Source: Knoellia sp. p5-6-4 (GTDB lineage Bacteria > Actinomycetota > Actinomycetes > Actinomycetales > Dermatophilaceae). Taken from it: a stretch of 64,000 nt of DNA. Below the pieces are notes generated by a model. It was given only the letters and a program-made list of their open reading frames with translations, had not been told where the DNA came from and searched no databases. Of the stretch, positions 1 to 64,000 are shown piece after piece; within the stretch, counting starts at the first letter, position 1, and the number at the start of each line of letters is the position of its first letter. A program made the translations under genes and the position numbers. Location: positions 678,437-742,436 of the forward strand of contig NZ_JARGZF010000001.1 in the NCBI RefSeq assembly GCF_029222705.1. The letters are read 5' to 3'.

Positions 1-208
1 AGCCGCCGCGGGCCCCCCTCGTGCTCACCACCAGCCCCGCCCGACGCAGGTCCGAGACGATCGCCTCGAGGAACTTGCGGGGCAGGTCCTGGCGGGTCGC
101 GAGGCTCTCGACGCTCACCGGGCCCGCCCGGGTCAGCGACGCCTCGGCGAGGGTCAGCATCGCCCTGATCGCATATTCGGTGCGCGCCGAGATGTCCACG
201 GCACGCAT
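1..208 (-). CDS. Rrf2-family transcriptional regulator (partial, N-terminal part)
   Basis: The gene runs off the left edge; about 69 N-terminal residues are visible, starting with ATG at 208. The start MRAVDISARTEYAIRAML is the typical opening of Rrf2-family regulators, and a winged-helix segment follows (VSVESLATRQDLPRKFLEAI, then LRRAGLVVSTRGARGG). The cysteine-containing C-terminal region that would separate CymR-like from IscR-like members is outside the window. It sits 37 bp downstream of cysA on the same strand. Two matching palindromes lie in front of sbp (4061-4083) and the TauE/SafE gene (4258-4280), so I infer a CymR-like role in sulfur assimilation. Family is well supported; the target set is inference. 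Confidence 0.85.
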   Translation of the reverse strand, partial: MRAVDISARTEYAIRAMLTLAEASLTRAGPVSVESLATRQDLPRKFLEAIVSDLRRAGLVVSTRGARGG

Positions 209-245
209 TGTGGCGTACGAGGGCGCGGGACGTCGCCGCACCGGC

Positions 246-1256
246 CTACACAGCCAGCGTGCGACCCAGTTGCCTGCCTCGCTCGTCCTCGGCGGGCACA
301 CTGGCGTGCACGGTCTCCCCGGGTCGCAGGCCGAGGGCGTCACTCATGACCCGGGTGATCTGGGCGGCGAATCGCTCACCGTTGGCGTCGTCGACGAGGT
401 CGACCCGCACCTCGAAGCCCAACCGCACGATGCGCTCGACCGTGGCCCGCACCCGCGTCGGTGCCTGCTCCCCCGGCGAGAGCGCTGTCACGGTGGCCTC
501 ACGCTCGAGCCGGATGTCGTGCGGGCGCACCATGGTGCCGCCCAGGTTGGCGACCGATCCGAGGAACGACATGACGAAGTCGTTTGCGGGCTGCTCGTAC
601 AGCTCGTCGGGGGTGCCCACCTGCTCGATGCGGCCCGCGTTCAGGACCGCGATGCGGTCCGACACGTCGAGCGCCTCCTCCTGGTCGTGGGTGACGAGCA
701 CCGTCGTCACGTGGACCTCGTCGTGCAGCCGACGCAGCCACCGACGCAGGTCGGCTCGCACCTTCGCGTCGAGCGCGCCGAACGGCTCGTCGAGCAGGAG
801 CACGCCGGGATCGACCGCAAGGGCCCGGGCCAGCGCCATCCGCTGGCGCTGCCCGCCGGACAGCTGGGCCGGGTAGCGGTGCTGGAACCCGGCGAGGCCG
901 ACGATCTCGAGCAGCTCGTCGACCTTCCTGTCGATCTCCTTCTTCGGCCGCTTGCGAATGGTCAGCCCGAAGGCGACGTTGTCGCGAACGGACATGTGCT
1001 TGAAGGCCGCGTAGTGCTGGAAGACGAAGCCGATCCCCCGCTTCTGCGGCGGGACGAGGGTGACGTCCTGCCCGTCGATCACGACCTGGCCCGAGTCGAG
1101 GGCCTCCAGGCCGGCGATCGAACGCAACAGCGTCGACTTGCCCGACCCGCTCGGGCCCAGAAGGGCGGTCAGCGAGCCCGCGGGGATGTCGAGGCTCACG
1201 TCGTCGAGGGCGGCGAAGCTGCCGTAGTTCTTCCGGGCGCCGGTGACAGTGATCAT
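246..1256 (-). CDS. cysA: Sulfate/thiosulfate ABC transporter ATP-binding protein CysA
   Basis: ATPase subunit that powers sulfate or thiosulfate import through CysT/CysW at the inner face of the membrane. The 336-aa protein has Walker [10 protein letters not shown] (34-42), a Q-loop near 80, the LSGGQ signature (132-136), Walker B LLLDEP (153-158) followed by FGALD, the switch histidine in [16 protein letters not shown], and a C-terminal TOBE-like regulatory part from about 240. The length is typical of CysA. The ATG at 1256 is chosen because it overlaps the cysW stop as ATGA, implying translational coupling; a longer frame upstream runs into cysW and is not coding. Last gene of sbp-cysT-cysW-cysA. 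Confidence 0.95.
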
Positions 1257-2059
1257 GAGGTGCTCCTCTTCCGGTCGAGCAGGGTCATTCCGAGCAGGGT
1301 CACCAGCGCAAGGCCCATGAGCACGGTTGCGGCGGCGTAGGCCCCGAAGGTGTTGTGGTCGTCGATGTAGCGCGAGTGCACGAGCAGGGTCAGCGTCTGC
1401 GAGACGCCGGGGAAGCCGGAGGACACCATGATCACGGCGCCGAACTCCCCCAGCGCCCGCGCGATGGTGAGGACCACCCCGTAGGTGAGGCCCCATCGGA
1501 TGGCCGGCAGCGTGATCCGCCAGAAGGTCTGCCGGGCGGAGGCGCCGAGCGTTGCGGCGGCCTGCTCCTGGTCGGTGCCGATCTCGTGCAGCACCGGCTC
1601 GACCTCCCGCACGACGAAGGGAAGCGTCACGAAGATGGTCGCGATCACCATGCCGGGGATGCCGAAGATGACCCGGAGACCGGTGGACTCCAGGCCCCCG
1701 AACCACCCGTGGACCCCCCACAGCATGATCAGCGAGACGCCGACCACGATGGGCGAGACGGCGAACGGCAGGTCCACCACGGCCTGTATCAGGCCCCGGC
1801 CGGGAAACCGCCAGCGCACGAGCGCGATGGCGGTGACGACGCCGAACACGACATTGAGCGGGACGACGATGGCCACGATGAGCAGCGACAGGTTCAGCGC
1901 CGAGATGGCCGCAGGGGTGCGCACCGACTCGAGGAACGGCATCAGCCCGTCGCCGAAGGCGCGCCAGAGGATCACCGCGATGGGCACGGCGACCAGGCCG
2001 AACAGGTACCCCAGGGCGATGGTGCGCAGGGTGAGCTGGGCGGTGCGGGAGGTCCTCAT
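1253..2059 (-). CDS. cysW: Sulfate ABC transporter permease CysW
   Basis: Inner-membrane permease subunit, 268 aa, that pairs with CysT to form the sulfate channel. Six hydrophobic segments are visible, beginning with [20 protein letters not shown] near the N terminus. The ABC-permease EAA loop is present around residues 180-200 ([21 protein letters not shown]), where CysA docks. The start overlaps the cysT stop by four bases (ATGA) and the stop overlaps cysA the same way, so the three are probably made in fixed ratio. Assigned as CysW rather than CysT from gene order and sequence type; both belong to the same permease family. Confidence 0.93.
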
Positions 2060-2943
2060 TCGGCACTCTCCTCTCGCTGCTGGGCGCGGCTGATGTAGAG
2101 GCGCAGCAGGAACAGGGTCAGGAAGGCGATCGCGAGCAGCGCCACCGAGACGGCCGCGGCGTTGACCGGCCGGTCGATCTCGATCTGCTGCTGGATGTAC
2201 TGCGAGGCCACCTGGGTCTCCCGCGGGATGTTGCCGCCGATGAGGACGACCGAGCCGTACTCCCCGATCGCGCGGGCGAAGGCGAGCCCCGTGCCACTGA
2301 CGATGGCCGGCATCAGCGTCGGCAGCACCACCCGCCGGAACGTCGTCCAGTTGTCAGAACCCAGCGACGCCGCCGCTTCCTCCACCTCCCTGTCGGCCTC
2401 GATGAGCACGGGCTGGACGGAGCGCACCACGAACGGCAGCGTGACGAACGCGAGCGCCACCACCAGTCCTCCCTGGGTCGCGTTCAGGTGGATGTTCACC
2501 GGGCTGCTCGGGCCGTAGAGGGAGAGCAGCACGATGCTCGCGACGATCGTCGGCAGCGCGAACGGCAGGTCGATGAGGGCGTTGACGATGCGCTTGCCGG
2601 GGAAGTCGTCGCGGACCAGGACCCAGGCGATGAGCGTGCCCATCAGGGCGTTGACCAGGGCGACGACGACGGAGACGCCGACGGTCACGCGAAGGGAGGC
2701 CAGCGCCACCGGCGCCGTCACCGCCTCCCAGAAGCCGGCGAGCCCCTCCTCGAAGGACGCCACCGTCAGCGCGGCCAGCGGCAGCAGCACGATGAGGCTC
2801 AACCACAGGGACACCACGCCAACGCCGAGGGCCCGCCCCGCCCCGGGCCACCGGGCCCGGGACCAGGGCGAGGGAGCTGGCGGCAGGGACGCGGGGAGGG
2901 TGTGGGGGTGCGCGTCCCTGCCAACCAGGGTCTGGGTCGACAT
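2056..2943 (-). CDS. cysT: Sulfate ABC transporter permease CysT
   Basis: First permease subunit of the sulfate importer, 295 aa. A charged cytoplasmic N terminus of about 50 residues precedes the first membrane helix ([19 protein letters not shown]). The EAA loop follows the family pattern ([21 protein letters not shown]). I use ATG 2943, seven bases after the sbp stop, rather than an upstream start that would lie inside sbp. The stop overlaps the cysW start. Function rests on the family plus the complete sbp-cysT-cysW-cysA context. Confidence 0.93.
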
Positions 2944-2950
2944 CAGGGCC

Positions 2951-3994
2951 CTACCGGGTGGCCTCGTCGTAGATGACGGCGATCGAGCCGACATCCTTCT
3001 TGAACAGCGAGTCGTTCACGGCCTTCCAGCCCCCGAGGTCCTCGATGGTCCACAGCCGCTGCGGCTCGGGGAAGTCCTTCGCGAACTCCTGGGCGACCGA
3101 GGCGTCGACGGGGCGGAAGCCCGCCTCGGCCCACAGCCGCTGGGCCTCGGGCGTGTAGAGGAAGTCGTTGAAGGCCTTGGCCTTGGCTGCGTTGGGGCTC
3201 TTGCCCAGCACCGCCACCGGGTTCTCGATCTTGAAGGTCTGCGGTGGCGTGACGTGCTGGACCGGGTCGCCACCGCGTTCGATGAACAGCGCCTCGTTCT
3301 CGTAGCTGAGCAGGACGTCGCCGCTGCCCTGGAGGAAGGCCTCGGTCGCCTCGCGGCCCGACTTCGGCTGGATCTTGACGTGGTCCTGCACGAGCGACGA
3401 GATGTAGGCCAGGCCCGCCTTGGCGTCCTTCCCGCCCGCGCTCTTCGCGGCATACGGGGCCAGGAGGTTCCACTTCGCCGAGCCCGAGCTGAACGGGTTG
3501 GGCGTCACGACCTCGATGCCGGGCTTGAGCAGGTCGTCCCAGTCCTCGATGCCCTCGGGGTTGCCCTTGCGGACGACGATGGTGACGACGGAGCCGAACG
3601 GGATGCCCTTGTGCTCCCCGGCGTTCCAGGCCTTGTCGACGAGCCCGGCGTCGACCAGGCGGGTGACGTCCGGCTCGACGGAGAAGTTGACGATGTCGGC
3701 GGCCGCGCCCGCCTCGACCTTGCGCGACTGGTCGCCCGAGGCGCCGTAGGACTGCTGGAAGGCCACACCCCTGCCCGCCTCGGTCGCGTTGAACGCGGGG
3801 ATGACCTTGTCGAAGCCGACCTTGGGGACGGCGTACGCATAGAGGTTGATGGTGCCCCCGCTGCCCTGGGCGGCTGCCGGGCCGCTCCGTGCTGCGGCGA
3901 CCGTGTCGGCGGACCCGCCTCCGGCGCAGGCGGACAGCGCGAGGGCGGAGGCGGCAAAGATGCCGCCCAGCGCTACGGCTGGTGTGCGTTGCAT
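2951..3994 (-). CDS. sbp: Sulfate-binding lipoprotein Sbp
   Basis: Extracellular sulfate-binding protein that hands substrate to CysT/CysW. The 347-aa protein has a short signal peptide ending in the lipobox LSAC, so it should be lipid-anchored as expected in a Gram-positive. Family hallmarks are visible: NLYAYAVPKVGFDKVIPAF, a QSYGASGDQSRKV segment contacting the anion, and NPFSSGSAKWN. ATG at 3994 is preceded by a good ribosome site (GGGAGA, about 5 nt away). It is the first gene of the operon. The palindrome at 4061-4083, 67 bp upstream, probably controls it. Confidence 0.93.
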   Translation of the reverse strand: MQRTPAVALGGIFAASALALSACAGGGSADTVAAARSGPAAAQGSGGTINLYAYAVPKVGFDKVIPAFNATEAGRGVAFQQSYGASGDQSRKVEAGAAADIVNFSVEPDVTRLVDAGLVDKAWNAGEHKGIPFGSVVTIVVRKGNPEGIEDWDDLLKPGIEVVTPNPFSSGSAKWNLLAPYAAKSAGGKDAKAGLAYISSLVQDHVKIQPKSGREATEAFLQGSGDVLLSYENEALFIERGGDPVQHVTPPQTFKIENPVAVLGKSPNAAKAKAFNDFLYTPEAQRLWAEAGFRPVDASVAQEFAKDFPEPQRLWTIEDLGGWKAVNDSLFKKDVGSIAVIYDEATR

Positions 3995-4060
3995 GTGATC
4001 TCCCTGGTGCCCCTCGTCGGGGAGAAGCCAAGACGGCCCGAGACTTCCTCGTCTCCCCCT

Positions 4061-4083
4061 AGTCCTATATGACAAGTAGGAGT
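4061..4083. promoter_or_regulatory. Candidate Rrf2/CymR-type operator upstream of sbp
   Basis: Imperfect palindrome with arms AGTCCTATA and AGTAGGAGT separated by 5 bases. It matches the perfect palindrome at 4258-4280 in both half-sites and spacer length, with three changes. It lies upstream of the sbp operon and probably overlaps its promoter. Assignment to the Rrf2 regulator at the window edge is inference from proximity and symmetry. Confidence 0.6.
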
Positions 4084-4257
4084 TTCTTCGCCCATGCGGC
4101 CGGGGGTCAACCACCCACCCGGGCCATCTCGAATGCTGGCTGACCAGAACGCTTGCAGGATGAGGCCTTCCCACCTCGGCACTAGGCAGCACCTCCGTCG
4201 TACTCAGCATGCGAGATACGGCCGACGGTGGATTGCCCCCACGCATTTCGTCGCCAT

Positions 4258-4280
4258 ACTCCTATAAGACCTATAGGAGT
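4258..4280. promoter_or_regulatory. Candidate Rrf2/CymR-type operator upstream of the TauE/SafE gene
   Basis: Perfect inverted repeat: ACTCCTATA and TATAGGAGT separated by 5 bases, ending 38 bp before the permease start. It is AT-rich in a very GC-rich setting. Its near-twin lies in front of the sbp operon on the other side of the same 324-bp intergenic region. I infer a shared repressor, most simply the Rrf2 protein encoded at 1-208. Confidence 0.65.
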
Positions 4281-4318
4281 AGTGGCGCCTTGTGTGGCCG
4301 CCAACGAGGGGAGTTCTG

Positions 4319-5245
4319 ATGCGCAAGCTGATCTTGCTCGCGATCGTGGGCCTTGGTGCCCAGCTGGTCGACGGCAGCCTGGGGATGGCCTACGGCGTGA
4401 CGTCCTCCACCCTGCTGTTGGCGGTGGGCACCAGCCCGGCTGCGGCCTCGGCCACCGTGCACCTCGCGGAGATCGGCACCACGCTCGTCTCGGGCGCCGC
4501 GCACTGGAAGTTCGGCAACGTCGACTGGCGGGTGGTCCTCAAGATCGGCATCCCGGGGGCTGTGGGGGCCTTCGCCGGCGCGACCTTCCTCTCCCACCTC
4601 GACACCTCGGTCGGCAAGCCTGTGATGTCGCTGATCCTGCTCGCCCTGGGCCTCTACGTCCTGGGTCGGTTCACCGTCCGGGGGCTGCGCCAGGACCGTC
4701 TCGGCACGCCGCTGCGGGCCCGCTTCCTGGGCCCCCTCGGGCTCTTCGCCGGATTCGTCGACGCCACCGGGGGCGGCGGCTGGGGCCCGGTGGGCACACC
4801 CGCGATCCTGGCCAGCGGTCGCCTCGAGCCCCGCAAGACGATCGGGTCCATCGACACCAGCGAGTTCCTCGTGTCCGTCGCCGCCAGCATCGGCTTCCTG
4901 TTGGCCCTCGGCACCGCAGGCGTCAACGCCGCCTGGGCCCTGGCCCTGCTTGCCGGAGGCATGGTGGCGGCACCCATCGCCGCGTGGCTCGTGCGCCACG
5001 TCCCGCCTCGGGTCCTCGGTTCGCTCGTCGGCGGGCTGATCATCCTCACCAACGCACGGACGCTGCTGCTCAGCGACTGGCTGGACGCCGGCACGAGCAC
5101 CAGGTACCTGGTGTACGCGCTCATCTGGGCGATGTGGATCGGTGCGGTGACCTACTCCGTGCGCGCCTACCGGGCGGAGCGCGCCCAGTCCCCCGCACCC
5201 GCCCTCGCGAGCGACGGACGGGTCGCTGTGGCCGACCCCGTCTGA
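4319..5245 (+). CDS. TauE/SafE-family sulfite or sulfonate permease
   Basis: Polytopic inner-membrane protein of 308 aa with about eight hydrophobic segments. The repeated family motif is seen near both halves: GAQLVDGSLGMAYGVTSST at the N terminus and GGGGWGPVGTPAIL near residue 160. TauE/SafE proteins move sulfite, sulfoacetate or related organosulfur anions, usually outward; the substrate here cannot be read from sequence. ATG 4319 is chosen for its strong ribosome site (GAGGGGAG, 7 nt upstream) rather than an ATG 27 bp earlier. It is divergent from the sulfate uptake operon and shares a putative operator type, which supports a sulfur role. Confidence 0.88.
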   Translation: MRKLILLAIVGLGAQLVDGSLGMAYGVTSSTLLLAVGTSPAAASATVHLAEIGTTLVSGAAHWKFGNVDWRVVLKIGIPGAVGAFAGATFLSHLDTSVGKPVMSLILLALGLYVLGRFTVRGLRQDRLGTPLRARFLGPLGLFAGFVDATGGGGWGPVGTPAILASGRLEPRKTIGSIDTSEFLVSVAASIGFLLALGTAGVNAAWALALLAGGMVAAPIAAWLVRHVPPRVLGSLVGGLIILTNARTLLLSDWLDAGTSTRYLVYALIWAMWIGAVTYSVRAYRAERAQSPAPALASDGRVAVADPV

Positions 5246-5258
5246 TCCCGGGCCGGGC

Positions 5259-6359
5259 TCAGCCCCGGACGGGCCGGCCGCGCAGCACGACCAGCTCGGG
5301 GTGGGCCAGGACGCCGACGTCGTCACGGGGGTCCGCCCCGTAGACCACGAGGTCGGCGTCCGCACCCTCCTCCAGCCCCGGGCGGCCCAGCCACTCCCGC
5401 GCCCCCCACACCCCGGCCCGCAGGGCCTCGACGGGCGTGAGCCCGGCGGCCACCAGCTCGGCGGCCTCCTGCGCCACGAGCCCGTGAGGCAGCGAGCCAC
5501 CCGCGTCGGTGCCGACGTAGACGGGGATGCCCGCCTCGTGGGCGGCGCGGACGGTCTCGTGGCGACGTTCGTGCAGGGCCAGCATGTGCCGGTGGTAGGC
5601 GGGGAACTTCTCGCGGGCCGCCTCCGCGATCGCCGGGAAGGTGGCGATGTTGACCAGCGTCGGCACGATGGCGATGCCCTGGGCGGCAAACTGCTCGATG
5701 GTCGCCGGCTCGAGACCGGTGGCGTGCTCGATGCAGTCGGTGCCGGCCGCGGCGAAGTCGTAGAGCGAGGCCTCCCCGAAGCAGTGGGCCGTCACCCGCG
5801 CCCCCTCCTCGTGGGCGGCCGCGATGGCGTCCTTGAGCACGTCCGCCGGCCAGCAGGGGGTCAGGTCGCCGACCTCGCGGTCGATCCAGTCGCCCACCAG
5901 CTTGACCCAGCCGTCACCGGCCCGGGCCTCGATCCGCACCCGCTCGACGAGCTGTTCCGGCTCGATCTCGTGGGCGTAGTTGCGGATGTACCGGCGGGTG
6001 CGCGCGATGTGCCTGCCGGCGCGGATGACCTTCGGAAGGTCGTCCCGCTCGTCGATCCAGCGGGTGTCCGACGGGGACCCGGCGTCGCGGATCAGCAGCG
6101 TGCCGGCCGCGCGGTCACCGAGCGCCTGCTGTTCTGCGGTCTCGCGGTCGACGGCGCCGTGGGCGTCGAGCCCCACGTGGCAATGGGCGTCGACGAGGCC
6201 GGGCAGCACCCACCCGCGCACGGTCTGCACGTCGCCACCGGCGGCGGCGGGCCGGTCGAACGTCACCGTGCCGCCCACCACCCAGGCCTCGGCTCGTACG
6301 TCGTCCGGTCCGACCAGGACCGGTCCCTTGAGGTGCAGCACCGTCGCCGTCGCCGTCAT
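5259..6359 (-). CDS. Metal-dependent amidohydrolase
   Basis: A 366-aa hydrolase of the amidohydrolase superfamily (imidazolonepropionase/prolidase-like branch). Metal ligands are visible in order: DAHCHVGLDAHG near residue 58, VTAHCF near 190, IEHATGLE near 210 and GTDAGGSLPHG near 285, which carries the catalytic Asp. A short beta-rich N-terminal segment and the matching C-terminal strands (EGADADLVVYGADP) form the composite domain usual for the family. The substrate is unknown. It is convergent with the TauE/SafE gene (13 bp between stops). ATG 6359 fits a leaderless transcript from the TAGGGT box 7 nt upstream; a longer start 78 bp upstream has no support. Confidence 0.85.
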   Translation of the reverse strand: MTATATVLHLKGPVLVGPDDVRAEAWVVGGTVTFDRPAAAGGDVQTVRGWVLPGLVDAHCHVGLDAHGAVDRETAEQQALGDRAAGTLLIRDAGSPSDTRWIDERDDLPKVIRAGRHIARTRRYIRNYAHEIEPEQLVERVRIEARAGDGWVKLVGDWIDREVGDLTPCWPADVLKDAIAAAHEEGARVTAHCFGEASLYDFAAAGTDCIEHATGLEPATIEQFAAQGIAIVPTLVNIATFPAIAEAAREKFPAYHRHMLALHERRHETVRAAHEAGIPVYVGTDAGGSLPHGLVAQEAAELVAAGLTPVEALRAGVWGAREWLGRPGLEEGADADLVVYGADPRDDVGVLAHPELVVLRGRPVRG

Positions 6360-6366
6360 GTCCGCG

Positions 6367-6372
6367 ACCCTA
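6367..6372 (-). promoter_or_regulatory. Minus-10 box (TAGGGT) for a leaderless amidohydrolase mRNA
   Basis: TAGGGT on the minus strand ends 7 nt before the ATG at 6359, which places the transcription start at or beside the start codon. No Shine-Dalgarno sequence precedes the gene. A clear -35 is not seen. Confidence 0.45.
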
Positions 6373-6670
6373 CCGAGCCCCACTCCCGCCAGCCCATGGC
6401 GGCGCGGCCAGATACCCGTGTCACGCATAACCGGCAACTCGGGTCGAACAGCCGGAGAAGCGGACCGAACGCCTCAGGAGAACGGGCCACGGCAGATCGG
6501 CCAACTACCCCCAATGCGAAAGCCACCATAGGCATCCACACACGAACTCATTAGCGTGCCAGAGATCGCAGTCCTGCCCACGGGACAGTGATCGAGGGGG
6601 TCCAAAAGGGGGGACTCTCGCGCAAACCGCCAGATACAACCGCCGCGGCACGGTGCCCGGCGGACATCCA
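6373..6670. other. Divergent intergenic region, about 300 bp
   Basis: Region between the leftward amidohydrolase and the rightward secreted protein. It is less GC-rich than its surroundings and has no reading frame with coding character on either strand. It must hold the promoter of the secreted protein, but I cannot pick one with confidence. No clear inverted repeats or RNA element were seen. Confidence 0.5.
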
Positions 6671-6682
6671 GGGAGGGTCATT

Positions 6683-7336
6683 GTGCGTCTCGCTTCCAAA
6701 CTGACCGCGTTCGGCACCGCACTCGCCGCAGCGCTCATCGCCACACCCGCTGCCTCGGGCGCGCCCGAGGGCGGCCCCGGCAACGGAGCGCCCAGCGGCG
6801 CTCACTACACGCTCAACGTCATCGGCGTCGAGAACGCCAAGACTGCGTCGATGGACGGCACCAACCGCCACACCATCTTCGTGCCGAACCAGGGCAGCTG
6901 CCGCATCAACCTCGGCGAGGGCGACTACGGCGTGGGTGACGGCAACTGCTTCGACGGCGACGGGGCCCAGTTCACGCTGCCCGACCCAGACCCCGACGGC
7001 GACGGCGTGACGGCCTACAGCGTCTACGCCCGCGCCCTCGGCAAGCCGGGAGGCTCGTCGGTGACCACGACCTGCTTCGACGAGGACGGCGAGACCTATT
7101 GCTCCACGGAGAACATGGTCCTGGTGCGCAGCACCGGCAAGTCGCGGTTCAGCAACGTCTCGAAGGAGCTGCTCTCGCTCTGCCTCGACACCGACGGCGA
7201 CATGGTCTGCGACACCCGTGAGTTCCTGTTCGACCGTGACCTCGCGGACTACTTCTGGTCCTACGACAACGCCGGCCTGAAGGTCGCCCAGCTGCGCTTC
7301 TACGAGGTCCCGACGAACGTCGGCACCACACCCTGA
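6683..7336 (+). CDS. Secreted protein with Asp-rich, calcium-binding-like motifs
   Basis: Not recognised as a named family. The 217-aa product begins with a clear Sec signal peptide (RLASKLTAFGTALAAALIA, likely cleavage after PAASGA). GTG 6683 is chosen because GGGAGGG lies just upstream and the signal peptide then starts directly; an earlier in-frame start would add an unlikely leader. The mature part has four or more Cys residues, a DPDPDGDGVTAYSVYARALG segment and a DTDGDMVCDTREF segment. Both resemble short DxDxDG calcium loops of EF-hand or excalibur type. It stands alone, followed by a strong terminator at 7361. A cell-wall or extracellular role is plausible but unproven. Confidence 0.75.
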   Translation: MRLASKLTAFGTALAAALIATPAASGAPEGGPGNGAPSGAHYTLNVIGVENAKTASMDGTNRHTIFVPNQGSCRINLGEGDYGVGDGNCFDGDGAQFTLPDPDPDGDGVTAYSVYARALGKPGGSSVTTTCFDEDGETYCSTENMVLVRSTGKSRFSNVSKELLSLCLDTDGDMVCDTREFLFDRDLADYFWSYDNAGLKVAQLRFYEVPTNVGTTP

Positions 7337-7360
7337 CCTCGTAGGAGAACCGATAGGGAG

Positions 7361-7402
7361 GTCACTGAGGCCCCCGCCCGTGCCGGGCGGGGGCCTCGGT
7401 GA
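7361..7402 (+). terminator. Intrinsic terminator after the secreted protein
   Basis: Near-perfect 20-bp stem (GTCACTGAGGCCCCCGCCCG with one G-T pair to its partner) and a 3-nt loop, 25 bp after the stop codon. No strong T tract follows. It could act in both directions, as the next gene is convergent. Confidence 0.75.
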
Positions 7403-7450
7403 CCCCCTCCAGAGGAGCCTCGATGTCCGCTCCGGCACCGCGCAGGCCGG

Positions 7451-8080
7451 TCAGGCGCCCACGCCGCCGTCGTCCTGCAGCCGCTGCCCGAGCGCGGCGA
7501 GCGGGTCCTGCCGCCGGGTGCGGGTCTCCAGGGCGATGCCCCAGCGCACGAAGGCCCCGCGCTCGACGGGGAAGGGCCCCGCGAGGCCGTCGGCCCGGCG
7601 CAGGGCCTCGGCGGCCAGCAGCGTCGCCTGGGCGGGCACGTAACGCAGCTCGACGACCAGGCGCCACGCCTCGACAGGCTCCTGGGCGTGCCAGGGCAGC
7701 ATCGCCACCAGCCCGTCGAGCAGCGTGACCACGCGTCCGACGTCGTGCGTGGCTGCCCTCGCCACCAGCCCGTCGAGGTAGGGCTCCCAGCCGCCCGGTC
7801 CGGCAGGATCCGGCCGCCGGGTGATGCTCTCCAGGCCGGTCAGGACGTCGTCAGGGGCGCCCCGGTCGCGTGCCCGCTCGAGGAGCAGCGGGCCCAGACC
7901 GCTCTCCTCGTCGTCGTCGTGGAGCACCGCCACCATCTGGTGCACCGGCCCGTAGCCGGCCGCCTCCGCCAGCCGCCGCACGGCACGCTGGCGCTCGCCA
8001 CCGCGACGCCGACCGGCTTCGACGACCCCCCGGTGCGCGCTGTCGGCCAGCGCGATTGCCTCGTCGAGTGTGAACCCCAC
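7451..8080 (-). CDS. Hypothetical helical protein
   Basis: A 209-aa soluble protein that I do not recognise. It is rich in Ala, Arg and Leu with regular helical spacing, and has no signal peptide, membrane segment or cysteine cluster. GTG 8080 is supported by a TAGCGT box ending 6 nt upstream, the arrangement expected for a leaderless mRNA. The gene lies alone between the secreted-protein terminator and a set of hairpins downstream of ffh. GC-rich third codon positions argue that it is really coding. It may be an HEAT-like helical repeat protein, but that is a guess from composition. Confidence 0.65.
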   Translation of the reverse strand: MGFTLDEAIALADSAHRGVVEAGRRRGGERQRAVRRLAEAAGYGPVHQMVAVLHDDDEESGLGPLLLERARDRGAPDDVLTGLESITRRPDPAGPGGWEPYLDGLVARAATHDVGRVVTLLDGLVAMLPWHAQEPVEAWRLVVELRYVPAQATLLAAEALRRADGLAGPFPVERGAFVRWGIALETRTRRQDPLAALGQRLQDDGGVGA

Positions 8081-8086
8081 GCGCCG

Positions 8087-8092
8087 ACGCTA
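8087..8092 (-). promoter_or_regulatory. Minus-10 box (TAGCGT) for a leaderless hypothetical gene
   Basis: TAGCGT on the minus strand ends 6 nt before GTG 8080. No ribosome site is present, so a leaderless transcript is likely. Confidence 0.45.
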
Positions 8093-8193
8093 GGACCGAT
8101 CCGCTCCCCTCGCGAGCAGCACCGGGCGATCGGTCCGAACGGCTGAGCCGGTCCGTCCCGTTGAACCCGTTTTGTCAGCGCCCCCCACCCGCT

Positions 8194-8287
8194 GACCGTT
8201 TATCGGGTGACCCGATGAGCGGTCACTTCACCCGAGGTGCCACCTGGGGTGAAGCGCACCTTTGTCGGGTGACCCGATAAAGGTGCG
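8194..8287. repeat. Three back-to-back hairpins downstream of ffh
   Basis: Three stem-loops touch end to end: 8194-8224 (14-bp stem with two G-T pairs, TGA loop), 8226-8254 (about 13 bp, one mismatch) and 8255-8287 (15-bp stem with one G-T pair, TGA loop). The first and third share the core TCGGGTGACCCGA. A smaller stem (GTCAGCG/CGCTGAC, 8174-8196) abuts the first. They begin 9 bp after the ffh stop, so at least one is probably its terminator. Three in a row is more than a terminator needs. Confidence 0.75.
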
Positions 8288-8296
8288 GGGTCGCGG

Positions 8297-9910
8297 TCAG
8301 CGGCCGAGGAACTTCTCGAAGCCCTTCGGCAGGTTCGCGGGGTCGAGGTCCGGTATGCCGCCGTCCCCGTCACCGGGGCCGCCGGCACCGAAGGCTCCGC
8401 CACCGGAGGTCCGGGCTGCCTTGGCCTTCTCCGCGGCAGCCCTCTCCTCGGCCGCGCGCTTGGCGGGGTTGCCGGACTTGGACTTCTTGCGCTGCGGCTG
8501 CTGCTTGCCCTTGCGGCCGCCGCCACCCATGCCGGGGATGCCCGGCATACCCGGGATGCCGCCGCCGCGGGCGAGCTGCTTCATCATCTTCTGCGCCTCG
8601 GTGAACCGCTCGAGCAGCGCGTTGACCTCTGAGACCTGCACGCCCGAGCCCTTGGCGATGCGGGCGCGGCGCGAGCCGTCGATCTGCTTGGGGTGCGTGC
8701 GCTCGAACGGCGTCATGGAGCGCACCATGGCCTCGACCCGGTCGAACTCGCGCTCGTCGAGGTTGTCGAGCTGGGCGCGCATCTGGCCCATGCCCGGCAT
8801 CATCCCGAGCATCGACTTCAGCGACCCCATCTTCTTGATGGCGGCCATCTGGCTGAGGAAGTCGTCGAACGTGAAGTCCTCCTCGGCGAGGAACTTCCGC
8901 TGCATCTCGGCCGCCTGGGCGCGGTCGAACGCCTTCTCGGCCTGCTCGATGAGGGTGAGCACGTCACCCATGTCGAGGATGCGTGAGGCCATCCGGTCGG
9001 GGTGGAAGACCTCGAAGTCCTTCACGCCCTCGCCGACCGAGGAGAACATGATCGGTCGCCCGGTGACCGAGGCCACCGACAGGGCGGCACCACCGCGGGC
9101 GTCACCGTCGAGCTTGGAGAGCACGACACCGGTGAAGTCGACGCCCTCCTGGAAGGCCTGGGCCGTCTCGACCGCGGCCTGGCCGATCATCGCGTCGATG
9201 ACGAAGAGCACCTCGTCGGGCGCGATCGCGGTGCGGATGTCCGCGGCCTGCTGCATGAGGTTGGCGTCGACGGCCAGGCGACCGGCGGTGTCGACGATGA
9301 CCACGTCGTGCTGGCGGGCCCGTGCCTGCTCGATGCCCTGGCGCGAGACGGCGACCGGGTCACCGAAGGACCGCGTGCCCTCGCCGGACTCGAGCACGGC
9401 GTCGTGGCCGCCCATGTTGCCGCGCTCGGGCGCGTAGACCGGCAGGCCGGCGCGCTCCCCCACGACCTCGAGCTGGGTGACCGCGTTCGGGCGCTGGAGG
9501 TCGGCGGCGACGAGCAGCGGCGTGTGGCCCTGCTCCTTCAGCCAGGCGCCGAGCTTGCCCGCGAACGTGGTCTTTCCCGAGCCCTGCAGACCGGCGAGCA
9601 TGATGACCGTCGGCGGCGTCTTGGCGAGCTGCAGCTGCCGCGTCTGGCCACCGAGGATGGCGATGAGCTCCTCGTTGACGATCTTGACGACCTGCTGCGC
9701 CGGGTTCAGCGCCTGCGACACCTCCGCCCCCAGCGCCCGCTCGCGGATGGCCGAGGTGAACTGCTTCACCACGGGCAGCGCGACGTCGGCGTCGAGCAGC
9801 GCGAGCCGGATGTCCCGGATCGTGGCGTTGATGTCGGACTCGGTGAGCCGCCCCTTGTGCCGGAGGTTCTTGAAGGTGGCGGTCAGGCGGTCGGAAAGGC
9901 TGGCGAACAC
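8297..9910 (-). CDS. ffh: Signal recognition particle GTPase Ffh
   Basis: SRP54 homologue that binds signal sequences and 4.5S RNA and docks with FtsY (encoded at 15942-17162) to target proteins to the membrane. The 537-aa protein has the N domain (1-95), GTPase motifs GLQGSGKTT near 108, DTAGRLAVD near 190 and TKLDG-type SKLDGDARGG near 245, then the Met-rich M domain (MMPGMGQMRAQLDN, IDGSRRARIAKGSGV). A long Gly/Met/Lys-rich tail ends in FEKFLGR. GTG 9910 lies 7 nt after a TAGGCT box, consistent with a leaderless mRNA. The gene is monocistronic, ending in the hairpin cluster. Confidence 0.97.
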   Translation of the reverse strand: MFASLSDRLTATFKNLRHKGRLTESDINATIRDIRLALLDADVALPVVKQFTSAIRERALGAEVSQALNPAQQVVKIVNEELIAILGGQTRQLQLAKTPPTVIMLAGLQGSGKTTFAGKLGAWLKEQGHTPLLVAADLQRPNAVTQLEVVGERAGLPVYAPERGNMGGHDAVLESGEGTRSFGDPVAVSRQGIEQARARQHDVVIVDTAGRLAVDANLMQQAADIRTAIAPDEVLFVIDAMIGQAAVETAQAFQEGVDFTGVVLSKLDGDARGGAALSVASVTGRPIMFSSVGEGVKDFEVFHPDRMASRILDMGDVLTLIEQAEKAFDRAQAAEMQRKFLAEEDFTFDDFLSQMAAIKKMGSLKSMLGMMPGMGQMRAQLDNLDEREFDRVEAMVRSMTPFERTHPKQIDGSRRARIAKGSGVQVSEVNALLERFTEAQKMMKQLARGGGIPGMPGIPGMGGGGRKGKQQPQRKKSKSGNPAKRAAEERAAAEKAKAARTSGGGAFGAGGPGDGDGGIPDLDPANLPKGFEKFLGR

Positions 9911-9917
9911 GGGTCAC

Positions 9918-9923
9918 AGCCTA
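9918..9923 (-). promoter_or_regulatory. Minus-10 box (TAGGCT) for leaderless ffh mRNA
   Basis: TAGGCT on the minus strand ends 7 nt before the ffh GTG at 9910. There is no Shine-Dalgarno sequence in between. Confidence 0.5.
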
Positions 9924-9977
9924 ACCGCCACGGCGGGGCCGCTCTGACCACCAGCCCCTGCCCGTGACGGCGGTGGG

Positions 9978-12350
9978 CTACTCCGCACCGCCGTCACAGG
10001 TGTCGATGATCGCCGCCACCGTCTGCGCCACCTTGGCCGGCGAGAGCAGCCGGCCACCGAACTCGGTGAGGTAGAAGGTGTCGAGCGTCTGCCCGGCATA
10101 CGTGGCGATGTGCGCGGAGCGCACCGACAGCCCGGCCTTGGCGAAGGCGACCCCCAGCTCGTGCAGCAGCCCCGGGCGGTCCTGGGCCCGCACCTCGAGC
10201 ACCGTCGCCTCCTCCGACGCGTGCGGCACGACGAGGGCGCGGGCCTGCCCCGGCGCGCCCGACCCCGCCTGCGCGCTGGGCGGCCCGGCGAACTGGCGCC
10301 GGCGGTCGAGCAGCGACAGCGGTGCACGGTCACCCTGGGCGAGCCGCGCGAGCCCGCGCGCGATCCGCTCGGCGTCGGGGGCGTCGCCACCTGGGCACTC
10401 CACGTGCCACTCGTTGGCCGCCAGGCCGTCGAGGGTGCGCAGGATCGCCGTGCGCACCACCAGGCCGTATGCCGCGAGCAGGCCCGCGGTGTCAGCGAAC
10501 AGTCCCAGCCGGTCGCGGTCGAAGATGTCGATGCGGTAGGCGCCGCCCTGCGGGCGGACGACGACGCGCGGCTCCCCCGCAGCGACGGCCTGGAGGTCCT
10601 CGTCGGTGACCCGTGCCTCGCCGGCGGCCGCGACAGGTGCGTCGGCGTCCCACCCGGCACCCACCGCATCGGCGAGCTGGCGCAGCAGGGTGGCCCGCCA
10701 GTCCGTCCAGGCGAGCGGGCCGGCGGCACAGGCATCGGCCTCGGTCAGGGCGAGCAGCAGGTCGAACACGTCCTGCGAACCGCCCGCCGCGGCGCGTGCC
10801 GCTGCGGCCGTCCGCGGGTCCTGGTGGTCGCGGCGCGTGGCGAGCTCGATGAGGGTCAGGTGCTCGCGCACCAGGGTCGTCACGACCTCGACGTCCGAGG
10901 CCGGGTAGCCCATCCGGGTCGCGATGGCGGTGGCGACGGGCGCCCCTCCCGCCGAGTGGTCGTGCGCCCCGCGGACCTTGCCGATGTCGTGCAGGAGGGC
11001 GCCGAGCAGCAGCAGGTCGGCCCGCGCGACCCGGCGCACCAGCCCACCGGCGTGCACCACCGTCTCGATGAGGTGCCGGTCGACGGTGTGCCGGTGCACC
11101 GCGTTGCGCTGCGGCCGCGACCGCACCGCCGTCCACTCGGGCAGCCAGGCGTCGATGACGCCGGCCTGGTCCAGCCCCTCCCAGACCTGCACCAGCCCCG
11201 GCCCCGCGGACAGCAGGTCGGCGAAGAGGTCGCGGGCCGCCTCGGGCCACGGGTCGGCGAGCATCGGCGCGCTCCGCGCGAGGTTGGCCAGGGTGGTCGG
11301 CGCGATGGGCAGGCTGTGCCGCGCAGCGACCACCGCTGCCCGCAGCGGCACCAGGGGGTCGCTCGCGACCGCGCTGCGCGGCCCCAGGACGACCTCGCCG
11401 TCGTGCTCGAAGAGCCCGTAGCCGAGGGGGTTGAGGCGGGGTCTGCGCGGCCCCACGCGCAGGGTCCGGGCCCGTTGGGCCTGCCCGGCCCGCCGGACTG
11501 TGCCGTCGAGCGCATAGGCCACGGTGCGGGCCGCCGTGGAGACCGCGGTGAGCAGGTCGTCGGCGTCGCGGTGGCCCAGCAGCGCCGCCACGGCGTCGTG
11601 GTCCTCCCGGCTCAGCCGGTCGCGGCCGCGGCCGGTCACCACGTGCACCGCGTCGCGGACGTCGAGCAGCACCCGGTGCGCCTCGTCGACGTCGCCGTGC
11701 GGCCGGTCGGCCAGCCAGGCCTCGGCCAGCGCCCGCAGCACGGTCATGTCCCGCACACCCCCGCGGGCCTCCTTCAGGTCCGGCTCGAGCGACTGGGCGA
11801 GGTCACCGTGCCGGGCATGCCGCAGTCGCAGGCCGTCGACGAGCTGCGGAAGCCGCTTGCGGGCCGATGCGCGCCAGTCGTGGGCGATGACCGAGCGGGT
11901 CGAGGCGACCACGCCCGGGTCCCCGGCGATCCCGGCGAGGTCGAGCAGGCCGACGGCGGCGCTGAGGTCGCCGCCGGCGACGGTCCGGCACTGGTTGACG
12001 GTGCGCACGCTGTGGTCGAGCCGGATACCCGCGTCCCAGATGGGGTACCAGAGCCGGTCGGCCACCTCACCGACGTCCTCCCCGCCCAGGGACCGGCCGT
12101 TGTGCAGCAGCACGAGGTCGAGGTCGCTCAACGGCCCGGAGTCGCCGCGGGCGAGGCTGCCGACCGCGGCGAGGGCGATCCCCTCCTGCGGCCGGCCGGC
12201 CATGGCCTCGTCCCAGATGGAGACGAGCCACTCCCGCGTCAGCTCCCCCATGCCCTGCCGTCGCGCCGGACCGGCGCCCGGGGCGTCGAAGCCCCGGGCG
12301 CCGGCCAGGTCGAGACGCAGGGCCGCCAGCCCGCTCAGCCCAGTCGTCAT
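9978..12350 (-). CDS. glnD: PII nucleotidyltransferase / nucleotidyl-removing enzyme GlnD
   Basis: Bifunctional enzyme that modifies and demodifies the PII protein GlnK according to nitrogen status; in characterised Actinobacteria it adenylylates rather than uridylylates. The 790-aa product has the nucleotidyltransferase motif GSLARGDSGPLSDLDLVLL near residue 65, an HD phosphohydrolase motif (LLHDIGKVRGAHDHS) near 460, and two C-terminal ACT domains that sense glutamine. ATG 12350 starts 5 bp after glnK; no ribosome site is seen, so coupling to glnK is likely. Third gene of amtB-glnK-glnD, the usual actinobacterial order. Confidence 0.95.
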   Translation of the reverse strand: MTTGLSGLAALRLDLAGARGFDAPGAGPARRQGMGELTREWLVSIWDEAMAGRPQEGIALAAVGSLARGDSGPLSDLDLVLLHNGRSLGGEDVGEVADRLWYPIWDAGIRLDHSVRTVNQCRTVAGGDLSAAVGLLDLAGIAGDPGVVASTRSVIAHDWRASARKRLPQLVDGLRLRHARHGDLAQSLEPDLKEARGGVRDMTVLRALAEAWLADRPHGDVDEAHRVLLDVRDAVHVVTGRGRDRLSREDHDAVAALLGHRDADDLLTAVSTAARTVAYALDGTVRRAGQAQRARTLRVGPRRPRLNPLGYGLFEHDGEVVLGPRSAVASDPLVPLRAAVVAARHSLPIAPTTLANLARSAPMLADPWPEAARDLFADLLSAGPGLVQVWEGLDQAGVIDAWLPEWTAVRSRPQRNAVHRHTVDRHLIETVVHAGGLVRRVARADLLLLGALLHDIGKVRGAHDHSAGGAPVATAIATRMGYPASDVEVVTTLVREHLTLIELATRRDHQDPRTAAAARAAAGGSQDVFDLLLALTEADACAAGPLAWTDWRATLLRQLADAVGAGWDADAPVAAAGEARVTDEDLQAVAAGEPRVVVRPQGGAYRIDIFDRDRLGLFADTAGLLAAYGLVVRTAILRTLDGLAANEWHVECPGGDAPDAERIARGLARLAQGDRAPLSLLDRRRQFAGPPSAQAGSGAPGQARALVVPHASEEATVLEVRAQDRPGLLHELGVAFAKAGLSVRSAHIATYAGQTLDTFYLTEFGGRLLSPAKVAQTVAAIIDTCDGGAE

Positions 12351-12355
12351 ACGGC

Positions 12356-14076
<1,721 letters not shown>

Positions 14077-14121
14077 GCCCAGAACTGTGGGCGAGCGCCG
14101 TTTCAGGGCGTGCGGCTGCGT

Positions 14122-14168
14122 GTTACAGCCGTGTTAGCGGCGGGCGCCGGTCGTAAGCATCAGGTAAC
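14122..14168 (-). promoter_or_regulatory. Candidate GlnR boxes upstream of amtB
   Basis: Two pairs of GTTAC-like half-sites occur, each with the 6-nt gap typical of GlnR binding: GTTAC/GTTAG at 14122-14137 and GTAAG/GTAAC at 14153-14168. They sit 46-92 bp before the amtB start, where an activator would bind. The match to the published actinobacterial GlnR consensus is only partial, so this is tentative. Confidence 0.35.
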
Positions 14169-14249
14169 GGACGGCCACTGGTCTCGCATCGTGGGATCCG
14201 GCCGTCCCCTCGGCACGCAGACAGCGGTATGCCGTGCGGCCGGCCCCGC

Positions 14250-14897
14250 TCAGAACGCCGAGACGCTGGTGGGTGCCCGCTGCGGGCGGGCCAGTGCGCG
14301 CACCAGGGCCGTCTGCCCGTGGCGCCGGACCGCGACCCCGGTGAGCAGGCTCAGCACCGGCCCGACGACGTCGTCGGCATACGTGGGAGTCGGCAGGCCC
14401 ACGCTGGAGGCGAGGTCGTCGCCGTGCACGACCATCTCCATCATCCGCGTGGTGAGGAAGTCGGCCGTCGTCAGCGACCAGCCCTGCCAGGGGATGAAGA
14501 TGGTGTCCGGGTCCCGCGGCGCGGCAAGCAGGTCCGGCAGGGCGTCGACGTGCTCGCGGGCCTGGGCCAGCACGGCGTCCGGCCCTGCGAGGGCGCGCTC
14601 GTTGTCGCTCTCGCGGATGCCGACGTTGACCTCGTCGTCCGGGGCCGCCTCGACCCAGGCGGCGCGGGCGTAGTGCTCCAGCAGGGCGATGGGCTCCGGG
14701 GAACCGCCGGGGTCCACACGCAGGCCTCTCGCCGTGTTGACGGCCTGGTTGAGCAGGTGGTGGGCCAGGCCGCCCACTGTCATCCCGGCGCACGAGCTCT
14801 CCTGCCCCCACGCCTGCAGGACCTCAGGCGACGACGCCAGCTCCCAGGACTGCGAGACGGCGGACAGGAACGCGGCGGCGTGCGGATCGAGCGTCAT
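14250..14897 (-). CDS. DinB/maleylpyruvate isomerase-family protein
   Basis: A 215-aa protein of the mycothiol-dependent maleylpyruvate isomerase / DinB-like four-helix superfamily. Visible features are GGLAHHLLNQAVNTARGL near residue 45, with the family's metal-ligand histidine position, and TRMMEMVVHGDDLASSVGL near 160, supplying the second conserved His/Asp stretch. Members transfer mycothiol or act as metal-dependent small-molecule hydrolases; the substrate here is unknown. ATG 14897 lies 7 nt after TAGGGT, supporting this start over longer frames that run into the next gene. Confidence 0.8.
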   Translation of the reverse strand: MTLDPHAAAFLSAVSQSWELASSPEVLQAWGQESSCAGMTVGGLAHHLLNQAVNTARGLRVDPGGSPEPIALLEHYARAAWVEAAPDDEVNVGIRESDNERALAGPDAVLAQAREHVDALPDLLAAPRDPDTIFIPWQGWSLTTADFLTTRMMEMVVHGDDLASSVGLPTPTYADDVVGPVLSLLTGVAVRRHGQTALVRALARPQRAPTSVSAF

Positions 14898-14904
14898 GGG
14901 GCCG

Positions 14905-14910
14905 ACCCTA
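14905..14910 (-). promoter_or_regulatory. Minus-10 box (TAGGGT) for the DinB-like gene
   Basis: TAGGGT on the minus strand ends 7 nt before ATG 14897. It partly overlaps the stop codon region of the upstream gene, so this gene can be expressed apart from the ftsY unit. Confidence 0.45.
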
Positions 14911-15936
14911 GTGCGACCCGTCGCGCCGAGTCCGTCGGAGCAGCACGACCAGCGCGCCCACGCAGAGGAGGCCCACTGCCACGCCGGCGGGGCCGAGCAG
15001 CACGTCACCGACCCGCTCGGCAGGGGACGGTTCGGGCTCGGCCCTGAGGTGGGAGAAGTCGAGTGGCGTCTCGCGCACCTCCACCCTGACGTCCGGGTCC
15101 GGCAGGTCGGGCGGACTGGAGGTGGGCGTGGCCCGGGCCGGCACCGGCACCCGCTGCACCACGGAGCGGCGGCCCTCGCTGCCGACCAGCAGCCCCTCAC
15201 CACCCGGCGCCACAGCCACCGTCTCGCCCTGCGGCTGGAGCGGCAGCCGGTTGCTCGCGACCTGGAGGAAGGTCTTCCCGTCGAGGAGCAGGGCATGGGT
15301 GTAGGTGCGGACCACCAGGCCGGAGCCGTCGGGCAGGAACACCGCGTCGGTCACCATCGACGGCGCCGGGCCGATGCGCTCCAGCCGGTTGACCCGCTGT
15401 CGGCTCGGCCGCGCCGGCAGGGCGTAGACGCCACCGGGCCTCCCCTTCGTGACGACGTACGCCCGCCCCGTCCGCGGGTGGACGGCCAGCGCCTCGGCGT
15501 CGTGCGGGCCGTCGGGGTAGGCCAGCTCCCACGACGCCCAGCCGCCCGAGGTCTCCCCCAGCGCCGGCTCGTCGAACCAGAAGACCCTCACGAGCTCGCG
15601 CGACCCCGTGTTGTCGCCGAGGTCGCCCACGAGCATCCGGCCGTCGGGGTCCATGGCCAGGGCCTCGACGTCCCAGACCGGGGCGCCGAACCGGTGCACC
15701 CCCAGCGTCCGGCCCGTCCGCGTGTCGACGGCGAAGACCCGGGCGGTGTCACCGGAGTCGTTGACCGTCCAGACGGTGTGCGGGTGGGCGCGGCTCAGCG
15801 CCAGGCCCGACGACTCCGTGACGCGGTCGTCGGTGATGCGGAAGGTGTCGTCAGCCGCTGCGGCAGCCCGCGGCACACCGGAAACGACTGCGGCGGCGAC
15901 CACCGTCGTCGCCGCCAGGCGCACCCCCCTGGCCAC
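14908..15936 (-). CDS. Secreted/anchored beta-propeller-like protein
   Basis: A 342-aa extracytoplasmic protein. It has a signal peptide (RLAATTVVAAAVVSG, likely cleavage near RAAAAADD), a body with repeated strands such as SSGLALSRAHPHTVWTVNDSG, WDVEALAMDPDGRMLVGDLGDN and HDAEALAVHPRTGRAYVV, and a C-terminal membrane segment (GVAVGLLCVGALVVLL) followed by RRTRRDGSH. The repeats look like NHL/six-bladed propeller blades. No catalytic motif is evident. GTG 15936 begins 5 bp after the ftsY stop, so the two are probably co-transcribed. A wall-exposed binding role is only a guess. Confidence 0.72.
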   Translation of the reverse strand: MARGVRLAATTVVAAAVVSGVPRAAAAADDTFRITDDRVTESSGLALSRAHPHTVWTVNDSGDTARVFAVDTRTGRTLGVHRFGAPVWDVEALAMDPDGRMLVGDLGDNTGSRELVRVFWFDEPALGETSGGWASWELAYPDGPHDAEALAVHPRTGRAYVVTKGRPGGVYALPARPSRQRVNRLERIGPAPSMVTDAVFLPDGSGLVVRTYTHALLLDGKTFLQVASNRLPLQPQGETVAVAPGGEGLLVGSEGRRSVVQRVPVPARATPTSSPPDLPDPDVRVEVRETPLDFSHLRAEPEPSPAERVGDVLLGPAGVAVGLLCVGALVVLLRRTRRDGSH

Positions 15937-15941
15937 GAGGC

Positions 15942-17162
15942 TCAGTCGATGAGCGCGTCGACGAATGCCTCGGGGTCGAAGGGGGCCAGGTCGTCAGGGC
16001 CCTCCCCGAGACCGACGAGCTTGACCGGTACCCCGAGCTTGCGCTGCACCGAGACCACGATGCCGCCCTTGGCCGTGCCGTCCATCTTGGTCAGCACGAT
16101 GCCCGAGACGTTCACCGCCTCGCCGAACACCTCCGCCTGGCGCAGGCCGTTCTGGCCGGTGGTGGCGTCGAGGACGAGCAGCACCTCGTCGATCGGCGAC
16201 TGCTTCTCGATGACGCGCTTGACCTTGCCGAGCTCGTCCATGAGCCCGACCTTGTTGTGGAGCCGGCCGGCCGTGTCGATGAGCACGACGTCGGCCTCCA
16301 TCTCGGCGCCCGCCTTGACGGCGTCGAACGCCACCGCGGCAGGGTCGGCCCCGTCGCGGTCCGAGCGGATCGTCGGCACGCCGACGCGGCCGCCCCAGGT
16401 CTCGAGCTGGTCGGCCGCCGCGGCGCGGAACGTGTCTGCGGCGCCGAGGACGACGTCCTTGTCCTCGGCGACGAGCACTCGCGCGAGCTTGCCGACCGTG
16501 GTGGTCTTGCCGGTGCCGTTGACACCGACGACGAGCACGACCGCGGGACGGCCCTCGACGCGGCTCGAGGCGATGGTGCGGTCCATCGACGGGTCGACGA
16601 GCGTGAGCAGGTCCTCGCGGAGCCAGCTCCGCACGGTGGCCTCGTCGGTCGTGCCCTCGACCTTGACCTTGGCGCGCAGCGACTCGACCAGCTCGGTGGT
16701 GGCCTCCACGCCGAGGTCGGAGGCGAGCAGGGTGTCCTCGACGTCCTCCCACGCCTCCTCGTCGAGCCCACCACGGCTGAGCAGGCCGAGCAGGGCCTGG
16801 CCGAGCGCGGAGTTGGAGCGTGCGAGTCGGGCGCGCAGGCGCTTGAGGCGGCCGGCCGGGGCCTCGGGCCGCTCGATGGTGGGGGTCGGCGCGGGCTCCG
16901 GCAGCACCTCCGCCTCGTCGGGCCGCGGCAGGGTGTCGACACCGCCGGCGTCCTCGATCGAGCGCTTGGGCGCGTCACGTGGCTCCTCGGCGTCGTCGCC
17001 GACCCCGGGCAGGATCTCCCGCTCCTCCGGTGGGGCGGTCGGCAGGCTCTTGCCCCGCCCGCCTCGGCCCCGCAGCAGGCCGAGCAGCACGCCACCGAGG
17101 ATGACGAGGATGCCGACGGCGACGGCGATGTACTCCCACAGCTGATCGATCACGCGTGCCAT
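15942..17162 (-). CDS. ftsY: SRP receptor GTPase FtsY
   Basis: Membrane receptor for Ffh-ribosome complexes, 406 aa. An N-terminal membrane helix (YIAVAVGILVILGGVLLGLL) replaces the long acidic A domain of enterobacterial FtsY, and is followed by a short acidic linker. The NG domain carries GVNGTGKTTTVGKLAR near residue 207, DTAGRLHNKVGLMDELGK near 295 and TKMDGTAKGG near 360. The gene is separated from ffh here, unlike in some genomes. Confidence 0.96.
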   Translation of the reverse strand: MARVIDQLWEYIAVAVGILVILGGVLLGLLRGRGGRGKSLPTAPPEEREILPGVGDDAEEPRDAPKRSIEDAGGVDTLPRPDEAEVLPEPAPTPTIERPEAPAGRLKRLRARLARSNSALGQALLGLLSRGGLDEEAWEDVEDTLLASDLGVEATTELVESLRAKVKVEGTTDEATVRSWLREDLLTLVDPSMDRTIASSRVEGRPAVVLVVGVNGTGKTTTVGKLARVLVAEDKDVVLGAADTFRAAAADQLETWGGRVGVPTIRSDRDGADPAAVAFDAVKAGAEMEADVVLIDTAGRLHNKVGLMDELGKVKRVIEKQSPIDEVLLVLDATTGQNGLRQAEVFGEAVNVSGIVLTKMDGTAKGGIVVSVQRKLGVPVKLVGLGEGPDDLAPFDPEAFVDALID

Positions 17163-17192
17163 CCTCTCAGAGCCCGTCGGGTGGGAGCGCGC

Positions 17193-17216
17193 GAGGCCGC
17201 CCCGTGGGGCGGCCTC
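17193..17216 (-). terminator. Hairpin between the small membrane protein and ftsY
   Basis: Perfect 11-bp stem (GAGGCCGCCCC with GGGGCGGCCTC) and a 2-nt loop. It lies in the 102-bp gap between the stop of the leftward gene at 17265 and the ftsY start. No T run follows, as is common for actinobacterial terminators. Confidence 0.6.
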
Positions 17217-17264
17217 AGGTCATGCGGATGGGGCCGGGCGGACCCGGCACCCCTCAGGGGTGGG

Positions 17265-17582
17265 CTAGCTGGCCCTGCGGGCCGGGGTGTCCTGCGCGTC
17301 GCGAGCCGCCGGGGCGGGTGCGGCGGGGGCCGTCTCACGGGGCGCGGTGCCGGTGGGGGCAGCGCCGGCGATCGACTCGCTCACCTTGTCCTTGGTGGCC
17401 ACGAGCGCCTCGCCGGTCTTGTCGAGGGCGTCCTGGGTGCGCTCCTTGGCCATCGCCACGATCTCCTCCCCCTGTGGGGTGAGCACGTCGCGACCCTGCC
17501 GCCGCGCGGGGATGGCGACCAGCGCCACGACCGCGAGGGCCAGACCGACGCACAGCAGCATTCCCACGATCAGCGCAACCAT
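17265..17582 (-). CDS. Small membrane-anchored protein with an Ala/Pro-rich tail
   Basis: About 105 aa, not recognised. One N-terminal transmembrane segment (ALIVGMLLCVGLALAVVALVA) is followed by RRQGRDVLTPQGEEIVAMAKERTQDALDK-type amphipathic helix sequence and a low-complexity Ala/Pro/Thr tail. The start is uncertain: ATG 17582 follows GGAGG very closely, and ATG 17612 or 17561 are also possible. It is flanked by ftsY and smc, but nothing ties its function to either. Confidence 0.6.
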   Translation of the reverse strand: MVALIVGMLLCVGLALAVVALVAIPARRQGRDVLTPQGEEIVAMAKERTQDALDKTGEALVATKDKVSESIAGAAPTGTAPRETAPAAPAPAARDAQDTPARRAS

Positions 17583-17688
17583 GCCTCCAAGGGTGACCGA
17601 CCGGGCGGCCATCCTCAAATCGACCCGCCGCAGGGGTGGGCCACGTCACGTCGCCGACGGCGCGCAGATGCGCAGTTGGGAGGGCTCC

Positions 17689-20600
17689 TCAGGCGCTCTG
17701 TGCCGCCACGTCACGGATCCGTTGCGACACCACGGTGGTCACGCCGTCGCCGCGCATGGTGACGCCGTAGAGCGCGTCGGCGACCTCCATCGTGCGCTTC
17801 TGGTGGGTGATGACGATGAGCTGGCTGGAGTCGCGCAGCTCCTCGAAGAGGGTGATGAGGCGGCCGAGGTTGGCGTCGTCGAGCGCTGCCTCGACCTCGT
17901 CCATGATGTAGAACGGGCTCGGGCGGGCCTTGAAGATCGACACGAGCAGGGCCACCGCCACCAGTGAGCGCTCGCCGCCCGAGAGCAGCGACAGCCGCTT
18001 GATCTTCTTGCCCGGCGGCCGCGCCTCGACCTCGATGCCGGTGGTGAGCATGTTCGAGGGGTCGGTGAGCAGGATCCGGCCCTCGCCGCCCGGGAAGAGG
18101 CGGCTGAAGACCTGCTCGAACTGCGCGGCGGTGTCGTGGAAGGCCTCGGTGAAGACCCGCTCGACCCGCTCGTCGACCTCGCGGACGATGTCGAGCAGGT
18201 CGCGCTTGGAGCTCTTGAGGTCCTCGAGCTGCTCGGTGAGAAACTTGTGCCGCTCCTCCAGCGCGGCGAACTCCTCCAGGGCCAGCGGGTTCACCTTGCC
18301 CAAGGCGCCCAGGGCCCGCTCGGCCTTGCGAAGCCGCTTCTCCTGCACCTCGCGCACGAACGGCGCCGGCTCGGGCAGGTTGTCGGGGTCGTCGTCGGGA
18401 CCCGGCACGTGCGGCACCACCTGGTGCGGGCCGTAGTCCTCCATGAGCACCTCGGGGTCGATGCCGAGCTCCTCGACGGCCTTGGCCTGCAGCTGCTCGA
18501 TGCGCAGCCGCTGCTGGGTGCGGGCGACCTCGTCGCGGTGGACGCTGTCGGTGAGCTCGCGCAGGTCGTCCTGGAGGGCGGCCATGTCGCGGCGCACCCG
18601 GGCCAGCGCCTGGTCGCGCTCGGTGCGCTCCTGCTCGGCGCGGGTGCGCCGGCCGGCGGCCAGCTCGAGCGCGCCGGCCAGGTGCTCCACGGCGTGCGTG
18701 GCGCCGATCCGGACCGCCTCGGCGACGGCGGCCTCGCGCCGGCGCCGCTCCTGCCGCGCAGCCAGGCGCTCCCGGGCGGCGAGCTCGTTGCGGGCGGCCC
18801 CCTCGAGGGAGTCCGCGCGGCCGTGCAGGGCCCTGGCGCGCTCCTCGCGGGTGCGCAGCGTCAGGCGCAGCTCTGTCTCGGCGGTGCGGGACTGGCTGGC
18901 GGCGAGCTCGAGCCCGTCGCGCGTGTCGGTGGAGGGCTCCTCGACCTCCTCCGGCTGGGCCTGGGCCTCGGCGAGCCGCTCCTCGAGGGCGGCGAGCTCC
19001 GCACGGTCCTTGTCCAGGGCAGCGGTGGCGTCGGCCACGGCCTTCTCGGTGCGCTCGGCCTCGGCCTTGGCCGACCGGGCCGTGGCGCCGAGCTGGCCGA
19101 GCTTCTCGACGACGGCGGACATGCGGGCGTCCGACTCGTGCAGTGCCTCCAGCGCCTGCTCCACCCGTTCGGCTGCCTCGCGCGCCTTCTCCTGGGCCGC
19201 GGCCAGCGCGAACCGCGCCTGCTCGCCGCGGCGGGTGGCGTCGGCGACCCGCTCGCGCGTCTCGTCGACCGCCGACTGGATCTCGATGAGGCTCGGCGCC
19301 GAGCTGCTGCCGCCGCGCACCCAGCCCGGGGCGAAGACGTCGCCCTCGGCCGTGACGGCGGTGACGCCCCGGCCACGGCCCACCAGCTCGGCGGCCTGCT
19401 CGGCGGTCTCGACGAGGGCGACGCGGTCGAGGAGCTGGTCGACCGCGGGGCGCACCCCGGCGGGCGCCTCGACGACGTCACGGGCCCACACGGCATACGG
19501 CGGGAGGGCGGGCCACTGCGACGGGTCGCCGGGCACGGCGGTCTGGCCGACGAGCAGGGCGGCCCGGCCCGCGTCCTCCTCGCGCAGGGTGGTCAGCGCG
19601 CGGGCTGCGTGGTCGACCGACTCGACGGCGAGCGCGTCGGCCGCCCAGCCGAGGGCCGCCGCGACGGCGCCCTCGTGGCCTCCGTTCACCTGGAGCAGCG
19701 ACACGATGGAGCCGACGATGCCGTGGTCCTGGCCTTCCTCGGCCGCGGCGAGCAGCGTCGCGGCACCGTCCTTGCGGCTCAGGCTCATCTCGAGTGCCTC
19801 GAGGCGCGCCGCGGCGGAGGTGCGGTCGCGCTCGGCCGTGCGCTCCTCCTCGCGCAGGCGCTCGACCTCGGCCTCGGCGCTCTGCAGGGCGGCCTCGGCG
19901 CTCTCGTAGGCCGAGTCGAGGCCCTCCTCGCCCTCCTCCTCGACGGCGACCGACGCCTCGAGGGTGGCGAACTCCTTCTCCGCCGCGGCGGCCCGGGCGA
20001 GCGACTGCTCGCCGATGCCGCGCAGGCGCCCGATCTCGGCCTCGCCCGCCTCGATGCGGCTGCGCCGGGCGCCGACCTGGCCCTGCAGCTTGGCCAGGCC
20101 CTCGCGGCGGTCGGCGGCCGCCCGGGCGAGGCGCTGGAGGCGCTGCTGCTCCTCCTGGAACGCCTTCTCCGCGGCGGCGCGCCGCTCGACCGCGGCCTGC
20201 AGCTCGTCCTTGGCCTGCCGCACCTCGGCGAGCAGCGCCTCCTCCTGCCGCCGGGCCTCGGCGGCCTGCCGGCGCAGCTCCTCGGGGTCGCGGCCGGAGG
20301 TGGTCTCGTCCTGGGTGTCCTGGCTGAGCAGGCGCACGCGCTCGGCCGCCAACGACTGGGTCGAGGTGAGCTTGTCGCGCAGCGACTGCAGGGCGAACCA
20401 GCGTTCCTGCGCCCGGGTGGCCAGCGGCCGGGCCTCCTCGGCCTCGCGCTCGAGGGCGGCCAGCCGGTCGCGCACCGCGGCGAGGTTCTCCTCCACCTCG
20501 GTGCGCCGGGCGATCAGGGCGCTCTCGTCGGCCACCTCCTGCTCGAGGGTGGTGGTCAGCTGGACGAGGTCGTCGGCGAGCAGGCGCAGCCGGGCGTCGC

Positions 20601-21267
20601 GGGCGTCGGCCTGGATGACGGCGGCCTTGCGGGCGGCCTCGGCCTGGCGTCCGAGGGGGCCGAGCTGGCGGCGGATCTCACCGGTGAGGTCGGTGACCCG
20701 GGTGAGGTTGGCCTCCATCTGGTCGAGCTTGCGCAGCGCGCGCTCCTTGCGCTTGCGGTGCTTGAGGACGCCGGCGGCCTCCTCGATGAACCCGCGGCGC
20801 TCCTCCGGGGTGGCGCGCAGCACGGTGTCGAGCTGGCCCTGGCCGACGATGACGTGCATCTCACGGCCGATGCCGGAGTCGGAGAGCAGCTCCTGCACGT
20901 CGAGCAGGCGACAGGGGGTGCCGTTGATGGCGTACTCGGAGCCGCCGTTGCGGAACATGGTCCGCGCGATGGTGACCTCGGTGTAGTCGATCGGGAGGGC
21001 GCCGTCGCTGTTGTCGATGGTCAGGGAGACCTCGGCGCGCCCGAGCGGGGCGCGGCCGGCGGTGCCCGCGAAGATGACGTCCTCCATCTTGCCGCCGCGC
21101 AGGCTCTTGGCGCCCTGCTCCCCCATGACCCAGGCGAGGGCGTCGACGACGTTGGACTTGCCGGAGCCGTTGGGGCCGACGATGCAGGTGATGCCCGGCT
21201 CGAGGCGCATGGTGGTCGCCGAGGCGAAGGACTTGAAGCCCTTCAGGGTCAGGCTCTTGACGTACAC
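17689..21267 (-). CDS. smc: Chromosome segregation ATPase SMC
   Basis: Large coiled-coil ATPase (1192 aa) that organises and separates the chromosome together with ScpAB. The N-terminal head holds Walker A GPNGSGKSN (32-40). Two long coiled coils flank a globular hinge around residues 510-650 (VGSIVSLLQVNGGHEGAVAA). The C-terminal head has the signature LSGGERSLVAVALL and Walker B FYIMDEVEAALDD near 1100. Start is GTG 21267 (GTG-TAC-GTC), matching the conserved opening YVKSLTLKGFKSFA. Length is normal for the family. scpA/scpB are not in the window. Confidence 0.97.
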   Translation of the reverse strand: MYVKSLTLKGFKSFASATTMRLEPGITCIVGPNGSGKSNVVDALAWVMGEQGAKSLRGGKMEDVIFAGTAGRAPLGRAEVSLTIDNSDGALPIDYTEVTIARTMFRNGGSEYAINGTPCRLLDVQELLSDSGIGREMHVIVGQGQLDTVLRATPEERRGFIEEAAGVLKHRKRKERALRKLDQMEANLTRVTDLTGEIRRQLGPLGRQAEAARKAAVIQADARDARLRLLADDLVQLTTTLEQEVADESALIARRTEVEENLAAVRDRLAALEREAEEARPLATRAQERWFALQSLRDKLTSTQSLAAERVRLLSQDTQDETTSGRDPEELRRQAAEARRQEEALLAEVRQAKDELQAAVERRAAAEKAFQEEQQRLQRLARAAADRREGLAKLQGQVGARRSRIEAGEAEIGRLRGIGEQSLARAAAAEKEFATLEASVAVEEEGEEGLDSAYESAEAALQSAEAEVERLREEERTAERDRTSAAARLEALEMSLSRKDGAATLLAAAEEGQDHGIVGSIVSLLQVNGGHEGAVAAALGWAADALAVESVDHAARALTTLREEDAGRAALLVGQTAVPGDPSQWPALPPYAVWARDVVEAPAGVRPAVDQLLDRVALVETAEQAAELVGRGRGVTAVTAEGDVFAPGWVRGGSSSAPSLIEIQSAVDETRERVADATRRGEQARFALAAAQEKAREAAERVEQALEALHESDARMSAVVEKLGQLGATARSAKAEAERTEKAVADATAALDKDRAELAALEERLAEAQAQPEEVEEPSTDTRDGLELAASQSRTAETELRLTLRTREERARALHGRADSLEGAARNELAARERLAARQERRRREAAVAEAVRIGATHAVEHLAGALELAAGRRTRAEQERTERDQALARVRRDMAALQDDLRELTDSVHRDEVARTQQRLRIEQLQAKAVEELGIDPEVLMEDYGPHQVVPHVPGPDDDPDNLPEPAPFVREVQEKRLRKAERALGALGKVNPLALEEFAALEERHKFLTEQLEDLKSSKRDLLDIVREVDERVERVFTEAFHDTAAQFEQVFSRLFPGGEGRILLTDPSNMLTTGIEVEARPPGKKIKRLSLLSGGERSLVAVALLVSIFKARPSPFYIMDEVEAALDDANLGRLITLFEELRDSSQLIVITHQKRTMEVADALYGVTMRGDGVTTVVSQRIRDVAAQSA

Positions 21268-21411
21268 GAGCGGCTCGGCTCCTCGGTGACTGCGGTGCAG
21301 GCGGGCTGCGGATCGCGGATCACTGTACCGGCGGGGGCACGTCGGCCCCGGGACGCGCAGGGCGGCACACCGAAGCCTGGGACTGCTGTGGCAGGAGTGA
21401 CGCGCCGCGGG

Positions 21412-21726
21412 TCAGAGCTGGGGGCCGCGGCCGTCGGCCAGCGCCTCGTGGTGGTGGATGACCTCTTCGATGATGAAGGTGAGGAACTTCTCGGCGAACT
21501 GCGGGTCGAGCCCGGCCTCGTCGGCCAGGGCCCGCAGCCGCGCGACCTGCTTCTCCTCGCGCGCCGGATCGGCCGGGGGCAACCCCCGGCTGGCCTTGAG
21601 CTCACCCACCTGCTGGGTGCACTTGAACCGCTCGGCCAGCAGGTGCACCAGGGCAGCGTCGATGTTGTCGATGCTCGCGCGCAGGCGCAGCAGCTCAGCC
21701 GGTGTCTCTGGGGCGGGTGAGGTCAC
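21412..21726 (-). CDS. Chorismate mutase, AroQ type
   Basis: Small all-helical enzyme converting chorismate to prephenate for Phe/Tyr synthesis. The 104-aa sequence has the AroQ pattern: LRASIDNIDAALVHLLAERF, VGELKASRG with the active-site Lys, then REEKQVARLRALADEAGLD and a final helix. GTG 21726 overlaps the stop of the upstream small gene as GTGA, so translation is coupled. Actinobacterial enzymes of this size often need a DAHP synthase partner for full activity; that is family knowledge, not visible here. Confidence 0.88.
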   Translation of the reverse strand: MTSPAPETPAELLRLRASIDNIDAALVHLLAERFKCTQQVGELKASRGLPPADPAREEKQVARLRALADEAGLDPQFAEKFLTFIIEEVIHHHEALADGRGPQL

Positions 21727-21914
21727 CCGACGATCGTAGGCACGGAGGTCGGGACAGCGTCCGGCTGTCTCAGATCCTTCCGCAGGCGGTCGTTGTCCTT
21801 CTGCAGACGGGCGACCAGCCCTTCAAGATCCCGGACTCTGCGACGCAGCTCGACGGTCTCGAGCATGAGGCGCTGGTCAGGTGCCGTGCGGTATCCCAGC
21901 AGGGCCTTGGCCAT
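21723..21914 (-). CDS. Small coiled-coil protein (63 aa)
   Basis: Starts at ATG 21914 with a good ribosome site (AAGGAGAC, 4 nt upstream). After MAKALLGYRTAPDQRL comes one heptad-patterned helix (ETVELRRRVRDLEGLVARLQ, then KDNDRLRKDL), then a short tail. Similar short coiled-coil proteins are widespread in Actinobacteria and uncharacterised. Its stop overlaps the chorismate mutase start, making a two-gene unit. Whether it influences the mutase is unknown. Confidence 0.72.
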   Translation of the reverse strand: MAKALLGYRTAPDQRLMLETVELRRRVRDLEGLVARLQKDNDRLRKDLRQPDAVPTSVPTIVG

Positions 21915-22035
21915 GATGTCTCCTTGGTCCCGGGCGCGACGGGTTCGCCCTGGGCGGTGCCCGATCGGGGCATCTCTCAGACTGACAGCAAGGCCGCACA
22001 TCGGTCAATGAGGCCTTGGTCCCGCGGCCCTCGGC

Positions 22036-22332
22036 TCACTTCTCGATGAAGCCCTCGAGGCCGTCCCGGGGCGGCCCCCACGTGGTCACGCAGTTGGTCA
22101 CCTCGCCCGGGCGCAGCCGCGTCGACGGCTTCTCCTCGAGCATGGCCACCAGCTCCTCGACCCGCTGCTTGGGGCCCTGGGCGAGCACCTCCACGCGCCC
22201 ACCGTCGGCGTTGCGGGCATGACCCACGAGTCCGAGCTCGAGGGCACGGGCCCTGGTCCACCAGCGGAACCCCACCCCGTGCACCCTGCCGTGGACCCAG
22301 ATCGTCGCCCGTACCGGCTCGCTGTCGTTCAT
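22036..22332 (-). CDS. acyP: Acylphosphatase
   Basis: Small hydrolase (98 aa) that cleaves carboxyl-phosphate bonds such as acetyl or carbamoyl phosphate. The acylphosphatase motif is clear: VHGRVHGVGFRWWTRARALELG supplies the catalytic Arg, and VGHARNADGGRVEVLAQG contains the catalytic Asn. ATG 22332 is the family-consistent start. It lies downstream of mutM and rnc, as in many bacteria where acyP sits between mutM/rnc and smc. Confidence 0.92.
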   Translation of the reverse strand: MNDSEPVRATIWVHGRVHGVGFRWWTRARALELGLVGHARNADGGRVEVLAQGPKQRVEELVAMLEEKPSTRLRPGEVTNCVTTWGPPRDGLEGFIEK

Positions 22333-22432
22333 GCGCCTCACCTGCCTCACCGGCATTGTCCTGAGCCGGAGCGGGTGCAGGCAAGAGCCGTATGACGCAG
22401 AGCCGGTCGGTGAGCCGCCCGCCTGTTGGCAG

Positions 22433-23302
22433 TCAGCGACCGAGCGTGCGAGGTCGTGGCTGGCAGCGGGGGCAGGAATAGGACGACCGGTTCATGAACG
22501 ACTCGCGGCGGATGGGTGTGCCACAGCGGCGGCACGGACGGCCCTCCTGGCCGTAGGCGTTGAGCGAGCGGTCGAAGTAGCCGGACGCCCCGTTGACGTT
22601 GACGTACAGCGCGTCGAAGCTCGTCCCGCCCTGGCCGAGGGCCTCGAGCATGACGTCGCGGGCGTGCTCGAGGATCCGGGTGAGCGCCGGCCTGGTGAGC
22701 GCCGAGCACAGCCGCTCGCCGTGCACCCCGGCCCGCCAGAGGGCCTCGTCGGCGTAGATGTTGCCGATACCGGAGACCAGGTCCTGGTCGAGCAGCGCCC
22801 GCTTGACGGCGCTGTGGCGCTTCTTCATCGGCGCGACGACGGCCTTGAGGTCGAAGGACGCCTCGAGCGGGTCGGGCGCGATGTGCTCGATGGCCTCGGG
22901 CACCCCGTCGTCGTCGAGGTCGGAAAGGGCCATCCCCCCGAACGTGCGCTGGTCGACGAACCGCAGCTGGGGCCCGCCGTCGTCGAAGGTGAACCGGGCG
23001 TGCAGGTGCTTCTCGTCCGGCGCGTCGGGGTCCTCGACGAGGAGCTGGCCGCTCATGCCGAGGTGGGTGATCAGGCCCTGGTGCGACCCGTCGGGCGTCT
23101 GCAGGACCATCCAGAGGTACTTGCCCCGGCGGCGCGCCTCGGCGACGAGGTTGCCCGCGAGCTGTTCGGCGAGGTGGTGGGCGCCGGGCAGGTGGCGGCG
23201 GGCCACGCGGGCCCCATAGAACTCGGCCTGCTCGATGGTGCGCCCGACCACGTGGTCGGCGAGGCCGCGGCGGACCACCTCGACCTCGGGGAGCTCGGGC
23301 AT
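22433..23302 (-). CDS. mutM: Formamidopyrimidine-DNA glycosylase MutM/Fpg
   Basis: Base-excision repair enzyme removing 8-oxoguanine and nicking the strand. The 289-aa protein opens with [13 protein letters not shown], whose Pro2 and Glu3 are catalytic. It has the helix-two-turn-helix segment ([18 protein letters not shown]) and a C-terminal zinc finger ([11 protein letters not shown], then YSCPRCQ) with four cysteines. ATG 23302 gives exactly the conserved N terminus after Met removal. Follows rnc by 19 bp in the yceD-rpmF-rnc-mutM cluster. Confidence 0.96.
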
Positions 23303-23321
23303 GGGGCCAGTCCGCGTCCGG

Positions 23322-24149
23322 TCAGGCGGACTCGGGCTGGGCCGTGGCAGACGACCCGGCAGACGACGTCGCCGACGACCCGGCCGACGACGTGGCAGCC
23401 ACCGCGGCGCCCGAGCCCCCGGCACGGGCGCTCAGGTGCTTCCACGCCTCCTCGGCGGCGCGCTGCTCGGCCTCCTTCTTGGAGCGGCCCACGCCCTCGC
23501 CGAGCACGCTCTGGCCCACGACCGCGGAGGCGGTGAAGGTCTTGGCGTGGTCGGGGCCCTCCTCGTCCACGCGGTACTCGGGGACGCCGAGGGAGTCCGC
23601 GGCAGCGAGCTCCTGCAGGCTGGTCTTCCAGTCCAGGCCGGCGCCGAGCCGGGCGCTCCTGGCCATGAGCGGGTCGAGCAGGTGGTGCACGAGCGTGGCG
23701 GCGTGCTCGAGCCCGCACGAGAGGTAGACCGTGCCGATGACGGCCTCCATCGTGTCGGCGAGGATCGAGGCCTTGTCGCGGCCCCCGGTGGTCTCCTCGC
23801 CGCGACCCAGGAGCAGGTGGTCACCCAGGCCCAGCGTGCGGGCCACGTCGGCCAGGGCCCGCATGTTCACGACCGCGGCCCGCAGCTTCGCGAGCTGCCC
23901 CTCGGGCAGCTCGGGGTGCGCGGCATACAAGGTGTCGGTGACCACGAGGCCCAGCACGGAGTCGCCGAGGAACTCGAGGCGCTCGTTGTTGGGCAGGCCG
24001 CCGTTCTCGTAGGCGTAGCTGCGGTGTGTCAGCGCACGCAGAAGCAGCGACTCGTCGACGGGCGAACCGACCACCTCATGGAGGAGGGCGGCGAACTCGT
24101 CGACGGGCCGCTGCACTGCGCGGGCGCCGTCAGAAGAGGGCGTGCTCAC
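23322..24149 (-). CDS. rnc: Ribonuclease III
   Basis: Double-strand RNA endonuclease that processes rRNA precursors and structured mRNAs. The 275-aa protein has the signature [18 protein letters not shown] near residue 60 and the second acidic site [12 protein letters not shown] near 130, followed by a dsRNA-binding domain ([28 protein letters not shown]). It ends in a Ser/Ala/Thr repeat tail. I favour GTG 24149 (VSTPSSDG), 11 bp after the rpmF stop; longer starts run into rpmF. Confidence 0.95.
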
Positions 24150-24160
24150 GCGCGGAAGGC

Positions 24161-24355
24161 TCAGCCCTGGTGCTCGGTGCGCTCGGCGGCGTTGTAGTGA
24201 CGGCCCTTGTAGGTGCCGCAGGACGGGCACGCCACGTGCGGCTGGGTGGGAGCCTTGCACTGGGGGCACGTGGTGAGCACGGTCGCCGTCGTCTTCCAGT
24301 TCGCGCGACGCGAACGGGTGTTGGAGCGCGACATCTTCCGCTTCGGGACAGCCAC
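24161..24355 (-). CDS. rpmF: 50S ribosomal protein L32
   Basis: Large-subunit protein of 64 aa. The N terminus [16 protein letters not shown] is typical, and the zinc-binding cysteines are retained at positions 30, 33, 43 and 46 (CPQC, CPSC). Zinc-free paralogues of L32 lack them, so this is the C+ form. GTG start. It directly follows yceD (one base apart), the standard pairing. Confidence 0.97.
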
Positions 24356-24356
24356 G

Positions 24357-24941
24357 TCAGTTCCTCTTCTCTTCGGTGTTGCTCGGGGTCTCGGTGGACA
24401 GCGCCTGCAGCGCGGACCATCGTGGGTCGATCACTTCGTGGTGGTGGTCCGGGTCTTCCGCCAGGTGCGCCCCACATTCGGAACACAGCCCGGGACAGTC
24501 CTCCCGGCATACCGGCTGGAACGGCAGCGAGGGCACCACCGCGTCCCGGAGCACCGGCTCGAGGTCGATCAGGTCGTCCACGATCTGGTGCTCCTCGGCC
24601 TCGTCGCTGTCGTCCCCCACCTCGCGGTGGTGGGCGGCGCGGTCGGCGTAGGCGAACAGCTCCTGGAACCGCACGTCAACCTGGTGGCTGACGGGGTCCA
24701 GGCACCGCACGCACGCGCCGGTCGCGGTGGCGCTGGCCGAGCCGGTCACCAGCACACCCTCCATGACGGACTCCAGCCGGAGGTCCAGCTCGATCGGCTG
24801 GCCCTCCTGGACGGCAATCACGTCCGTGCCCAGGTGCGCGGGCGCCTCGACGGTGCGCTGGACCTCTGTCATGGAACCGGGTCGCCGACCGAGGCTCTTG
24901 GTGTCGAGCACCAGCGGCGATCGGGCGTTGAGACGGTTCAT
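24357..24941 (-). CDS. yceD: YceD/DUF177 large-ribosomal-subunit accumulation protein
   Basis: Conserved partner of rpmF needed in E. coli and plants for normal 23S rRNA levels; its molecular role is unsettled. The 194-aa product has the DUF177 core with a CVRCLDPV motif near residue 76 and a Cys cluster (CREDCPGLCSECGAHL) near 150 that probably binds zinc. ATG 24941. It heads the yceD-rpmF-rnc-mutM run. Confidence 0.92.
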   Translation of the reverse strand: MNRLNARSPLVLDTKSLGRRPGSMTEVQRTVEAPAHLGTDVIAVQEGQPIELDLRLESVMEGVLVTGSASATATGACVRCLDPVSHQVDVRFQELFAYADRAAHHREVGDDSDEAEEHQIVDDLIDLEPVLRDAVVPSLPFQPVCREDCPGLCSECGAHLAEDPDHHHEVIDPRWSALQALSTETPSNTEEKRN

Positions 24942-25064
24942 GGCTCCAGTGCGTGTCGAGGGACTCGGCCCTCGTCACAGCAGGGACGTAGACCGACCGC
25001 TCAGGTTACCGGAGCGTCTGCCACCTTCCCAAATGCGCTCCGACCAGCGGCTCCGACCACCGGT

Positions 25065-27152
25065 TCAGCGGCCCTCCCTGGTCATGACGGTCTCGAGCTG
25101 GCGGGCGATCTGCGGGCCGAGGGTCTTGGCGTAGGTGGCCGTGATGTGGTCGCCGGCGCGGTGGATGACGACGTTGCCGATGGCCACAGGGCAGCGGTCG
25201 ACCGGGCAGATCCACGGGGTGAGGTCGATGACCTCGACCCCCGGCGTCCTGAGCGCCGCGGCGCGTTGGGCGTCCAGGCCGGTGCTGGCCAGCGCGGTGG
25301 TGCGGTCGAAGGCGCAGCGCGAGAGGCGGATGGGGTTGCGCGCCATGCAGCTGTCGAGGTCCGCCGGGGAGCCGGGGTTGTCGCCGATCACGGCCACCGG
25401 CACCCCTGCGCGCTGCAAGCCCTTCCAGCGCCGCGCGAGGTAGTCGGCGAGCGCGGCCTCGCTGACCCTGTCGCCGCGCAGGGCCGCGTCGGCCTGGGTC
25501 GAGGTCACGACCAGGTCCGGCGGGTCGGCCGACAGCTGGTCGACGACGGCCTCGTTCCACCGGTCGCAGGACTCGTAGCGGGCGCGGGAGAGCTCGGTGG
25601 TCCCGGCGGCGAAGGCGCACGAGCTCTTGCCGTAGGTGACGATCCGCCAGTCCTTGCCCGGAGCGACGCGCTCCAGGGCGGGCAGCCACTGCAGGGCCTT
25701 GGAGTCTCCAACGAGCGCGATCGTCACCGCCCCGTCCCGCACCCCGAACTCGCACCGCACCGGGGTGGAGCTGCGCTCGTCGACCTGGCAGCGGTCGACG
25801 TCCGCCGAGGGCCGGTCCTCCCCCGCCCGTTCCGGGTCGGGGGTCAGCCAGCCCCAGTCGTCGACGGCGTAGTCGGCCGGGTCGGCGCTCGGGGTGTCGC
25901 CGAGGGTGCCCGCCCCCAGCCGCTCCAGGGGCGGGAGGGCTCCGGTGGCCGGCGTGGTCTGGAACACCGCAGGCGCGGTGATGAGCGGTATGCCGGCGAG
26001 GACGCCTGCGAGGGACAGCGACGCTCCCAGCGCCAGGGACAGGCGGGTGCTGCGCGCGAGCGGGGGGGTGTGGTGCACCGGACGCTCCACCAGGCGGTAG
26101 CTGAGGTAGGCGGGCACCACGCTGAGGAGCACGGCCCAGGCCCGCGCGGTGCCGCCCGGCCACAGCTCGTCGGCGAAGATGGCGAAGGGCCAGTGCCAGA
26201 GGTAGAGCGAGTACGACAGCCCGCCCACCCAGACCAGCGGGCGCAGGCTCAGGAACCGTTCCGGCCCGCGGGGCTCCGCGCCCCACCCGGCCAGCACCAC
26301 CGCGGCCGTGCCGAGGGTCGGCAGCAGGGCCCAGGCGCCGGGCCACCCGGCGGTGTCGGGCAGCAGGAAGGCCGTGCCGACGACCACCGCGAGCCCGATC
26401 CACCCCAGGGCGCCCCCGAACCGCACGTGGTGGGGGTGCTGGTCGACCGCCCAGATGGCGAGGGCGGCCCCGACCCCGAGCTCCCAGACGCGGGTGGTCG
26501 TGGCGAAGTACGCGTGCGAGGGCACCGTGACCGTGTGCCAGACGGAGTACACCAGCGAGGGCACCGCGATGGCGGCGAGCAGCACGCCGATCGCGCGCAG
26601 GCTGGGGCTGTGGCCGGGTCCCCGCGCGAGCACCCGGGGACGGAACCGACGGAGGCCGACGACGAGCAGCACCAGGGCGAGCGGCCACAGGACGTAGAAC
26701 TGCTCCTCGACCGCGAGTGACCAGTAGTGCTGCACCGGTGACGGCTGGGTGTCCTTGGCGAGGTAGTCGACCGAGCGCCCGGCCAGGACCCAGTTCTCGA
26801 CGTAGAGCGCTGCACCCACGACGTCACCGCCGATCTCGCGGCCGCGCCGGCCGGGGATGAGCAGCCAGGTGGCCACCGCGATGGCGAACAGCACGAGCAT
26901 CGCGGCGGGCAGCAGCCGTCGGGCGCGGCGGGCGAGGAACTGCGACCAGGAGATCCGGCCGGTGGCGGCCAGCTCGCGCAGCAGCAGGCTGGTGATGAGG
27001 TAGCCGGAGATGACGAAGAAGACATCGACCCCGAGGTAGCCGTGCGGCAGGAACGGCAGGCCGGCGTGGTAGACCATCACCAGCAGGACGGCCACCGCCC
27101 GCAGGCCCTCGATGTCGGGCCGGAAACCCTCCGGCCTGGGCGGACGCGCCAG
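25065..27152 (-). CDS. Membrane acyltransferase (Acyltransferase_3) with C-terminal SGNH domain
   Basis: Predicted O-acetyltransferase acting on cell-surface glycans (OafA-like). The N-terminal half is a ten-helix acyltransferase-3 domain, including YLGVDVFFVISGYLI and HYWSLAVEEQFYVLWPLAL. From about residue 440 an SGNH esterase-like domain follows, with ALVGDSKALQWLPAL and the late DHITATYAK motif. The usual start is GTG 27095, but the conserved RPDIEGLRAVAVLL opening extends upstream. A CTG at 27152, preceded by GGAGAG with 6-nt spacing inside the coaD end, would include it. I use that start with reservation. Acceptor unknown. Confidence 0.82.
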   Translation of the reverse strand: MARPPRPEGFRPDIEGLRAVAVLLVMVYHAGLPFLPHGYLGVDVFFVISGYLITSLLLRELAATGRISWSQFLARRARRLLPAAMLVLFAIAVATWLLIPGRRGREIGGDVVGAALYVENWVLAGRSVDYLAKDTQPSPVQHYWSLAVEEQFYVLWPLALVLLVVGLRRFRPRVLARGPGHSPSLRAIGVLLAAIAVPSLVYSVWHTVTVPSHAYFATTTRVWELGVGAALAIWAVDQHPHHVRFGGALGWIGLAVVVGTAFLLPDTAGWPGAWALLPTLGTAAVVLAGWGAEPRGPERFLSLRPLVWVGGLSYSLYLWHWPFAIFADELWPGGTARAWAVLLSVVPAYLSYRLVERPVHHTPPLARSTRLSLALGASLSLAGVLAGIPLITAPAVFQTTPATGALPPLERLGAGTLGDTPSADPADYAVDDWGWLTPDPERAGEDRPSADVDRCQVDERSSTPVRCEFGVRDGAVTIALVGDSKALQWLPALERVAPGKDWRIVTYGKSSCAFAAGTTELSRARYESCDRWNEAVVDQLSADPPDLVVTSTQADAALRGDRVSEAALADYLARRWKGLQRAGVPVAVIGDNPGSPADLDSCMARNPIRLSRCAFDRTTALASTGLDAQRAAALRTPGVEVIDLTPWICPVDRCPVAIGNVVIHRAGDHITATYAKTLGPQIARQLETVMTREGR

Positions 27153-27154
27153 GG

Positions 27155-27643
27155 TCAGCTCTCCGTCTGCAGACGCGCCAGCAGGGCGCCTCGGACCGCG
27201 TCGCTCACCAGCCCGGAGATGTCGCCGCCGAGGCGGGCGACCTCCTTGATCAGCGAGCTCGAGATGTGCTCGAACCGGGGGTCGCCCGGCAGGAAGACCG
27301 TCTCGATGCCGGTCAGGTGACGGTTCATCAGCGCCATGGGCAGCTCGTAGGCGAAGTCGGTGCCGCCGCGCAGGCCCTTCACGACGGCCTCGGCCTGCGC
27401 CTCACGGCAGACGTCGACGAGCAGGCGGTCGGTGTACACCTCGACCCGCACGTTGGGGTGGTGGCCCACGCTGTCCTCGAGCAGCTTGCGGCGCTCGTCG
27501 GGCGTGAACAGCCCGGCCTTGGCGGGGTTGTGCAGCACGGCGACGACGACCTCGTCCCAGAGCGCCGACGCGCGCTCGATGACGTCGGCGTGGCCGAGCG
27601 TCACCGGGTCGTAGGAGCCGGGGCACACACACCGTCTGGTCAC
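27155..27643 (-). CDS. coaD: Phosphopantetheine adenylyltransferase CoaD
   Basis: Fourth step of coenzyme A synthesis: 4'-phosphopantetheine plus ATP gives dephospho-CoA. The 162-aa sequence carries the T/HxGH motif (CPGSYDPVTLGHADVIERA), the KGLRGGTDFAYE segment and the ISSSLIKEVARLGGD loop. GTG 27643 (TRRCVCPG) is selected over an earlier TTG because it matches the family N terminus and lies 7 nt after a TAGGTT box. In most relatives coaD is next to rsmD; here a hemerythrin/HesB-like pair lies in between. Confidence 0.95.
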   Translation of the reverse strand: MTRRCVCPGSYDPVTLGHADVIERASALWDEVVVAVLHNPAKAGLFTPDERRKLLEDSVGHHPNVRVEVYTDRLLVDVCREAQAEAVVKGLRGGTDFAYELPMALMNRHLTGIETVFLPGDPRFEHISSSLIKEVARLGGDISGLVSDAVRGALLARLQTES

Positions 27644-27650
27644 AGTCGGC

Positions 27651-27656
27651 AACCTA
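27651..27656 (-). promoter_or_regulatory. Minus-10 box (TAGGTT) for leaderless coaD mRNA
   Basis: TAGGTT on the minus strand ends 7 nt before GTG 27643 and supports that start codon. Confidence 0.45.
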
Positions 27657-27703
27657 GCAGCGGAAGGTGGTGGCGCCCCGGCCGGCAGCGACCCCGGTCG
27701 GGG

Positions 27704-28264
27704 TCAGCTCTCGCCGTCCTCGTCGTCGGCCGGCAGCACACCCTCCTTGTAGGCCTCCTTGACGATCCGGCGCACGTTCTCGACCGAGCCGCAGTCATCC
27801 CCGATGAGCCGGTTGCGCATGGCCGCCCACTTCTCGCCGAGGTTCTGGCGCACCTGCTCCGAGACCTCGGTACGAGCCGGGTTGAGGATGGTCTGCTCCT
27901 CCTCGCCGATGTGGTGGTTGAGCGCCTCGGCCAGCTTCTCGACGGCGTCGTCGAACTTCTGGGTGTCGGTGCCCTTGCACTCGAGCAGCGCGAGCAGCGC
28001 CTCGTTGCCCTCCGCGTGCTCCTCCTCGCCGTGCTCCTTCTCGTGCTCGCCGATCGCGTCCTTGCTCTTGAGCTTGGGGTAGACCTCGGTCTCCTCGGCC
28101 TCGCCGTGGGCGATGAGCACGTTCGACAGCGCCTGCCGGGCCGCCCCGCGGTCGGCGGTGGCGTCGCGGAGCTCGCGCAGCAGCGACTCGAAGAGGCGGT
28201 GGTCGTCGAGGATGAGCTGGACGACGTCACCGGAGGTGGGCTTGGGGATCTCGATCTGCCTCAT
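27704..28264 (-). CDS. Hemerythrin-like HHE-domain protein
   Basis: A 186-aa four-helix-bundle protein predicted to hold a di-iron centre. Metal-ligand positions are visible: LILDDHRLFESLL near residue 22, LIAHGEAEETEVYPKL near 53, and ALNHHIGEEEQTIL near 115, plus a very acidic EHEKEHGEEEHAEGNE stretch. Such proteins bind O2, NO or peroxide or store iron; which applies is not readable. ATG 28264. It is divergent from the HesB-like gene with 190 bp between starts, and the two form a small iron-flavoured insert between coaD and rsmD. Confidence 0.85.
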   Translation of the reverse strand: MRQIEIPKPTSGDVVQLILDDHRLFESLLRELRDATADRGAARQALSNVLIAHGEAEETEVYPKLKSKDAIGEHEKEHGEEEHAEGNEALLALLECKGTDTQKFDDAVEKLAEALNHHIGEEEQTILNPARTEVSEQVRQNLGEKWAAMRNRLIGDDCGSVENVRRIVKEAYKEGVLPADDEDGES

Positions 28265-28454
28265 GGGCACATCCTGAGGCAGTTCCCCGACACCCGCACG
28301 TCTTGTGAGGGCGGCCTGGCCGACATCGGCGCAGGTCAGGAGGGTGGGACCGCCCCGGCTGTCCGCTGGGTGGACACCACGGACCGAATTCTTGTGTCTG
28401 CCGGGCCGATCCGAGACGGTGGAGGCTTCCTGTCCGCAATCGGAAAGAGAGCCA

Positions 28455-28748
28455 GTGCTCACCCTTACCGACAACGCCAGCAACATCGTCAAGGCCATCG
28501 TCGAGCAGAACGGCGGCACGCAGGACGCAGGTCTGCGCTTCTCCGCCGAGCCCTCCGACGGCGCCCAGGCCGGCGCGCTCGCGGTCACCACCGTGGAGGC
28601 GGGCCAGCCCGGCGACCAGGTCGTCGACAAGGACGGCGCCAAGGTCTACCTCGAGGAGACGGCCGCGGTCGCCCTCGGCGACCAGGTGCTCGACGCCTCG
28701 GTCGACCAGGCCGGGGCTGTGCAGTTCAGCATCGCCCCCTCCGCCTGA
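28455..28748 (+). CDS. HesB/IscA-like protein lacking cysteines
   Basis: Resembles the A-type Fe-S carrier fold: TLTDNASNIVKAIVEQ at the N terminus, a central GLRFSAEP strand and the VYLEETAAVALGDQVLDASV region. All cysteines that ligate the cluster in IscA/SufA are absent; the 97-aa protein contains no Cys at all. It is therefore unlikely to carry an Fe-S cluster in the usual way. GTG 28455 follows GGAAAGAG. A very strong terminator follows at 28763. Family assignment is moderate; function unknown. Confidence 0.75.
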   Translation: MLTLTDNASNIVKAIVEQNGGTQDAGLRFSAEPSDGAQAGALAVTTVEAGQPGDQVVDKDGAKVYLEETAAVALGDQVLDASVDQAGAVQFSIAPSA

Positions 28749-28762
28749 GGGAGCACCACCAC

Positions 28763-28805
28763 AGTCGAGGCACGCGCGCCGGCAGTCGGCGCGCGTGCCT
28801 CGACT
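28763..28805 (+). terminator. Strong bidirectional terminator
   Basis: Perfect 19-bp stem (AGTCGAGGCACGCGCGCCG) with a 5-nt loop, between the rightward HesB-like gene and the leftward rsmD. Confidence 0.85.
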
Positions 28806-28836
28806 CGTCTGCGCAACCGGTGCGGGCCACCTCTTG

Positions 28837-28880
28837 GGGCTGTCCAGGCGACGTCGTCGGGCTGTCTAGGCGACGTCGTC
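28837..28880. repeat. Tandem 22-bp duplication across the rsmD stop codon
   Basis: GGGCTGTCYAGGCGACGTCGTC occurs twice, head to tail (28837-28858, 28859-28880), differing at one base. That base makes the TAG stop in one copy (TGG in the other), so the present rsmD end arose in or after the duplication. Confidence 0.8.
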
Positions 28881-29441
28881 GGGCTCCGGGACCCCGGCGA
28901 ACCAGACCCGGGTCTCGCCGTAGCGACGCTCGCCCTCGGGATCGAGCCCTGCCGGCCAGCGCGGCTCGGGCGACCGAGAGGACCGCTCCACCACCACCAG
29001 CGCCTCCTCGGAGAGCCAGTGCAGCTCGACGAGCGCGGAGAGCACCCGCTCGAGGGCGTCCTCGCCGACGTCGTAGGGCGGGTCGAGGAACACGAGGTCG
29101 AACGGCGCGGGTGGCGGCGCCGCGAGCGTCCTCTCGACCGTGGCGGCCCGCACGGAGACCCCCGGTATGCCGGTCAGCGCGGCGTTCCTGCGCGCCACCG
29201 CCGCGGCGGCGCGGTCCGACTCCACCAGCAGCACCGAGGTCGCGCCGCGGCTTGCCGCCTCGAGCCCCAGCGCACCGGACCCGGCGTACAGGTCGAGCAC
29301 CGCGGCGCCCGCCAGCACGTCGAGGTGGTCGAGCCGCGAGAACAACGCCTCGCGCACCCGGTCGCTCGTGGGCCTGGTGCCGCTGCCGGCGGGCGTGTGC
29401 AGCCGCTGGCCGCCGGCCCGGCCGCTGATGATCCTCGTCAC
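28866..29441 (-). CDS. rsmD: 16S rRNA (guanine966-N2)-methyltransferase RsmD
   Basis: SAM-dependent methyltransferase acting on 30S assembly intermediates. The 191-aa product shows TRIISGRAGGQRLHTPAG at the N terminus, SAM motif LDLYAGSGALGLEAASRGA near residue 50 and the catalytic FDLVFLDPPYD near 115. GTG 29441 starts 4 bp after the recG stop. Its C terminus is set by a stop within a 22-bp tandem duplication. The usual next gene, coaD, is displaced about 1.2 kb. Confidence 0.94.
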   Translation of the reverse strand: MTRIISGRAGGQRLHTPAGSGTRPTSDRVREALFSRLDHLDVLAGAAVLDLYAGSGALGLEAASRGATSVLLVESDRAAAAVARRNAALTGIPGVSVRAATVERTLAAPPPAPFDLVFLDPPYDVGEDALERVLSALVELHWLSEEALVVVERSSRSPEPRWPAGLDPEGERRYGETRVWFAGVPEPDDVA

Positions 29442-29445
29442 CTGC

Positions 29446-31677
29446 TCACCCCCGCTCCAGGAAGGCTGCCTGCTCCTCGTCGACCCAGCTGCGGACCGCG
29501 GCCTGCAGGTCGGGGTGCTCGGCGAGGTCGGGGTCCGCGGCGACGAGGGCGGTGGCGTCGTCGCGCGCCTGCAGGATGACGTCCTCGTCGCGGACCAGCG
29601 ACAGGAAGCGGAAGCTGCCCCGGCCCATGCCACGGCTCGACCGGCCCCCGCCGCTCTGCCGGGCGCTCAGGACGTCACCCGTGCCGCGCAGCTCGAGGTC
29701 GAGGCGGGCCAGCTCGAACCCGTCGGTGGTCCCCGCCACGGCGTCGAGCCGCTCCCGCGCCGTCTCCGCCTCCGAGGCGGTCATGAGCAGGCAGAGCCCG
29801 GCATGCCGGCCACGACCCACCCGGCCGCGCAGCTGGTGCAGCTGGGAGACGCCGAACCGCTCGGCGTCCATGACGACCATGACGGTGGCGTTGGGCACGT
29901 CGACCCCCACCTCGATGACGGTGGTCGACACGAGCACGTCGACCTCGCCGCGGGTGAAGGCCGCCATCACCGCGTCCTTGTCCTCCGGCGCCAACCGGCC
30001 GTGGAGCACCGCGATGGTGAGCCCGTCGAGGGCGGGGTTCTCGCGCAGCAGCGCCTCCACGGCATACACGCTGGGCATCTCGTGCGGTGCTGCCTCGTCG
30101 CCCTCCCCGGGCTCGGGGGCTGCGAGCTCCTCGTCGTCGGCGGAGCCGGCGGTCGGTGGGCCGTCGTCGCCGATGCGCGGGCACACGACGTAGGCCTGGC
30201 GTCCGGAGCGGACCTCCTCGGCGATGCGCTCCCAGGTGCGCTGCACCCAGGCGGGACGGTCGGCCGGCACGACGTGGGTGGCGATCGGCGAGCGCCCCTT
30301 GGGCAGCTCGGTGAGGGTGGAGGTCTCCATGTCGCCGAACACCGTCATGGTCACGGTGCGCGGGATCGGGGTGGCCGTCATGACGAGCACGTGCGGGGGC
30401 TGGTTTCCCTTGCCGCGCAACGCGTCCCGCTGCTCGACGCCGAACCGGTGCTGCTCGTCGACGACGACCAGCGCGAGGTCCTGGAACTGCACGTGCTCCT
30501 GGATGAGGGCGTGGGTGCCGATGACGATGCCGGCGTCGCCGCTGGCCGCGTCGAGGAGGTTCTGCCGGCGGGCCTGCGTCGGCTGGCTGCCGGTGAGCAG
30601 GGCGACGCGGGTGCCGATCTCGCTGCCGCCGAGCATGCCGCCCTCGGCGAGGTCACCGAGCATGGCCGTGATCGACCGGTGGTGCTGGGCGGCGAGCACC
30701 TCGGTGGGCGCGAGGAGGGCCGCCTGGCCCCCGGCGTCGACCGCGGCGAGCATGGCGCGCAGGGCGATGACGGTCTTGCCCGAGCCGACCTCACCCTGGA
30801 GCAGCCGGTGCATCGGGACGTCGCGGGACATCTCCTGCGCCAGGGTCTCCCCCACGGTGCGCTGCCCGGCGGTGAGCTCGAAGGGCAGCCTCGCGTCGAA
30901 CGCTTCGAGCAGCCCGCCCTCGCGGGGCCTGCGTGCCCGCGTGCGCTCCGCGGCCTGCCGCGCCCGGCGCTGCGCGAGCAGGGACTGGAAGACGAACGCC
31001 TCCTCGTAGCGCAGGCGGTGACGGGCGCGCTGCACCTGCGCGAAGTCGCGGGGCACGTGGATGCCCTTGAGTGCGTCGAGGCGCCCGGGCAGGCCGTGGC
31101 GCGAGCGCAGCGTCGCGGGCAGCGGCTCGGGGACGCTGTCGACCTCGAGGTGGTCGAGGACGATGCGCACGCACTCGGCGACCGACCAGTTCTGCATCCC
31201 CTTGACCTGGAGGTAGACGGGGATCGGCCCGCGGTCGGCCCCGTGGGGGCCGAGACCGCCCTCGAGCACCTGGTATGCCGGGTGGGTCAGCTGCCAGCGC
31301 CCGCGGTACATCCCCACCTCGCCGGCGAAGAGGGCGGTGACGCCCGGGACCAGCGCGTCCTTGTGGCCCCAGGACTTGAAGAACGTGAGGTCGACCTCGT
31401 CGCGGCCGTCGGTGATCGTGACGTTGAGCATCTCGCCCTTGCGCTTCTGCATGCGCCGCGTGGTCGCCGACTTCACCTCGGCGACCACCACGACGTACAT
31501 GCCGACGTGCAGGTTCGACAGGTCGGAGGTGTGCTCGAGGTAGCGCCGTGGCCAGAACTCGAGCAGGTCGCCGACGGTGTGCAGGTCGCGTGCCTTCGCC
31601 AGGGGGCCCGCCGAGCGGGCGCCCACCACCGCCGACAGCTTGGTGGACTCGTCGACCACGGCCCCGACCACGCTCAC
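29446..31677 (-). CDS. recG: ATP-dependent DNA helicase RecG
   Basis: Branched-DNA translocase that reverses stalled forks and processes recombination intermediates. 743 aa with an N-terminal wedge/OB domain, then helicase motifs: LLQGEVGSGKTVIALRAM near 285, DEQHRFGVEQRDAL near 410, MTATPIPRT near 435, and TTVIEVGVDVPNATVMVV with RVGRGRHAGLCLLM near 600-640. GTG 31677 overlaps the upstream gene's TGA (GTGA), so it is translationally coupled to the FakA-like gene. Length is typical. Confidence 0.96.
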   Translation of the reverse strand: MSVVGAVVDESTKLSAVVGARSAGPLAKARDLHTVGDLLEFWPRRYLEHTSDLSNLHVGMYVVVVAEVKSATTRRMQKRKGEMLNVTITDGRDEVDLTFFKSWGHKDALVPGVTALFAGEVGMYRGRWQLTHPAYQVLEGGLGPHGADRGPIPVYLQVKGMQNWSVAECVRIVLDHLEVDSVPEPLPATLRSRHGLPGRLDALKGIHVPRDFAQVQRARHRLRYEEAFVFQSLLAQRRARQAAERTRARRPREGGLLEAFDARLPFELTAGQRTVGETLAQEMSRDVPMHRLLQGEVGSGKTVIALRAMLAAVDAGGQAALLAPTEVLAAQHHRSITAMLGDLAEGGMLGGSEIGTRVALLTGSQPTQARRQNLLDAASGDAGIVIGTHALIQEHVQFQDLALVVVDEQHRFGVEQRDALRGKGNQPPHVLVMTATPIPRTVTMTVFGDMETSTLTELPKGRSPIATHVVPADRPAWVQRTWERIAEEVRSGRQAYVVCPRIGDDGPPTAGSADDEELAAPEPGEGDEAAPHEMPSVYAVEALLRENPALDGLTIAVLHGRLAPEDKDAVMAAFTRGEVDVLVSTTVIEVGVDVPNATVMVVMDAERFGVSQLHQLRGRVGRGRHAGLCLLMTASEAETARERLDAVAGTTDGFELARLDLELRGTGDVLSARQSGGGRSSRGMGRGSFRFLSLVRDEDVILQARDDATALVAADPDLAEHPDLQAAVRSWVDEEQAAFLERG

Positions 31678-33365
31678 TCGACTCCCAGCAGCAGCGGGTA
31701 GTGCGGCTGGCCCCCGTCGATGAGGGAGACCTCGGCGTCGCGGTGCTCGCCCTCCACCCAGCGGGCCAGGTCGTCGGCCAGTCCGTGCGGCGCGTCCTCG
31801 CCCGCGACGATGGTGACCAGCTCGCCGCCGCTGGACAGCAGGCGGCGCATGACGTCGCGGGCCACCTCGAGCAGGTCGTCGCCGACGACGACGATGTCGC
31901 CCCCGACCACGCCGAGCACGTCACCGCGCCGGCACTCCCCGGCGCTGGTCAGCGCGTCCTTGCTGGCCACCGTCACCGCACCGTGGCGGGTGGCCGAGGC
32001 CGAGCTGATCATCGCCGCGAGGTTCTTGGGCGCCGACAGGGCGGGGTCGAACACGGCCATGGCCGCAAGGCCCTGCACCGCCGTGCGGGACCGCACCACC
32101 GCGATGTCGATGCCCTCCTGCTCGCCGGCGTCGGCCGCAGCCTCGGCCGCGAGCACGGTGTCCTTGTCGTTGGGCAGCAGGATCACCGAGAGCGCGTGCG
32201 CGTCACGAGCGGCCTCGAGGAGCTGGCCCGCCGAGGCGCGCCGGCCCGGGCCGCTGGCGATGACGTGCGCCCCCGAGTCGGCGAAGACCGCCTGCAGGCC
32301 CGGCCCCGCGGCACAGGCCACGACGGCCACGTCGCTGGCAGGCCGCCGCGGCGACTGGTCGTCGAAGTGGGTCACCTTGATGCGGTAGGGACGACCCGCG
32401 CGCACGCCTGCCTCGAGCGCCGCACCGGCGTCGTCGACGTGCACGTGGACGTTCCACAGCTCGGGGCCGCCGACGACGAGCAGCGAGTCACCCAGCGCGT
32501 CGAGCGACGTCTTCAGCGACTCGATGCGCTCCTCGTCGGTGTCGGTGAGCAGGTACATCACCTCGTAGGCAGGGCCACCCGGGGCGCCCAGCGCGCCGCC
32601 CCGTGGCGAGGACCCCTCCCCGTCGGTCGGGTGCACCCCCGTGCCGTGCGGAACCCACTCGGGCCGGCGGCGCAGCGAGAGGTCGTCCGAGAAGGGCTCC
32701 CCGAAGGACGCGGTGCCGGGCGGGGCGGTGGGGCTGTCCTCGTGTGCGACCCTCGCGAGGGCCTCGAGCAGGAGGACGTAGCCGGCCCCGCCGGCGTCGA
32801 CGACACCGGCAGCCTCCAGCGCCGGCAGCTGGGTCGGGGTCAGTGCGAGCGCCTCCGACGCCCCGCGCAGCGCCGACTCGGTGACCTCGCCCAGGCCCGT
32901 CAGCCCCTGGGCGGCCTCGGCCGCCGCCCTCGACACCGACAGGATGGTGCCCTCCACCGGGTGCGTGACCGCCTTCCACGCCCGCTCGCCCGCCCGGGCC
33001 AGGGCCTCGGCCACCAGGGCGCCGTCGGCCGTCTCCGCGCCGCTCTCGGCGATCGCCTCGGCAAAGCCGCGCACGAGCTGGCTGAGGATCACCCCCGAGT
33101 TGCCGCGCGCGGTGAGCAGCATGGCCTGCCCGAGCGAGGTGCACTCCTCCTCGAGGGTGGCGTGCCCGAGGACGCCCCGCTGCTCGTGCACGGTGCGCAC
33201 CGCGTCGAGGGCGGCGTCGAAGGTGAGGTAGAGGTTGGTGCCGGTGTCGCCGTCGGGCACGGGGAAGACGTTGAGCGCGTCGATCTCCGCCCGCCGCGCC
33301 GCGAAGGCCGCCCGGGCGAGGACGGCCCAGCGGCGGGCGTCGGCAGCGGTCAGGCGTTCCAGCAC
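31674..33365 (-). CDS. DAK2/FakA-like kinase-family protein
   Basis: A 563-aa protein with a DhaL-type nucleotide-binding N-terminal domain: ALNVFPVPDGDTGTNLYLTFDAA near residue 30, and GARGNSG-type LLTARGNSGVILSQL near 90. A YloV/FakA-like middle and C-terminal part follows. In Firmicutes FakA phosphorylates fatty acids bound to FakB. The same family upstream of recG is common in Actinobacteria but is not well characterised there. No FakB/DegV gene is in the window. GTG 33365 lies 6 nt after TAGCCT. First gene of the FakA-like-recG-rsmD unit. Confidence 0.85.
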   Translation of the reverse strand: MLERLTAADARRWAVLARAAFAARRAEIDALNVFPVPDGDTGTNLYLTFDAALDAVRTVHEQRGVLGHATLEEECTSLGQAMLLTARGNSGVILSQLVRGFAEAIAESGAETADGALVAEALARAGERAWKAVTHPVEGTILSVSRAAAEAAQGLTGLGEVTESALRGASEALALTPTQLPALEAAGVVDAGGAGYVLLLEALARVAHEDSPTAPPGTASFGEPFSDDLSLRRRPEWVPHGTGVHPTDGEGSSPRGGALGAPGGPAYEVMYLLTDTDEERIESLKTSLDALGDSLLVVGGPELWNVHVHVDDAGAALEAGVRAGRPYRIKVTHFDDQSPRRPASDVAVVACAAGPGLQAVFADSGAHVIASGPGRRASAGQLLEAARDAHALSVILLPNDKDTVLAAEAAADAGEQEGIDIAVVRSRTAVQGLAAMAVFDPALSAPKNLAAMISSASATRHGAVTVASKDALTSAGECRRGDVLGVVGGDIVVVGDDLLEVARDVMRRLLSSGGELVTIVAGEDAPHGLADDLARWVEGEHRDAEVSLIDGGQPHYPLLLGVE

Positions 33366-33371
33366 GGTGGC

Positions 33372-33377
33372 AGGCTA
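33372..33377 (-). promoter_or_regulatory. Minus-10 box (TAGCCT) for the FakA-like/recG/rsmD unit
   Basis: TAGCCT on the minus strand ends 6 nt before GTG 33365; no ribosome site intervenes. Confidence 0.45.
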
Positions 33378-33416
33378 GTGCCTGGGGCCGTCGGCCCCGC
33401 GGGCATTGGGGCCGTT

Positions 33417-33446
33417 TTGGTCGCAGCGCCCGCTCTCGGCTACTCT
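33417..33446 (+). promoter_or_regulatory. Possible rpmB promoter
   Basis: TTGGTC (33417-33422) and TACTCT (33441-33446) with an 18-bp spacer, about 85 bp before rpmB. Unlike its neighbours, rpmB has a leader and a clear ribosome site. Confidence 0.35.
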
Positions 33447-33530
33447 TGACCGGTTCCCATGGGCCGACCTCCATTCGAGGCTGCCCGGGAGCCCACCGAG
33501 TTTGTTCGCATCGAAATCAGGAGATCACCC

Positions 33531-33725
33531 GTGGCTGCCAACTGCGACGTCTGCGGCAAGGGACCGGGCTTCGGTCACAACATCTCGCACTCGCACCGCC
33601 GCACCAAGCGTCGCTGGAACCCCAACATCCAGCGCGTGAAGGCGCTCGTGGGCGATGCGGGTGTGACCCCGAAGCGTCTCAACGTCTGCACCTCGTGCCT
33701 GAAGGCCGGCAAGGTCAAGCGCTGA
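33531..33725 (+). CDS. rpmB: 50S ribosomal protein L28 (zinc-binding form)
   Basis: Large-subunit protein of 64 aa. CDVC at 5-8 and CTSC at 53-56 are the zinc ligands that mark the C+ form; the zinc-free paralogue expressed in zinc starvation lacks them. The core [20 protein letters not shown] is diagnostic. GTG 33531 follows AGGAGATCACCC, an ideal ribosome site. Monocistronic, with its own terminator. Confidence 0.97.
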
Positions 33726-33747
33726 CCCAGCCGCCCGGCATACCGCA

Positions 33748-33779
33748 GAGGCCGGTCTCCCCTCGGGGAGGCCGGCCTC
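33748..33779 (+). terminator. Terminator between convergent rpmB and thiL
   Basis: 15-bp stem (GAGGCCGGTCTCCCC with one G-T pair) and minimal loop, lying between two convergent stops. A GTATGCCG octamer copy sits just before it. Confidence 0.75.
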
Positions 33780-33788
33780 TCGGCTTGC

Positions 33789-34763
33789 TCAGTCCGCCCG
33801 GAAGTGGTCCCACCCACGCGGCTGCTGCGGCTCGCCGTCGATGGTGACGCCGGTGCCGGGCGCCACCGCACCGAGCACCTGCCAGCCCTCCGGCACCGAG
33901 CCCGCCGGGAACGTCGCCAGCAGGCTGTGCTCCTCCCCGCCGGCCAGCACGCACTCGCGGGCGGCGTCCTCCCCCACGGCCGGCGCAAGCGCCTCGACGT
34001 GGGGGCGAACGCCGGCACCCGACAGCGCGACCTGCACGCCGCTGGCGCGGGCGATGCGGTCCGCGTCCCGCAGCAGTCCGTCGGAGACGTCGATCATGGC
34101 CGTGGCCCCGGCTGCGGCGGCCTGCACCCCGGCGGCGAGGGGGGCCGACGGTCGCCGGTGGTGCGCGAGGCACTCCTGCCGTATGCCGGTGGGCCGGCTG
34201 ACGGCCTCGCCGCCCCGCTGCAGGAGCACCAGCCCGGCACCCGAGCGCCCCAGCGTGCCGCGCACTGCCAGGGTGTCTCCGACCTGGGCGCCGTTGCGCA
34301 GCACCGGCTGCCGCCCGGACAGGTCGCCGAGGGCGGTGATCGAGACGACCAGCACCCCCGCCGGCGCCGACGACAGGTCACCTCCGGCGACGGCGACCCC
34401 GGCCCGCGCCGCGCCCTCGCCGATGCTGCGGGCGAAGTCCCGCGCCCACGCCGAGGGGGTGGCCGGGTCAGCCATGAGGGTGACGAGCACCGCCGTGGGG
34501 GTGCCGCCCATGGCCGCGACGTCGGCGAGGTTCTGCGTGAGCAGCTTGGCGCCGACGTCGGCCGCGGTCGACCACTCGTCGAGCCAGTCGCGCCCACGCA
34601 CCATCGAGTCCGTCGTCGCCACGACGCGGCCGGACGTCGCCAGCACCGCGGCGTCGTCCCCGGGGCCCACGAGCAGGCCGGGCTGCAGCGTGAAGAACGG
34701 GAAGATGGAGCGCAGCAGGCCCTCCTCCGACACCTCCCCGAGGGTCTGGGCCGGTGTGACCAT
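33789..34763 (-). CDS. thiL: Thiamine-monophosphate kinase ThiL
   Basis: Phosphorylates thiamine monophosphate to the active diphosphate. 324 aa of the AIR-synthase fold: PGDDAAVLATSGRVVATTDSM near residue 35 (the metal/ATP Asp pair), GGTPTAVLVTL near 85, VAGGDLSSAPAGVLVVSITALG near 125, and a late VSDGLLRDADRIA segment. ATG 34763 is preceded by AAGGTGAAGTG. It is divergent from the RAM-domain gene. ThDP made this way is the cofactor of the IlvB encoded in this window. Confidence 0.93.
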   Translation of the reverse strand: MVTPAQTLGEVSEEGLLRSIFPFFTLQPGLLVGPGDDAAVLATSGRVVATTDSMVRGRDWLDEWSTAADVGAKLLTQNLADVAAMGGTPTAVLVTLMADPATPSAWARDFARSIGEGAARAGVAVAGGDLSSAPAGVLVVSITALGDLSGRQPVLRNGAQVGDTLAVRGTLGRSGAGLVLLQRGGEAVSRPTGIRQECLAHHRRPSAPLAAGVQAAAAGATAMIDVSDGLLRDADRIARASGVQVALSGAGVRPHVEALAPAVGEDAARECVLAGGEEHSLLATFPAGSVPEGWQVLGAVAPGTGVTIDGEPQQPRGWDHFRAD

Positions 34764-34889
34764 CACTTCACCTTCCTGGGGAGACGGGCGGTCCACGGAG
34801 ACGGTAGCGTCTGGCGTGCCGGGGCACCGTCCCGGCTGGTTCACGCGGGGGCCCGCCCCCGGCAACCCCGACTCAGTGAGGTGTCTCTC

Positions 34890-35126
34890 GTGGTGGTGCA
34901 GGCCTACATCCTGATCCAGACCGAAGTCGGCAAGGCGGCGACCGTTGCCGAGTCCATCGCCCAGATCCAGGGCGTGGTGATGGCCGAGGACGTCACCGGG
35001 CCGTACGATGTGATCGCCCGCGTCGAGGCCAACACGGTCGACGAGCTGGGCAAGCTCGTCATCGCCAAGATCCAGGACGTCCCGGGCATCACCCGCACGC
35101 TGACCTGCACGGTCGTGCACGTCTGA
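34890..35126 (+). CDS. Stand-alone Lrp/AsnC ligand-binding (RAM) domain protein
   Basis: A 78-aa protein consisting only of the RAM (ACT-like) domain of Lrp/AsnC regulators, without DNA-binding helix-turn-helix: VQAYILIQTEVGKAATVAES, VTGPYDVIARVEANTVDELG and PGITRTLTCTVVHV. Such domains bind amino acids and form octamers; free-standing ones are conserved in Actinobacteria with unknown partners. It begins with three GTG codons in a row (34890, 34893, 34896); GAGG at 34878 favours the first. A role as amino-acid sensor is plausible given the regional gene content, but not shown. Confidence 0.85.
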   Translation: MVVQAYILIQTEVGKAATVAESIAQIQGVVMAEDVTGPYDVIARVEANTVDELGKLVIAKIQDVPGITRTLTCTVVHV

Positions 35127-35200
35127 GCGCTCCCCTGGGCGTCCTGCGCGCGTCTGCACGCGCCTCTCGCACACCGGCCACCGGCCGCCTCGTCCTCGGG

Positions 35201-35629
35201 GTGGCCGGTGGCCTCCTTTGTGCCGGAGCGCTCGCGGGATGCTCCTCTGCCGTCGAGGTCACGGCTCCACCGCAGGCCGGGACGGCCGCCTGCACCGCCG
35301 CAGCCTCCCACTGGCCCGCGACCGTCTCCGGCCAGGAGCGGGTGGAGACCACCGCCGGCACCGGGGCCGTGGCCGCCTGGGGCGACCCGCCGGTCATCGC
35401 CCGGTGCGGCGTGAGCGCCCTCGGCCCCACCACCGAGCAGTGCCTCAACGTCGACGGCGTCGACTGGGTGGTGCGCGAGGCCAGTGACGGGGCGGTCCTC
35501 ACGACGTTCGGGCGCGACCCGGCGATCGAGGTGCTCGTGCCCGACGCCTACGCCCCCGAGCCGCTCCTGCTGCCGGCCTTCGCCGAGGCCGCCCGGGGCC
35601 TGCCCTCGAACGGCCGCACCTGCGACTGA
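35201..35629 (+). CDS. DUF3515-like lipoprotein
   Basis: Predicted lipoprotein with lipobox LAGC at residues 11-14 of the GTG 35201 form (142 aa). The frame stays open upstream to just after the RAM-domain gene and encodes an Arg-containing stretch that would give a more normal signal peptide n-region, but only CTG codons are available there; the start is therefore uncertain. The mature part has conserved-looking Cys residues (TAACTAAASHWP, IARCGVSALGP, EQCLNVDGVDWVV, RTCD) like the actinobacterial DUF3515 family found next to ddl and thiL. Function unknown. Confidence 0.75.
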   Translation: MAGGLLCAGALAGCSSAVEVTAPPQAGTAACTAAASHWPATVSGQERVETTAGTGAVAAWGDPPVIARCGVSALGPTTEQCLNVDGVDWVVREASDGAVLTTFGRDPAIEVLVPDAYAPEPLLLPAFAEAARGLPSNGRTCD

Positions 35630-35655
35630 CCCCGACCCCTGACCCCCACCCCCCT

Positions 35656-35732
35656 GCAGCAACCTCTGCTAGCACATGGTGCTGCCGCAGCCCCACGTTG
35701 CTGCACACCCCTGCGGCAGCAACGTCTGCCGA
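35656..35732. repeat. Dispersed GCAGCAACCTCTGC repeat, copy 1
   Basis: Contains GCAGCAACCTCTGCTAGCA (35656-35674), an inverted GTTGCTGC (35697-35704) and GCAGCAACGTCTGC (35716-35729). The first 19 bases are identical to the copy at 57423-57441. It lies between convergent genes (DUF3515-like and ddl), where it can form stems and may end transcription. Confidence 0.75.
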
Positions 35733-35781
35733 GTCCGGCGGGGACGTCGGCTTCCGAGAGGGTCTTCGCGGCCGGCGGTCG

Positions 35782-36915
<1,134 letters not shown>

Positions 36916-36923
36916 CGCCCGAG

Positions 36924-36929
36924 AGCGTA
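36924..36929 (-). promoter_or_regulatory. Minus-10 box (TACGCT) for ddl
   Basis: TACGCT on the minus strand ends 8 nt before ATG 36915. It shares a 71-bp divergent intergenic region with the box for the gene on the other strand. Confidence 0.45.
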
Positions 36930-36974
36930 TCGCCCACAGTGCGGCGTCCCCGACCCGGCGCGCGCGAGCGCGCC

Positions 36975-36980
36975 TAGTCT
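36975..36980 (+). promoter_or_regulatory. Minus-10 box (TAGTCT) for the Cys/Met PLP enzyme
   Basis: TAGTCT ends 6 nt before GTG 36987. No ribosome site is present, so a leaderless mRNA is likely. Confidence 0.5.
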
Positions 36981-36986
36981 GGGCCG

Positions 36987-38087
36987 GTGACCGCGCAGAA
37001 CCCAGAGCCGACGCCCGGCCAGCTCGCTCCCGCCACCCGCCTCGTCGTGCTCGGCCGCCAGCACCGCCGGCCCGGCGCCGGGGTCAACGCGCCGCTGGAG
37101 CTGTCCTCCACCTACGTCGCCGACGGCCCCGTCAACTACGCCCGCGGGGGCAACCCCACCTGGTCGGCCTTCGAGGAGGCCCTCGGGTCGCTGGAGGGCG
37201 GCGAGGCGCTCGTCTTCGCCTCCGGCATGGCGGCCGTGGCCGCCGCCGTGAGCCTGGTGCCCCACGGCGGCACGGTGGTGGTGCCGGCCCACGCCTACAA
37301 CGGCACGACCGCCCTGCTCGACGACCTCGCGGGGAGCGGCGCCGTGGTGGTGCGACGGCTGTATGCCGGCGAGGCCGGGTCGGTGGGCGACGTCCTCGAC
37401 GGTGCCGAGATGCTGTGGATCGAGTCGCCGACGAACCCGATGCTCGAGGTGTTCGACGTCGCGGCCCTGTGCGCCGCAGCCCGCGAGCGCGGCGTGCTGA
37501 CCGTGTGCGACAACACCTTCGCCACTCCCCTGGTGCAGCAGCCGCTCGACCTCGGCGCCGACCTCGTCCTGCACTCGGTGACCAAGTACCTCGCCGGCCA
37601 CTCCGACGTGGTGCTCGGCGCCCTCGTGACGCCCGGCACCGAGGCGGGCCGCCGGCTGCGGGACCGGCTCTCCCGGCACCGCCTGCTGCACGGGGCGATC
37701 GCGGGCCCGATGGAGACCTGGCTGGCGCTGCGCGGCCTGCGCACCCTGCACCTGCGGGTCGAGCGGGCGAGCGCCAACGCCCGCGAGCTGGCGCGTCGCC
37801 TGGATGGCCACCCGAGCCTGGAGCGGGTGCGCTACCCCGGGTTCGGGGCCATCGTCGCCGTCGAGGTCGCCGGTGGCGCGGAGGCGGCCGAGCGGGTCGC
37901 TGCCGCCACCCGTGTCTGGATGCACGCGACGAGCCTCGGCGGGGTCGAGTCGCAGGTGGAGCGTCGCCGGCGGCACCCCGCCGAGCCGGAGACGGTGCCC
38001 GAGGGCCTGCTGCGCCTGTCGGTGGGCGTCGAGGACGTGGAGGACCTCTGGCGCGACCTCGACCAGGCGCTGGCGACAGCGCCCTAG
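36987..38087 (+). CDS. Cystathionine gamma-lyase/synthase-family PLP enzyme
   Basis: A 366-aa trans-sulfuration enzyme of the Cys/Met metabolism PLP family. LSSTYVADGPVNYARGGNPTWSAFE matches the N-terminal signature, FASGMAAVAAAVSLV binds the cofactor phosphate, WIESPTNPMLEVFD and TVCDNTFATPLVQ hold the ring-contact Asp, and the Schiff-base lysine is in HSVTKYLAGHSDVV near residue 205. Whether it runs as gamma-synthase, gamma-lyase or another member cannot be told from sequence alone. Its TAG stop overlaps the gpsA stop on the other strand (CTAG). Confidence 0.88.
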   Translation: MTAQNPEPTPGQLAPATRLVVLGRQHRRPGAGVNAPLELSSTYVADGPVNYARGGNPTWSAFEEALGSLEGGEALVFASGMAAVAAAVSLVPHGGTVVVPAHAYNGTTALLDDLAGSGAVVVRRLYAGEAGSVGDVLDGAEMLWIESPTNPMLEVFDVAALCAAARERGVLTVCDNTFATPLVQQPLDLGADLVLHSVTKYLAGHSDVVLGALVTPGTEAGRRLRDRLSRHRLLHGAIAGPMETWLALRGLRTLHLRVERASANARELARRLDGHPSLERVRYPGFGAIVAVEVAGGAEAAERVAAATRVWMHATSLGGVESQVERRRRHPAEPETVPEGLLRLSVGVEDVEDLWRDLDQALATAP

Positions 38088-39082
38088 TCGAGCTCGGCCT
38101 TGCGCGCCCGCGAGAGCAGCGACTCGACCACCTGCTGGGGCGTGCGGCCCTCGTGCACGACGGCCGCCACCTGCTCGATGATCGGCACGTCGACGCCGTG
38201 CTCCCTGGCCAGCTGCAGGATCGAGTCGCACGACTTGACGCCCTCGGCCGTCTGCCGGGTGACGGCGACGACCTCCTTGACCGCCATGCCGCGACCGAGG
38301 TTGACGCCGAAGGTCCGGTTGCGCGACAGCGGCGACATGCACGTGGCGATGAGGTCGCCGACCCCCGCCAGGCCCGCGAAGGTCGCGGGATCGCCGCCGA
38401 GGGCGACGCCGAGCCGGGTCGTCTCCGCCAGGCCTCGCGTGATGATGGTGGCCTTCGAGTTGTCGCCCATGCCCATGCCCTCGGCCATGCCCACGGCGAG
38501 GGCGATGACGTTCTTGACCGCACCGCCGAGCTCGGCGCCCACGACGTCGGTGTTGGTGTACGGGCGGAAGTAGGGCGCGGCACAGGCCTCGGCCACTCGC
38601 TCCGCGGTGTGGGCGTCACTGCAGGCCACCACGCTCGCGGCCGGCTGCTTGAGGGCGATCTCCCGGGCCAGGTTCGGCCCCGAGACGACGACGATGCGCT
38701 CGGGCTCGACACCCCCGACCTCGGCGATCACCTCGCTCATCCGCTTGGTGGTGCCGAGCTCGACGCCCTTCATCAGCGAGACGACCGCCGCCGTGCGCGG
38801 CAGCAGCGAGGCCCAGCCCTCGAGGTTCTGCCGCAGCGTCTGCGACGGCACGGCCAGCACCACGATGTCGGCGCCGTCGGCTGCCTCGCCGGGGTCGGTG
38901 GTCGCGGAGATGCCCTGCGGCAGGCGGATGCCCGGCAGGTAGGTGTCGTTGCTGCCGGCGTTGATCTGCTCGACCAGCTCGGGACGACGGCCCCACATGC
39001 GCACCTTCGTGCCGCTGTCGGCGAGCACCGCGGAGAACGCGGTGCCCCAGCTGCCGGTGCCGAACACGGCTGCCGTGGTCAT
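38084..39082 (-). CDS. gpsA: NAD(P)-dependent glycerol-3-phosphate dehydrogenase GpsA
   Basis: Reduces dihydroxyacetone phosphate to sn-glycerol 3-phosphate, the backbone for phospholipids. 332 aa with the Rossmann motif AVFGTGSWGTAFSAVLAD at the N terminus, KGVELGTTKRMSEV near 107, the catalytic lysine in GGAVKNVIALAVGMAEG near 190, and GDLIATC near 250. ATG 39082 overlaps the plsC stop (ATGA). Coupling to plsC fits, because plsC uses the downstream glycerol phosphate product. Confidence 0.95.
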   Translation of the reverse strand: MTTAAVFGTGSWGTAFSAVLADSGTKVRMWGRRPELVEQINAGSNDTYLPGIRLPQGISATTDPGEAADGADIVVLAVPSQTLRQNLEGWASLLPRTAAVVSLMKGVELGTTKRMSEVIAEVGGVEPERIVVVSGPNLAREIALKQPAASVVACSDAHTAERVAEACAAPYFRPYTNTDVVGAELGGAVKNVIALAVGMAEGMGMGDNSKATIITRGLAETTRLGVALGGDPATFAGLAGVGDLIATCMSPLSRNRTFGVNLGRGMAVKEVVAVTRQTAEGVKSCDSILQLAREHGVDVPIIEQVAAVVHEGRTPQQVVESLLSRARKAELD

Positions 39083-39837
39083 CGCCGGTCCCCCTTCTTG
39101 TGGAAGTTGCCGGTGGGGGGCAGGCCGTGCCGGCGGCCGTCGAAGCGCACCGGCGGGGCCTTTTCGCCGCGCAGCTGCTCGAGCTGGACGGTGATCGCCG
39201 TCATGATCCGCTCGGTCGCCTCGCGCAGCACCTCGGCGCTCAGGGGCCGGTCGTAGAGGTCGGACAGGTCGACCGGCGGCCCCGCGAGCACGTGCATCGT
39301 CTTGCGCGGGAAGAGGCGGAGCCGCTTGGAGTAGGGCGCGAGGATCTCCTGCGGGCCCCACTGGGCCACGGGCACGATTGGGCACCGCGTCGCCAGGGCG
39401 ATCCGCGCCGCACCGGTCTTGCCGACCATCGGCCACAGGTCGGGGTCACGGGTCAGCGTCCCCTCGGGGTAGACGCCCACGCACTTGCCCTCCTCGACCG
39501 CCGCGACCGCGGAACGGAACGCGTCGACCGCCTGGCCGGTGTTGCGGTGGACGGGGATCTGCTGGGCGCCGCGAAGGATCGCGCCCACGACCGGTACCCG
39601 GAAGACCGACTCCTTGCCCAGGAAGAACGGCGACCGGCCGCTGTCGTAGAGGTAGTGCGCGAAGGCGAGCGGGTCGACGTGTGAGATGTGGTTCGGGGCC
39701 ACGACGAAACCACCCGTCTCGGGAAGGTGCTCCCAGCCCCGCCAGTCCCTTTTCGTGAGGATCATCAGCAACGGCCGGATGATCGCCACGGCCAGCCGGT
39801 ACGCGAAAGGCAGGGGGCGTCTGCCGCTTGGGGTCAC
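39079..39837 (-). CDS. plsC: 1-acylglycerol-3-phosphate acyltransferase PlsC
   Basis: Adds the second acyl chain to lysophosphatidate at the membrane. 252 aa with the HX4D catalytic motif in NHISHVDPLAFA near residue 50, an FFLGKESVFRVPVVGAIL block near 75, the acceptor-binding EGTL motif (GVYPEGTLTRDPDLWP) near 120, and a PIVPVAQWG strand near 150. Two adjacent GTG codons can start it; 39837 is best spaced from GGAG (5 nt). It overlaps gpsA at its end, making a lipid-precursor pair. Confidence 0.92.
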   Translation of the reverse strand: MTPSGRRPLPFAYRLAVAIIRPLLMILTKRDWRGWEHLPETGGFVVAPNHISHVDPLAFAHYLYDSGRSPFFLGKESVFRVPVVGAILRGAQQIPVHRNTGQAVDAFRSAVAAVEEGKCVGVYPEGTLTRDPDLWPMVGKTGAARIALATRCPIVPVAQWGPQEILAPYSKRLRLFPRKTMHVLAGPPVDLSDLYDRPLSAEVLREATERIMTAITVQLEQLRGEKAPPVRFDGRRHGLPPTGNFHKKGDRR

Positions 39838-39930
39838 CACTACTCCACTCTTGACGGGGTCGAGACTGCATCCTCTCGGGTGAGGGGGTCGCTGTCGAGC
39901 AGCGCCCCCGCGCTTGGGACGATCGTGTCG

Positions 39931-40857
39931 ATGAGCCCCGACCCAGCCCCCTCGTGGCGTCTCGTGGTCCCCGTCAAGGGTGGCGCCGGCGCCAAGTCGC
40001 GCCTGCAGCCGCCGAGGGGCGTCACCCGGGCGGCCCTGGCCTCGGCCATCGCACGCGACTGCCTCACGGCCGCGTGCGCGGCCCTTCCCGAGGGTCGGGT
40101 GCACGTGGTCACCTCCGACGACGCGATGAGGTCGTATGCCGTGCGGCTCGGTGCCGCGGTCGTGACCGACCCCGGGCGCGGGCTGGACGAGGCGGTGCGG
40201 GCGGGCCTGCGCGCCGCCATGGGCGCCGCGGCGGACCACGGCGCCCGGTGGCTCGGCCCTTCCGCGGGTCCGCGCCGCAGCAGTGGCCCGGTCCCCGTCG
40301 AGGGCGTGGGCGTGCTCCTCGGTGACCTGCCGGCCCTGCGCCCGTCGGACCTCGAGGAGGCGCTCACCGCGGCGGCCGCGCACCCTCGCGCCCTGGTGCC
40401 CGACGCGGACGGCACCGGCACGGTGCTCCTCACCGCGGTGGGGGCGCCGCTGGAGCCGGCGTTCGGCGCGGACTCGGCCGTCCGGCACGCCGCGGCGGGG
40501 CACCGCCGCCTCGACCTCGACCTGCCGCGGCTGCGCACGGACGTCGACGACGACGAGGGTCTGCGAGCCGCGCTCGCCCTGGGCGTCGGTCCCGCGACGC
40601 TCGCCGTCCTGGCAGGGGCGGGCGCTACGCTGCCGGGCATGCAGGCCAGCGTGCACACGTTCGACGAGGCGACCGGCTCCGGCACCGCCCTGCTCGACGA
40701 CGGCCGCGAGGTGACCTTCGCAGCAGAGGTCTTCGCCCGCAGCGCCCTGCGGCACCTGCGACCCGGGCAGCGGGTCAGCATCGACCTCGCCCCGGGGACG
40801 ACCACCGTCGCACGGCTCTGGATCGTCGGCATCGGCGACGACCAGCGCATCGGCTGA
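39931..40857 (+). CDS. cofC: CofC-type guanylyltransferase fused to a C-terminal OB/cold-shock-like domain
   Basis: Residues 1-230 match CofC/FbiD, which makes the activated 2-phospho-lactate or phosphoenolpyruvate intermediate of coenzyme F420: WRLVVPVKGGAGAKSRL at the N terminus, GVGVLLGDLPALRPSDL in the middle and a CofC-like end. CofC alone is usually near 210-230 aa. Here the frame continues without a stop for about 72 residues (ASVHTFDEATGSGTALLDDG, then RHLRPGQRVSIDLAPGTTTV), which looks like a cold-shock/OB barrel. An internal ATG at 40639 with its own TACGCT box suggests the barrel may also be made alone. Start ATG 39931 or GTG 39925. Confidence 0.85.
   Translation: MSPDPAPSWRLVVPVKGGAGAKSRLQPPRGVTRAALASAIARDCLTAACAALPEGRVHVVTSDDAMRSYAVRLGAAVVTDPGRGLDEAVRAGLRAAMGAAADHGARWLGPSAGPRRSSGPVPVEGVGVLLGDLPALRPSDLEEALTAAAAHPRALVPDADGTGTVLLTAVGAPLEPAFGADSAVRHAAAGHRRLDLDLPRLRTDVDDDEGLRAALALGVGPATLAVLAGAGATLPGMQASVHTFDEATGSGTALLDDGREVTFAAEVFARSALRHLRPGQRVSIDLAPGTTTVARLWIVGIGDDQRIG
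40626..40631 (+). promoter_or_regulatory. Internal minus-10 box (TACGCT) within the cofC frame
   Basis: TACGCT ends 7 nt before the in-frame ATG at 40639, the same geometry as the leaderless promoters of ddl and ffh. It would yield a separate 72-aa OB-like protein. Confidence 0.4.
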
Positions 40858-40876
40858 GCGCGGCTACCGGGCCACA

Positions 40877-40921
40877 CGGCGAGGGAGGCCGACACCCCAT
40901 GGGTGCCGGCCTCCCTCGCCG
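40877..40921. terminator. Bidirectional terminator between cofC and the HU gene
   Basis: Stem of about 20 bp with one mismatch (CGGCGAGGGAGGCCG, then CACCC; loop CAT), between two convergent genes. Confidence 0.8.
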
Positions 40922-40948
40922 GTCTCGTCGGACGCTGACCGCTGCGGG

Positions 40949-41683
40949 TCAGGCCTTCTTGGCGGCGCGCTTGGTCGTCGCCTTCTTGGCGGTGCTGGTC
41001 TTCTTCGCCGCGGCGCTGCGGGTGGCGGTCGCCTTCTTGGCCGGGGCGGCCTTCTTGGCGGGGGCCGTCTTCTTCGTGGTGGCCTTCGTCGCCGGTGCCG
41101 ACTTCTTGGCCGTCGTGGTCTTCTTGGCCGCCGCGGTGCGCGTCGTTGCCGCCTTCTTCGCCGGTGCGGCCTTGGTGGCGGTGGTCTTCCGGGCCGGCGC
41201 CGCCTTGGTGGCGGTGGCCTTCTTGACCGTCGTGGTGGTCTTCTTGGCAGCAGCGGTCCGGGTGGTGGCCGCAGCCTTCTTCGCCGGAGCCGCCTTCTTC
41301 GCCGCGCCCGTGGTGGTCTTCTTGGCTGCACCCGTGGCGGTGGCGGCCGCACGGGTGGCGGTCCCGGCCGCGGCGCGCGCGCCGGCCACAGCGGCCTTCG
41401 GCAGCTTCTTCGGGTTGGCGACAACCTCCTTGAAGCCGGCGCCCGCCCGGAACTTCGGGACGTTGGTCTTCTTGATCTTCACCGTCTGGCCTGTGCGCGG
41501 GTTGCGGCCGGTGCGCGCGGCGCGGGCCGACTTCTCGAAGGTGCCGAAGCCGGTGATGGCGACCTTGCCGCCCTTGGCGACCTCACGGATGATCACGTCG
41601 ACGACGTGGGTCAGCGCGTCGTTGGCGGCCTTGCGGCTGCCCAGGCGCGACTCCAGCTCCTTGACCAGTTCTGCCTTGTTCAC
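40949..41683 (-). CDS. HU-family nucleoid protein with histone H1-like Lys/Ala tail
   Basis: Residues 1-90 are a bacterial HU fold: NKAELVKELESRLGSRKAAND, VITGFGTF-type KVAITGFGTFEKSARAART and the DNA-binding arm RNPRTGQTVKIKKT. The remaining 150 residues are repeats of KKAAPAKKA, KKTTT and ATKAAPA units, like the C-terminal half of mycobacterial HupB/HLP. Such tails bind and bridge DNA and are often acetylated or methylated. GTG 41683 with GGAGGGGAC upstream. The tail encodes extended low-complexity sequence that may vary in length between strains. Confidence 0.93.
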   Translation of the reverse strand: MNKAELVKELESRLGSRKAANDALTHVVDVIIREVAKGGKVAITGFGTFEKSARAARTGRNPRTGQTVKIKKTNVPKFRAGAGFKEVVANPKKLPKAAVAGARAAAGTATRAAATATGAAKKTTTGAAKKAAPAKKAAATTRTAAAKKTTTTVKKATATKAAPARKTTATKAAPAKKAATTRTAAAKKTTTAKKSAPATKATTKKTAPAKKAAPAKKATATRSAAAKKTSTAKKATTKRAAKKA

Positions 41684-42004
41684 GTTGTCCCCTCCACAGG
41701 GTCCGGCGCCGGGCCACTGGCCCAGCGAAGGTGGTGAGCGGCCGGGCTGGAGCCCGACATGGTGCTGACGTTATGGCCCAAGCCCTCCGGCGTCCACCAC
41801 TTCGGGACCCCGATCCATTGTGTCGCAACGGCATTCGTACCCATATCGGGGCTGTGGGAGGCGTCGCCAGCAGCCCTCAGCGGCTCCACCACGACGGTCG
41901 CACGGACCTTGCAGGAATGTCGGCTCGCAACGACCTCCATTGCGGCACAACATGATTGAGCCGTCAGGAACCTGACACGGGGATGCCTCCCGGAGACGGC
42001 AGGA
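41684..42004. other. Intergenic region upstream of the HU gene
   Basis: About 320 bp with no coding-like frame. It must contain the leftward HU promoter; TAACGT on the minus strand near 41770 is one possible -10, but I cannot choose with confidence. No tRNA, riboswitch or repeat recognised. Confidence 0.4.
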
Positions 42005-42035
42005 GCCCCGGACGGCTTCACCAGCCGTCTGGGGC
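42005..42035 (-). terminator. Probable leuCD terminator
   Basis: 13-bp stem (GCCCCGGACGGCT, one G-T pair) with loop TCACC, 55 bp after the leuD stop. Confidence 0.65.
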
Positions 42036-42090
42036 CCTGTGCGGGGGCGCTCCCCAGAAATTTTCCGCAGACACGCCGCAAGAGGGGCGC

Positions 42091-42684
42091 TCAGGCCCCC
42101 GTGGTCGTCGGCTTGTAGGCCGGTCGGCGACCCTCGAAGTCGGTGACGTCCTGCTCGTGGCGCAGCGTCAGGCTGATGTCGTCGAGGCCCTCGAGGAGGC
42201 GCCAGCGGGTGTAGTCGTCGACCTCGAAGGGGGCCACGATGTCACCGGCCGTGACCGTCCGCGAGACGAGGTCCACCGTCACCGAGGCGCCGGGTTCGTT
42301 CTCGAGGTACTTCCACAGCAGCTCGACGTCATCCTGCGCCACCTGGGCGGTGAGCAGCCCCTGCTTGCCGCTGTTCCCTCGGAAGATGTCTGCGAACCGG
42401 CTGGCGATGACGACCCGGAAGCCGTAGTCCATCAGCGCCCAGACCGCGTGCTCGCGCGAGGACCCGGTGCCGAAGTCCGGTCCCGCGACGAGGACCGAGC
42501 CGGCGGCATACGCGTCGTGGTTCAGGACGAAGGTCTCGTCCTTGCGCCACGCGGCGAACAGGCCGTCCTCGAAGCCGGTGCGGGTCACCCGCTTCAGGTA
42601 GACCGCGGGGATGATCTGGTCGGTGTCGACGTTGCTGCGCCGCAGCGGAACGCCGATGCCGGTGTGGCTGGTGAAGCTGTCCAT
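42091..42684 (-). CDS. leuD: 3-isopropylmalate dehydratase small subunit LeuD
   Basis: Small subunit of isopropylmalate isomerase in leucine synthesis, carrying the substrate-contact loop. 197 aa with the signature [23 protein letters not shown] at the N terminus (in part), [22 protein letters not shown] near residue 70 and the GNSGKQGLL segment near 105. ATG 42684, two bases after the leuC stop, so the subunits are co-translated. Confidence 0.96.
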
Positions 42685-42686
42685 GG

Positions 42687-44105
42687 TCAGTTCCCTCCCT
42701 GGGCAGTGACGTCGGCCAGGTCGGCCGGGCTGGACAGGGTTCCGCGCAGGGCGGTGGCAGCGGCCACGAGCGGGCTGACCAGGTGCGTGCGCCCGCCCTT
42801 GCCCTGCCGTCCCTCGAAGTTGCGGTTGGAGGTCGAGGCGCTGCGCTCCCCCGGCGCCAGCTGGTCGGGGTTCATGCCCAGGCACATGGAGCAGCCGGGC
42901 AGGCGCCACTCCGCGCCGGCCTCGGTGAAGACCTCGTCCAGGCCCTCCTCCTCGGCCTGCAGGCGCACGCGGGCGGACCCGGGCACCACGAGCATGCGCA
43001 CGCCGTCGGCGACCCGGCGCCCCTTGACGACCGAGGCGGCCGCGCGCAGGTCCTCGATCCGACCGTTGGTGCACGAGCCGACGAAGACGGTGTCCACGCG
43101 GATGTCGCGCAGCGGCGTACCGGCCGCCAGGCCCATGTACTCCAGCGCGCGGCGGGCAGCCGCCTTCTCGTTCTCGTCGACCATCCGCTCAGGGTCGGGC
43201 ACCGCCTCCGAGAGCGGGGCCCCCTGGCCGGGGTTGGTGCCCCAGGTGACGAACGGGGTCAGGGCGCCGGCGTCGAGGTCGACCACGGCGTCGAAGACGG
43301 CGTCGTCGTCGGTGCGCAGCTGCCGCCAGTCCTCGACGGCGGCGTCCCAGGCCGCGCCGGTGGGCGCGTGCTCGCGGCCCTTCAGGTACTCGAAGGTCGT
43401 CTCGTCGGGGGCGATCATGCCGGCTCGCGCGCCAGCCTCGATGGACATGTTGCAGATGGTCATCCGCGACTCCATCGAGAGGCTGCGGATCGCGCTGCCG
43501 CGGTACTCCAGCACGTAGCCCTGGCCGCCGCCGGTGCCGATCTTGGCGATCACGGCGAGCACGACGTCCTTGGCGGTGACGCCCGGCTGCAGCTCGCCCT
43601 CGACGTTGATCGCCATGGTCTTGAACGGCTTGAGCGGCAGCGTCTGGGTGGCCAGCACGTGCTCGACCTCGGAGGTGCCGATGCCGAAGGCCAGCGCCCC
43701 GAACGCGCCGTGCGTCGAGGTGTGGCTGTCGCCGCAGACGATGGTCATGCCCGGCTGGGTCAGGCCCCGCTGCGGGCCGACGACGTGGACGATGCCCTGC
43801 TCGGCGTCACCCATCGGGAAGAGCCGGACCCCGAACTCCTCGCAGTTTCGGCGCAGCGTCTCGACCTGCGTGCGGCTGACGAGGTCGGTGATCGGGCCCG
43901 GAGTCGTCGGGACGTTGTGGTCCTCGGTGGCCAGGGTCAGATCGGTGCGGCGGACCTTGCGGCCGGCCAGCCGGAGGCCGTCGAAGGCTTGCGGGCTGGT
44001 CACCTCGTGCAGCAGGTGGAGGTCGATGTACAGGAGGTCGGGCTCACCGTCGGCCCGCCGTACGACGTGGGCTTCCCACACCTTCTCCGCGAGCGTTCCT
44101 GACAC
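42687..44105 (-). CDS. leuC: 3-isopropylmalate dehydratase large subunit LeuC
   Basis: Catalytic, [4Fe-4S]-containing subunit converting 2-isopropylmalate to 3-isopropylmalate. 472 aa of the aconitase family: [20 protein letters not shown] near 130, [15 protein letters not shown] near 345 with the first cluster Cys, and [12 protein letters not shown] near 410 with the other two. GTG 44105 follows GAGGAGGGAAC. Upstream 99-114 bp lies a palindrome shared with the ndgR promoter, so leuCD is probably repressed by the divergent regulator. Confidence 0.97.
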
Positions 44106-44203
44106 GTTCCCTCCTCAGCCACTGGTCTGGACCGACGCCCCTGCGCGTCGTTACCGGCAGGTTTTCACCGCCACACGGGTGCATGGATTTGCGTCTCAGG
44201 CAA

Positions 44204-44219
44204 TGAGACGTCAATATCA
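44204..44219. promoter_or_regulatory. NdgR/LtbR-like operator in the leuC-ndgR intergenic region
   Basis: TGAGACGTCAATATCA, a 16-bp imperfect palindrome matching sites at 55149 and 55538. It overlaps a CAATAT -10 candidate for ndgR (44212-44217, 6 nt before the ATG). A second symmetry, CGTCTCA/TGAGACG at 44192-44210, shares its left half. Position suits both autoregulation and leuC control. Confidence 0.6.
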
Positions 44220-44223
44220 ATGC

Positions 44224-44964
44224 ATGGACAACACTAGCGGGGTCGGCGTCCTCGACAAGGCAGCAGTCGTTCTCGGTGCCCTCGAGGCAGGGCCCTCCAC
44301 CCTGGCGCAGCTCGTCACGGCCACCGGCCTGGCGCGTCCGACGGCCCACCGCCTGGCCGTCGCCCTCGAGCACCACCGTCTCGTCACGCGGGACATGCAG
44401 GGCCGCTTCGTGCTCGGCCCCCGGCTCGCGGAGCTCGCCGCGGCCGCCGGCGAGGACAAGCTCCTCGCCGCCGCCGGGCCCGTGCTCGGCGCCCTGCGCG
44501 ACCACACCAACGAGAGCGCCCAGCTCTTCCGCAGGCAGGGCGACCACCGCATCTGCGTCTCGGCCGCCGAGCGCCCGGTCGGCCTGCGCGACTCGATCCC
44601 CGTGGGCGCGACCCTCTCGATGCTCGCCGGCTCCGCCGCCCAGGTGCTGCTCGCGTGGGAGGAGCCCGACCGGCTGCACCGCGGACTGCACGGCGCCAAG
44701 TTCACCGCCACCACGCTCTCCGGCGTGCGACGCCGCGGCTGGGCGCAGAGCGTCGGCGAGCGCGAGGCCGGCGTCGCTTCTGTGTCGGCGCCGGTGCGCG
44801 GGCCGTCGGGTCGCGTCGTGGCCGCCGTCTCGATCTCCGGGCCCATCGAGCGCCTCTCCCGCCAGCCCGGCCGCCTGCACGCCGCGACCGTGGTGGCCGG
44901 CGCGAACAAGCTCACCGAGGTGCTGGCGCGCCACGCCGCGCAGCAACAGCAGCAGAACGCCTGA
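44224..44964 (+). CDS. ndgR: IclR-family regulator of leucine genes (NdgR/LtbR type)
   Basis: A 246-aa IclR-type regulator. The winged helix-turn-helix is at 15-70 (LAQLVTATGLARPTAHRLAVAL, then RLVTRDMQGRFVLGPRLAEL), and the ligand domain follows (SAQLFRRQGDHRICVSAAE, REAGVASVSAPVRGPSGRVV). It ends in a poly-Gln run (QQQQQ). Divergence from leuCD is the hallmark of LtbR in Corynebacterium and NdgR in Streptomyces, which control leucine synthesis. Three 16-bp palindromes in this window are its likely targets. ATG 44224 probably starts a leaderless mRNA. Confidence 0.9.
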   Translation: MDNTSGVGVLDKAAVVLGALEAGPSTLAQLVTATGLARPTAHRLAVALEHHRLVTRDMQGRFVLGPRLAELAAAAGEDKLLAAAGPVLGALRDHTNESAQLFRRQGDHRICVSAAERPVGLRDSIPVGATLSMLAGSAAQVLLAWEEPDRLHRGLHGAKFTATTLSGVRRRGWAQSVGEREAGVASVSAPVRGPSGRVVAAVSISGPIERLSRQPGRLHAATVVAGANKLTEVLARHAAQQQQQNA

Positions 44965-44969
44965 CCGCG

Positions 44970-45015
44970 ACAGGCCGGTATGCCGCGTGGCCGGCCACCC
45001 GGCATACCGGCCTGT
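44970..45015 (+). terminator. ndgR terminator built from an inverted GTATGCCG pair
   Basis: 16-bp perfect stem (ACAGGCCGGTATGCCG) with a 14-nt GC-rich loop, 5 bp after the stop. The arms are two inverted copies of the octamer GTATGCCG. Confidence 0.85.
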
Positions 45016-45017
45016 TC

Positions 45018-45390
45018 ATGACGCCCGCCATCGGCGGCGCGGACGGCCGCACCTACCTGTGGTGCCCCTACGGCGGTCGGGCCCAGTGGTACCGGACGTC
45101 ATGGCCGACCCGGTCGCCACCGTGCAGTGGCGGTGCTGTGGGCACTGCGCCGTTTCGGCGGCTCGTTCTTCAGGGACCACCTCGCGTCGCAGGGACTGGC
45201 CGACGACGACGAGGAGCTGGCCCACAGCTGGCAGCGACTGCGCCTGCGGCGGCTGGAGCCCACCCATCAGCCGGGGCCGGCGCCGCTGAGGGCCGACCTG
45301 ACGTGGGTCTGGCTCGTCCCCCCGCCCCCGCCCTGGCCGCTGGGCTCCTGGCGCGGCGGCGACGGCACAGACGCTGCCAACCCCGGACAT
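45018..45390 (+). pseudogene. Remnant of a deazaflavin-dependent nitroreductase-like gene
   Basis: Three consecutive pieces in different frames read like one protein. Frame from 45018: DGRTYLWCPYGGRAQWYR. Frame change near 45098: DVMADPVATVQW. Frame change near 45115: AVLWALRRFGGSFFRDHLAS, then ADDDEELAHSWQRLRLRRLEP and LRADLTWVWLVP. Each keeps GC-rich third positions only in its own segment. The pieces resemble the middle and end of F420-dependent nitroreductase-family proteins (DUF385-like), with the N terminus and a central piece missing. No intact frame spans it. Confidence 0.55.
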
Positions 45391-45394
45391 GCGA

Positions 45395-45423
45395 AGAGCC
45401 CCCGTCCGCTGGACGGGGGCTCT
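45395..45423 (-). terminator. Terminator of the tRNA-Glu gene
   Basis: 13-bp perfect stem (AGAGCCCCCGTCC) with loop GCT, 7 bp beyond the tRNA 3' end on the minus strand. Confidence 0.8.
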
Positions 45424-45430
45424 GGTCGCG

Positions 45431-45503
45431 TAGCCCCGACGGGATTCGAACCCGCGCTACCGCCTTGAGAGGGCGGCGTGCTAGGCCGCTACACAACGGG
45501 GCC
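45431..45503 (-). tRNA. tRNA-Glu (CUC)
   Basis: 73-nt cloverleaf: acceptor GGCCCCG/CGGGGCT with a G1-U72 wobble as in other actinobacterial tRNA-Glu, D-arm with AGCGGCCTAG loop, anticodon stem CCGCC/GGCGG, loop CTCTCAA giving anticodon CUC for GAG codons, and T-arm loop TTCGAAT. CCA is not encoded. Confidence 0.95.
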
Positions 45504-45614
45504 CTAGCTGTTCTGCCCGATGGCCTCTCAGCGCTTCAGGCAGCGGAGAGAACCATACCTGCTGGTGTGGATTTCTCCGAATCGGCCTCTGGTCTCACGA
45601 CCGGAGGACACGCG

Positions 45615-45686
45615 CTGGGGTACCAGGACTCGAACCTAGACTAACTGAACCAGAATCAGTCGTGCTGCCAATTACACCATACCCCA
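45615..45686 (-). tRNA. tRNA-Gln (CUG)
   Basis: 72-nt cloverleaf: acceptor TGGGGTA/TACCCCA with discriminator G, D-loop AATTGGCAG, anticodon stem ACTGA/TCAGT, loop TTCTGGT giving anticodon CUG for CAG codons, and T-loop TTCGAGT. CCA is not encoded. It lies 111 bp from tRNA-Glu and next to gltX, the glutamyl-tRNA synthetase. Many Actinobacteria charge tRNA-Gln through Glu, which is family knowledge. Confidence 0.95.
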
Positions 45687-45797
45687 AGGGGGTATCACTG
45701 CCGCTGGCCCCGGAGGACCCGGGCGGTGAACCGAGAGCAGACTCTACCGGCCCCACCGACGGTCCCCCAAATCGGGTCCTCGGGGGTCTGCCGAGAG

Positions 45798-46238
45798 TCA
45801 GCAGGTGGCACTGGCCTCCACGTCGAGGGCGCGGATGCGGGCGCACAGGGCCTTCATCAGGCACCGCCGCAGCGACGCGTGGCGGTCGATGAGGGGCCAG
45901 AAGGTCAGCGGCGAGACGGCGAAGGTCTCGAGCCCGTCCTCGCCCGCGGTGATGGTGGCCGACCGCCTTCCGCCGTCGATCACCGAGATCTCGCCGAAGT
46001 AGTCGCCCGGGCCGAGCGCACCGTCGCGCCGGACCCCACCCACGTCGACCGTCGCCGTGCCATCGAGCACCACATGGAGCCCGGAGTCGCTCTCCCCCTG
46101 CCGCACCACGGCGTGCCCGCCCGGGGTGTGGATCGTCGCGCCCGCCTCGACCAGCTCGAGGATGACCTCGTCCGGCAGCTCGGCGAACAGGTCGATGCCC
46201 TTGAGCATCTCCGGCAGCGCTGGGTGACCGTGCGCCAT
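45798..46238 (-). CDS. Cyclic-nucleotide-binding-domain protein
   Basis: A 146-aa protein made almost wholly of one CNB domain without a DNA-binding domain. The Crp-like core is visible: LFAELPDEVILELVEAGATI, VVRQGESDSGLHVVLDGTATV, and the phosphate-binding cassette region GDYFGEISVIDGGRRSATI. It ends in a Cys. ATG 46238 has GGAGGG upstream. The stand-alone domain may sense cAMP/cGMP or act through a partner. It is the last gene before the tRNAs. Confidence 0.83.
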   Translation of the reverse strand: MAHGHPALPEMLKGIDLFAELPDEVILELVEAGATIHTPGGHAVVRQGESDSGLHVVLDGTATVDVGGVRRDGALGPGDYFGEISVIDGGRRSATITAGEDGLETFAVSPLTFWPLIDRHASLRRCLMKALCARIRALDVEASATC

Positions 46239-46335
46239 GTCAGCCCTCCCCGTGCCGCACCGGGGTGCGCACATCGATCGGTGGTGCTGCCCAGTGTGGT
46301 GGGGCGCCTACAGCCGTGGATCGCCCAAAAGCAGT

Positions 46336-46371
46336 AGGTGCCCCCGGGCCCGGTCACGGGCGGGGGCACCT
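46336..46371 (-). terminator. gltX terminator
   Basis: 11-bp perfect stem (AGGTGCCCCCG) with a 14-nt loop, 14 bp after the gltX stop. Confidence 0.7.
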
Positions 46372-46384
46372 GCGTGCAGAGGCG

Positions 46385-47908
<1,524 letters not shown>

Positions 47909-47918
47909 GGTGGGTCCG

Positions 47919-47924
47919 ATTCTA
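47919..47924 (-). promoter_or_regulatory. Minus-10 box (TAGAAT) for gltX
   Basis: TAGAAT on the minus strand ends 10 nt before ATG 47908; a leader of only a few bases is expected. Confidence 0.45.
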
Positions 47925-47981
47925 GGGGCGGCCCGGACTGCCCCCTGCCTGCCCGCCGGCGGGCGCCCCGCGCCCTGCCCC

Positions 47982-48755
47982 TCAGTCCTTGGCGACGAAC
48001 GGGTTGGAGAGCACGCCGATGCCGACGATCTCGACCTCGACGCGCTGGCCCGCCACCACCGGGCCGACCCCGGCCGGGGTGCCGGTCAGGATCACGTCGC
48101 CGGGGAGGAGGGTGAACGCCTTCGAGGCGTGCGAGACCAGCGCAGCCACGTCGTGGACCATGTCCGCGGTCGTGCCGTCCTGCACGACCTCGCCGTCGCG
48201 GCGGGTGACCAGCGCGAGGTCGCTGGTGTCGAGGTCGGTCTCGATCCACGGCCCGAGGGGGCAGAACGTGTCCATGCCCTTGGCCCGGGCCCACTGCCCG
48301 TCGCCACGCTGGAGGTCGCGGGCGGTGACGTCGTTGGCGCACGTGTAGCCGAGGACGACCTTGGCGACGTCCTGCGGCTCGACGTCCTTGCAGACGCGGC
48401 CGATGACGACGGCCAGCTCGCCCTCGTAGTGGACCTCGGAGGTCAGCGGCGGGATCACCACGGGCTCGCCGGGGCCGACCACCGCGGTGTTGGGAATGAG
48501 GAACATCATCGGCTCCGCGGGCGCCTCACCGCCCATCTCCTTGGCGTGGTCGGCGTAGTTCCTGCCGATGCCGATGACCTTGCTGCGCGGGATGACCGGG
48601 GCCAGGAGCCGCACGTCGGCGACCTCGTGGGTCGCGCCGGTCAGCTCGATCCTCGTGTAGAGCGGGTCGCCGGTGATCTCGGCGATCTTCTCGCCCGCCC
48701 CGTCGACCAGCCCGAACACCGGGTCGTCACCTGTCGTGAACCTCGCGATACGCAC
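47982..48755 (-). CDS. Fumarylacetoacetate hydrolase-family protein
   Basis: A 257-aa member of the FAH family (hydrolysis, hydration or decarboxylation of 2-keto acids). Visible are IGIGRNYADHAKEMG near residue 60, the metal-binding EVHYEGELAVVIG with its two Glu near 108, NDVTARDLQR near 140, and LLPGDVILTGTPAGVG near 215. Substrate cannot be assigned; oxaloacetate tautomerase or decarboxylase activity is known for similar proteins. GTG 48755 lies 6 nt after TAGGCT. Confidence 0.87.
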   Translation of the reverse strand: MRIARFTTGDDPVFGLVDGAGEKIAEITGDPLYTRIELTGATHEVADVRLLAPVIPRSKVIGIGRNYADHAKEMGGEAPAEPMMFLIPNTAVVGPGEPVVIPPLTSEVHYEGELAVVIGRVCKDVEPQDVAKVVLGYTCANDVTARDLQRGDGQWARAKGMDTFCPLGPWIETDLDTSDLALVTRRDGEVVQDGTTADMVHDVAALVSHASKAFTLLPGDVILTGTPAGVGPVVAGQRVEVEIVGIGVLSNPFVAKD

Positions 48756-48761
48756 GAGGAG

Positions 48762-48767
48762 AGCCTA
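48762..48767 (-). promoter_or_regulatory. Minus-10 box (TAGGCT) for the FAH-family gene
   Basis: TAGGCT on the minus strand ends 6 nt before GTG 48755, implying a leaderless mRNA. Confidence 0.45.
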
Positions 48768-48811
48768 ACGAGGCCTCCCGCCGCCCGCGCACGACGCCCT
48801 GCGGCACGGCA

Positions 48812-48817
48812 TACCCT
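48812..48817 (+). promoter_or_regulatory. Minus-10 box (TACCCT) for the gene at 48826
   Basis: TACCCT ends 8 nt before GTG 48826. A GTATGCCG octamer (minus orientation) overlaps it. Confidence 0.4.
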
Positions 48818-48825
48818 TGGTGCCC

Positions 48826-49731
48826 GTGTCCGTGCGCGTGATGACCAGGAGCGAGTGGGAGGCCGCCGAGGCCGCCCACCACTCCCGCGTCGACGCCGCG
48901 ACGTCCGCGCACCTGCGGCGGCGCGAGGACGGGCGCAGGCACCCCGTCGAGGACTTCCTGTTCACCTACTACTCGCACCGCCCGGCGCAGCTGCGGCGCT
49001 GGCACCCGGGGCCGGGGGTGCTGCTCGAGGGCGCGGCCGGGCTCCCGCGCGCAGCGTGGAAGCACTACCGCGTCGAGGGTGACGGGGTCGTGCTGGAGAC
49101 GGCGACGTTCGTCGAGGCCCGCTGGGAGACGGTCGACTTCACCACGAACCTGCTGCGTGCCACCCGTGGGCGGCAGGCCCAGTTCGGCTGCTTCGGGCTG
49201 CACGAGTGGGCGATGGTCTACCGGCTCGGCGAGGACGAGGTGCGTCACGCCGGGTGGCCTTTGCGGCTGGGCAGCACGGGCACCGACGAGGTCGTCGAGG
49301 CGCACCAGATCCGCTGCTCGCACTACGACGCGTTTCGCTTCTACACCCCACCGGCGCGGTCGCTGAACCTCCTCCAGCCCACCCGTGCGACCCAGCCCGA
49401 CCTCGAGCAGCCCGGCTGCCTCCATGCCGGCATGGATCTCTACAAGTGGGCCTACAAGCTCTCCCCCGCGGTGCCGAGCGACCTCGTCATGGACTGCTTC
49501 GACCTCGCTCGCGACATCCGCGAGCTCGACATGCGGGCCTCGCCCTACGACCTGCGTGAGCTCGGCTACGAGCCCGTGCCGATCGAGACACCTCAGGGCA
49601 AGGCTGCGTATGCCGCCGCGCAGCGCGGCTTCACTGCGCGGGGTCAGGCTCTGCGCGCACGCCTGCTCGACGCCCTGGACGAGCTGGGTCAGGCGCGGCC
49701 CGCGCTCAGCGGACCGGCACGCCGGCCCTGA
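48826..49731 (+). CDS. Conserved actinobacterial protein of unknown function (about 300 aa)
   Basis: A 301-aa soluble protein. Similar actinobacterial proteins are often labelled 3-methyladenine DNA glycosylase, but I see no glycosylase helix-hairpin-helix or known catalytic motif, so I do not adopt that. Recognisable blocks are HPVEDFLFTYYSHRPAQLRRWHPG, QFGCFGLHEWAMVYR, CSHYDAFRFYTPPARSLN and CLHAGMDLYKWAYKLSP. Several in-frame GTGs precede ATG 48841; 48826 fits the promoter spacing. It overlaps the cimA 3' end by 26 bp on the other strand. Confidence 0.78.
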   Translation: MSVRVMTRSEWEAAEAAHHSRVDAATSAHLRRREDGRRHPVEDFLFTYYSHRPAQLRRWHPGPGVLLEGAAGLPRAAWKHYRVEGDGVVLETATFVEARWETVDFTTNLLRATRGRQAQFGCFGLHEWAMVYRLGEDEVRHAGWPLRLGSTGTDEVVEAHQIRCSHYDAFRFYTPPARSLNLLQPTRATQPDLEQPGCLHAGMDLYKWAYKLSPAVPSDLVMDCFDLARDIRELDMRASPYDLRELGYEPVPIETPQGKAAYAAAQRGFTARGQALRARLLDALDELGQARPALSGPARRP

Positions 49732-51289
49732 CCAGGCCGTAGGTGACGCCCTCGACCAGCGCGTGCCACGAGGCCTCGACGATGTTGCCGGCCACCCCGA
49801 CGGTCTCCCACGACGTCTGGCCGTCCGAGGTCTCGATGAGCACGCGGGTGACGGCGTCCGTGCCGTGGGCGGCGTCGAGGATGCGCACCCGGAAGTCGAT
49901 GAGCTCGAGCTTGTCGAGCTCGGGGTAGGCCGGCGAGAGGGCCTGGCGCAGCGCGTGGTCGAGGGCGTTGACCGGCCCGTTGCCCTCCCCGGTCGCGACG
50001 ACCCGGTTGCCACCGGCGACCACCTTCACCGTCGCCTCCGAGAGGGCGCTGTCGTCGCCGCGGGCGTCGGTGATGACGCGCCACGACTCCACCTCGAAGT
50101 ACTCGTGGATCTCCTCGCCCTCGACCTCCCGGCGCAGCAGCAGCTCGAAGGAGGCATCGGCGGCGTCGAAGGTGTAGCCGCGCAGCTCGAGGTCCTTGAC
50201 CTTGGCGAGCACCCGGGTGAGCAGCTCGTCGTCGCCGGCGAGGTCGAAGCCGAGCTCGCGGCCCTTCAGCTCGATGCTGGCCCGACCGGCCATGTCGGAC
50301 ACGAGCATGCGCATGTCGTTGCCGACCCGCGTGGGGTCGGTGTGCTGGTAGAGGTCGGGGTCGACCTTGATGGCGCTCGCGTGCAGGCCGGCCTTGTGCG
50401 CGAACGCGCTGGCCCCGACGTAGGGCTGGCGGCTGTACGGGGGAACGTTCGTGATCTCGCTGATGGCGTGGGCGATCCGCGTGGCCTCGCGCAGCCGCGG
50501 CTCCTCGAGGAGCGGCAGGCCGCGCTTGATCTGCAGGTTGCTGACGACGGTGAGCAGGTCGGCGTTTCCGGTGCGCTCGCCGTAGCCGTTGATGGTGCCC
50601 TGCACGTGGGACGCGCCGGCGTCCACGGCGGCCATCGAGTTGGCCACCGCGCAACCGGTGTCGTTGTGGCAGTGGATGCCCAGGCGCGCGGAGGTCGTGT
50701 CGAGCACGTCGGCGACGACGTCGGCGACCTCGTTCGGGAGCATGCCGCCGTTGGTGTCGCACAGCGCCACGACCTCGGCACCGGCCTCCACCGCCGCCCG
50801 CACGGCTTCGAGCGCGTAGGCGCGGTCCGCGGCATACCCGTCGAAGAAGTGCTCGGCGTCGAGGAAGACCCGCCGCCCCTCTCCCCTGAGGAACGAGACG
50901 GTGTCGCGGATCATCTCGAGGTTCTCGCCGAGGGTGGTGCGCAGTGCCCGCTCGACGTGGCCGGCGTGCGACTTGGCGACGAGCGTGACGACGGGCGCCC
51001 CGGAGTCGACGAGGGCGCGCACGAGCGGGTCATCAGCGGCCCGCCCGCCCGCGCGCCTCGTCGCCCCGAACGCGGCGAGGGTGGCGTTGCGCAGCTGGAG
51101 CTCCTGCTGCGCCCGGGCGAAGAACTCGGTGTCCTTGGGGTTCGCACCCGGCCAGCCACCCTCGATGTAGCCGACTCCGAGCTCGTCGAGGTGTGCCGCG
51201 ATGGCGAGCTTGTCGGACACGGAGAGGTTGAGCCCCTCCTGCTGCGCACCATCGCGCAGGGTGGTGTCGTAGACGTGCAGGTCGCTCAT
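49706..51289 (-). CDS. cimA: Citramalate synthase / LeuA-like CimA
   Basis: Condenses pyruvate and acetyl-CoA to citramalate, feeding 2-ketobutyrate for isoleucine without threonine. 527 aa of the HMGL/LeuA family: YDTTLRDGAQQEGLNLSV at the N terminus, GIHCHNDTGCAVANS near 205, GYGERTGNADL near 240 and PYSRQPYVGASAFAHKAGLHASAI near 290, with a C-terminal regulatory domain. The citramalate-type family is distinguishable from canonical leuA by the opening and length; exact substrate is inferred. ATG 51289 lies downstream of a transcription attenuator. Confidence 0.9.
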   Translation of the reverse strand: MSDLHVYDTTLRDGAQQEGLNLSVSDKLAIAAHLDELGVGYIEGGWPGANPKDTEFFARAQQELQLRNATLAAFGATRRAGGRAADDPLVRALVDSGAPVVTLVAKSHAGHVERALRTTLGENLEMIRDTVSFLRGEGRRVFLDAEHFFDGYAADRAYALEAVRAAVEAGAEVVALCDTNGGMLPNEVADVVADVLDTTSARLGIHCHNDTGCAVANSMAAVDAGASHVQGTINGYGERTGNADLLTVVSNLQIKRGLPLLEEPRLREATRIAHAISEITNVPPYSRQPYVGASAFAHKAGLHASAIKVDPDLYQHTDPTRVGNDMRMLVSDMAGRASIELKGRELGFDLAGDDELLTRVLAKVKDLELRGYTFDAADASFELLLRREVEGEEIHEYFEVESWRVITDARGDDSALSEATVKVVAGGNRVVATGEGNGPVNALDHALRQALSPAYPELDKLELIDFRVRILDAAHGTDAVTRVLIETSDGQTSWETVGVAGNIVEASWHALVEGVTYGLVRAGVPVR

Positions 51290-51334
51290 CGCAGTTCCTC
51301 GTTGGTGTCGGGTCGATGGTCGCGCGGTGGTGAT

Positions 51335-51370
51335 GGTGCTGGTGCTGGTGCTGGTGCTGGTGCTGGTGCT
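51335..51370. repeat. Six tandem copies of the hexamer GGTGCT in the cimA leader
   Basis: Perfect (GGTGCT)6, flanked by related GGTGGTGAT units, between the attenuator and the cimA start. On the mRNA strand it reads AGCACC repeats. Length change by slippage would alter the distance from terminator to gene. Confidence 0.9.
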
Positions 51371-51421
51371 GGTGGTGATGGTCCTCCGCCGGGCCCTGCC
51401 GGCCCGGGGTGCGTCCGACAA

Positions 51422-51451
51422 AGCAAAAGACCCCCCGGGTGTGGGAGGTCT
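51422..51451 (-). terminator. cimA leader terminator (attenuator)
   Basis: Stem AGACC/GGTCT extended by CCC/GGG across one mismatch, followed on the mRNA strand by TTTTGCTTT. It is the only terminator in the region with a proper U tract, sits between a leader peptide and cimA, and follows a 10-bp stem (GCGCGACGAG, 51452-51476) that could pause or compete. Confidence 0.75.
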
Positions 51452-51475
51452 GCGCGACGAGGAGGGCTCGTCGCG

Positions 51476-51520
51476 CTAGTCGATAATCACCGTGGCGGTG
51501 GCCACGTTCCAGGACGTCAC
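51476..51520 (-). CDS. cimA leader peptide (14 aa)
   Basis: Short frame GTG to TAG encoding MTSWNVATATVIID: three Val and two adjacent Ile in 14 residues, then a stop that touches a 10-bp hairpin and the U-tract terminator. This is the layout of ribosome-mediated attenuation for branched-chain genes. Ile/Val codons GTG-ATT-ATC lie right at the end, where stalling would prevent the pause hairpin. No ribosome site is seen; a weak GACAGT box 6 nt upstream may give a leaderless start. Confidence 0.65.
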   Translation of the reverse strand: MTSWNVATATVIID

Positions 51521-51625
51521 GGGAGAACTGTCGCACGGTGCGCCCGGGATCCGAACCCCTCGTCCGCCATCTGGTCAGCTTCCAGCCGCAAGGTATGCCG
51601 CCCGCGCCCGTCCCCGCGTCGGCGC

Positions 51626-51691
51626 AAGGTTCGCCCAACCTTTCGATGGTGGGCGAAGGTTCTGCCAGGAATGAAAGGTTGGGCGAACTTT
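51626..51691. repeat. Palindromic repeat, copy A, after the DUF559 pseudogene
   Basis: 66-bp element whose ends form a stem (AAGGTTCGCCCAACCTTTC with its near-complement). Copy B (52743-52809) is about 80% identical. Together they bracket the DUF559-type pseudogene. Confidence 0.85.
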
Positions 51692-51720
51692 GCCGCGGGG
51701 TGACGCGAGGACTGCGTGCC

Positions 51721-52656
51721 TCAGGCGGCTCGCCGCGCCCGCTGGGTCGCCTCCCGAACCAGCCGGGCGACATGGTCCTGGCGGCCGAGGTCGGCCCAGG
51801 TCAGGCGGACCACCTCGTACCCAGCCGCTCTCAGCCGGTCCTCGCGCCGCTTCTCGGCCGCCAGCGCCTCGCGTCCCTGCGCTCCCTCGTACTTGACCAG
51901 CCCGTCGAACTCGACCACCACCCGGTCGCCGACGAGGAAGTCCACACGGCCCACGAAGCCGGCGGCGTCGCTGATGCCCACCTGCGAGCGCACCGGGAAG
52001 CCCAGGCCGGCGAGGATGAGCCGCGTCAGCGACTCCCCGGGCGACTCCACCTGCCCGTCGGCGAGGCCCAGCGCCCGCGTCACTCGGCCCTGTGCCTTCG
52101 GCCCCAGCCCGAGCCGCTCCGCTGCCTCCTCGATGCCCTCGGCCGTCACCACCGTGTTGTGGAGTGCTGCGTCGAGGGCGACAACGGCTGCCTTCACCCC
52201 CGAGCTCGCCGCGACCTGGACCAGAGCAGTCGCTGTGGTGATGGACCTGGCTCCTTTCACCAGTAGGGGCTTCTCCCCCGCTGGCAGGGGGTGGGTCACC
52301 ACCCCTCCGCGCCGGTGGGAAGCCTTGACGCGCGCGCACACGTCGAACCGAGCGAGGTCACACCCCACCAGGGGCAGGTCGGAGATGGCGAGCGCGGCAT
52401 GGTGCGATGCCCACGTCGCGCCGGGCCTCGACAGCAGCACAGCGCGGGCACGCACGGCGTACGCCGGTTCGGGCTTCAGCCCCTGCAGGCTCGCCGCCAG
52501 GACGAAGGCTCCGCGTCGGACGCGGACGACCTCGCCCTGTCGCACCAGGCGGTGGATGTCCAGGTCGGTGACCCCGAGGCGACGGGCCTGCTACGCCCCG
52601 AACGCTCCGTGCTGGGACTCGGCGAGGTCGATGAGCGCGGGTTCGATGGGGTGCAT
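51721..52656 (-). pseudogene. DUF559/Vsr-like gene with N-terminal AbiEi-type domain, broken by a stop
   Basis: From ATG 52656 the frame reads MHPIEPALIDLAESQHGAFGA, then TAG (52591-52593), then QARRLGVTDLDIHRLVRQ and continues intact to 51721. The stop cuts the small wing-helix domain common to these proteins; only one base change would restore a 311-codon gene. The C-terminal part is a DUF559 nuclease-like fold (VGRVDFLVGDRVVVEFDG, then EKRREDRLRAAGYEVVRLTW). A shorter product could start at GTG 52545. Palindromic repeats flank it on both sides. Confidence 0.8.
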
Positions 52657-52742
52657 CCCGCAACACTGGCGACACGCACGACCGGCTCGCTGAGCCGCGA
52701 GAGGGCCTGTGGGCGACGGGTCGGTGCAGCTTCACCCTGTGG

Positions 52743-52809
52743 AAGGTTCGCCCAACCTATGCATCGGGGCCGAAGGTTCGGCCTGGAGCGAAAGGTTGGG
52801 CGAAGGTTT
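52743..52809. repeat. Palindromic repeat, copy B, after ilvE
   Basis: 67-bp element related to copy A, with stem TTCGCCCAACCT/AGGTTGGGCGAA. It begins 24 bp after the ilvE stop and may terminate ilvE transcription. Confidence 0.85.
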
Positions 52810-52832
52810 CGAGGGAGGGCGCGTGAACCTCC

Positions 52833-53951
52833 TCAGACGAGGCGGTGCATCCAGCCGTGGGTGTCCTCGGCGCGGCCGTACTGGATGTCGAGCAGGGCGG
52901 AGCGGATCCGCGCGGTCACGCTGCCGACCCCGCCCTCGTTGATGACGACCTCGCCGCCGTCCCAGGCGAGCCGGCCGACCGGGGTGACGACCGCGGCCGT
53001 TCCGCAGGCGAACACCTCGGCGATCTCGCCCGAGGCCGCACCCTCGCGCCACTCGTCGATCGAGATGCGGCGCTCGCTGACGTCGTGGCCGAGCTCCTTG
53101 GCCAGCTCGACGATCGAGTCGCGGGTGATGCCCTCGAGGATGGTGCCGGTCAGCTCGGGCGTGACGATGCTGCCGTCACTGCGCACGAAGAACAGGTTCA
53201 TGCCGCCGAGCTCCTCGACCCACCTGTGCTCGAGGCCGTCGAGGAAGACCACCTGGTCGCAGTGGTGCTCCGCGGCCTCGACCTGGGCGGCGAGGCTGGC
53301 GGCGTAGTTGCCGCCGCACTTCGCCGCGCCGGTGCCGCCGGGAGCCGCCCTGACGTACTCGTTCGAGACCCAGATGCTCACCGGCTTCAGGCCGCCGCTG
53401 AAGTAGGGGCCCGCCGGGGAGGCGATGACGCTGTAGGTGACCCGGGCAGCCGGTCGCACCCCGAGGAACGCCTCTGAGGCGAACATGAACGGGCGCAGGT
53501 AGAGGCTGGCCTCACCGTGCTCGGTGCCCGGCACCCACGCCTGGTCGACGTCGACCAGCGCGCGCAGTGACTCGACGAACGCCGCGGCCGGCAGCTCGGG
53601 CAACGCGAGACGGCGCGCGCTGCGGGCGAACCGCGCGGCGTTCTGGTCGGGGCGGAAGGTCCAGATCGACCCGTCGGCGTGCCGGTAGGCCTTCATGCCC
53701 TCGAAGATCTCCTGCGCGTAGTGCAGGACGGCCGCCGACGGCTCGAGGGTGAGGGGCCCGTATGCCGTGACGCGGGCGTCGTGCCAACCCTCGCCGGGCG
53801 TCCACGTGGCCAGGACCATGTGGTCGGTGAAGGTCTTGCCGAAGCCGGGGTTGGCGAGCACCGCCTCGCGCTGCTCGTCGGGCAGCGGGTCCGTGCGCCG
53901 CTCGATGGCGAACTCGAGGGTGGGCTCGGACAGTGCCGGGGCCTCGGTCAT
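52833..53951 (-). CDS. ilvE: Branched-chain amino acid aminotransferase IlvE
   Basis: PLP transaminase for the last step of Ile, Val and Leu synthesis. 372 aa, fold-type [21 protein letters not shown] near residue 80, the Schiff-base Lys in [18 protein letters not shown] near 200, and the [15 protein letters not shown] and [11 protein letters not shown] motifs near 280-320. ATG 53951 is preceded by TTGGAGGCACTG, a good ribosome site, in preference to an earlier TTG. Confidence 0.95.
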
Positions 53952-54051
53952 CAGTGCCTCCAAACGTCATGCACGACTCGGCGTCGGGTGTTGCCTGCAG
54001 GCTACCGCTGCCCCCGCCGGGTCAGGCCGGTGGTCGGCCGTCAGGGACTGC

Positions 54052-55119
54052 CTACACGCGGGCGGCGATGGCATCGCCGATCTCGGTGGTGCTGCGCTCC
54101 GCGGTGCCGCGCTCGGCGAGGTCAGCCGCCACGGCGCGCTCCACGCGCTGGGCCTCCTCGGTGCGGCCGAGGTGCTCGAGCAGCATCGACACCGACAGGA
54201 TCGTCGCCGTCGGGTCGGCCTTGCCCTGCCCCGCGATGTCGGGCGCCGACCCGTGCACGGGCTCGAACATGCTCGGCGTGGTGCGCTCGGGGTTGATGTT
54301 GCCGCTGGCGGCCAGGCCGATGCCCCCGGCGATGGCGGCGGCGATGTCGGTGATGATGTCGCCGAAGAGGTTGTCGGTGACGATGACGTCGAACCGCCCG
54401 GGGTCGGTGGTCAGGAAGATGGTGGCGGCGTCGACGTGCAGGTAGTCGGTGCTCACCTGCGGGAACTCGGCGCCCACCTCCTCGACCGTGCGGCGCCACA
54501 GGTGTCCGGCGTGGGTGAGGACGTTGTGCTTGTGCACCAGGGTCAGGTGCCGCCGCTCGCGGCTGGCCGCCCGGGCGAACGCGTCGCGCACCACACGCTC
54601 CACTCCGAAGCGGGTGTTGACGCTGACCTCGGTGGCGATCTCGTGGGGCGTCCCGACGCGCAGCACTCCACCGTTGCCGACGTAGGGGCCCTCGGTGCCC
54701 TCGCGGACGACGACGAAGTCGATGCCGTCGGGCGCCACCCGGTCGACGGCCAGTGGGCTGGTGGCGCCGGCGTAGAGCCTCGCGGGGCGCAGGTTCACGT
54801 AGTGGTCGAGGGCGAACCGCAGCGGCAGCAGCACCCCGCGCTCGAGGACTCCGCTCGGCACGCTCGGGTCGCCGATGGCGCCGAGCAGGATCGCGTCGTG
54901 GCCGCGCAGCTCCTCGAGCACCGAGTCGGGCAGGGTCTCGCCGGTGGCGTGCCAGCGGCGGGCGCCGAGGTCGTAGTCGGTGGTGCTGACCTTCGGCCCA
55001 GCAGCCCCGGTCACCGCCGAGAGCACCTTGAGGCCCTCGCCCACGACCTCCGGCCCGATGCCGTCGCCGCCGATGACGGCGATGTTCACGGTGTCCGCGG
55101 AGTGGGCGTCGGTGACCAT
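54052..55119 (-). CDS. leuB: 3-isopropylmalate dehydrogenase LeuB
   Basis: NAD-dependent oxidative decarboxylase of leucine synthesis. 355 aa with [20 protein letters not shown] at the N terminus, the substrate/metal region [14 protein letters not shown] near 115, and the signature [20 protein letters not shown] near 235. ATG 55119 lies 6 nt after TATCGT, so the mRNA is probably leaderless. A 16-bp NdgR/LtbR-like operator covers the expected -35 region. Confidence 0.96.
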
Positions 55120-55125
55120 GGCCCC

Positions 55126-55131
55126 ACGATA
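55126..55131 (-). promoter_or_regulatory. Minus-10 box (TATCGT) for leaderless leuB mRNA
   Basis: TATCGT on the minus strand ends 6 nt before ATG 55119. The operator at 55149-55164 lies at about -30 to -45 relative to this start. Confidence 0.5.
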
Positions 55132-55148
55132 GAGACGGTCTTGCCATC

Positions 55149-55164
55149 TGAAATCCACGTCTCA
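55149..55164. promoter_or_regulatory. NdgR/LtbR-like operator over the leuB promoter
   Basis: TGAAATCCACGTCTCA, a 16-bp imperfect palindrome of the same design as those at 44204 and 55538 (TGARAY-N4-RTMTCA). Its place over the -35 region suggests repression. Confidence 0.6.
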
Positions 55165-55167
55165 CAT

Positions 55168-55209
55168 GACGAACGGCCCCATCGGCAGCTGCCGTGGGGC
55201 CGTTCCGTC
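55168..55209 (-). terminator. Terminator after the microprotein gene
   Basis: Stem of about 14 bp with a one-base bulge (GACGAACGGCCCCA against TGGGGCCGTTCCGTC), 13 bp after the 26-codon gene's stop and just before the leuB operator. It should separate the two transcripts. Confidence 0.7.
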
Positions 55210-55221
55210 ATGGGGCCGACG

Positions 55222-55302
55222 TCAGTCGTCGGTGTGTCCCTGCTCCCGCAGGTCCATGGACTCCTGCAGTGCCTGGCGTGCCTTCTTGGCCTCTTCGCTC
55301 AT
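55222..55302 (-). CDS. Putative 26-aa microprotein upstream of leuB
   Basis: ATG 55302 to TGA encodes MSEEAKKARQALQESMDLRE followed by six more residues ending in TDD: charged, helix-forming, no membrane segment. AGGA lies 9 nt upstream and a hairpin terminator follows directly. The transcript appears to start at 55485 and to be controlled by a perfect operator at 55538. No known family recognised. It could be a real microprotein or a short frame within an RNA regulator. Confidence 0.5.
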   Translation of the reverse strand: MSEEAKKARQALQESMDLREQGHTDD

Positions 55303-55323
55303 CGAAATCAGTCCTTTGCGGTT

Positions 55324-55344
55324 TTCCCTTGTGTCGCAAGGGAA
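55324..55344 (-). promoter_or_regulatory. Leader hairpin just upstream of the microprotein gene
   Basis: Perfect 8-bp stem (TTCCCTTG/CAAGGGAA) with a 5-nt loop, ending about 20 nt before the microprotein start. It could affect ribosome access. Confidence 0.5.
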
Positions 55345-55437
55345 GTGAAGTTGGGTGGGAGTTCTGCGGGGCCACCTCCCGGATCCGGGGCGGCCTGCCA
55401 GCCGAGCAACGCGGGATCTCCGCGGCGAGGGGGCTGG

Positions 55438-55485
55438 CTACCGGAACTCGCCGCGGCGGTGAATGAGTACGACCTGCCGCGTCAT
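55438..55485 (-). CDS. Leader peptide MTRQVVLIHRRGEFR
   Basis: A 15-aa frame, ATG 55485 to TAG 55438, with a Val-Val-Leu-Ile run at residues 5-8. A TACCCT box ends 7 nt upstream, so the mRNA would begin at this ATG, as for known actinobacterial leader peptides. A perfect 16-bp NdgR-like operator lies further upstream. It resembles a branched-chain attenuator leader, but the downstream gene is a 26-codon frame, not an enzyme. Confidence 0.55.
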   Translation of the reverse strand: MTRQVVLIHRRGEFR

Positions 55486-55492
55486 GTCTTCG

Positions 55493-55498
55493 AGGGTA
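55493..55498 (-). promoter_or_regulatory. Minus-10 box (TACCCT) for the VVLI leader transcript
   Basis: TACCCT on the minus strand ends 7 nt before ATG 55485, the same spacing as at ffh and coaD. Confidence 0.5.
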
Positions 55499-55537
55499 CG
55501 AGGACGTCCAACTATCCGATACCGCTTTCCCACCTAG

Positions 55538-55553
55538 TGAGACGAGGGTCTCA
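55538..55553. promoter_or_regulatory. Perfect NdgR/LtbR-like operator
   Basis: TGAGACGAGGGTCTCA, arms perfectly complementary, 53 bp upstream of the leader ATG. It is the best of the three matching sites in the window, and it serves no known enzyme gene directly. Confidence 0.6.
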
Positions 55554-55586
55554 CGTCACGCCCCTTCCCTGCCTGGCCGCAGACAG

Positions 55587-55625
55587 CGGTATGCCGCGTG
55601 CGCGAGGTGCGCACGCGGCATACCG
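55587..55625 (-). terminator. serA terminator built from an inverted GTATGCCG pair
   Basis: 17-bp perfect stem (CGGTATGCCGCGTGCGC) with a 5-nt loop, 27 bp after the serA stop. Confidence 0.85.
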
Positions 55626-55651
55626 GAAGAGGGCGGTGACCGCCGCGGACG

Positions 55652-57238
55652 TCAGCCGTCGAGGTCGACCACGCGGACCTCGGCGTCGATCTCGCCGGCG
55701 ATGGCATGGACGACGTCGCTGGGGATGGCGCTGTCGACGGTGAGGGCGACCAGGGCACGGCCACCCTTCTCGTCACGGGCCACCTGCATGCCGCCGATGT
55801 TGACGTCGGCCTCGCCGAGCAGGCGGCCGACGGCGCCGACGATGCCGGGGCGGTCGCGGTAGGTGAAGAAGGCCATGTGCTCCGACAGGGGAACCTCGAG
55901 GTCGAAGCCGTTGATGCCCACGATCTTCTCGACCATGCGGGGGCCGGTCAGCGTGCCGGCGACGCTGACGATCGTGCCGTCGGCGAGCGTCCCGCGCAGG
56001 GTGGTGACGTTGCGGAAGTCCTGCGAGGCCGGGTCGGTGAGCAGGCGCGCCTCGACCCCGCGCTGCTCGGCCAGCAGGGGGGCGTTGACGTAGGTGACCG
56101 GGTCCTCGGTGAGGTCGGTGAACAGCCCCTTGAGCGCCGAGAGCTTCCAGACGCTGACGTCGTGCTCGGTGATCTCGCCGCGAACGTCGACATCGAGCTG
56201 CACCGGCACGGCACCTGCCACCGCGGTGAAGATGCGACCGAGCTTCTCGACGAGCGCGATGCCGGGGCGCACCTCCTCGGCGATGGCGCCGCCGGACACG
56301 TTGACCGCGTCGGGCACGAGGTCGCCGCCCAGCGCGAGGCGCACCGACTTGGCGACCGCGACGCCTGCCTTCTCCTGGGCCTCCTCCGTCGAGGCACCGA
56401 GGTGCGGGGTGACCACGACGGACTCGAACTCGAACAGCGGGCTCTCGGTGGTCGGCTCCTTTGCAAAGACGTCGATGCCGGCACCGGCCACGCGTCCCTC
56501 GCGCAGGGCCTCGGCGAGGGCCTCCTCGTCGACGATGCCGCCACGGGCCGCGTTGATGACGCGCACCGTCGGCTTGACCTTGGCCAGCGCCTCCTTGCCG
56601 ATGAGGCCGACCGTCTCCGGGGTCTTGGGCAGGTGGACGGTGATGAAGTCGCTCTGCTCGAGCAGCTCGTCGAGGCTGACGAGGTGCGCGCCGAGCTGCC
56701 CGGCCTTCTGCGCCGAGACGTAGGGGTCGTAGGCCAGGACGTGCATGCCAAAACCCTTGAGGCGCTCGGCGACCAGCTGGCCGATGCGCCCGAAGCCGAC
56801 GACGCCCACCTTCTTGTCGAGCAGCTCGACGCCGCCGTACCTGCTGCGCTTCCACGCGCCGTTCTTGAGGGCCTCGTTGGCCGGGGCGATGTTGCGTGCC
56901 GTGGCGAGCAGGAGGCCGACGGCGAGCTCGGCGGCCGAGGTGATGTTGGACGTCGGGGCGTTGACGACCATGACGCCCGCCTGGGTGGCCGCGGGCACAT
57001 CCACGTTGTCGAGGCCGACGCCGGCGCGCGCGATCACCTTGAGGTTCTTGGCGGCAGCGATCGCCTCGGCGTCCATCTTGGTCGCGGACCGCACGAGCAC
57101 CGCGTCGACCTCGGCCAGGGCGGGCAGGAGCTCGTCGCGGTTCGCACCGTCGCAGTGGCGGATCTCGAAGTCCGGCCCGAGGGCGTCGATGGTGGCGGGC
57201 GAGAGTTCCTCGGCGATCAGCACGATGGGCTTGGTCAC
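55652..57238 (-). CDS. serA: D-3-phosphoglycerate dehydrogenase SerA (long form)
   Basis: First enzyme of serine synthesis, 528 aa. The catalytic and NAD domains show VLVRSATKMDAEAIAAAKNL, ARAGVGLDNVDVPAAT, VGFGRIGQLVAERLKGFGMH near 150 and VINAARGGIVDEEALAEAL near 230 with the active-site Arg. An intervening ASB-type domain and a C-terminal ACT domain (NIGGMQVARDEKGGRALVAL) follow, as in the mycobacterial enzyme, which is inhibited by serine. GTG 57238 with AAGGAC upstream. Confidence 0.96.
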   Translation of the reverse strand: MTKPIVLIAEELSPATIDALGPDFEIRHCDGANRDELLPALAEVDAVLVRSATKMDAEAIAAAKNLKVIARAGVGLDNVDVPAATQAGVMVVNAPTSNITSAAELAVGLLLATARNIAPANEALKNGAWKRSRYGGVELLDKKVGVVGFGRIGQLVAERLKGFGMHVLAYDPYVSAQKAGQLGAHLVSLDELLEQSDFITVHLPKTPETVGLIGKEALAKVKPTVRVINAARGGIVDEEALAEALREGRVAGAGIDVFAKEPTTESPLFEFESVVVTPHLGASTEEAQEKAGVAVAKSVRLALGGDLVPDAVNVSGGAIAEEVRPGIALVEKLGRIFTAVAGAVPVQLDVDVRGEITEHDVSVWKLSALKGLFTDLTEDPVTYVNAPLLAEQRGVEARLLTDPASQDFRNVTTLRGTLADGTIVSVAGTLTGPRMVEKIVGINGFDLEVPLSEHMAFFTYRDRPGIVGAVGRLLGEADVNIGGMQVARDEKGGRALVALTVDSAIPSDVVHAIAGEIDAEVRVVDLDG

Positions 57239-57418
57239 GTGTCAGTCCTTCGTCGGTGTAGTCACGGGGAGGGGCGCGGTCCCCGCACTGCGTCAACAGG
57301 TGTCCGGCACGGCGCCGGCGCACCCGGTGGAGCGGGCGTGCGGGGCACCGCACTGTGCCTCGGTCAGCATACGACCGCGCTCACCATGTGGATGGGCGGT
57401 CCCGCCATGTGGTCGCCT

Positions 57419-57503
57419 CCCGGCAGCAACCTCTGCTAGCAGGGGTTGCTGCCGGGAGGGCAGGTTGCTGCGTACCTCGCGGGCTGCAACCTCTGCCGGG
57501 TGC
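57419..57503. repeat. Dispersed GCAGCAACCTCTGC repeat, copy 2
   Basis: Starts with a 13-bp perfect stem (CCCGGCAGCAACC, 57419-57431, with 57444-57456) and continues with GGTTGCTGC and CTGCAACCTCTGC units up to the MFS gene stop. GCAGCAACCTCTGCTAGCA at 57423 is identical to the copy at 35656. It likely terminates the leftward MFS gene. Confidence 0.8.
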
Positions 57504-58973
57504 TCAGTGCCGCACCGGCTCCATCACGTGGTCGTGCATCTCCTCGAGCTCCTTGCCCCGGGTCTCCTCGACCCACTTCCAGACGAAGAGCAGCGACAGC
57601 AGCGCGCACACCGCGTAGAAGCCGTAGGCCAGGCCGAGCGAGAGGTCCTTCAGCGAGGGGAACGTCACCGTGATGACCCAGTTGGCCACCCACTGGGCAG
57701 CCGCGGCCAGGGAAAGGGCTGCCGCCCGGATGCGGTTGGGAAACTTCTCCCCCAGCAGGACCCACACCATCGGGCCCCAGGACATGCCGAAGGCCACCAC
57801 GAAGAGGTTCGCCGCAACGAGGGCGATCGGGCCCTGCGCACCGGTGAGCTCGGGGGTCACGGTCCCGTCCGCCGCGGTGGTCGTGCTCGCCGTCCCGAAG
57901 ATGAACGCCATGGTCGCCAGCGTGACGGTCATGCCGACCGAGCCGATGAGCAGCAGCGGCCTGCGGCCGTAGCGGTCGACCGACGCGATGGCGATGAGGG
58001 TGGTCGCGATGTTCACGATCGAGGTGATGACGGTGATCTTGAACGAGTCGGCCTCGCTGAAGCCGACCGCCTCCCAGAGCACGTTGGAGTAGTAGAAGAT
58101 CACGTTGATCCCGACGAACTGCTGGAAGACCGACAGGCCGATGCCGACCCAGACGATGGGGAGCAGGCCCAGCGCCGGGCCGCGCAGGTCGCGCCACGAC
58201 GGCTTGCTCTCGCGGCGCAGGGTCTCGCGGATGCGCTCGATGCGCAGGTCGACGCCGTCGGCGCCGAGGAGCCGTCGGAGCACCGTGCGGGCCTCGCCCT
58301 CCTGCTGGGTGGCGACGAGGTAGCGCGGCGACTCGGGGATGGTGAGCGACAGGGCGCCGTAGATCACGGCCGGCACGAGCATGGCGATGAACATCCAGCG
58401 CCAGGCCTCCAGGCCCATCCACAGCACGTCCTTCGACGACCCGGCCGCGCCGGCGAGCAGGTAGTCCACGAGCAGCGACATGAAGATGCCGGTGACGATG
58501 GCCAGCTGCTGCAGCGACCCGAGCCGGCCGCGCACGTGCGCCGGTGAGACCTCCGCGATGTAGGCGGGGGCGATCACCGAGGCCACACCGACACCGATGC
58601 CACCGATGATGCGACCGAGCACCAGCAGCTCGAGGTTGGGCGCCAGGCCGGTGCCGATGGCGCTGACCAGGAAGAGCAGCGCGGCGACCCGCATGACGAA
58701 CAGCCGGCCGAACCTGTCGGCGAACCGGCCCGCGACAACGGCGCCGAGGGCCGCTCCCAGGAGCGCGGACGCGACGGCGAAGCCCAATGCCGCAGGCGCC
58801 ACCTCGAACCTGTCCTCGATGGCCGAGACCGCACCGTTGATGACGGCGCTGTCGTAGCCGAACAGGAAGCCGCCGAGGGCAGCGACGGAGGCGATGGAGA
58901 TGACTCGCCCGCTGCTGGGTGAGGCGTCGGCCTCGTCGGCCTCCGGTACTGGCACGGGTCGGTGGTCGCTCAT
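57504..58973 (-). CDS. Sugar porter of the major facilitator superfamily
   Basis: 12-helix proton/sugar symporter, 489 aa, of the SP family (XylE/GalP-like). Signature elements: GYDSAVINGAVSAIEDRF near residue 40, RFADRFGRLFVMRVAAL near 85, PESPRYLVA near 200, FQQFVGINVIFYYSNVLW near 265 and DRYGRRPLLLIG near 310. Substrate probably a hexose, pentose or inositol; not assignable. ATG 58973 is chosen over a longer frame. Monocistronic. Confidence 0.9.
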   Translation of the reverse strand: MSDHRPVPVPEADEADASPSSGRVISIASVAALGGFLFGYDSAVINGAVSAIEDRFEVAPAALGFAVASALLGAALGAVVAGRFADRFGRLFVMRVAALLFLVSAIGTGLAPNLELLVLGRIIGGIGVGVASVIAPAYIAEVSPAHVRGRLGSLQQLAIVTGIFMSLLVDYLLAGAAGSSKDVLWMGLEAWRWMFIAMLVPAVIYGALSLTIPESPRYLVATQQEGEARTVLRRLLGADGVDLRIERIRETLRRESKPSWRDLRGPALGLLPIVWVGIGLSVFQQFVGINVIFYYSNVLWEAVGFSEADSFKITVITSIVNIATTLIAIASVDRYGRRPLLLIGSVGMTVTLATMAFIFGTASTTTAADGTVTPELTGAQGPIALVAANLFVVAFGMSWGPMVWVLLGEKFPNRIRAAALSLAAAAQWVANWVITVTFPSLKDLSLGLAYGFYAVCALLSLLFVWKWVEETRGKELEEMHDHVMEPVRH

Positions 58974-59093
58974 GCAGGTCCTTCCTGGTGTTGCTGGGAC
59001 GGTCGTGGCCCGGACCAGTCTCGGCGCCGACCGGGCGGGGCGCACGCGCAGGACCCTAGGCGCTCGGCGGCCGCGGTCGCCAAAATGGTCCGC

Positions 59094-59846
59094 ATGGAGG
59101 TACTCGTCACCGGCGGCTCCGGCGCCCTGGGCTCCCTCGTGGTCTCAGAGCTGAGGCGGCGTGGCCATGACGCGAGACCGGCCAGCCGGCGCACAGGGGT
59201 CGACCTCGCGACAGGTGCCGGACTCGACGAGGCCGTTGCGGGGGTCGAGGCGGTCGTGCACTGCGCCACCCGGCCCCAGAGCCCCCAACAGGTCGACGTG
59301 GACGGGACTGGCCGGCTGGTGGCCGCTGCCGCCCGCCAGCCCGCGGTCCCGCACCTGGTCTACATCTCCATCGTGGGCTGCGACCTCAACCCCTTCCCCT
59401 ACTACCGGGCCAAGGCCGAGGTGGAACACCGGCTCCGGCAGTGGGGCAGGCCCGTCACCGTGGTGCGGTCCACCCAGTTCCACCCGTTCGCCGCTGCCGT
59501 CGCCCGGCTGCTGACCGTCGGCCCGATCGCGCTGACGGTGGGCGACCTGGCCGTGCAGCCGGCCGACCCCGCCTGGGTCGCCTCCCGGCTGGTGGACGTG
59601 GCCACCGGTCCTGCGCCGCAAGGCTTCTCACACACGACAGACCTCGCGGGACCTGACGTGTTCGCGATGGGCGAGATCGCTGGGCTGCTGCGCAGCCACG
59701 CCGGGAGGGCCGCGCCCCGTGTCGTGCGCTTCCCTCCTGTGGGCGGGGCGCTGCGCGCGTTCAGCGACCGCACCAACCTGCCGCGCGGTGAGGCCGAGGT
59801 CGGGGGGCAGCCCTTCGCGCAGTGGCTGGAGGACCAGCCGCGCTAG
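59094..59846 (+). CDS. NAD(P)-binding, NmrA/SDR-like protein
   Basis: A 250-aa atypical short-chain dehydrogenase. The nucleotide motif VTGGSGALGSLV lies at the N terminus, followed by VEAVVHCATRPQ and a YYRAKAEVEHRL segment where the usual YxxxK is replaced by Tyr-x-x-x-Ala-Lys. It resembles NmrA-type reductases or redox sensors. ATG 59094 or 59085 could be the start; the former gives the typical MEVLVTGG opening. Its TAG stop overlaps the next gene's stop on the opposite strand (CTAG). Confidence 0.78.
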   Translation: MEVLVTGGSGALGSLVVSELRRRGHDARPASRRTGVDLATGAGLDEAVAGVEAVVHCATRPQSPQQVDVDGTGRLVAAAARQPAVPHLVYISIVGCDLNPFPYYRAKAEVEHRLRQWGRPVTVVRSTQFHPFAAAVARLLTVGPIALTVGDLAVQPADPAWVASRLVDVATGPAPQGFSHTTDLAGPDVFAMGEIAGLLRSHAGRAAPRVVRFPPVGGALRAFSDRTNLPRGEAEVGGQPFAQWLEDQPR

Positions 59847-60325
59847 CGCGCGATCCCGTCGCGCTGGCGGCCGACCCGCCGCGCCACGAGCACGGTCACC
59901 GCCCCCACGACCGCGGCCATGCCGACGACCAGCAGCAGCCACGGCCCCACGGCACCGGTCAGCCACGCCTCCACCACGGCGAAGCCGACGGTCGTGTAGA
60001 CCGCGGCCCACACCAGGGACCCGACGACCGCGGCGGGCACGAACCGCGTCAGCGGCATCCGCAGCGCGCCGGAGGCGGCGATGACGGCCGTCTGGAAGCC
60101 CACCGTCAGGAACGACAGCGTCACGGCCGGAGCGCCCACCCGGCGCACGAACCGTTCCGCAGCCGCCACCGCCGGGCGGTCGAGGTGGCGCGAGAGCCGG
60201 GTCCGCTCTCCCCCGGCCCGCAGCCCCCGGCCGGCCCAGTAGGTCGCGTTCGAGCGCACCATGGCGCCGGCGAAGAAGAACAGGAACGTCGCGGCATACG
60301 GCCAGGAGTCGAAGGCCCCCGTCAC
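59843..60325 (-). CDS. DedA-like small membrane protein
   Basis: A 160-aa polytopic protein with about four hydrophobic segments: YAATFLFFFAGAMV at the N terminus, FLTVGFQTAVIAASGALRM in the middle, and WLLLVVGMAAVVGAVTVLVA near the end. The FxxRxxPxxR-like and GxxxxxxxxxGY-type pattern suggests the DedA/VTT family, but it is shorter than typical members. GTG 60325 follows GGGAGC. Role unknown; DedA relatives are lipid scramblases or flippases. Confidence 0.68.
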   Translation of the reverse strand: MTGAFDSWPYAATFLFFFAGAMVRSNATYWAGRGLRAGGERTRLSRHLDRPAVAAAERFVRRVGAPAVTLSFLTVGFQTAVIAASGALRMPLTRFVPAAVVGSLVWAAVYTTVGFAVVEAWLTGAVGPWLLLVVGMAAVVGAVTVLVARRVGRQRDGIAR

Positions 60326-60373
60326 CGCCGCGCTCCCGTGCTCACGGCTCCACCCTAGGCACCCCGGGACGAC

Positions 60374-60415
60374 GTATGCCGGTGGGCCACCTGCGACGGC
60401 GGCCCACCGGCATAC
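60374..60415 (-). terminator. ilvC terminator built from an inverted GTATGCCG pair
   Basis: 17-bp perfect stem (ACGTATGCCGGTGGGCC) with a loop of about 10 nt, 22 bp after the ilvC stop. Confidence 0.85.
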
Positions 60416-60437
60416 GTGGTGGTGCGGTGGAGCGGGG

Positions 60438-62089
<1,652 letters not shown>

Positions 62090-62097
62090 CTGCTCCC

Positions 62098-63915
62098 TCA
62101 CTCCTCGCGGTCCCAGGTCGGCGTCATGTTCCGCGCGATCTGGATGTCGTCGTTGCTCACGCCGGCCGGCACCATCGGCCAGACCATGGCGTCACGGTGC
62201 ACGACGAAGTCGACCACGACCGGCACGTCGTTGATCTCCATGGCCTTGCGGATCGTCTCGTCCACGTCCTCGGGCCGCTCGCACCGCAGGCCGACACATC
62301 CGTAGGCCTCGGCCAGCTTCACGAAGTCCGGGATGCGCCGGCCCACCGACGTGTGCAGGTCGGTGTTGGAGTAGCGCTCGTTGTAGAAGAGCGACTGCCA
62401 CTGGCGCACCATGCCCAGGCTGGAGTTGTTGATCACCGCGACCTTGATCGGGATGTCGTTGATGACACAGGTCGCCAGCTCCTGGTTGGTCATCTGGAAG
62501 CAGCCGTCACCGTCGATGGCCCAGACGGTGCGGCCCGGCTCGGCGACCTTGGCGCCCATCGCTGCCGGCACCGCGAAGCCCATGGTGCCGAGCCCGCCGG
62601 AGTTCACCCAGGAGTTCGGGCGCTCGTACTGCACGAACTGGGCCGCCCACATCTGGTGCTGGCCCACCCCGGCGACGAACACCGACTCAGGTCCGCTGAT
62701 CGCGCCCAGCCGCTCGATGACGTACTGCGGCGCCACCTCGGTGTCGTCCTCGGGGGCGCTGTAGCCGAGCGGGTAGGTCGACTTCCACTGCGCCGTCTCG
62801 TCGCGCCACGCGTCGTAGTCGCCGCTGCGGCCGGCCTCGTGGTCGGCGCGCACCGCGTCGATCAGGTCGGTGATGACGTCCTTGCAGTCACCGACGATCG
62901 GCACGTCGGCGGCCCGGTTCTTGGAGATCTCGGCCGGGTCGATGTCGGCGTGGATCACCTTGGCGAGGGGGGCGAACGTCGACAGCTGCCCGGTGACCCG
63001 GTCGTCGAAACGTGCGCCGAGGGTGATGAGCAGGTCGGCCTTCTGCAGTGCGGTGACGGCGGCCACCGACCCGTGCATGCCGGGCATGCCCAGGTGCAGC
63101 GGATGGCTGTCGGGCACCGTGCCGCGTGCCATCAAGGTGGTGACGACGGGGATCTGGGTCAGCTCCACGAACTTGCGCAGCTGGTCCGAGGCACCGGCCC
63201 GGATGACGCCACCGCCCACGTAGAACACCGGTCGCCTGGCCTCGGCGATGAGGCGCGCGGCCTCGCGGATCTGCTTGCTGTGCGGCCGCGCCACCGGCCG
63301 GTAGCCCGGCAGGTCGAACTTCGGCGGCCACGAGAACGTCGTCCGCGACTGCAGGGCGTCCTTGCTGATGTCGACGAGCACGGGCCCGGGACGGCCGGTC
63401 GAGGCGATGTGGAAGGCCTCGGCGATGACCCGTGGGATGTCGTCGGCGTTGGTCACGAGGTAGTTGTGCTTGGTGATCGGCATGGTGATGCCGCGGATGT
63501 CCGCCTCCTGGAAGGCGTCGGTGCCGATCGACGCCGAGCTCACCTGGCCGGTGATGGCCACCATGGGCACGGAGTCCATGTGCGCGTCGGCCAGCGGAGT
63601 CACGAGGTTGGTCGCGCCGGGGCCGGAGGTCGCCATGCAGACACCGACCTTGCCGGTCGCGCTGGCGTAGCCCTCGGCCGCGTGGCCGGCGCCCTGCTCG
63701 TGCCTGACGAGGATGTGGCGCACCTTCACCGAGTCGAGCAGCGGGTCGTAGGCCGGCAGGATCGCGCCGCCGGGGATGCCGAACACGGTGTCGACGTCCA
63801 TCGCCTCGAGGGAGAGCACCAGGCTCTGCGCGCCGGTGACCTCGACAGGGGTCTTGGCGCGGGCCTGCTGGGCAAGCTGGGCCGGGGATGGTGCTGCCGG
63901 CTTGGCGTCGCTCAC
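62098..63915 (-). CDS. ilvB: Acetolactate synthase large subunit IlvB
   Basis: ThDP- and FAD-dependent enzyme joining two pyruvates (or pyruvate and 2-ketobutyrate). 605 aa with [16 protein letters not shown] near 60 (catalytic Glu region [14 protein letters not shown] near 85), and the ThDP motif [20 protein letters not shown] near 475. GTG 63915 (VSDAKP) is chosen as the first plausible start after the leader; a longer frame runs into the leader U tract. Expression is probably attenuated, as judged from the leader remnant at 63976-64000. Confidence 0.95.
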
Positions 63916-63975
63916 TTCGTCACCGATCGCTTTCTCCTGGTCCGCCGGCGAGACGCCGGCGGTGCTGCTCTGGCA

Positions 63976-64000
63976 CAAAAAAACCCTTCGTCCCCGCAGG
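63976..64000 (-). terminator. Right-edge remnant of an ilvB leader attenuator
   Basis: On the mRNA strand the window begins GCGGGGACGAAGGGTTTTTTTG: the 3' arm of a hairpin and a run of seven Ts, about 60 nt before ilvB. The leader peptide and the 5' arm lie outside the window. Confidence 0.5.

Follow-up and report, generated by a model that had tools for sequence, protein, structure and literature searches.

A candidate Rrf2 operator shared by a sulfate transporter operon and a divergent TauE/SafE permease gene in Knoellia sp. p5-6-4 and its relatives

Little is known of how environmental actinobacteria control their sulfur uptake. The closest described system is CymR of B. subtilis and S. 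aureus, a member of the Rrf2 family that works without an Fe–S cluster; it is described as repressing genes for cysteine synthesis and uptake and for sulfonates (PMC3828012) and as forming a complex with CysK (PMC3828012, PMC9338935), and the S. aureus protein is reported to sense oxidation by a surface cysteine (PMC9338935). For S. pneumoniae SifR and S. aureus HypR, the sequence TGTAA-N9-TTACA has been called the canonical Rrf2 operator (PMC9218516). Among actinobacteria, an Rrf2/CymR protein of Rhodococcus qingshengii, IGTS8_peg394, which was detected only in sulfate-starved culture, has been proposed as a global sulfur regulator, and the same source states that homologues of several known global regulators of sulfur metabolism are missing from its Rhodococcus strain (PMC8557817). 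CysZ of C. glutamicum, a member of the TauE/SafE (TSUP) permease family tied to sulfate assimilation, is described as a sulfate importer (PMC5840216). In the open-licence PMC literature, we found no published description of an Rrf2 operator at actinobacterial sulfate genes or of a CymR-like switch there, and the locus analysed here probably represents a new actinobacterial variant of Rrf2/CymR-type control.

The window, a stretch of 64,000 nucleotides from Knoellia sp. p5-6-4 (G000), has near its start a sulfate ABC transporter operon on the minus strand, whose four adjoining components all score above their curated cut-offs. These are the sulfate-binding protein gene sbp (2951–3994, product P0002; TIGR00971, 169.4 bits vs 155.5), the permease subunit genes cysT (2056–2994; TIGR02139, 269.4 vs 246.1; its reading frame is drawn from the first start and the true start may lie further in) and cysW (1253–2059; TIGR02140, 329.9 vs 329.1), and the ATPase gene cysA (246–1256; TIGR00968, 399.9 vs 342.75). 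An earlier note on this DNA had placed a regulator directly downstream of cysA, which is borne out: rrf2 follows on the same strand after a gap of 37 bp, running from position 208 off the start of the window (5' part 1–208; full gene L003:7172-7645), and because of this short gap the sbp operon probably ends with rrf2. Upstream of sbp, a divergent region of 324 bp leads to tauE on the plus strand (4319–5245, product P0003), which encodes a TauE/SafE (TSUP) permease (PF01925, 144.1 bits vs a cut-off of 32.6) and is followed by an amidohydrolase gene on the minus strand. In this strain tauE is thus placed between sbp and the amidohydrolase gene; these two are direct neighbours in all three sbp stretches in which both were mapped (L155, L158, L269). 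In several relatives (L147, L155, L269, L270), a short-chain-dehydrogenase-like gene that we named by eye, sdr75, stands 3' of rrf2, and it remains in place where rrf2 is missing.

The rrf2 gene, called from its open reading frame and its Pfam match, encodes P0001, a protein of 157 residues with a full Rrf2 domain (PF02082, 116.8 bits vs 30; TIGR00738, 108.1 vs 73.3) and no cysteine. Among 81 distinct relatives of at least 60% identity, 71 are likewise free of cysteine and 10 contain a single one. The cluster-binding cysteines of Fe–S Rrf2 regulators (IscR, NsrR, RirA, RsrR) are absent from P0001, and the protein stays well under the cut-off of the IscR model (72.2 bits vs 207.55). CymR is its best specific NCBIfam model, at 93.2 bits and so less than half of the cut-off of 195 for the CymR equivalog NF047409; its PDB matches are led by 4cic, with the CymR structures 2y75 second and 3t8r fourth. 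P0001 may therefore work like CymR, to judge from these matches, but it is not filed as CymR. Because it has no cysteine, a direct Fe–S or thiol sensor is unlikely, and thiol sensing of the SifR/HypR type, like the surface-cysteine sensing of S. aureus CymR, is closed to it. IGTS8_peg394 is likened to P0001 by description only: that report shows neither operator nor target for it, and no sulfur genes stand beside its gene (PMC8557817).

In the divergent region we found two inverted repeats. The pattern ACTCCTATA-N5-TATAGGAGT, with up to three mismatches, matches the window at 4258–4280 on the plus strand (no mismatch), 38 bp from the tauE start at 4319, and at 4061–4083 (three mismatches), 66 bp from the sbp start at 3994; only the tauE copy has perfect 9-bp arms. 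These are the only two places for the dyad at this stringency in the 3.81-Mb genome, and neither 100 dinucleotide shuffles of the window nor the reversed control pattern in the whole genome gave a match. The positions and mismatch count given in the earlier note are correct. We take the two copies as candidate operators of tauE and of sbp-cysTWA-rrf2, the latter with its core TCCTA-N9-TAGGA on the minus strand. A wider scan of the same genome with AAMTCCTA-N9-TAGGA, allowing up to two mismatches, returned ten strand matches, four on the two operators and six elsewhere; one of the six, AAATCCGAGGCTCAACCTCGGA, recurs in other genomes and presumably lies in 16S rRNA. The scan near cys and met genes that had been suggested earlier brought up no site beyond the sbp and tauE copies, and the regulon therefore looks local here. 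As compared to CymR, the site is found at only two promoters in this genome.

The conservation of the site was evaluated in 186 genomes of the same family. A strict 18-base pattern matched six of them, namely the genome itself, G140 with its match at sbp, G103 with one next to a sulfonate-type gene, and three in which no gene was assigned to the match (G012, G104, G120); since the reversed control matched more genomes than that, we switched to alignments anchored at sbp. In these, the sbp promoters of relatives have AAACTCCTA-N9-TAGGA in common, about 45–150 bp 5' of the gene, and the conserved form is TCCTA-N9-TAGGA, mostly preceded by AAAC, with nine inner bases that are not palindromic. A matrix built from 24 distinct sites was applied with leave-one-out to 45 promoters from the 46 genomes with sbp (a fragment in G024 and a second partial match in G040 were left out), and each score was compared with the best of 60 single-base shuffles of the promoter. 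The matrix beats the shuffles in 41 of the 45 promoters (G030, G033, G086 and G089 fail), and the sbp site at 4061–4083 scores 39.7 as compared to 5.0. The 41 include four genomes with no rrf2 match (G036, G072, G074, G101), and because G072 and G074 pass on other letters though their core is degraded, the core letters were counted as well.

By this count, the core stands with at least 8 of the 10 letters of TCCTA/TAGGA in 37 of the 39 sbp promoters of family genomes that bear rrf2, the exceptions being G086 and G033, whose sbp is distant (47% identical). The earlier note had named absence of the motif upstream of orthologous sbp operons as the result that would speak against it and had called for a check in relatives of the same gene order; with these 37 promoters, the motif turns out to be kept before sbp. 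In a scan of 14 genomes for AAMTCCTA-N9-TAGGA without mismatch, eight have it, always at sbp and nowhere else. Of the promoters scored for a –35-like hexamer, 32 of 38 at sbp and 18 of 36 at tauE have one 16–18 nt 5' of the site, which would place the site over the predicted –10 and start; the other half of the tauE promoters have none at that distance. TCCTA-N9-TAGGA has the same 5-N9-5 geometry as the SifR/HypR operator TGTAA-N9-TTACA (PMC9218516), with other half-site letters and other targets, and it also agrees with the 11-3-11 form described for the RsrR operator (PMC5015018). The site thus has an Rrf2-type operator form by either description, and its binding by Rrf2 is predicted.

There are 99 genomes with rrf2, 46 with sbp and 81 with tauE among the 186; by coordinates, rrf2 lies within 5 kb of sbp in 36 of the 46 sbp genomes, is elsewhere in three (G035, G085, G183) and has no match in seven (G024, G030, G036, G072, G074, G089, G101). 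For the core-letter count above and for the two tests that follow, rrf2 presence and linkage were labelled by hand from the lists of sbp and rrf2 matches. A matrix trained on sbp sites only was then applied to tauE promoters, which had no part in its training. There are 83 tauE matches, of which 66 with at least 69% identity were used and 17 at 48–59% were left out; the 66 promoters come from 65 genomes, as G136 has two copies. A score of at least 10 is reached in 46 of 51 rrf2-bearing cases (43 at 12, 41 at 14), while none of the 15 promoters without rrf2 reaches any of these scores, and the tauE site at 4258–4280 scores 27.4. Fisher's test gives p = 5.8e-11 at score 10, a value that ignores ancestry. 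On the tauE tree, six supported independent pairs differ in rrf2; four change in the same way, none in the opposite way and two show no difference (p = 0.125), so that the association corrected for ancestry is not significant alone and is suggestive only.

In some genomes, gene and site are missing together. G072 and G074 retain sbp-cysTWA and sdr75 and lack precisely the rrf2 that would stand between cysA and sdr75, and their aligned sbp sites have decayed; from G089, both rrf2 and the site are absent. The site is present with no rrf2 match in the draft genomes G036 and G101, whose contigs end 2.3 and 3.6 kb after sbp and so before or close to where rrf2 would be expected; in G100, a congener of G101, rrf2 starts 3.9 kb after sbp. 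In G006, G069 and G070, rrf2 is present and tauE has no site, and their rrf2 is unlinked to tauE and 59–66% identical. Among 57 further rrf2 stretches, mostly from genomes without sbp, tauE is found in 36, sulfate ABC genes in 5 and an NMT1-like (sulfonate-type) binding protein in 4, while 12 have none of sbp/cys, tauE or a sulfonate-type protein beside rrf2. By these comparisons the link of the dyads to the neighbouring rrf2 gene appears well supported, and the earlier claim that the Rrf2 regulator is linked to both operators is supported, in that site presence tracks rrf2, suggestively so after correction for ancestry.

Sites also occur before other genes of the family. In G149, which belongs to the same genus and has an unlinked rrf2, a dyad with all 10 core letters stands before cysI-cysH, which encode sulfite reductase and PAPS reductase (Pfam), while a dyad with 8 core letters stands before an unlinked tauE far from rrf2; these two sites score weakly (8.3 and 10.4). 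G147 has a two-mismatch site some 0.3 kb upstream of a gene for an FMN reductase, and G145 has a similar site for which no gene is named.

A second, unrelated box, ATAA-N6-GTTAT-N7-ATAA, read in relatives in the stretches L009–L038 and L277–L306, was seen by eye, without a count, in front of the majority of the 30 cysI genes viewed. It also stands before sbp and tauE in many relatives, where it overlaps the –35, and it is kept in G072, G074 and G089. With up to one mismatch, the box has 2–5 strand matches per genome in ten genomes, in which its reversed control has none, and the loci that we opened place it also before genes for DUF4395 proteins, family 3 (amino-acid) binding proteins, an ABC ATPase and a cysteine-dioxygenase-like protein. 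It is probably the site of an unnamed global sulfur regulator. In the genome of the window, the box is found at C2:131189-131214 (before cysI, L278), C2:630243-630268 (L394) and C1:1953299-1953324 (L403); it is kept at cysI, and the scan of this genome did not find it at sbp or tauE. Within about 4100–4245 of the window there are seemingly worn remains of the box (GCATTCGAGATGG, minus strand; GCATGCGAGATACGG, plus strand), as compared to GATGCGAGACATAA in relatives. Since both promoters seem to keep only such remains, control in this strain may have shifted entirely to the Rrf2 site.

We consider it likely that both inverted repeats are operators of the Rrf2 protein encoded behind cysA, which would repress the sbp operon and tauE when sulfur is plentiful. 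An Rrf2 dimer would sit on the core TCCTA-N9-TAGGA of 19 bp, covering about 25 bp in total, over –10/+1 of both the sbp-cysTWA-rrf2 operon and the divergent tauE, so that transcription would be blocked with sulfur in good supply; when sulfur runs short, Rrf2 would leave and both importers would be made. Lying at the end of the operon that its product controls, rrf2 would be expressed as well, presumably giving negative feedback. The sites, their positions, the gene order and the joint occurrence of regulator and operator come from computation; the binding, the repression rather than activation and the sulfur-related signal we infer. The signal more likely arrives via a metabolite or a partner protein, as CysK does for B. 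subtilis CymR.

It is very improbable that another transcription factor reads the dyad and that rrf2 is merely a neighbour. The second box in many of the same promoters argues that a further regulator acts there, and the three rrf2-bearing genomes whose tauE has no site, together with the non-significant test corrected for ancestry, would suit such a factor; however, in genomes without rrf2 (G072, G074, G089) the dyad has decayed and the second box has not, the G149 dyads are present though rrf2 is unlinked, and the geometry is that of known Rrf2 operators (PMC9218516). That the dyads are instead RNA hairpins of leader transcripts, acting by attenuation, seems exceedingly improbable: a dyad at the predicted start could fold as RNA, but the site goes with a neighbouring or unlinked regulator gene, its overlap with the predicted –10 would leave part of the dyad untranscribed, and Rfam has no match at the gathering cut-off in window positions 1–14000. 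If Rrf2 does bind, it might still answer a redox, nitrosative or iron signal, or activate instead of repressing, as described for many Rrf2 proteins (IscR, NsrR, RirA, RsrR; PMC5015018). This we regard as quite improbable, since P0001 and most of its relatives are free of cysteine, the genes with sites are those of sulfur transport and assimilation, and the site covers the predicted –10.

For tauE itself, the Pfam name and the exporter members of its family would favour a protein that exports sulfite or an organosulfonate and is co-regulated for detoxification. We find this unlikely: sbp and tauE occur together in only five genomes (G000, G035, G089, G156, G160) as compared to 20 expected from their frequencies of 46 and 81 in 186 (an expectation that ignores the relatedness of the genomes), and such rare co-occurrence suggests that tauE is an alternative sulfur importer. 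In G156 and G160 there are two rrf2 copies, one with each transporter. By coordinates, several genomes have tauE paralogues no more than a few kb away from cysI, which also speaks against export. C. glutamicum CysZ, a sulfate importer of the same family, makes import the better guess for tauE; the two are likened by family and not by sequence, and CysZ belongs to a sulfate reduction operon whereas tauE stands apart, beside sbp and rrf2 (PMC5840216). From its context, tauE is probably an importer of sulfate or another sulfur anion.

Beyond this locus, we put forward tentatively, and with less than even confidence, that the cysteine-free Rrf2 clade may be an actinobacterial plug-in sulfur repressor which follows whichever importer is present (sulfate ABC, TSUP or sulfonate-type) and acts in addition to a separate global regulator that reads the second box; the two promoters here would have lost the global box and rely on the Rrf2 site alone, and the TauE 'sulfite exporter' would be an interchangeable sulfate importer. 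The analysis gives a candidate regulator with its operator, a list of targets and natural cases of loss; it brings a second sulfur box to light alongside the Rrf2 site, and it argues for sulfate import by a permease whose annotation is that of a sulfite exporter.

Outside the family, there are 26 genomes with sbp, from which 16 promoters and 12 neighbourhoods were read. The rrf2 gene is directly behind cysA in 8 of these 12 stretches, and CTA-N9-TAG is found in 8 of the 16 sbp promoters (6/6 in family f10, 2/4 in f16 and 0/6 in f9); with at least 5 of 7 symmetric letters it is found in 4 of the 16 as compared to 0.06 on average for shuffled sequences. L085 and L086 have an Rrf2 of 67% identity, and here the two half sites have changed in parallel to CTCTA-N9-TAGAG, a symmetric change that fits the site of a dimer. 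Four of seven Micromonospora loci have a site 0.74–0.89 kb beyond rrf2, which in the one locus inspected (L192) stands before a flavin reductase gene. In L418 (G505, family f9), tauE, two consecutive rrf2 genes and sbp-cysTWA form one cluster with no CTA-N9-TAG at sbp, and another operator may be in use in this lineage. A different arrangement is seen within the family in G103 (L005, L343), where the match to rrf2 is split into two partial ones separated by some 43 kb; tauE is the neighbour of one and a sulfonate-type operon that of the other, which reflects either a rearrangement or an assembly problem.
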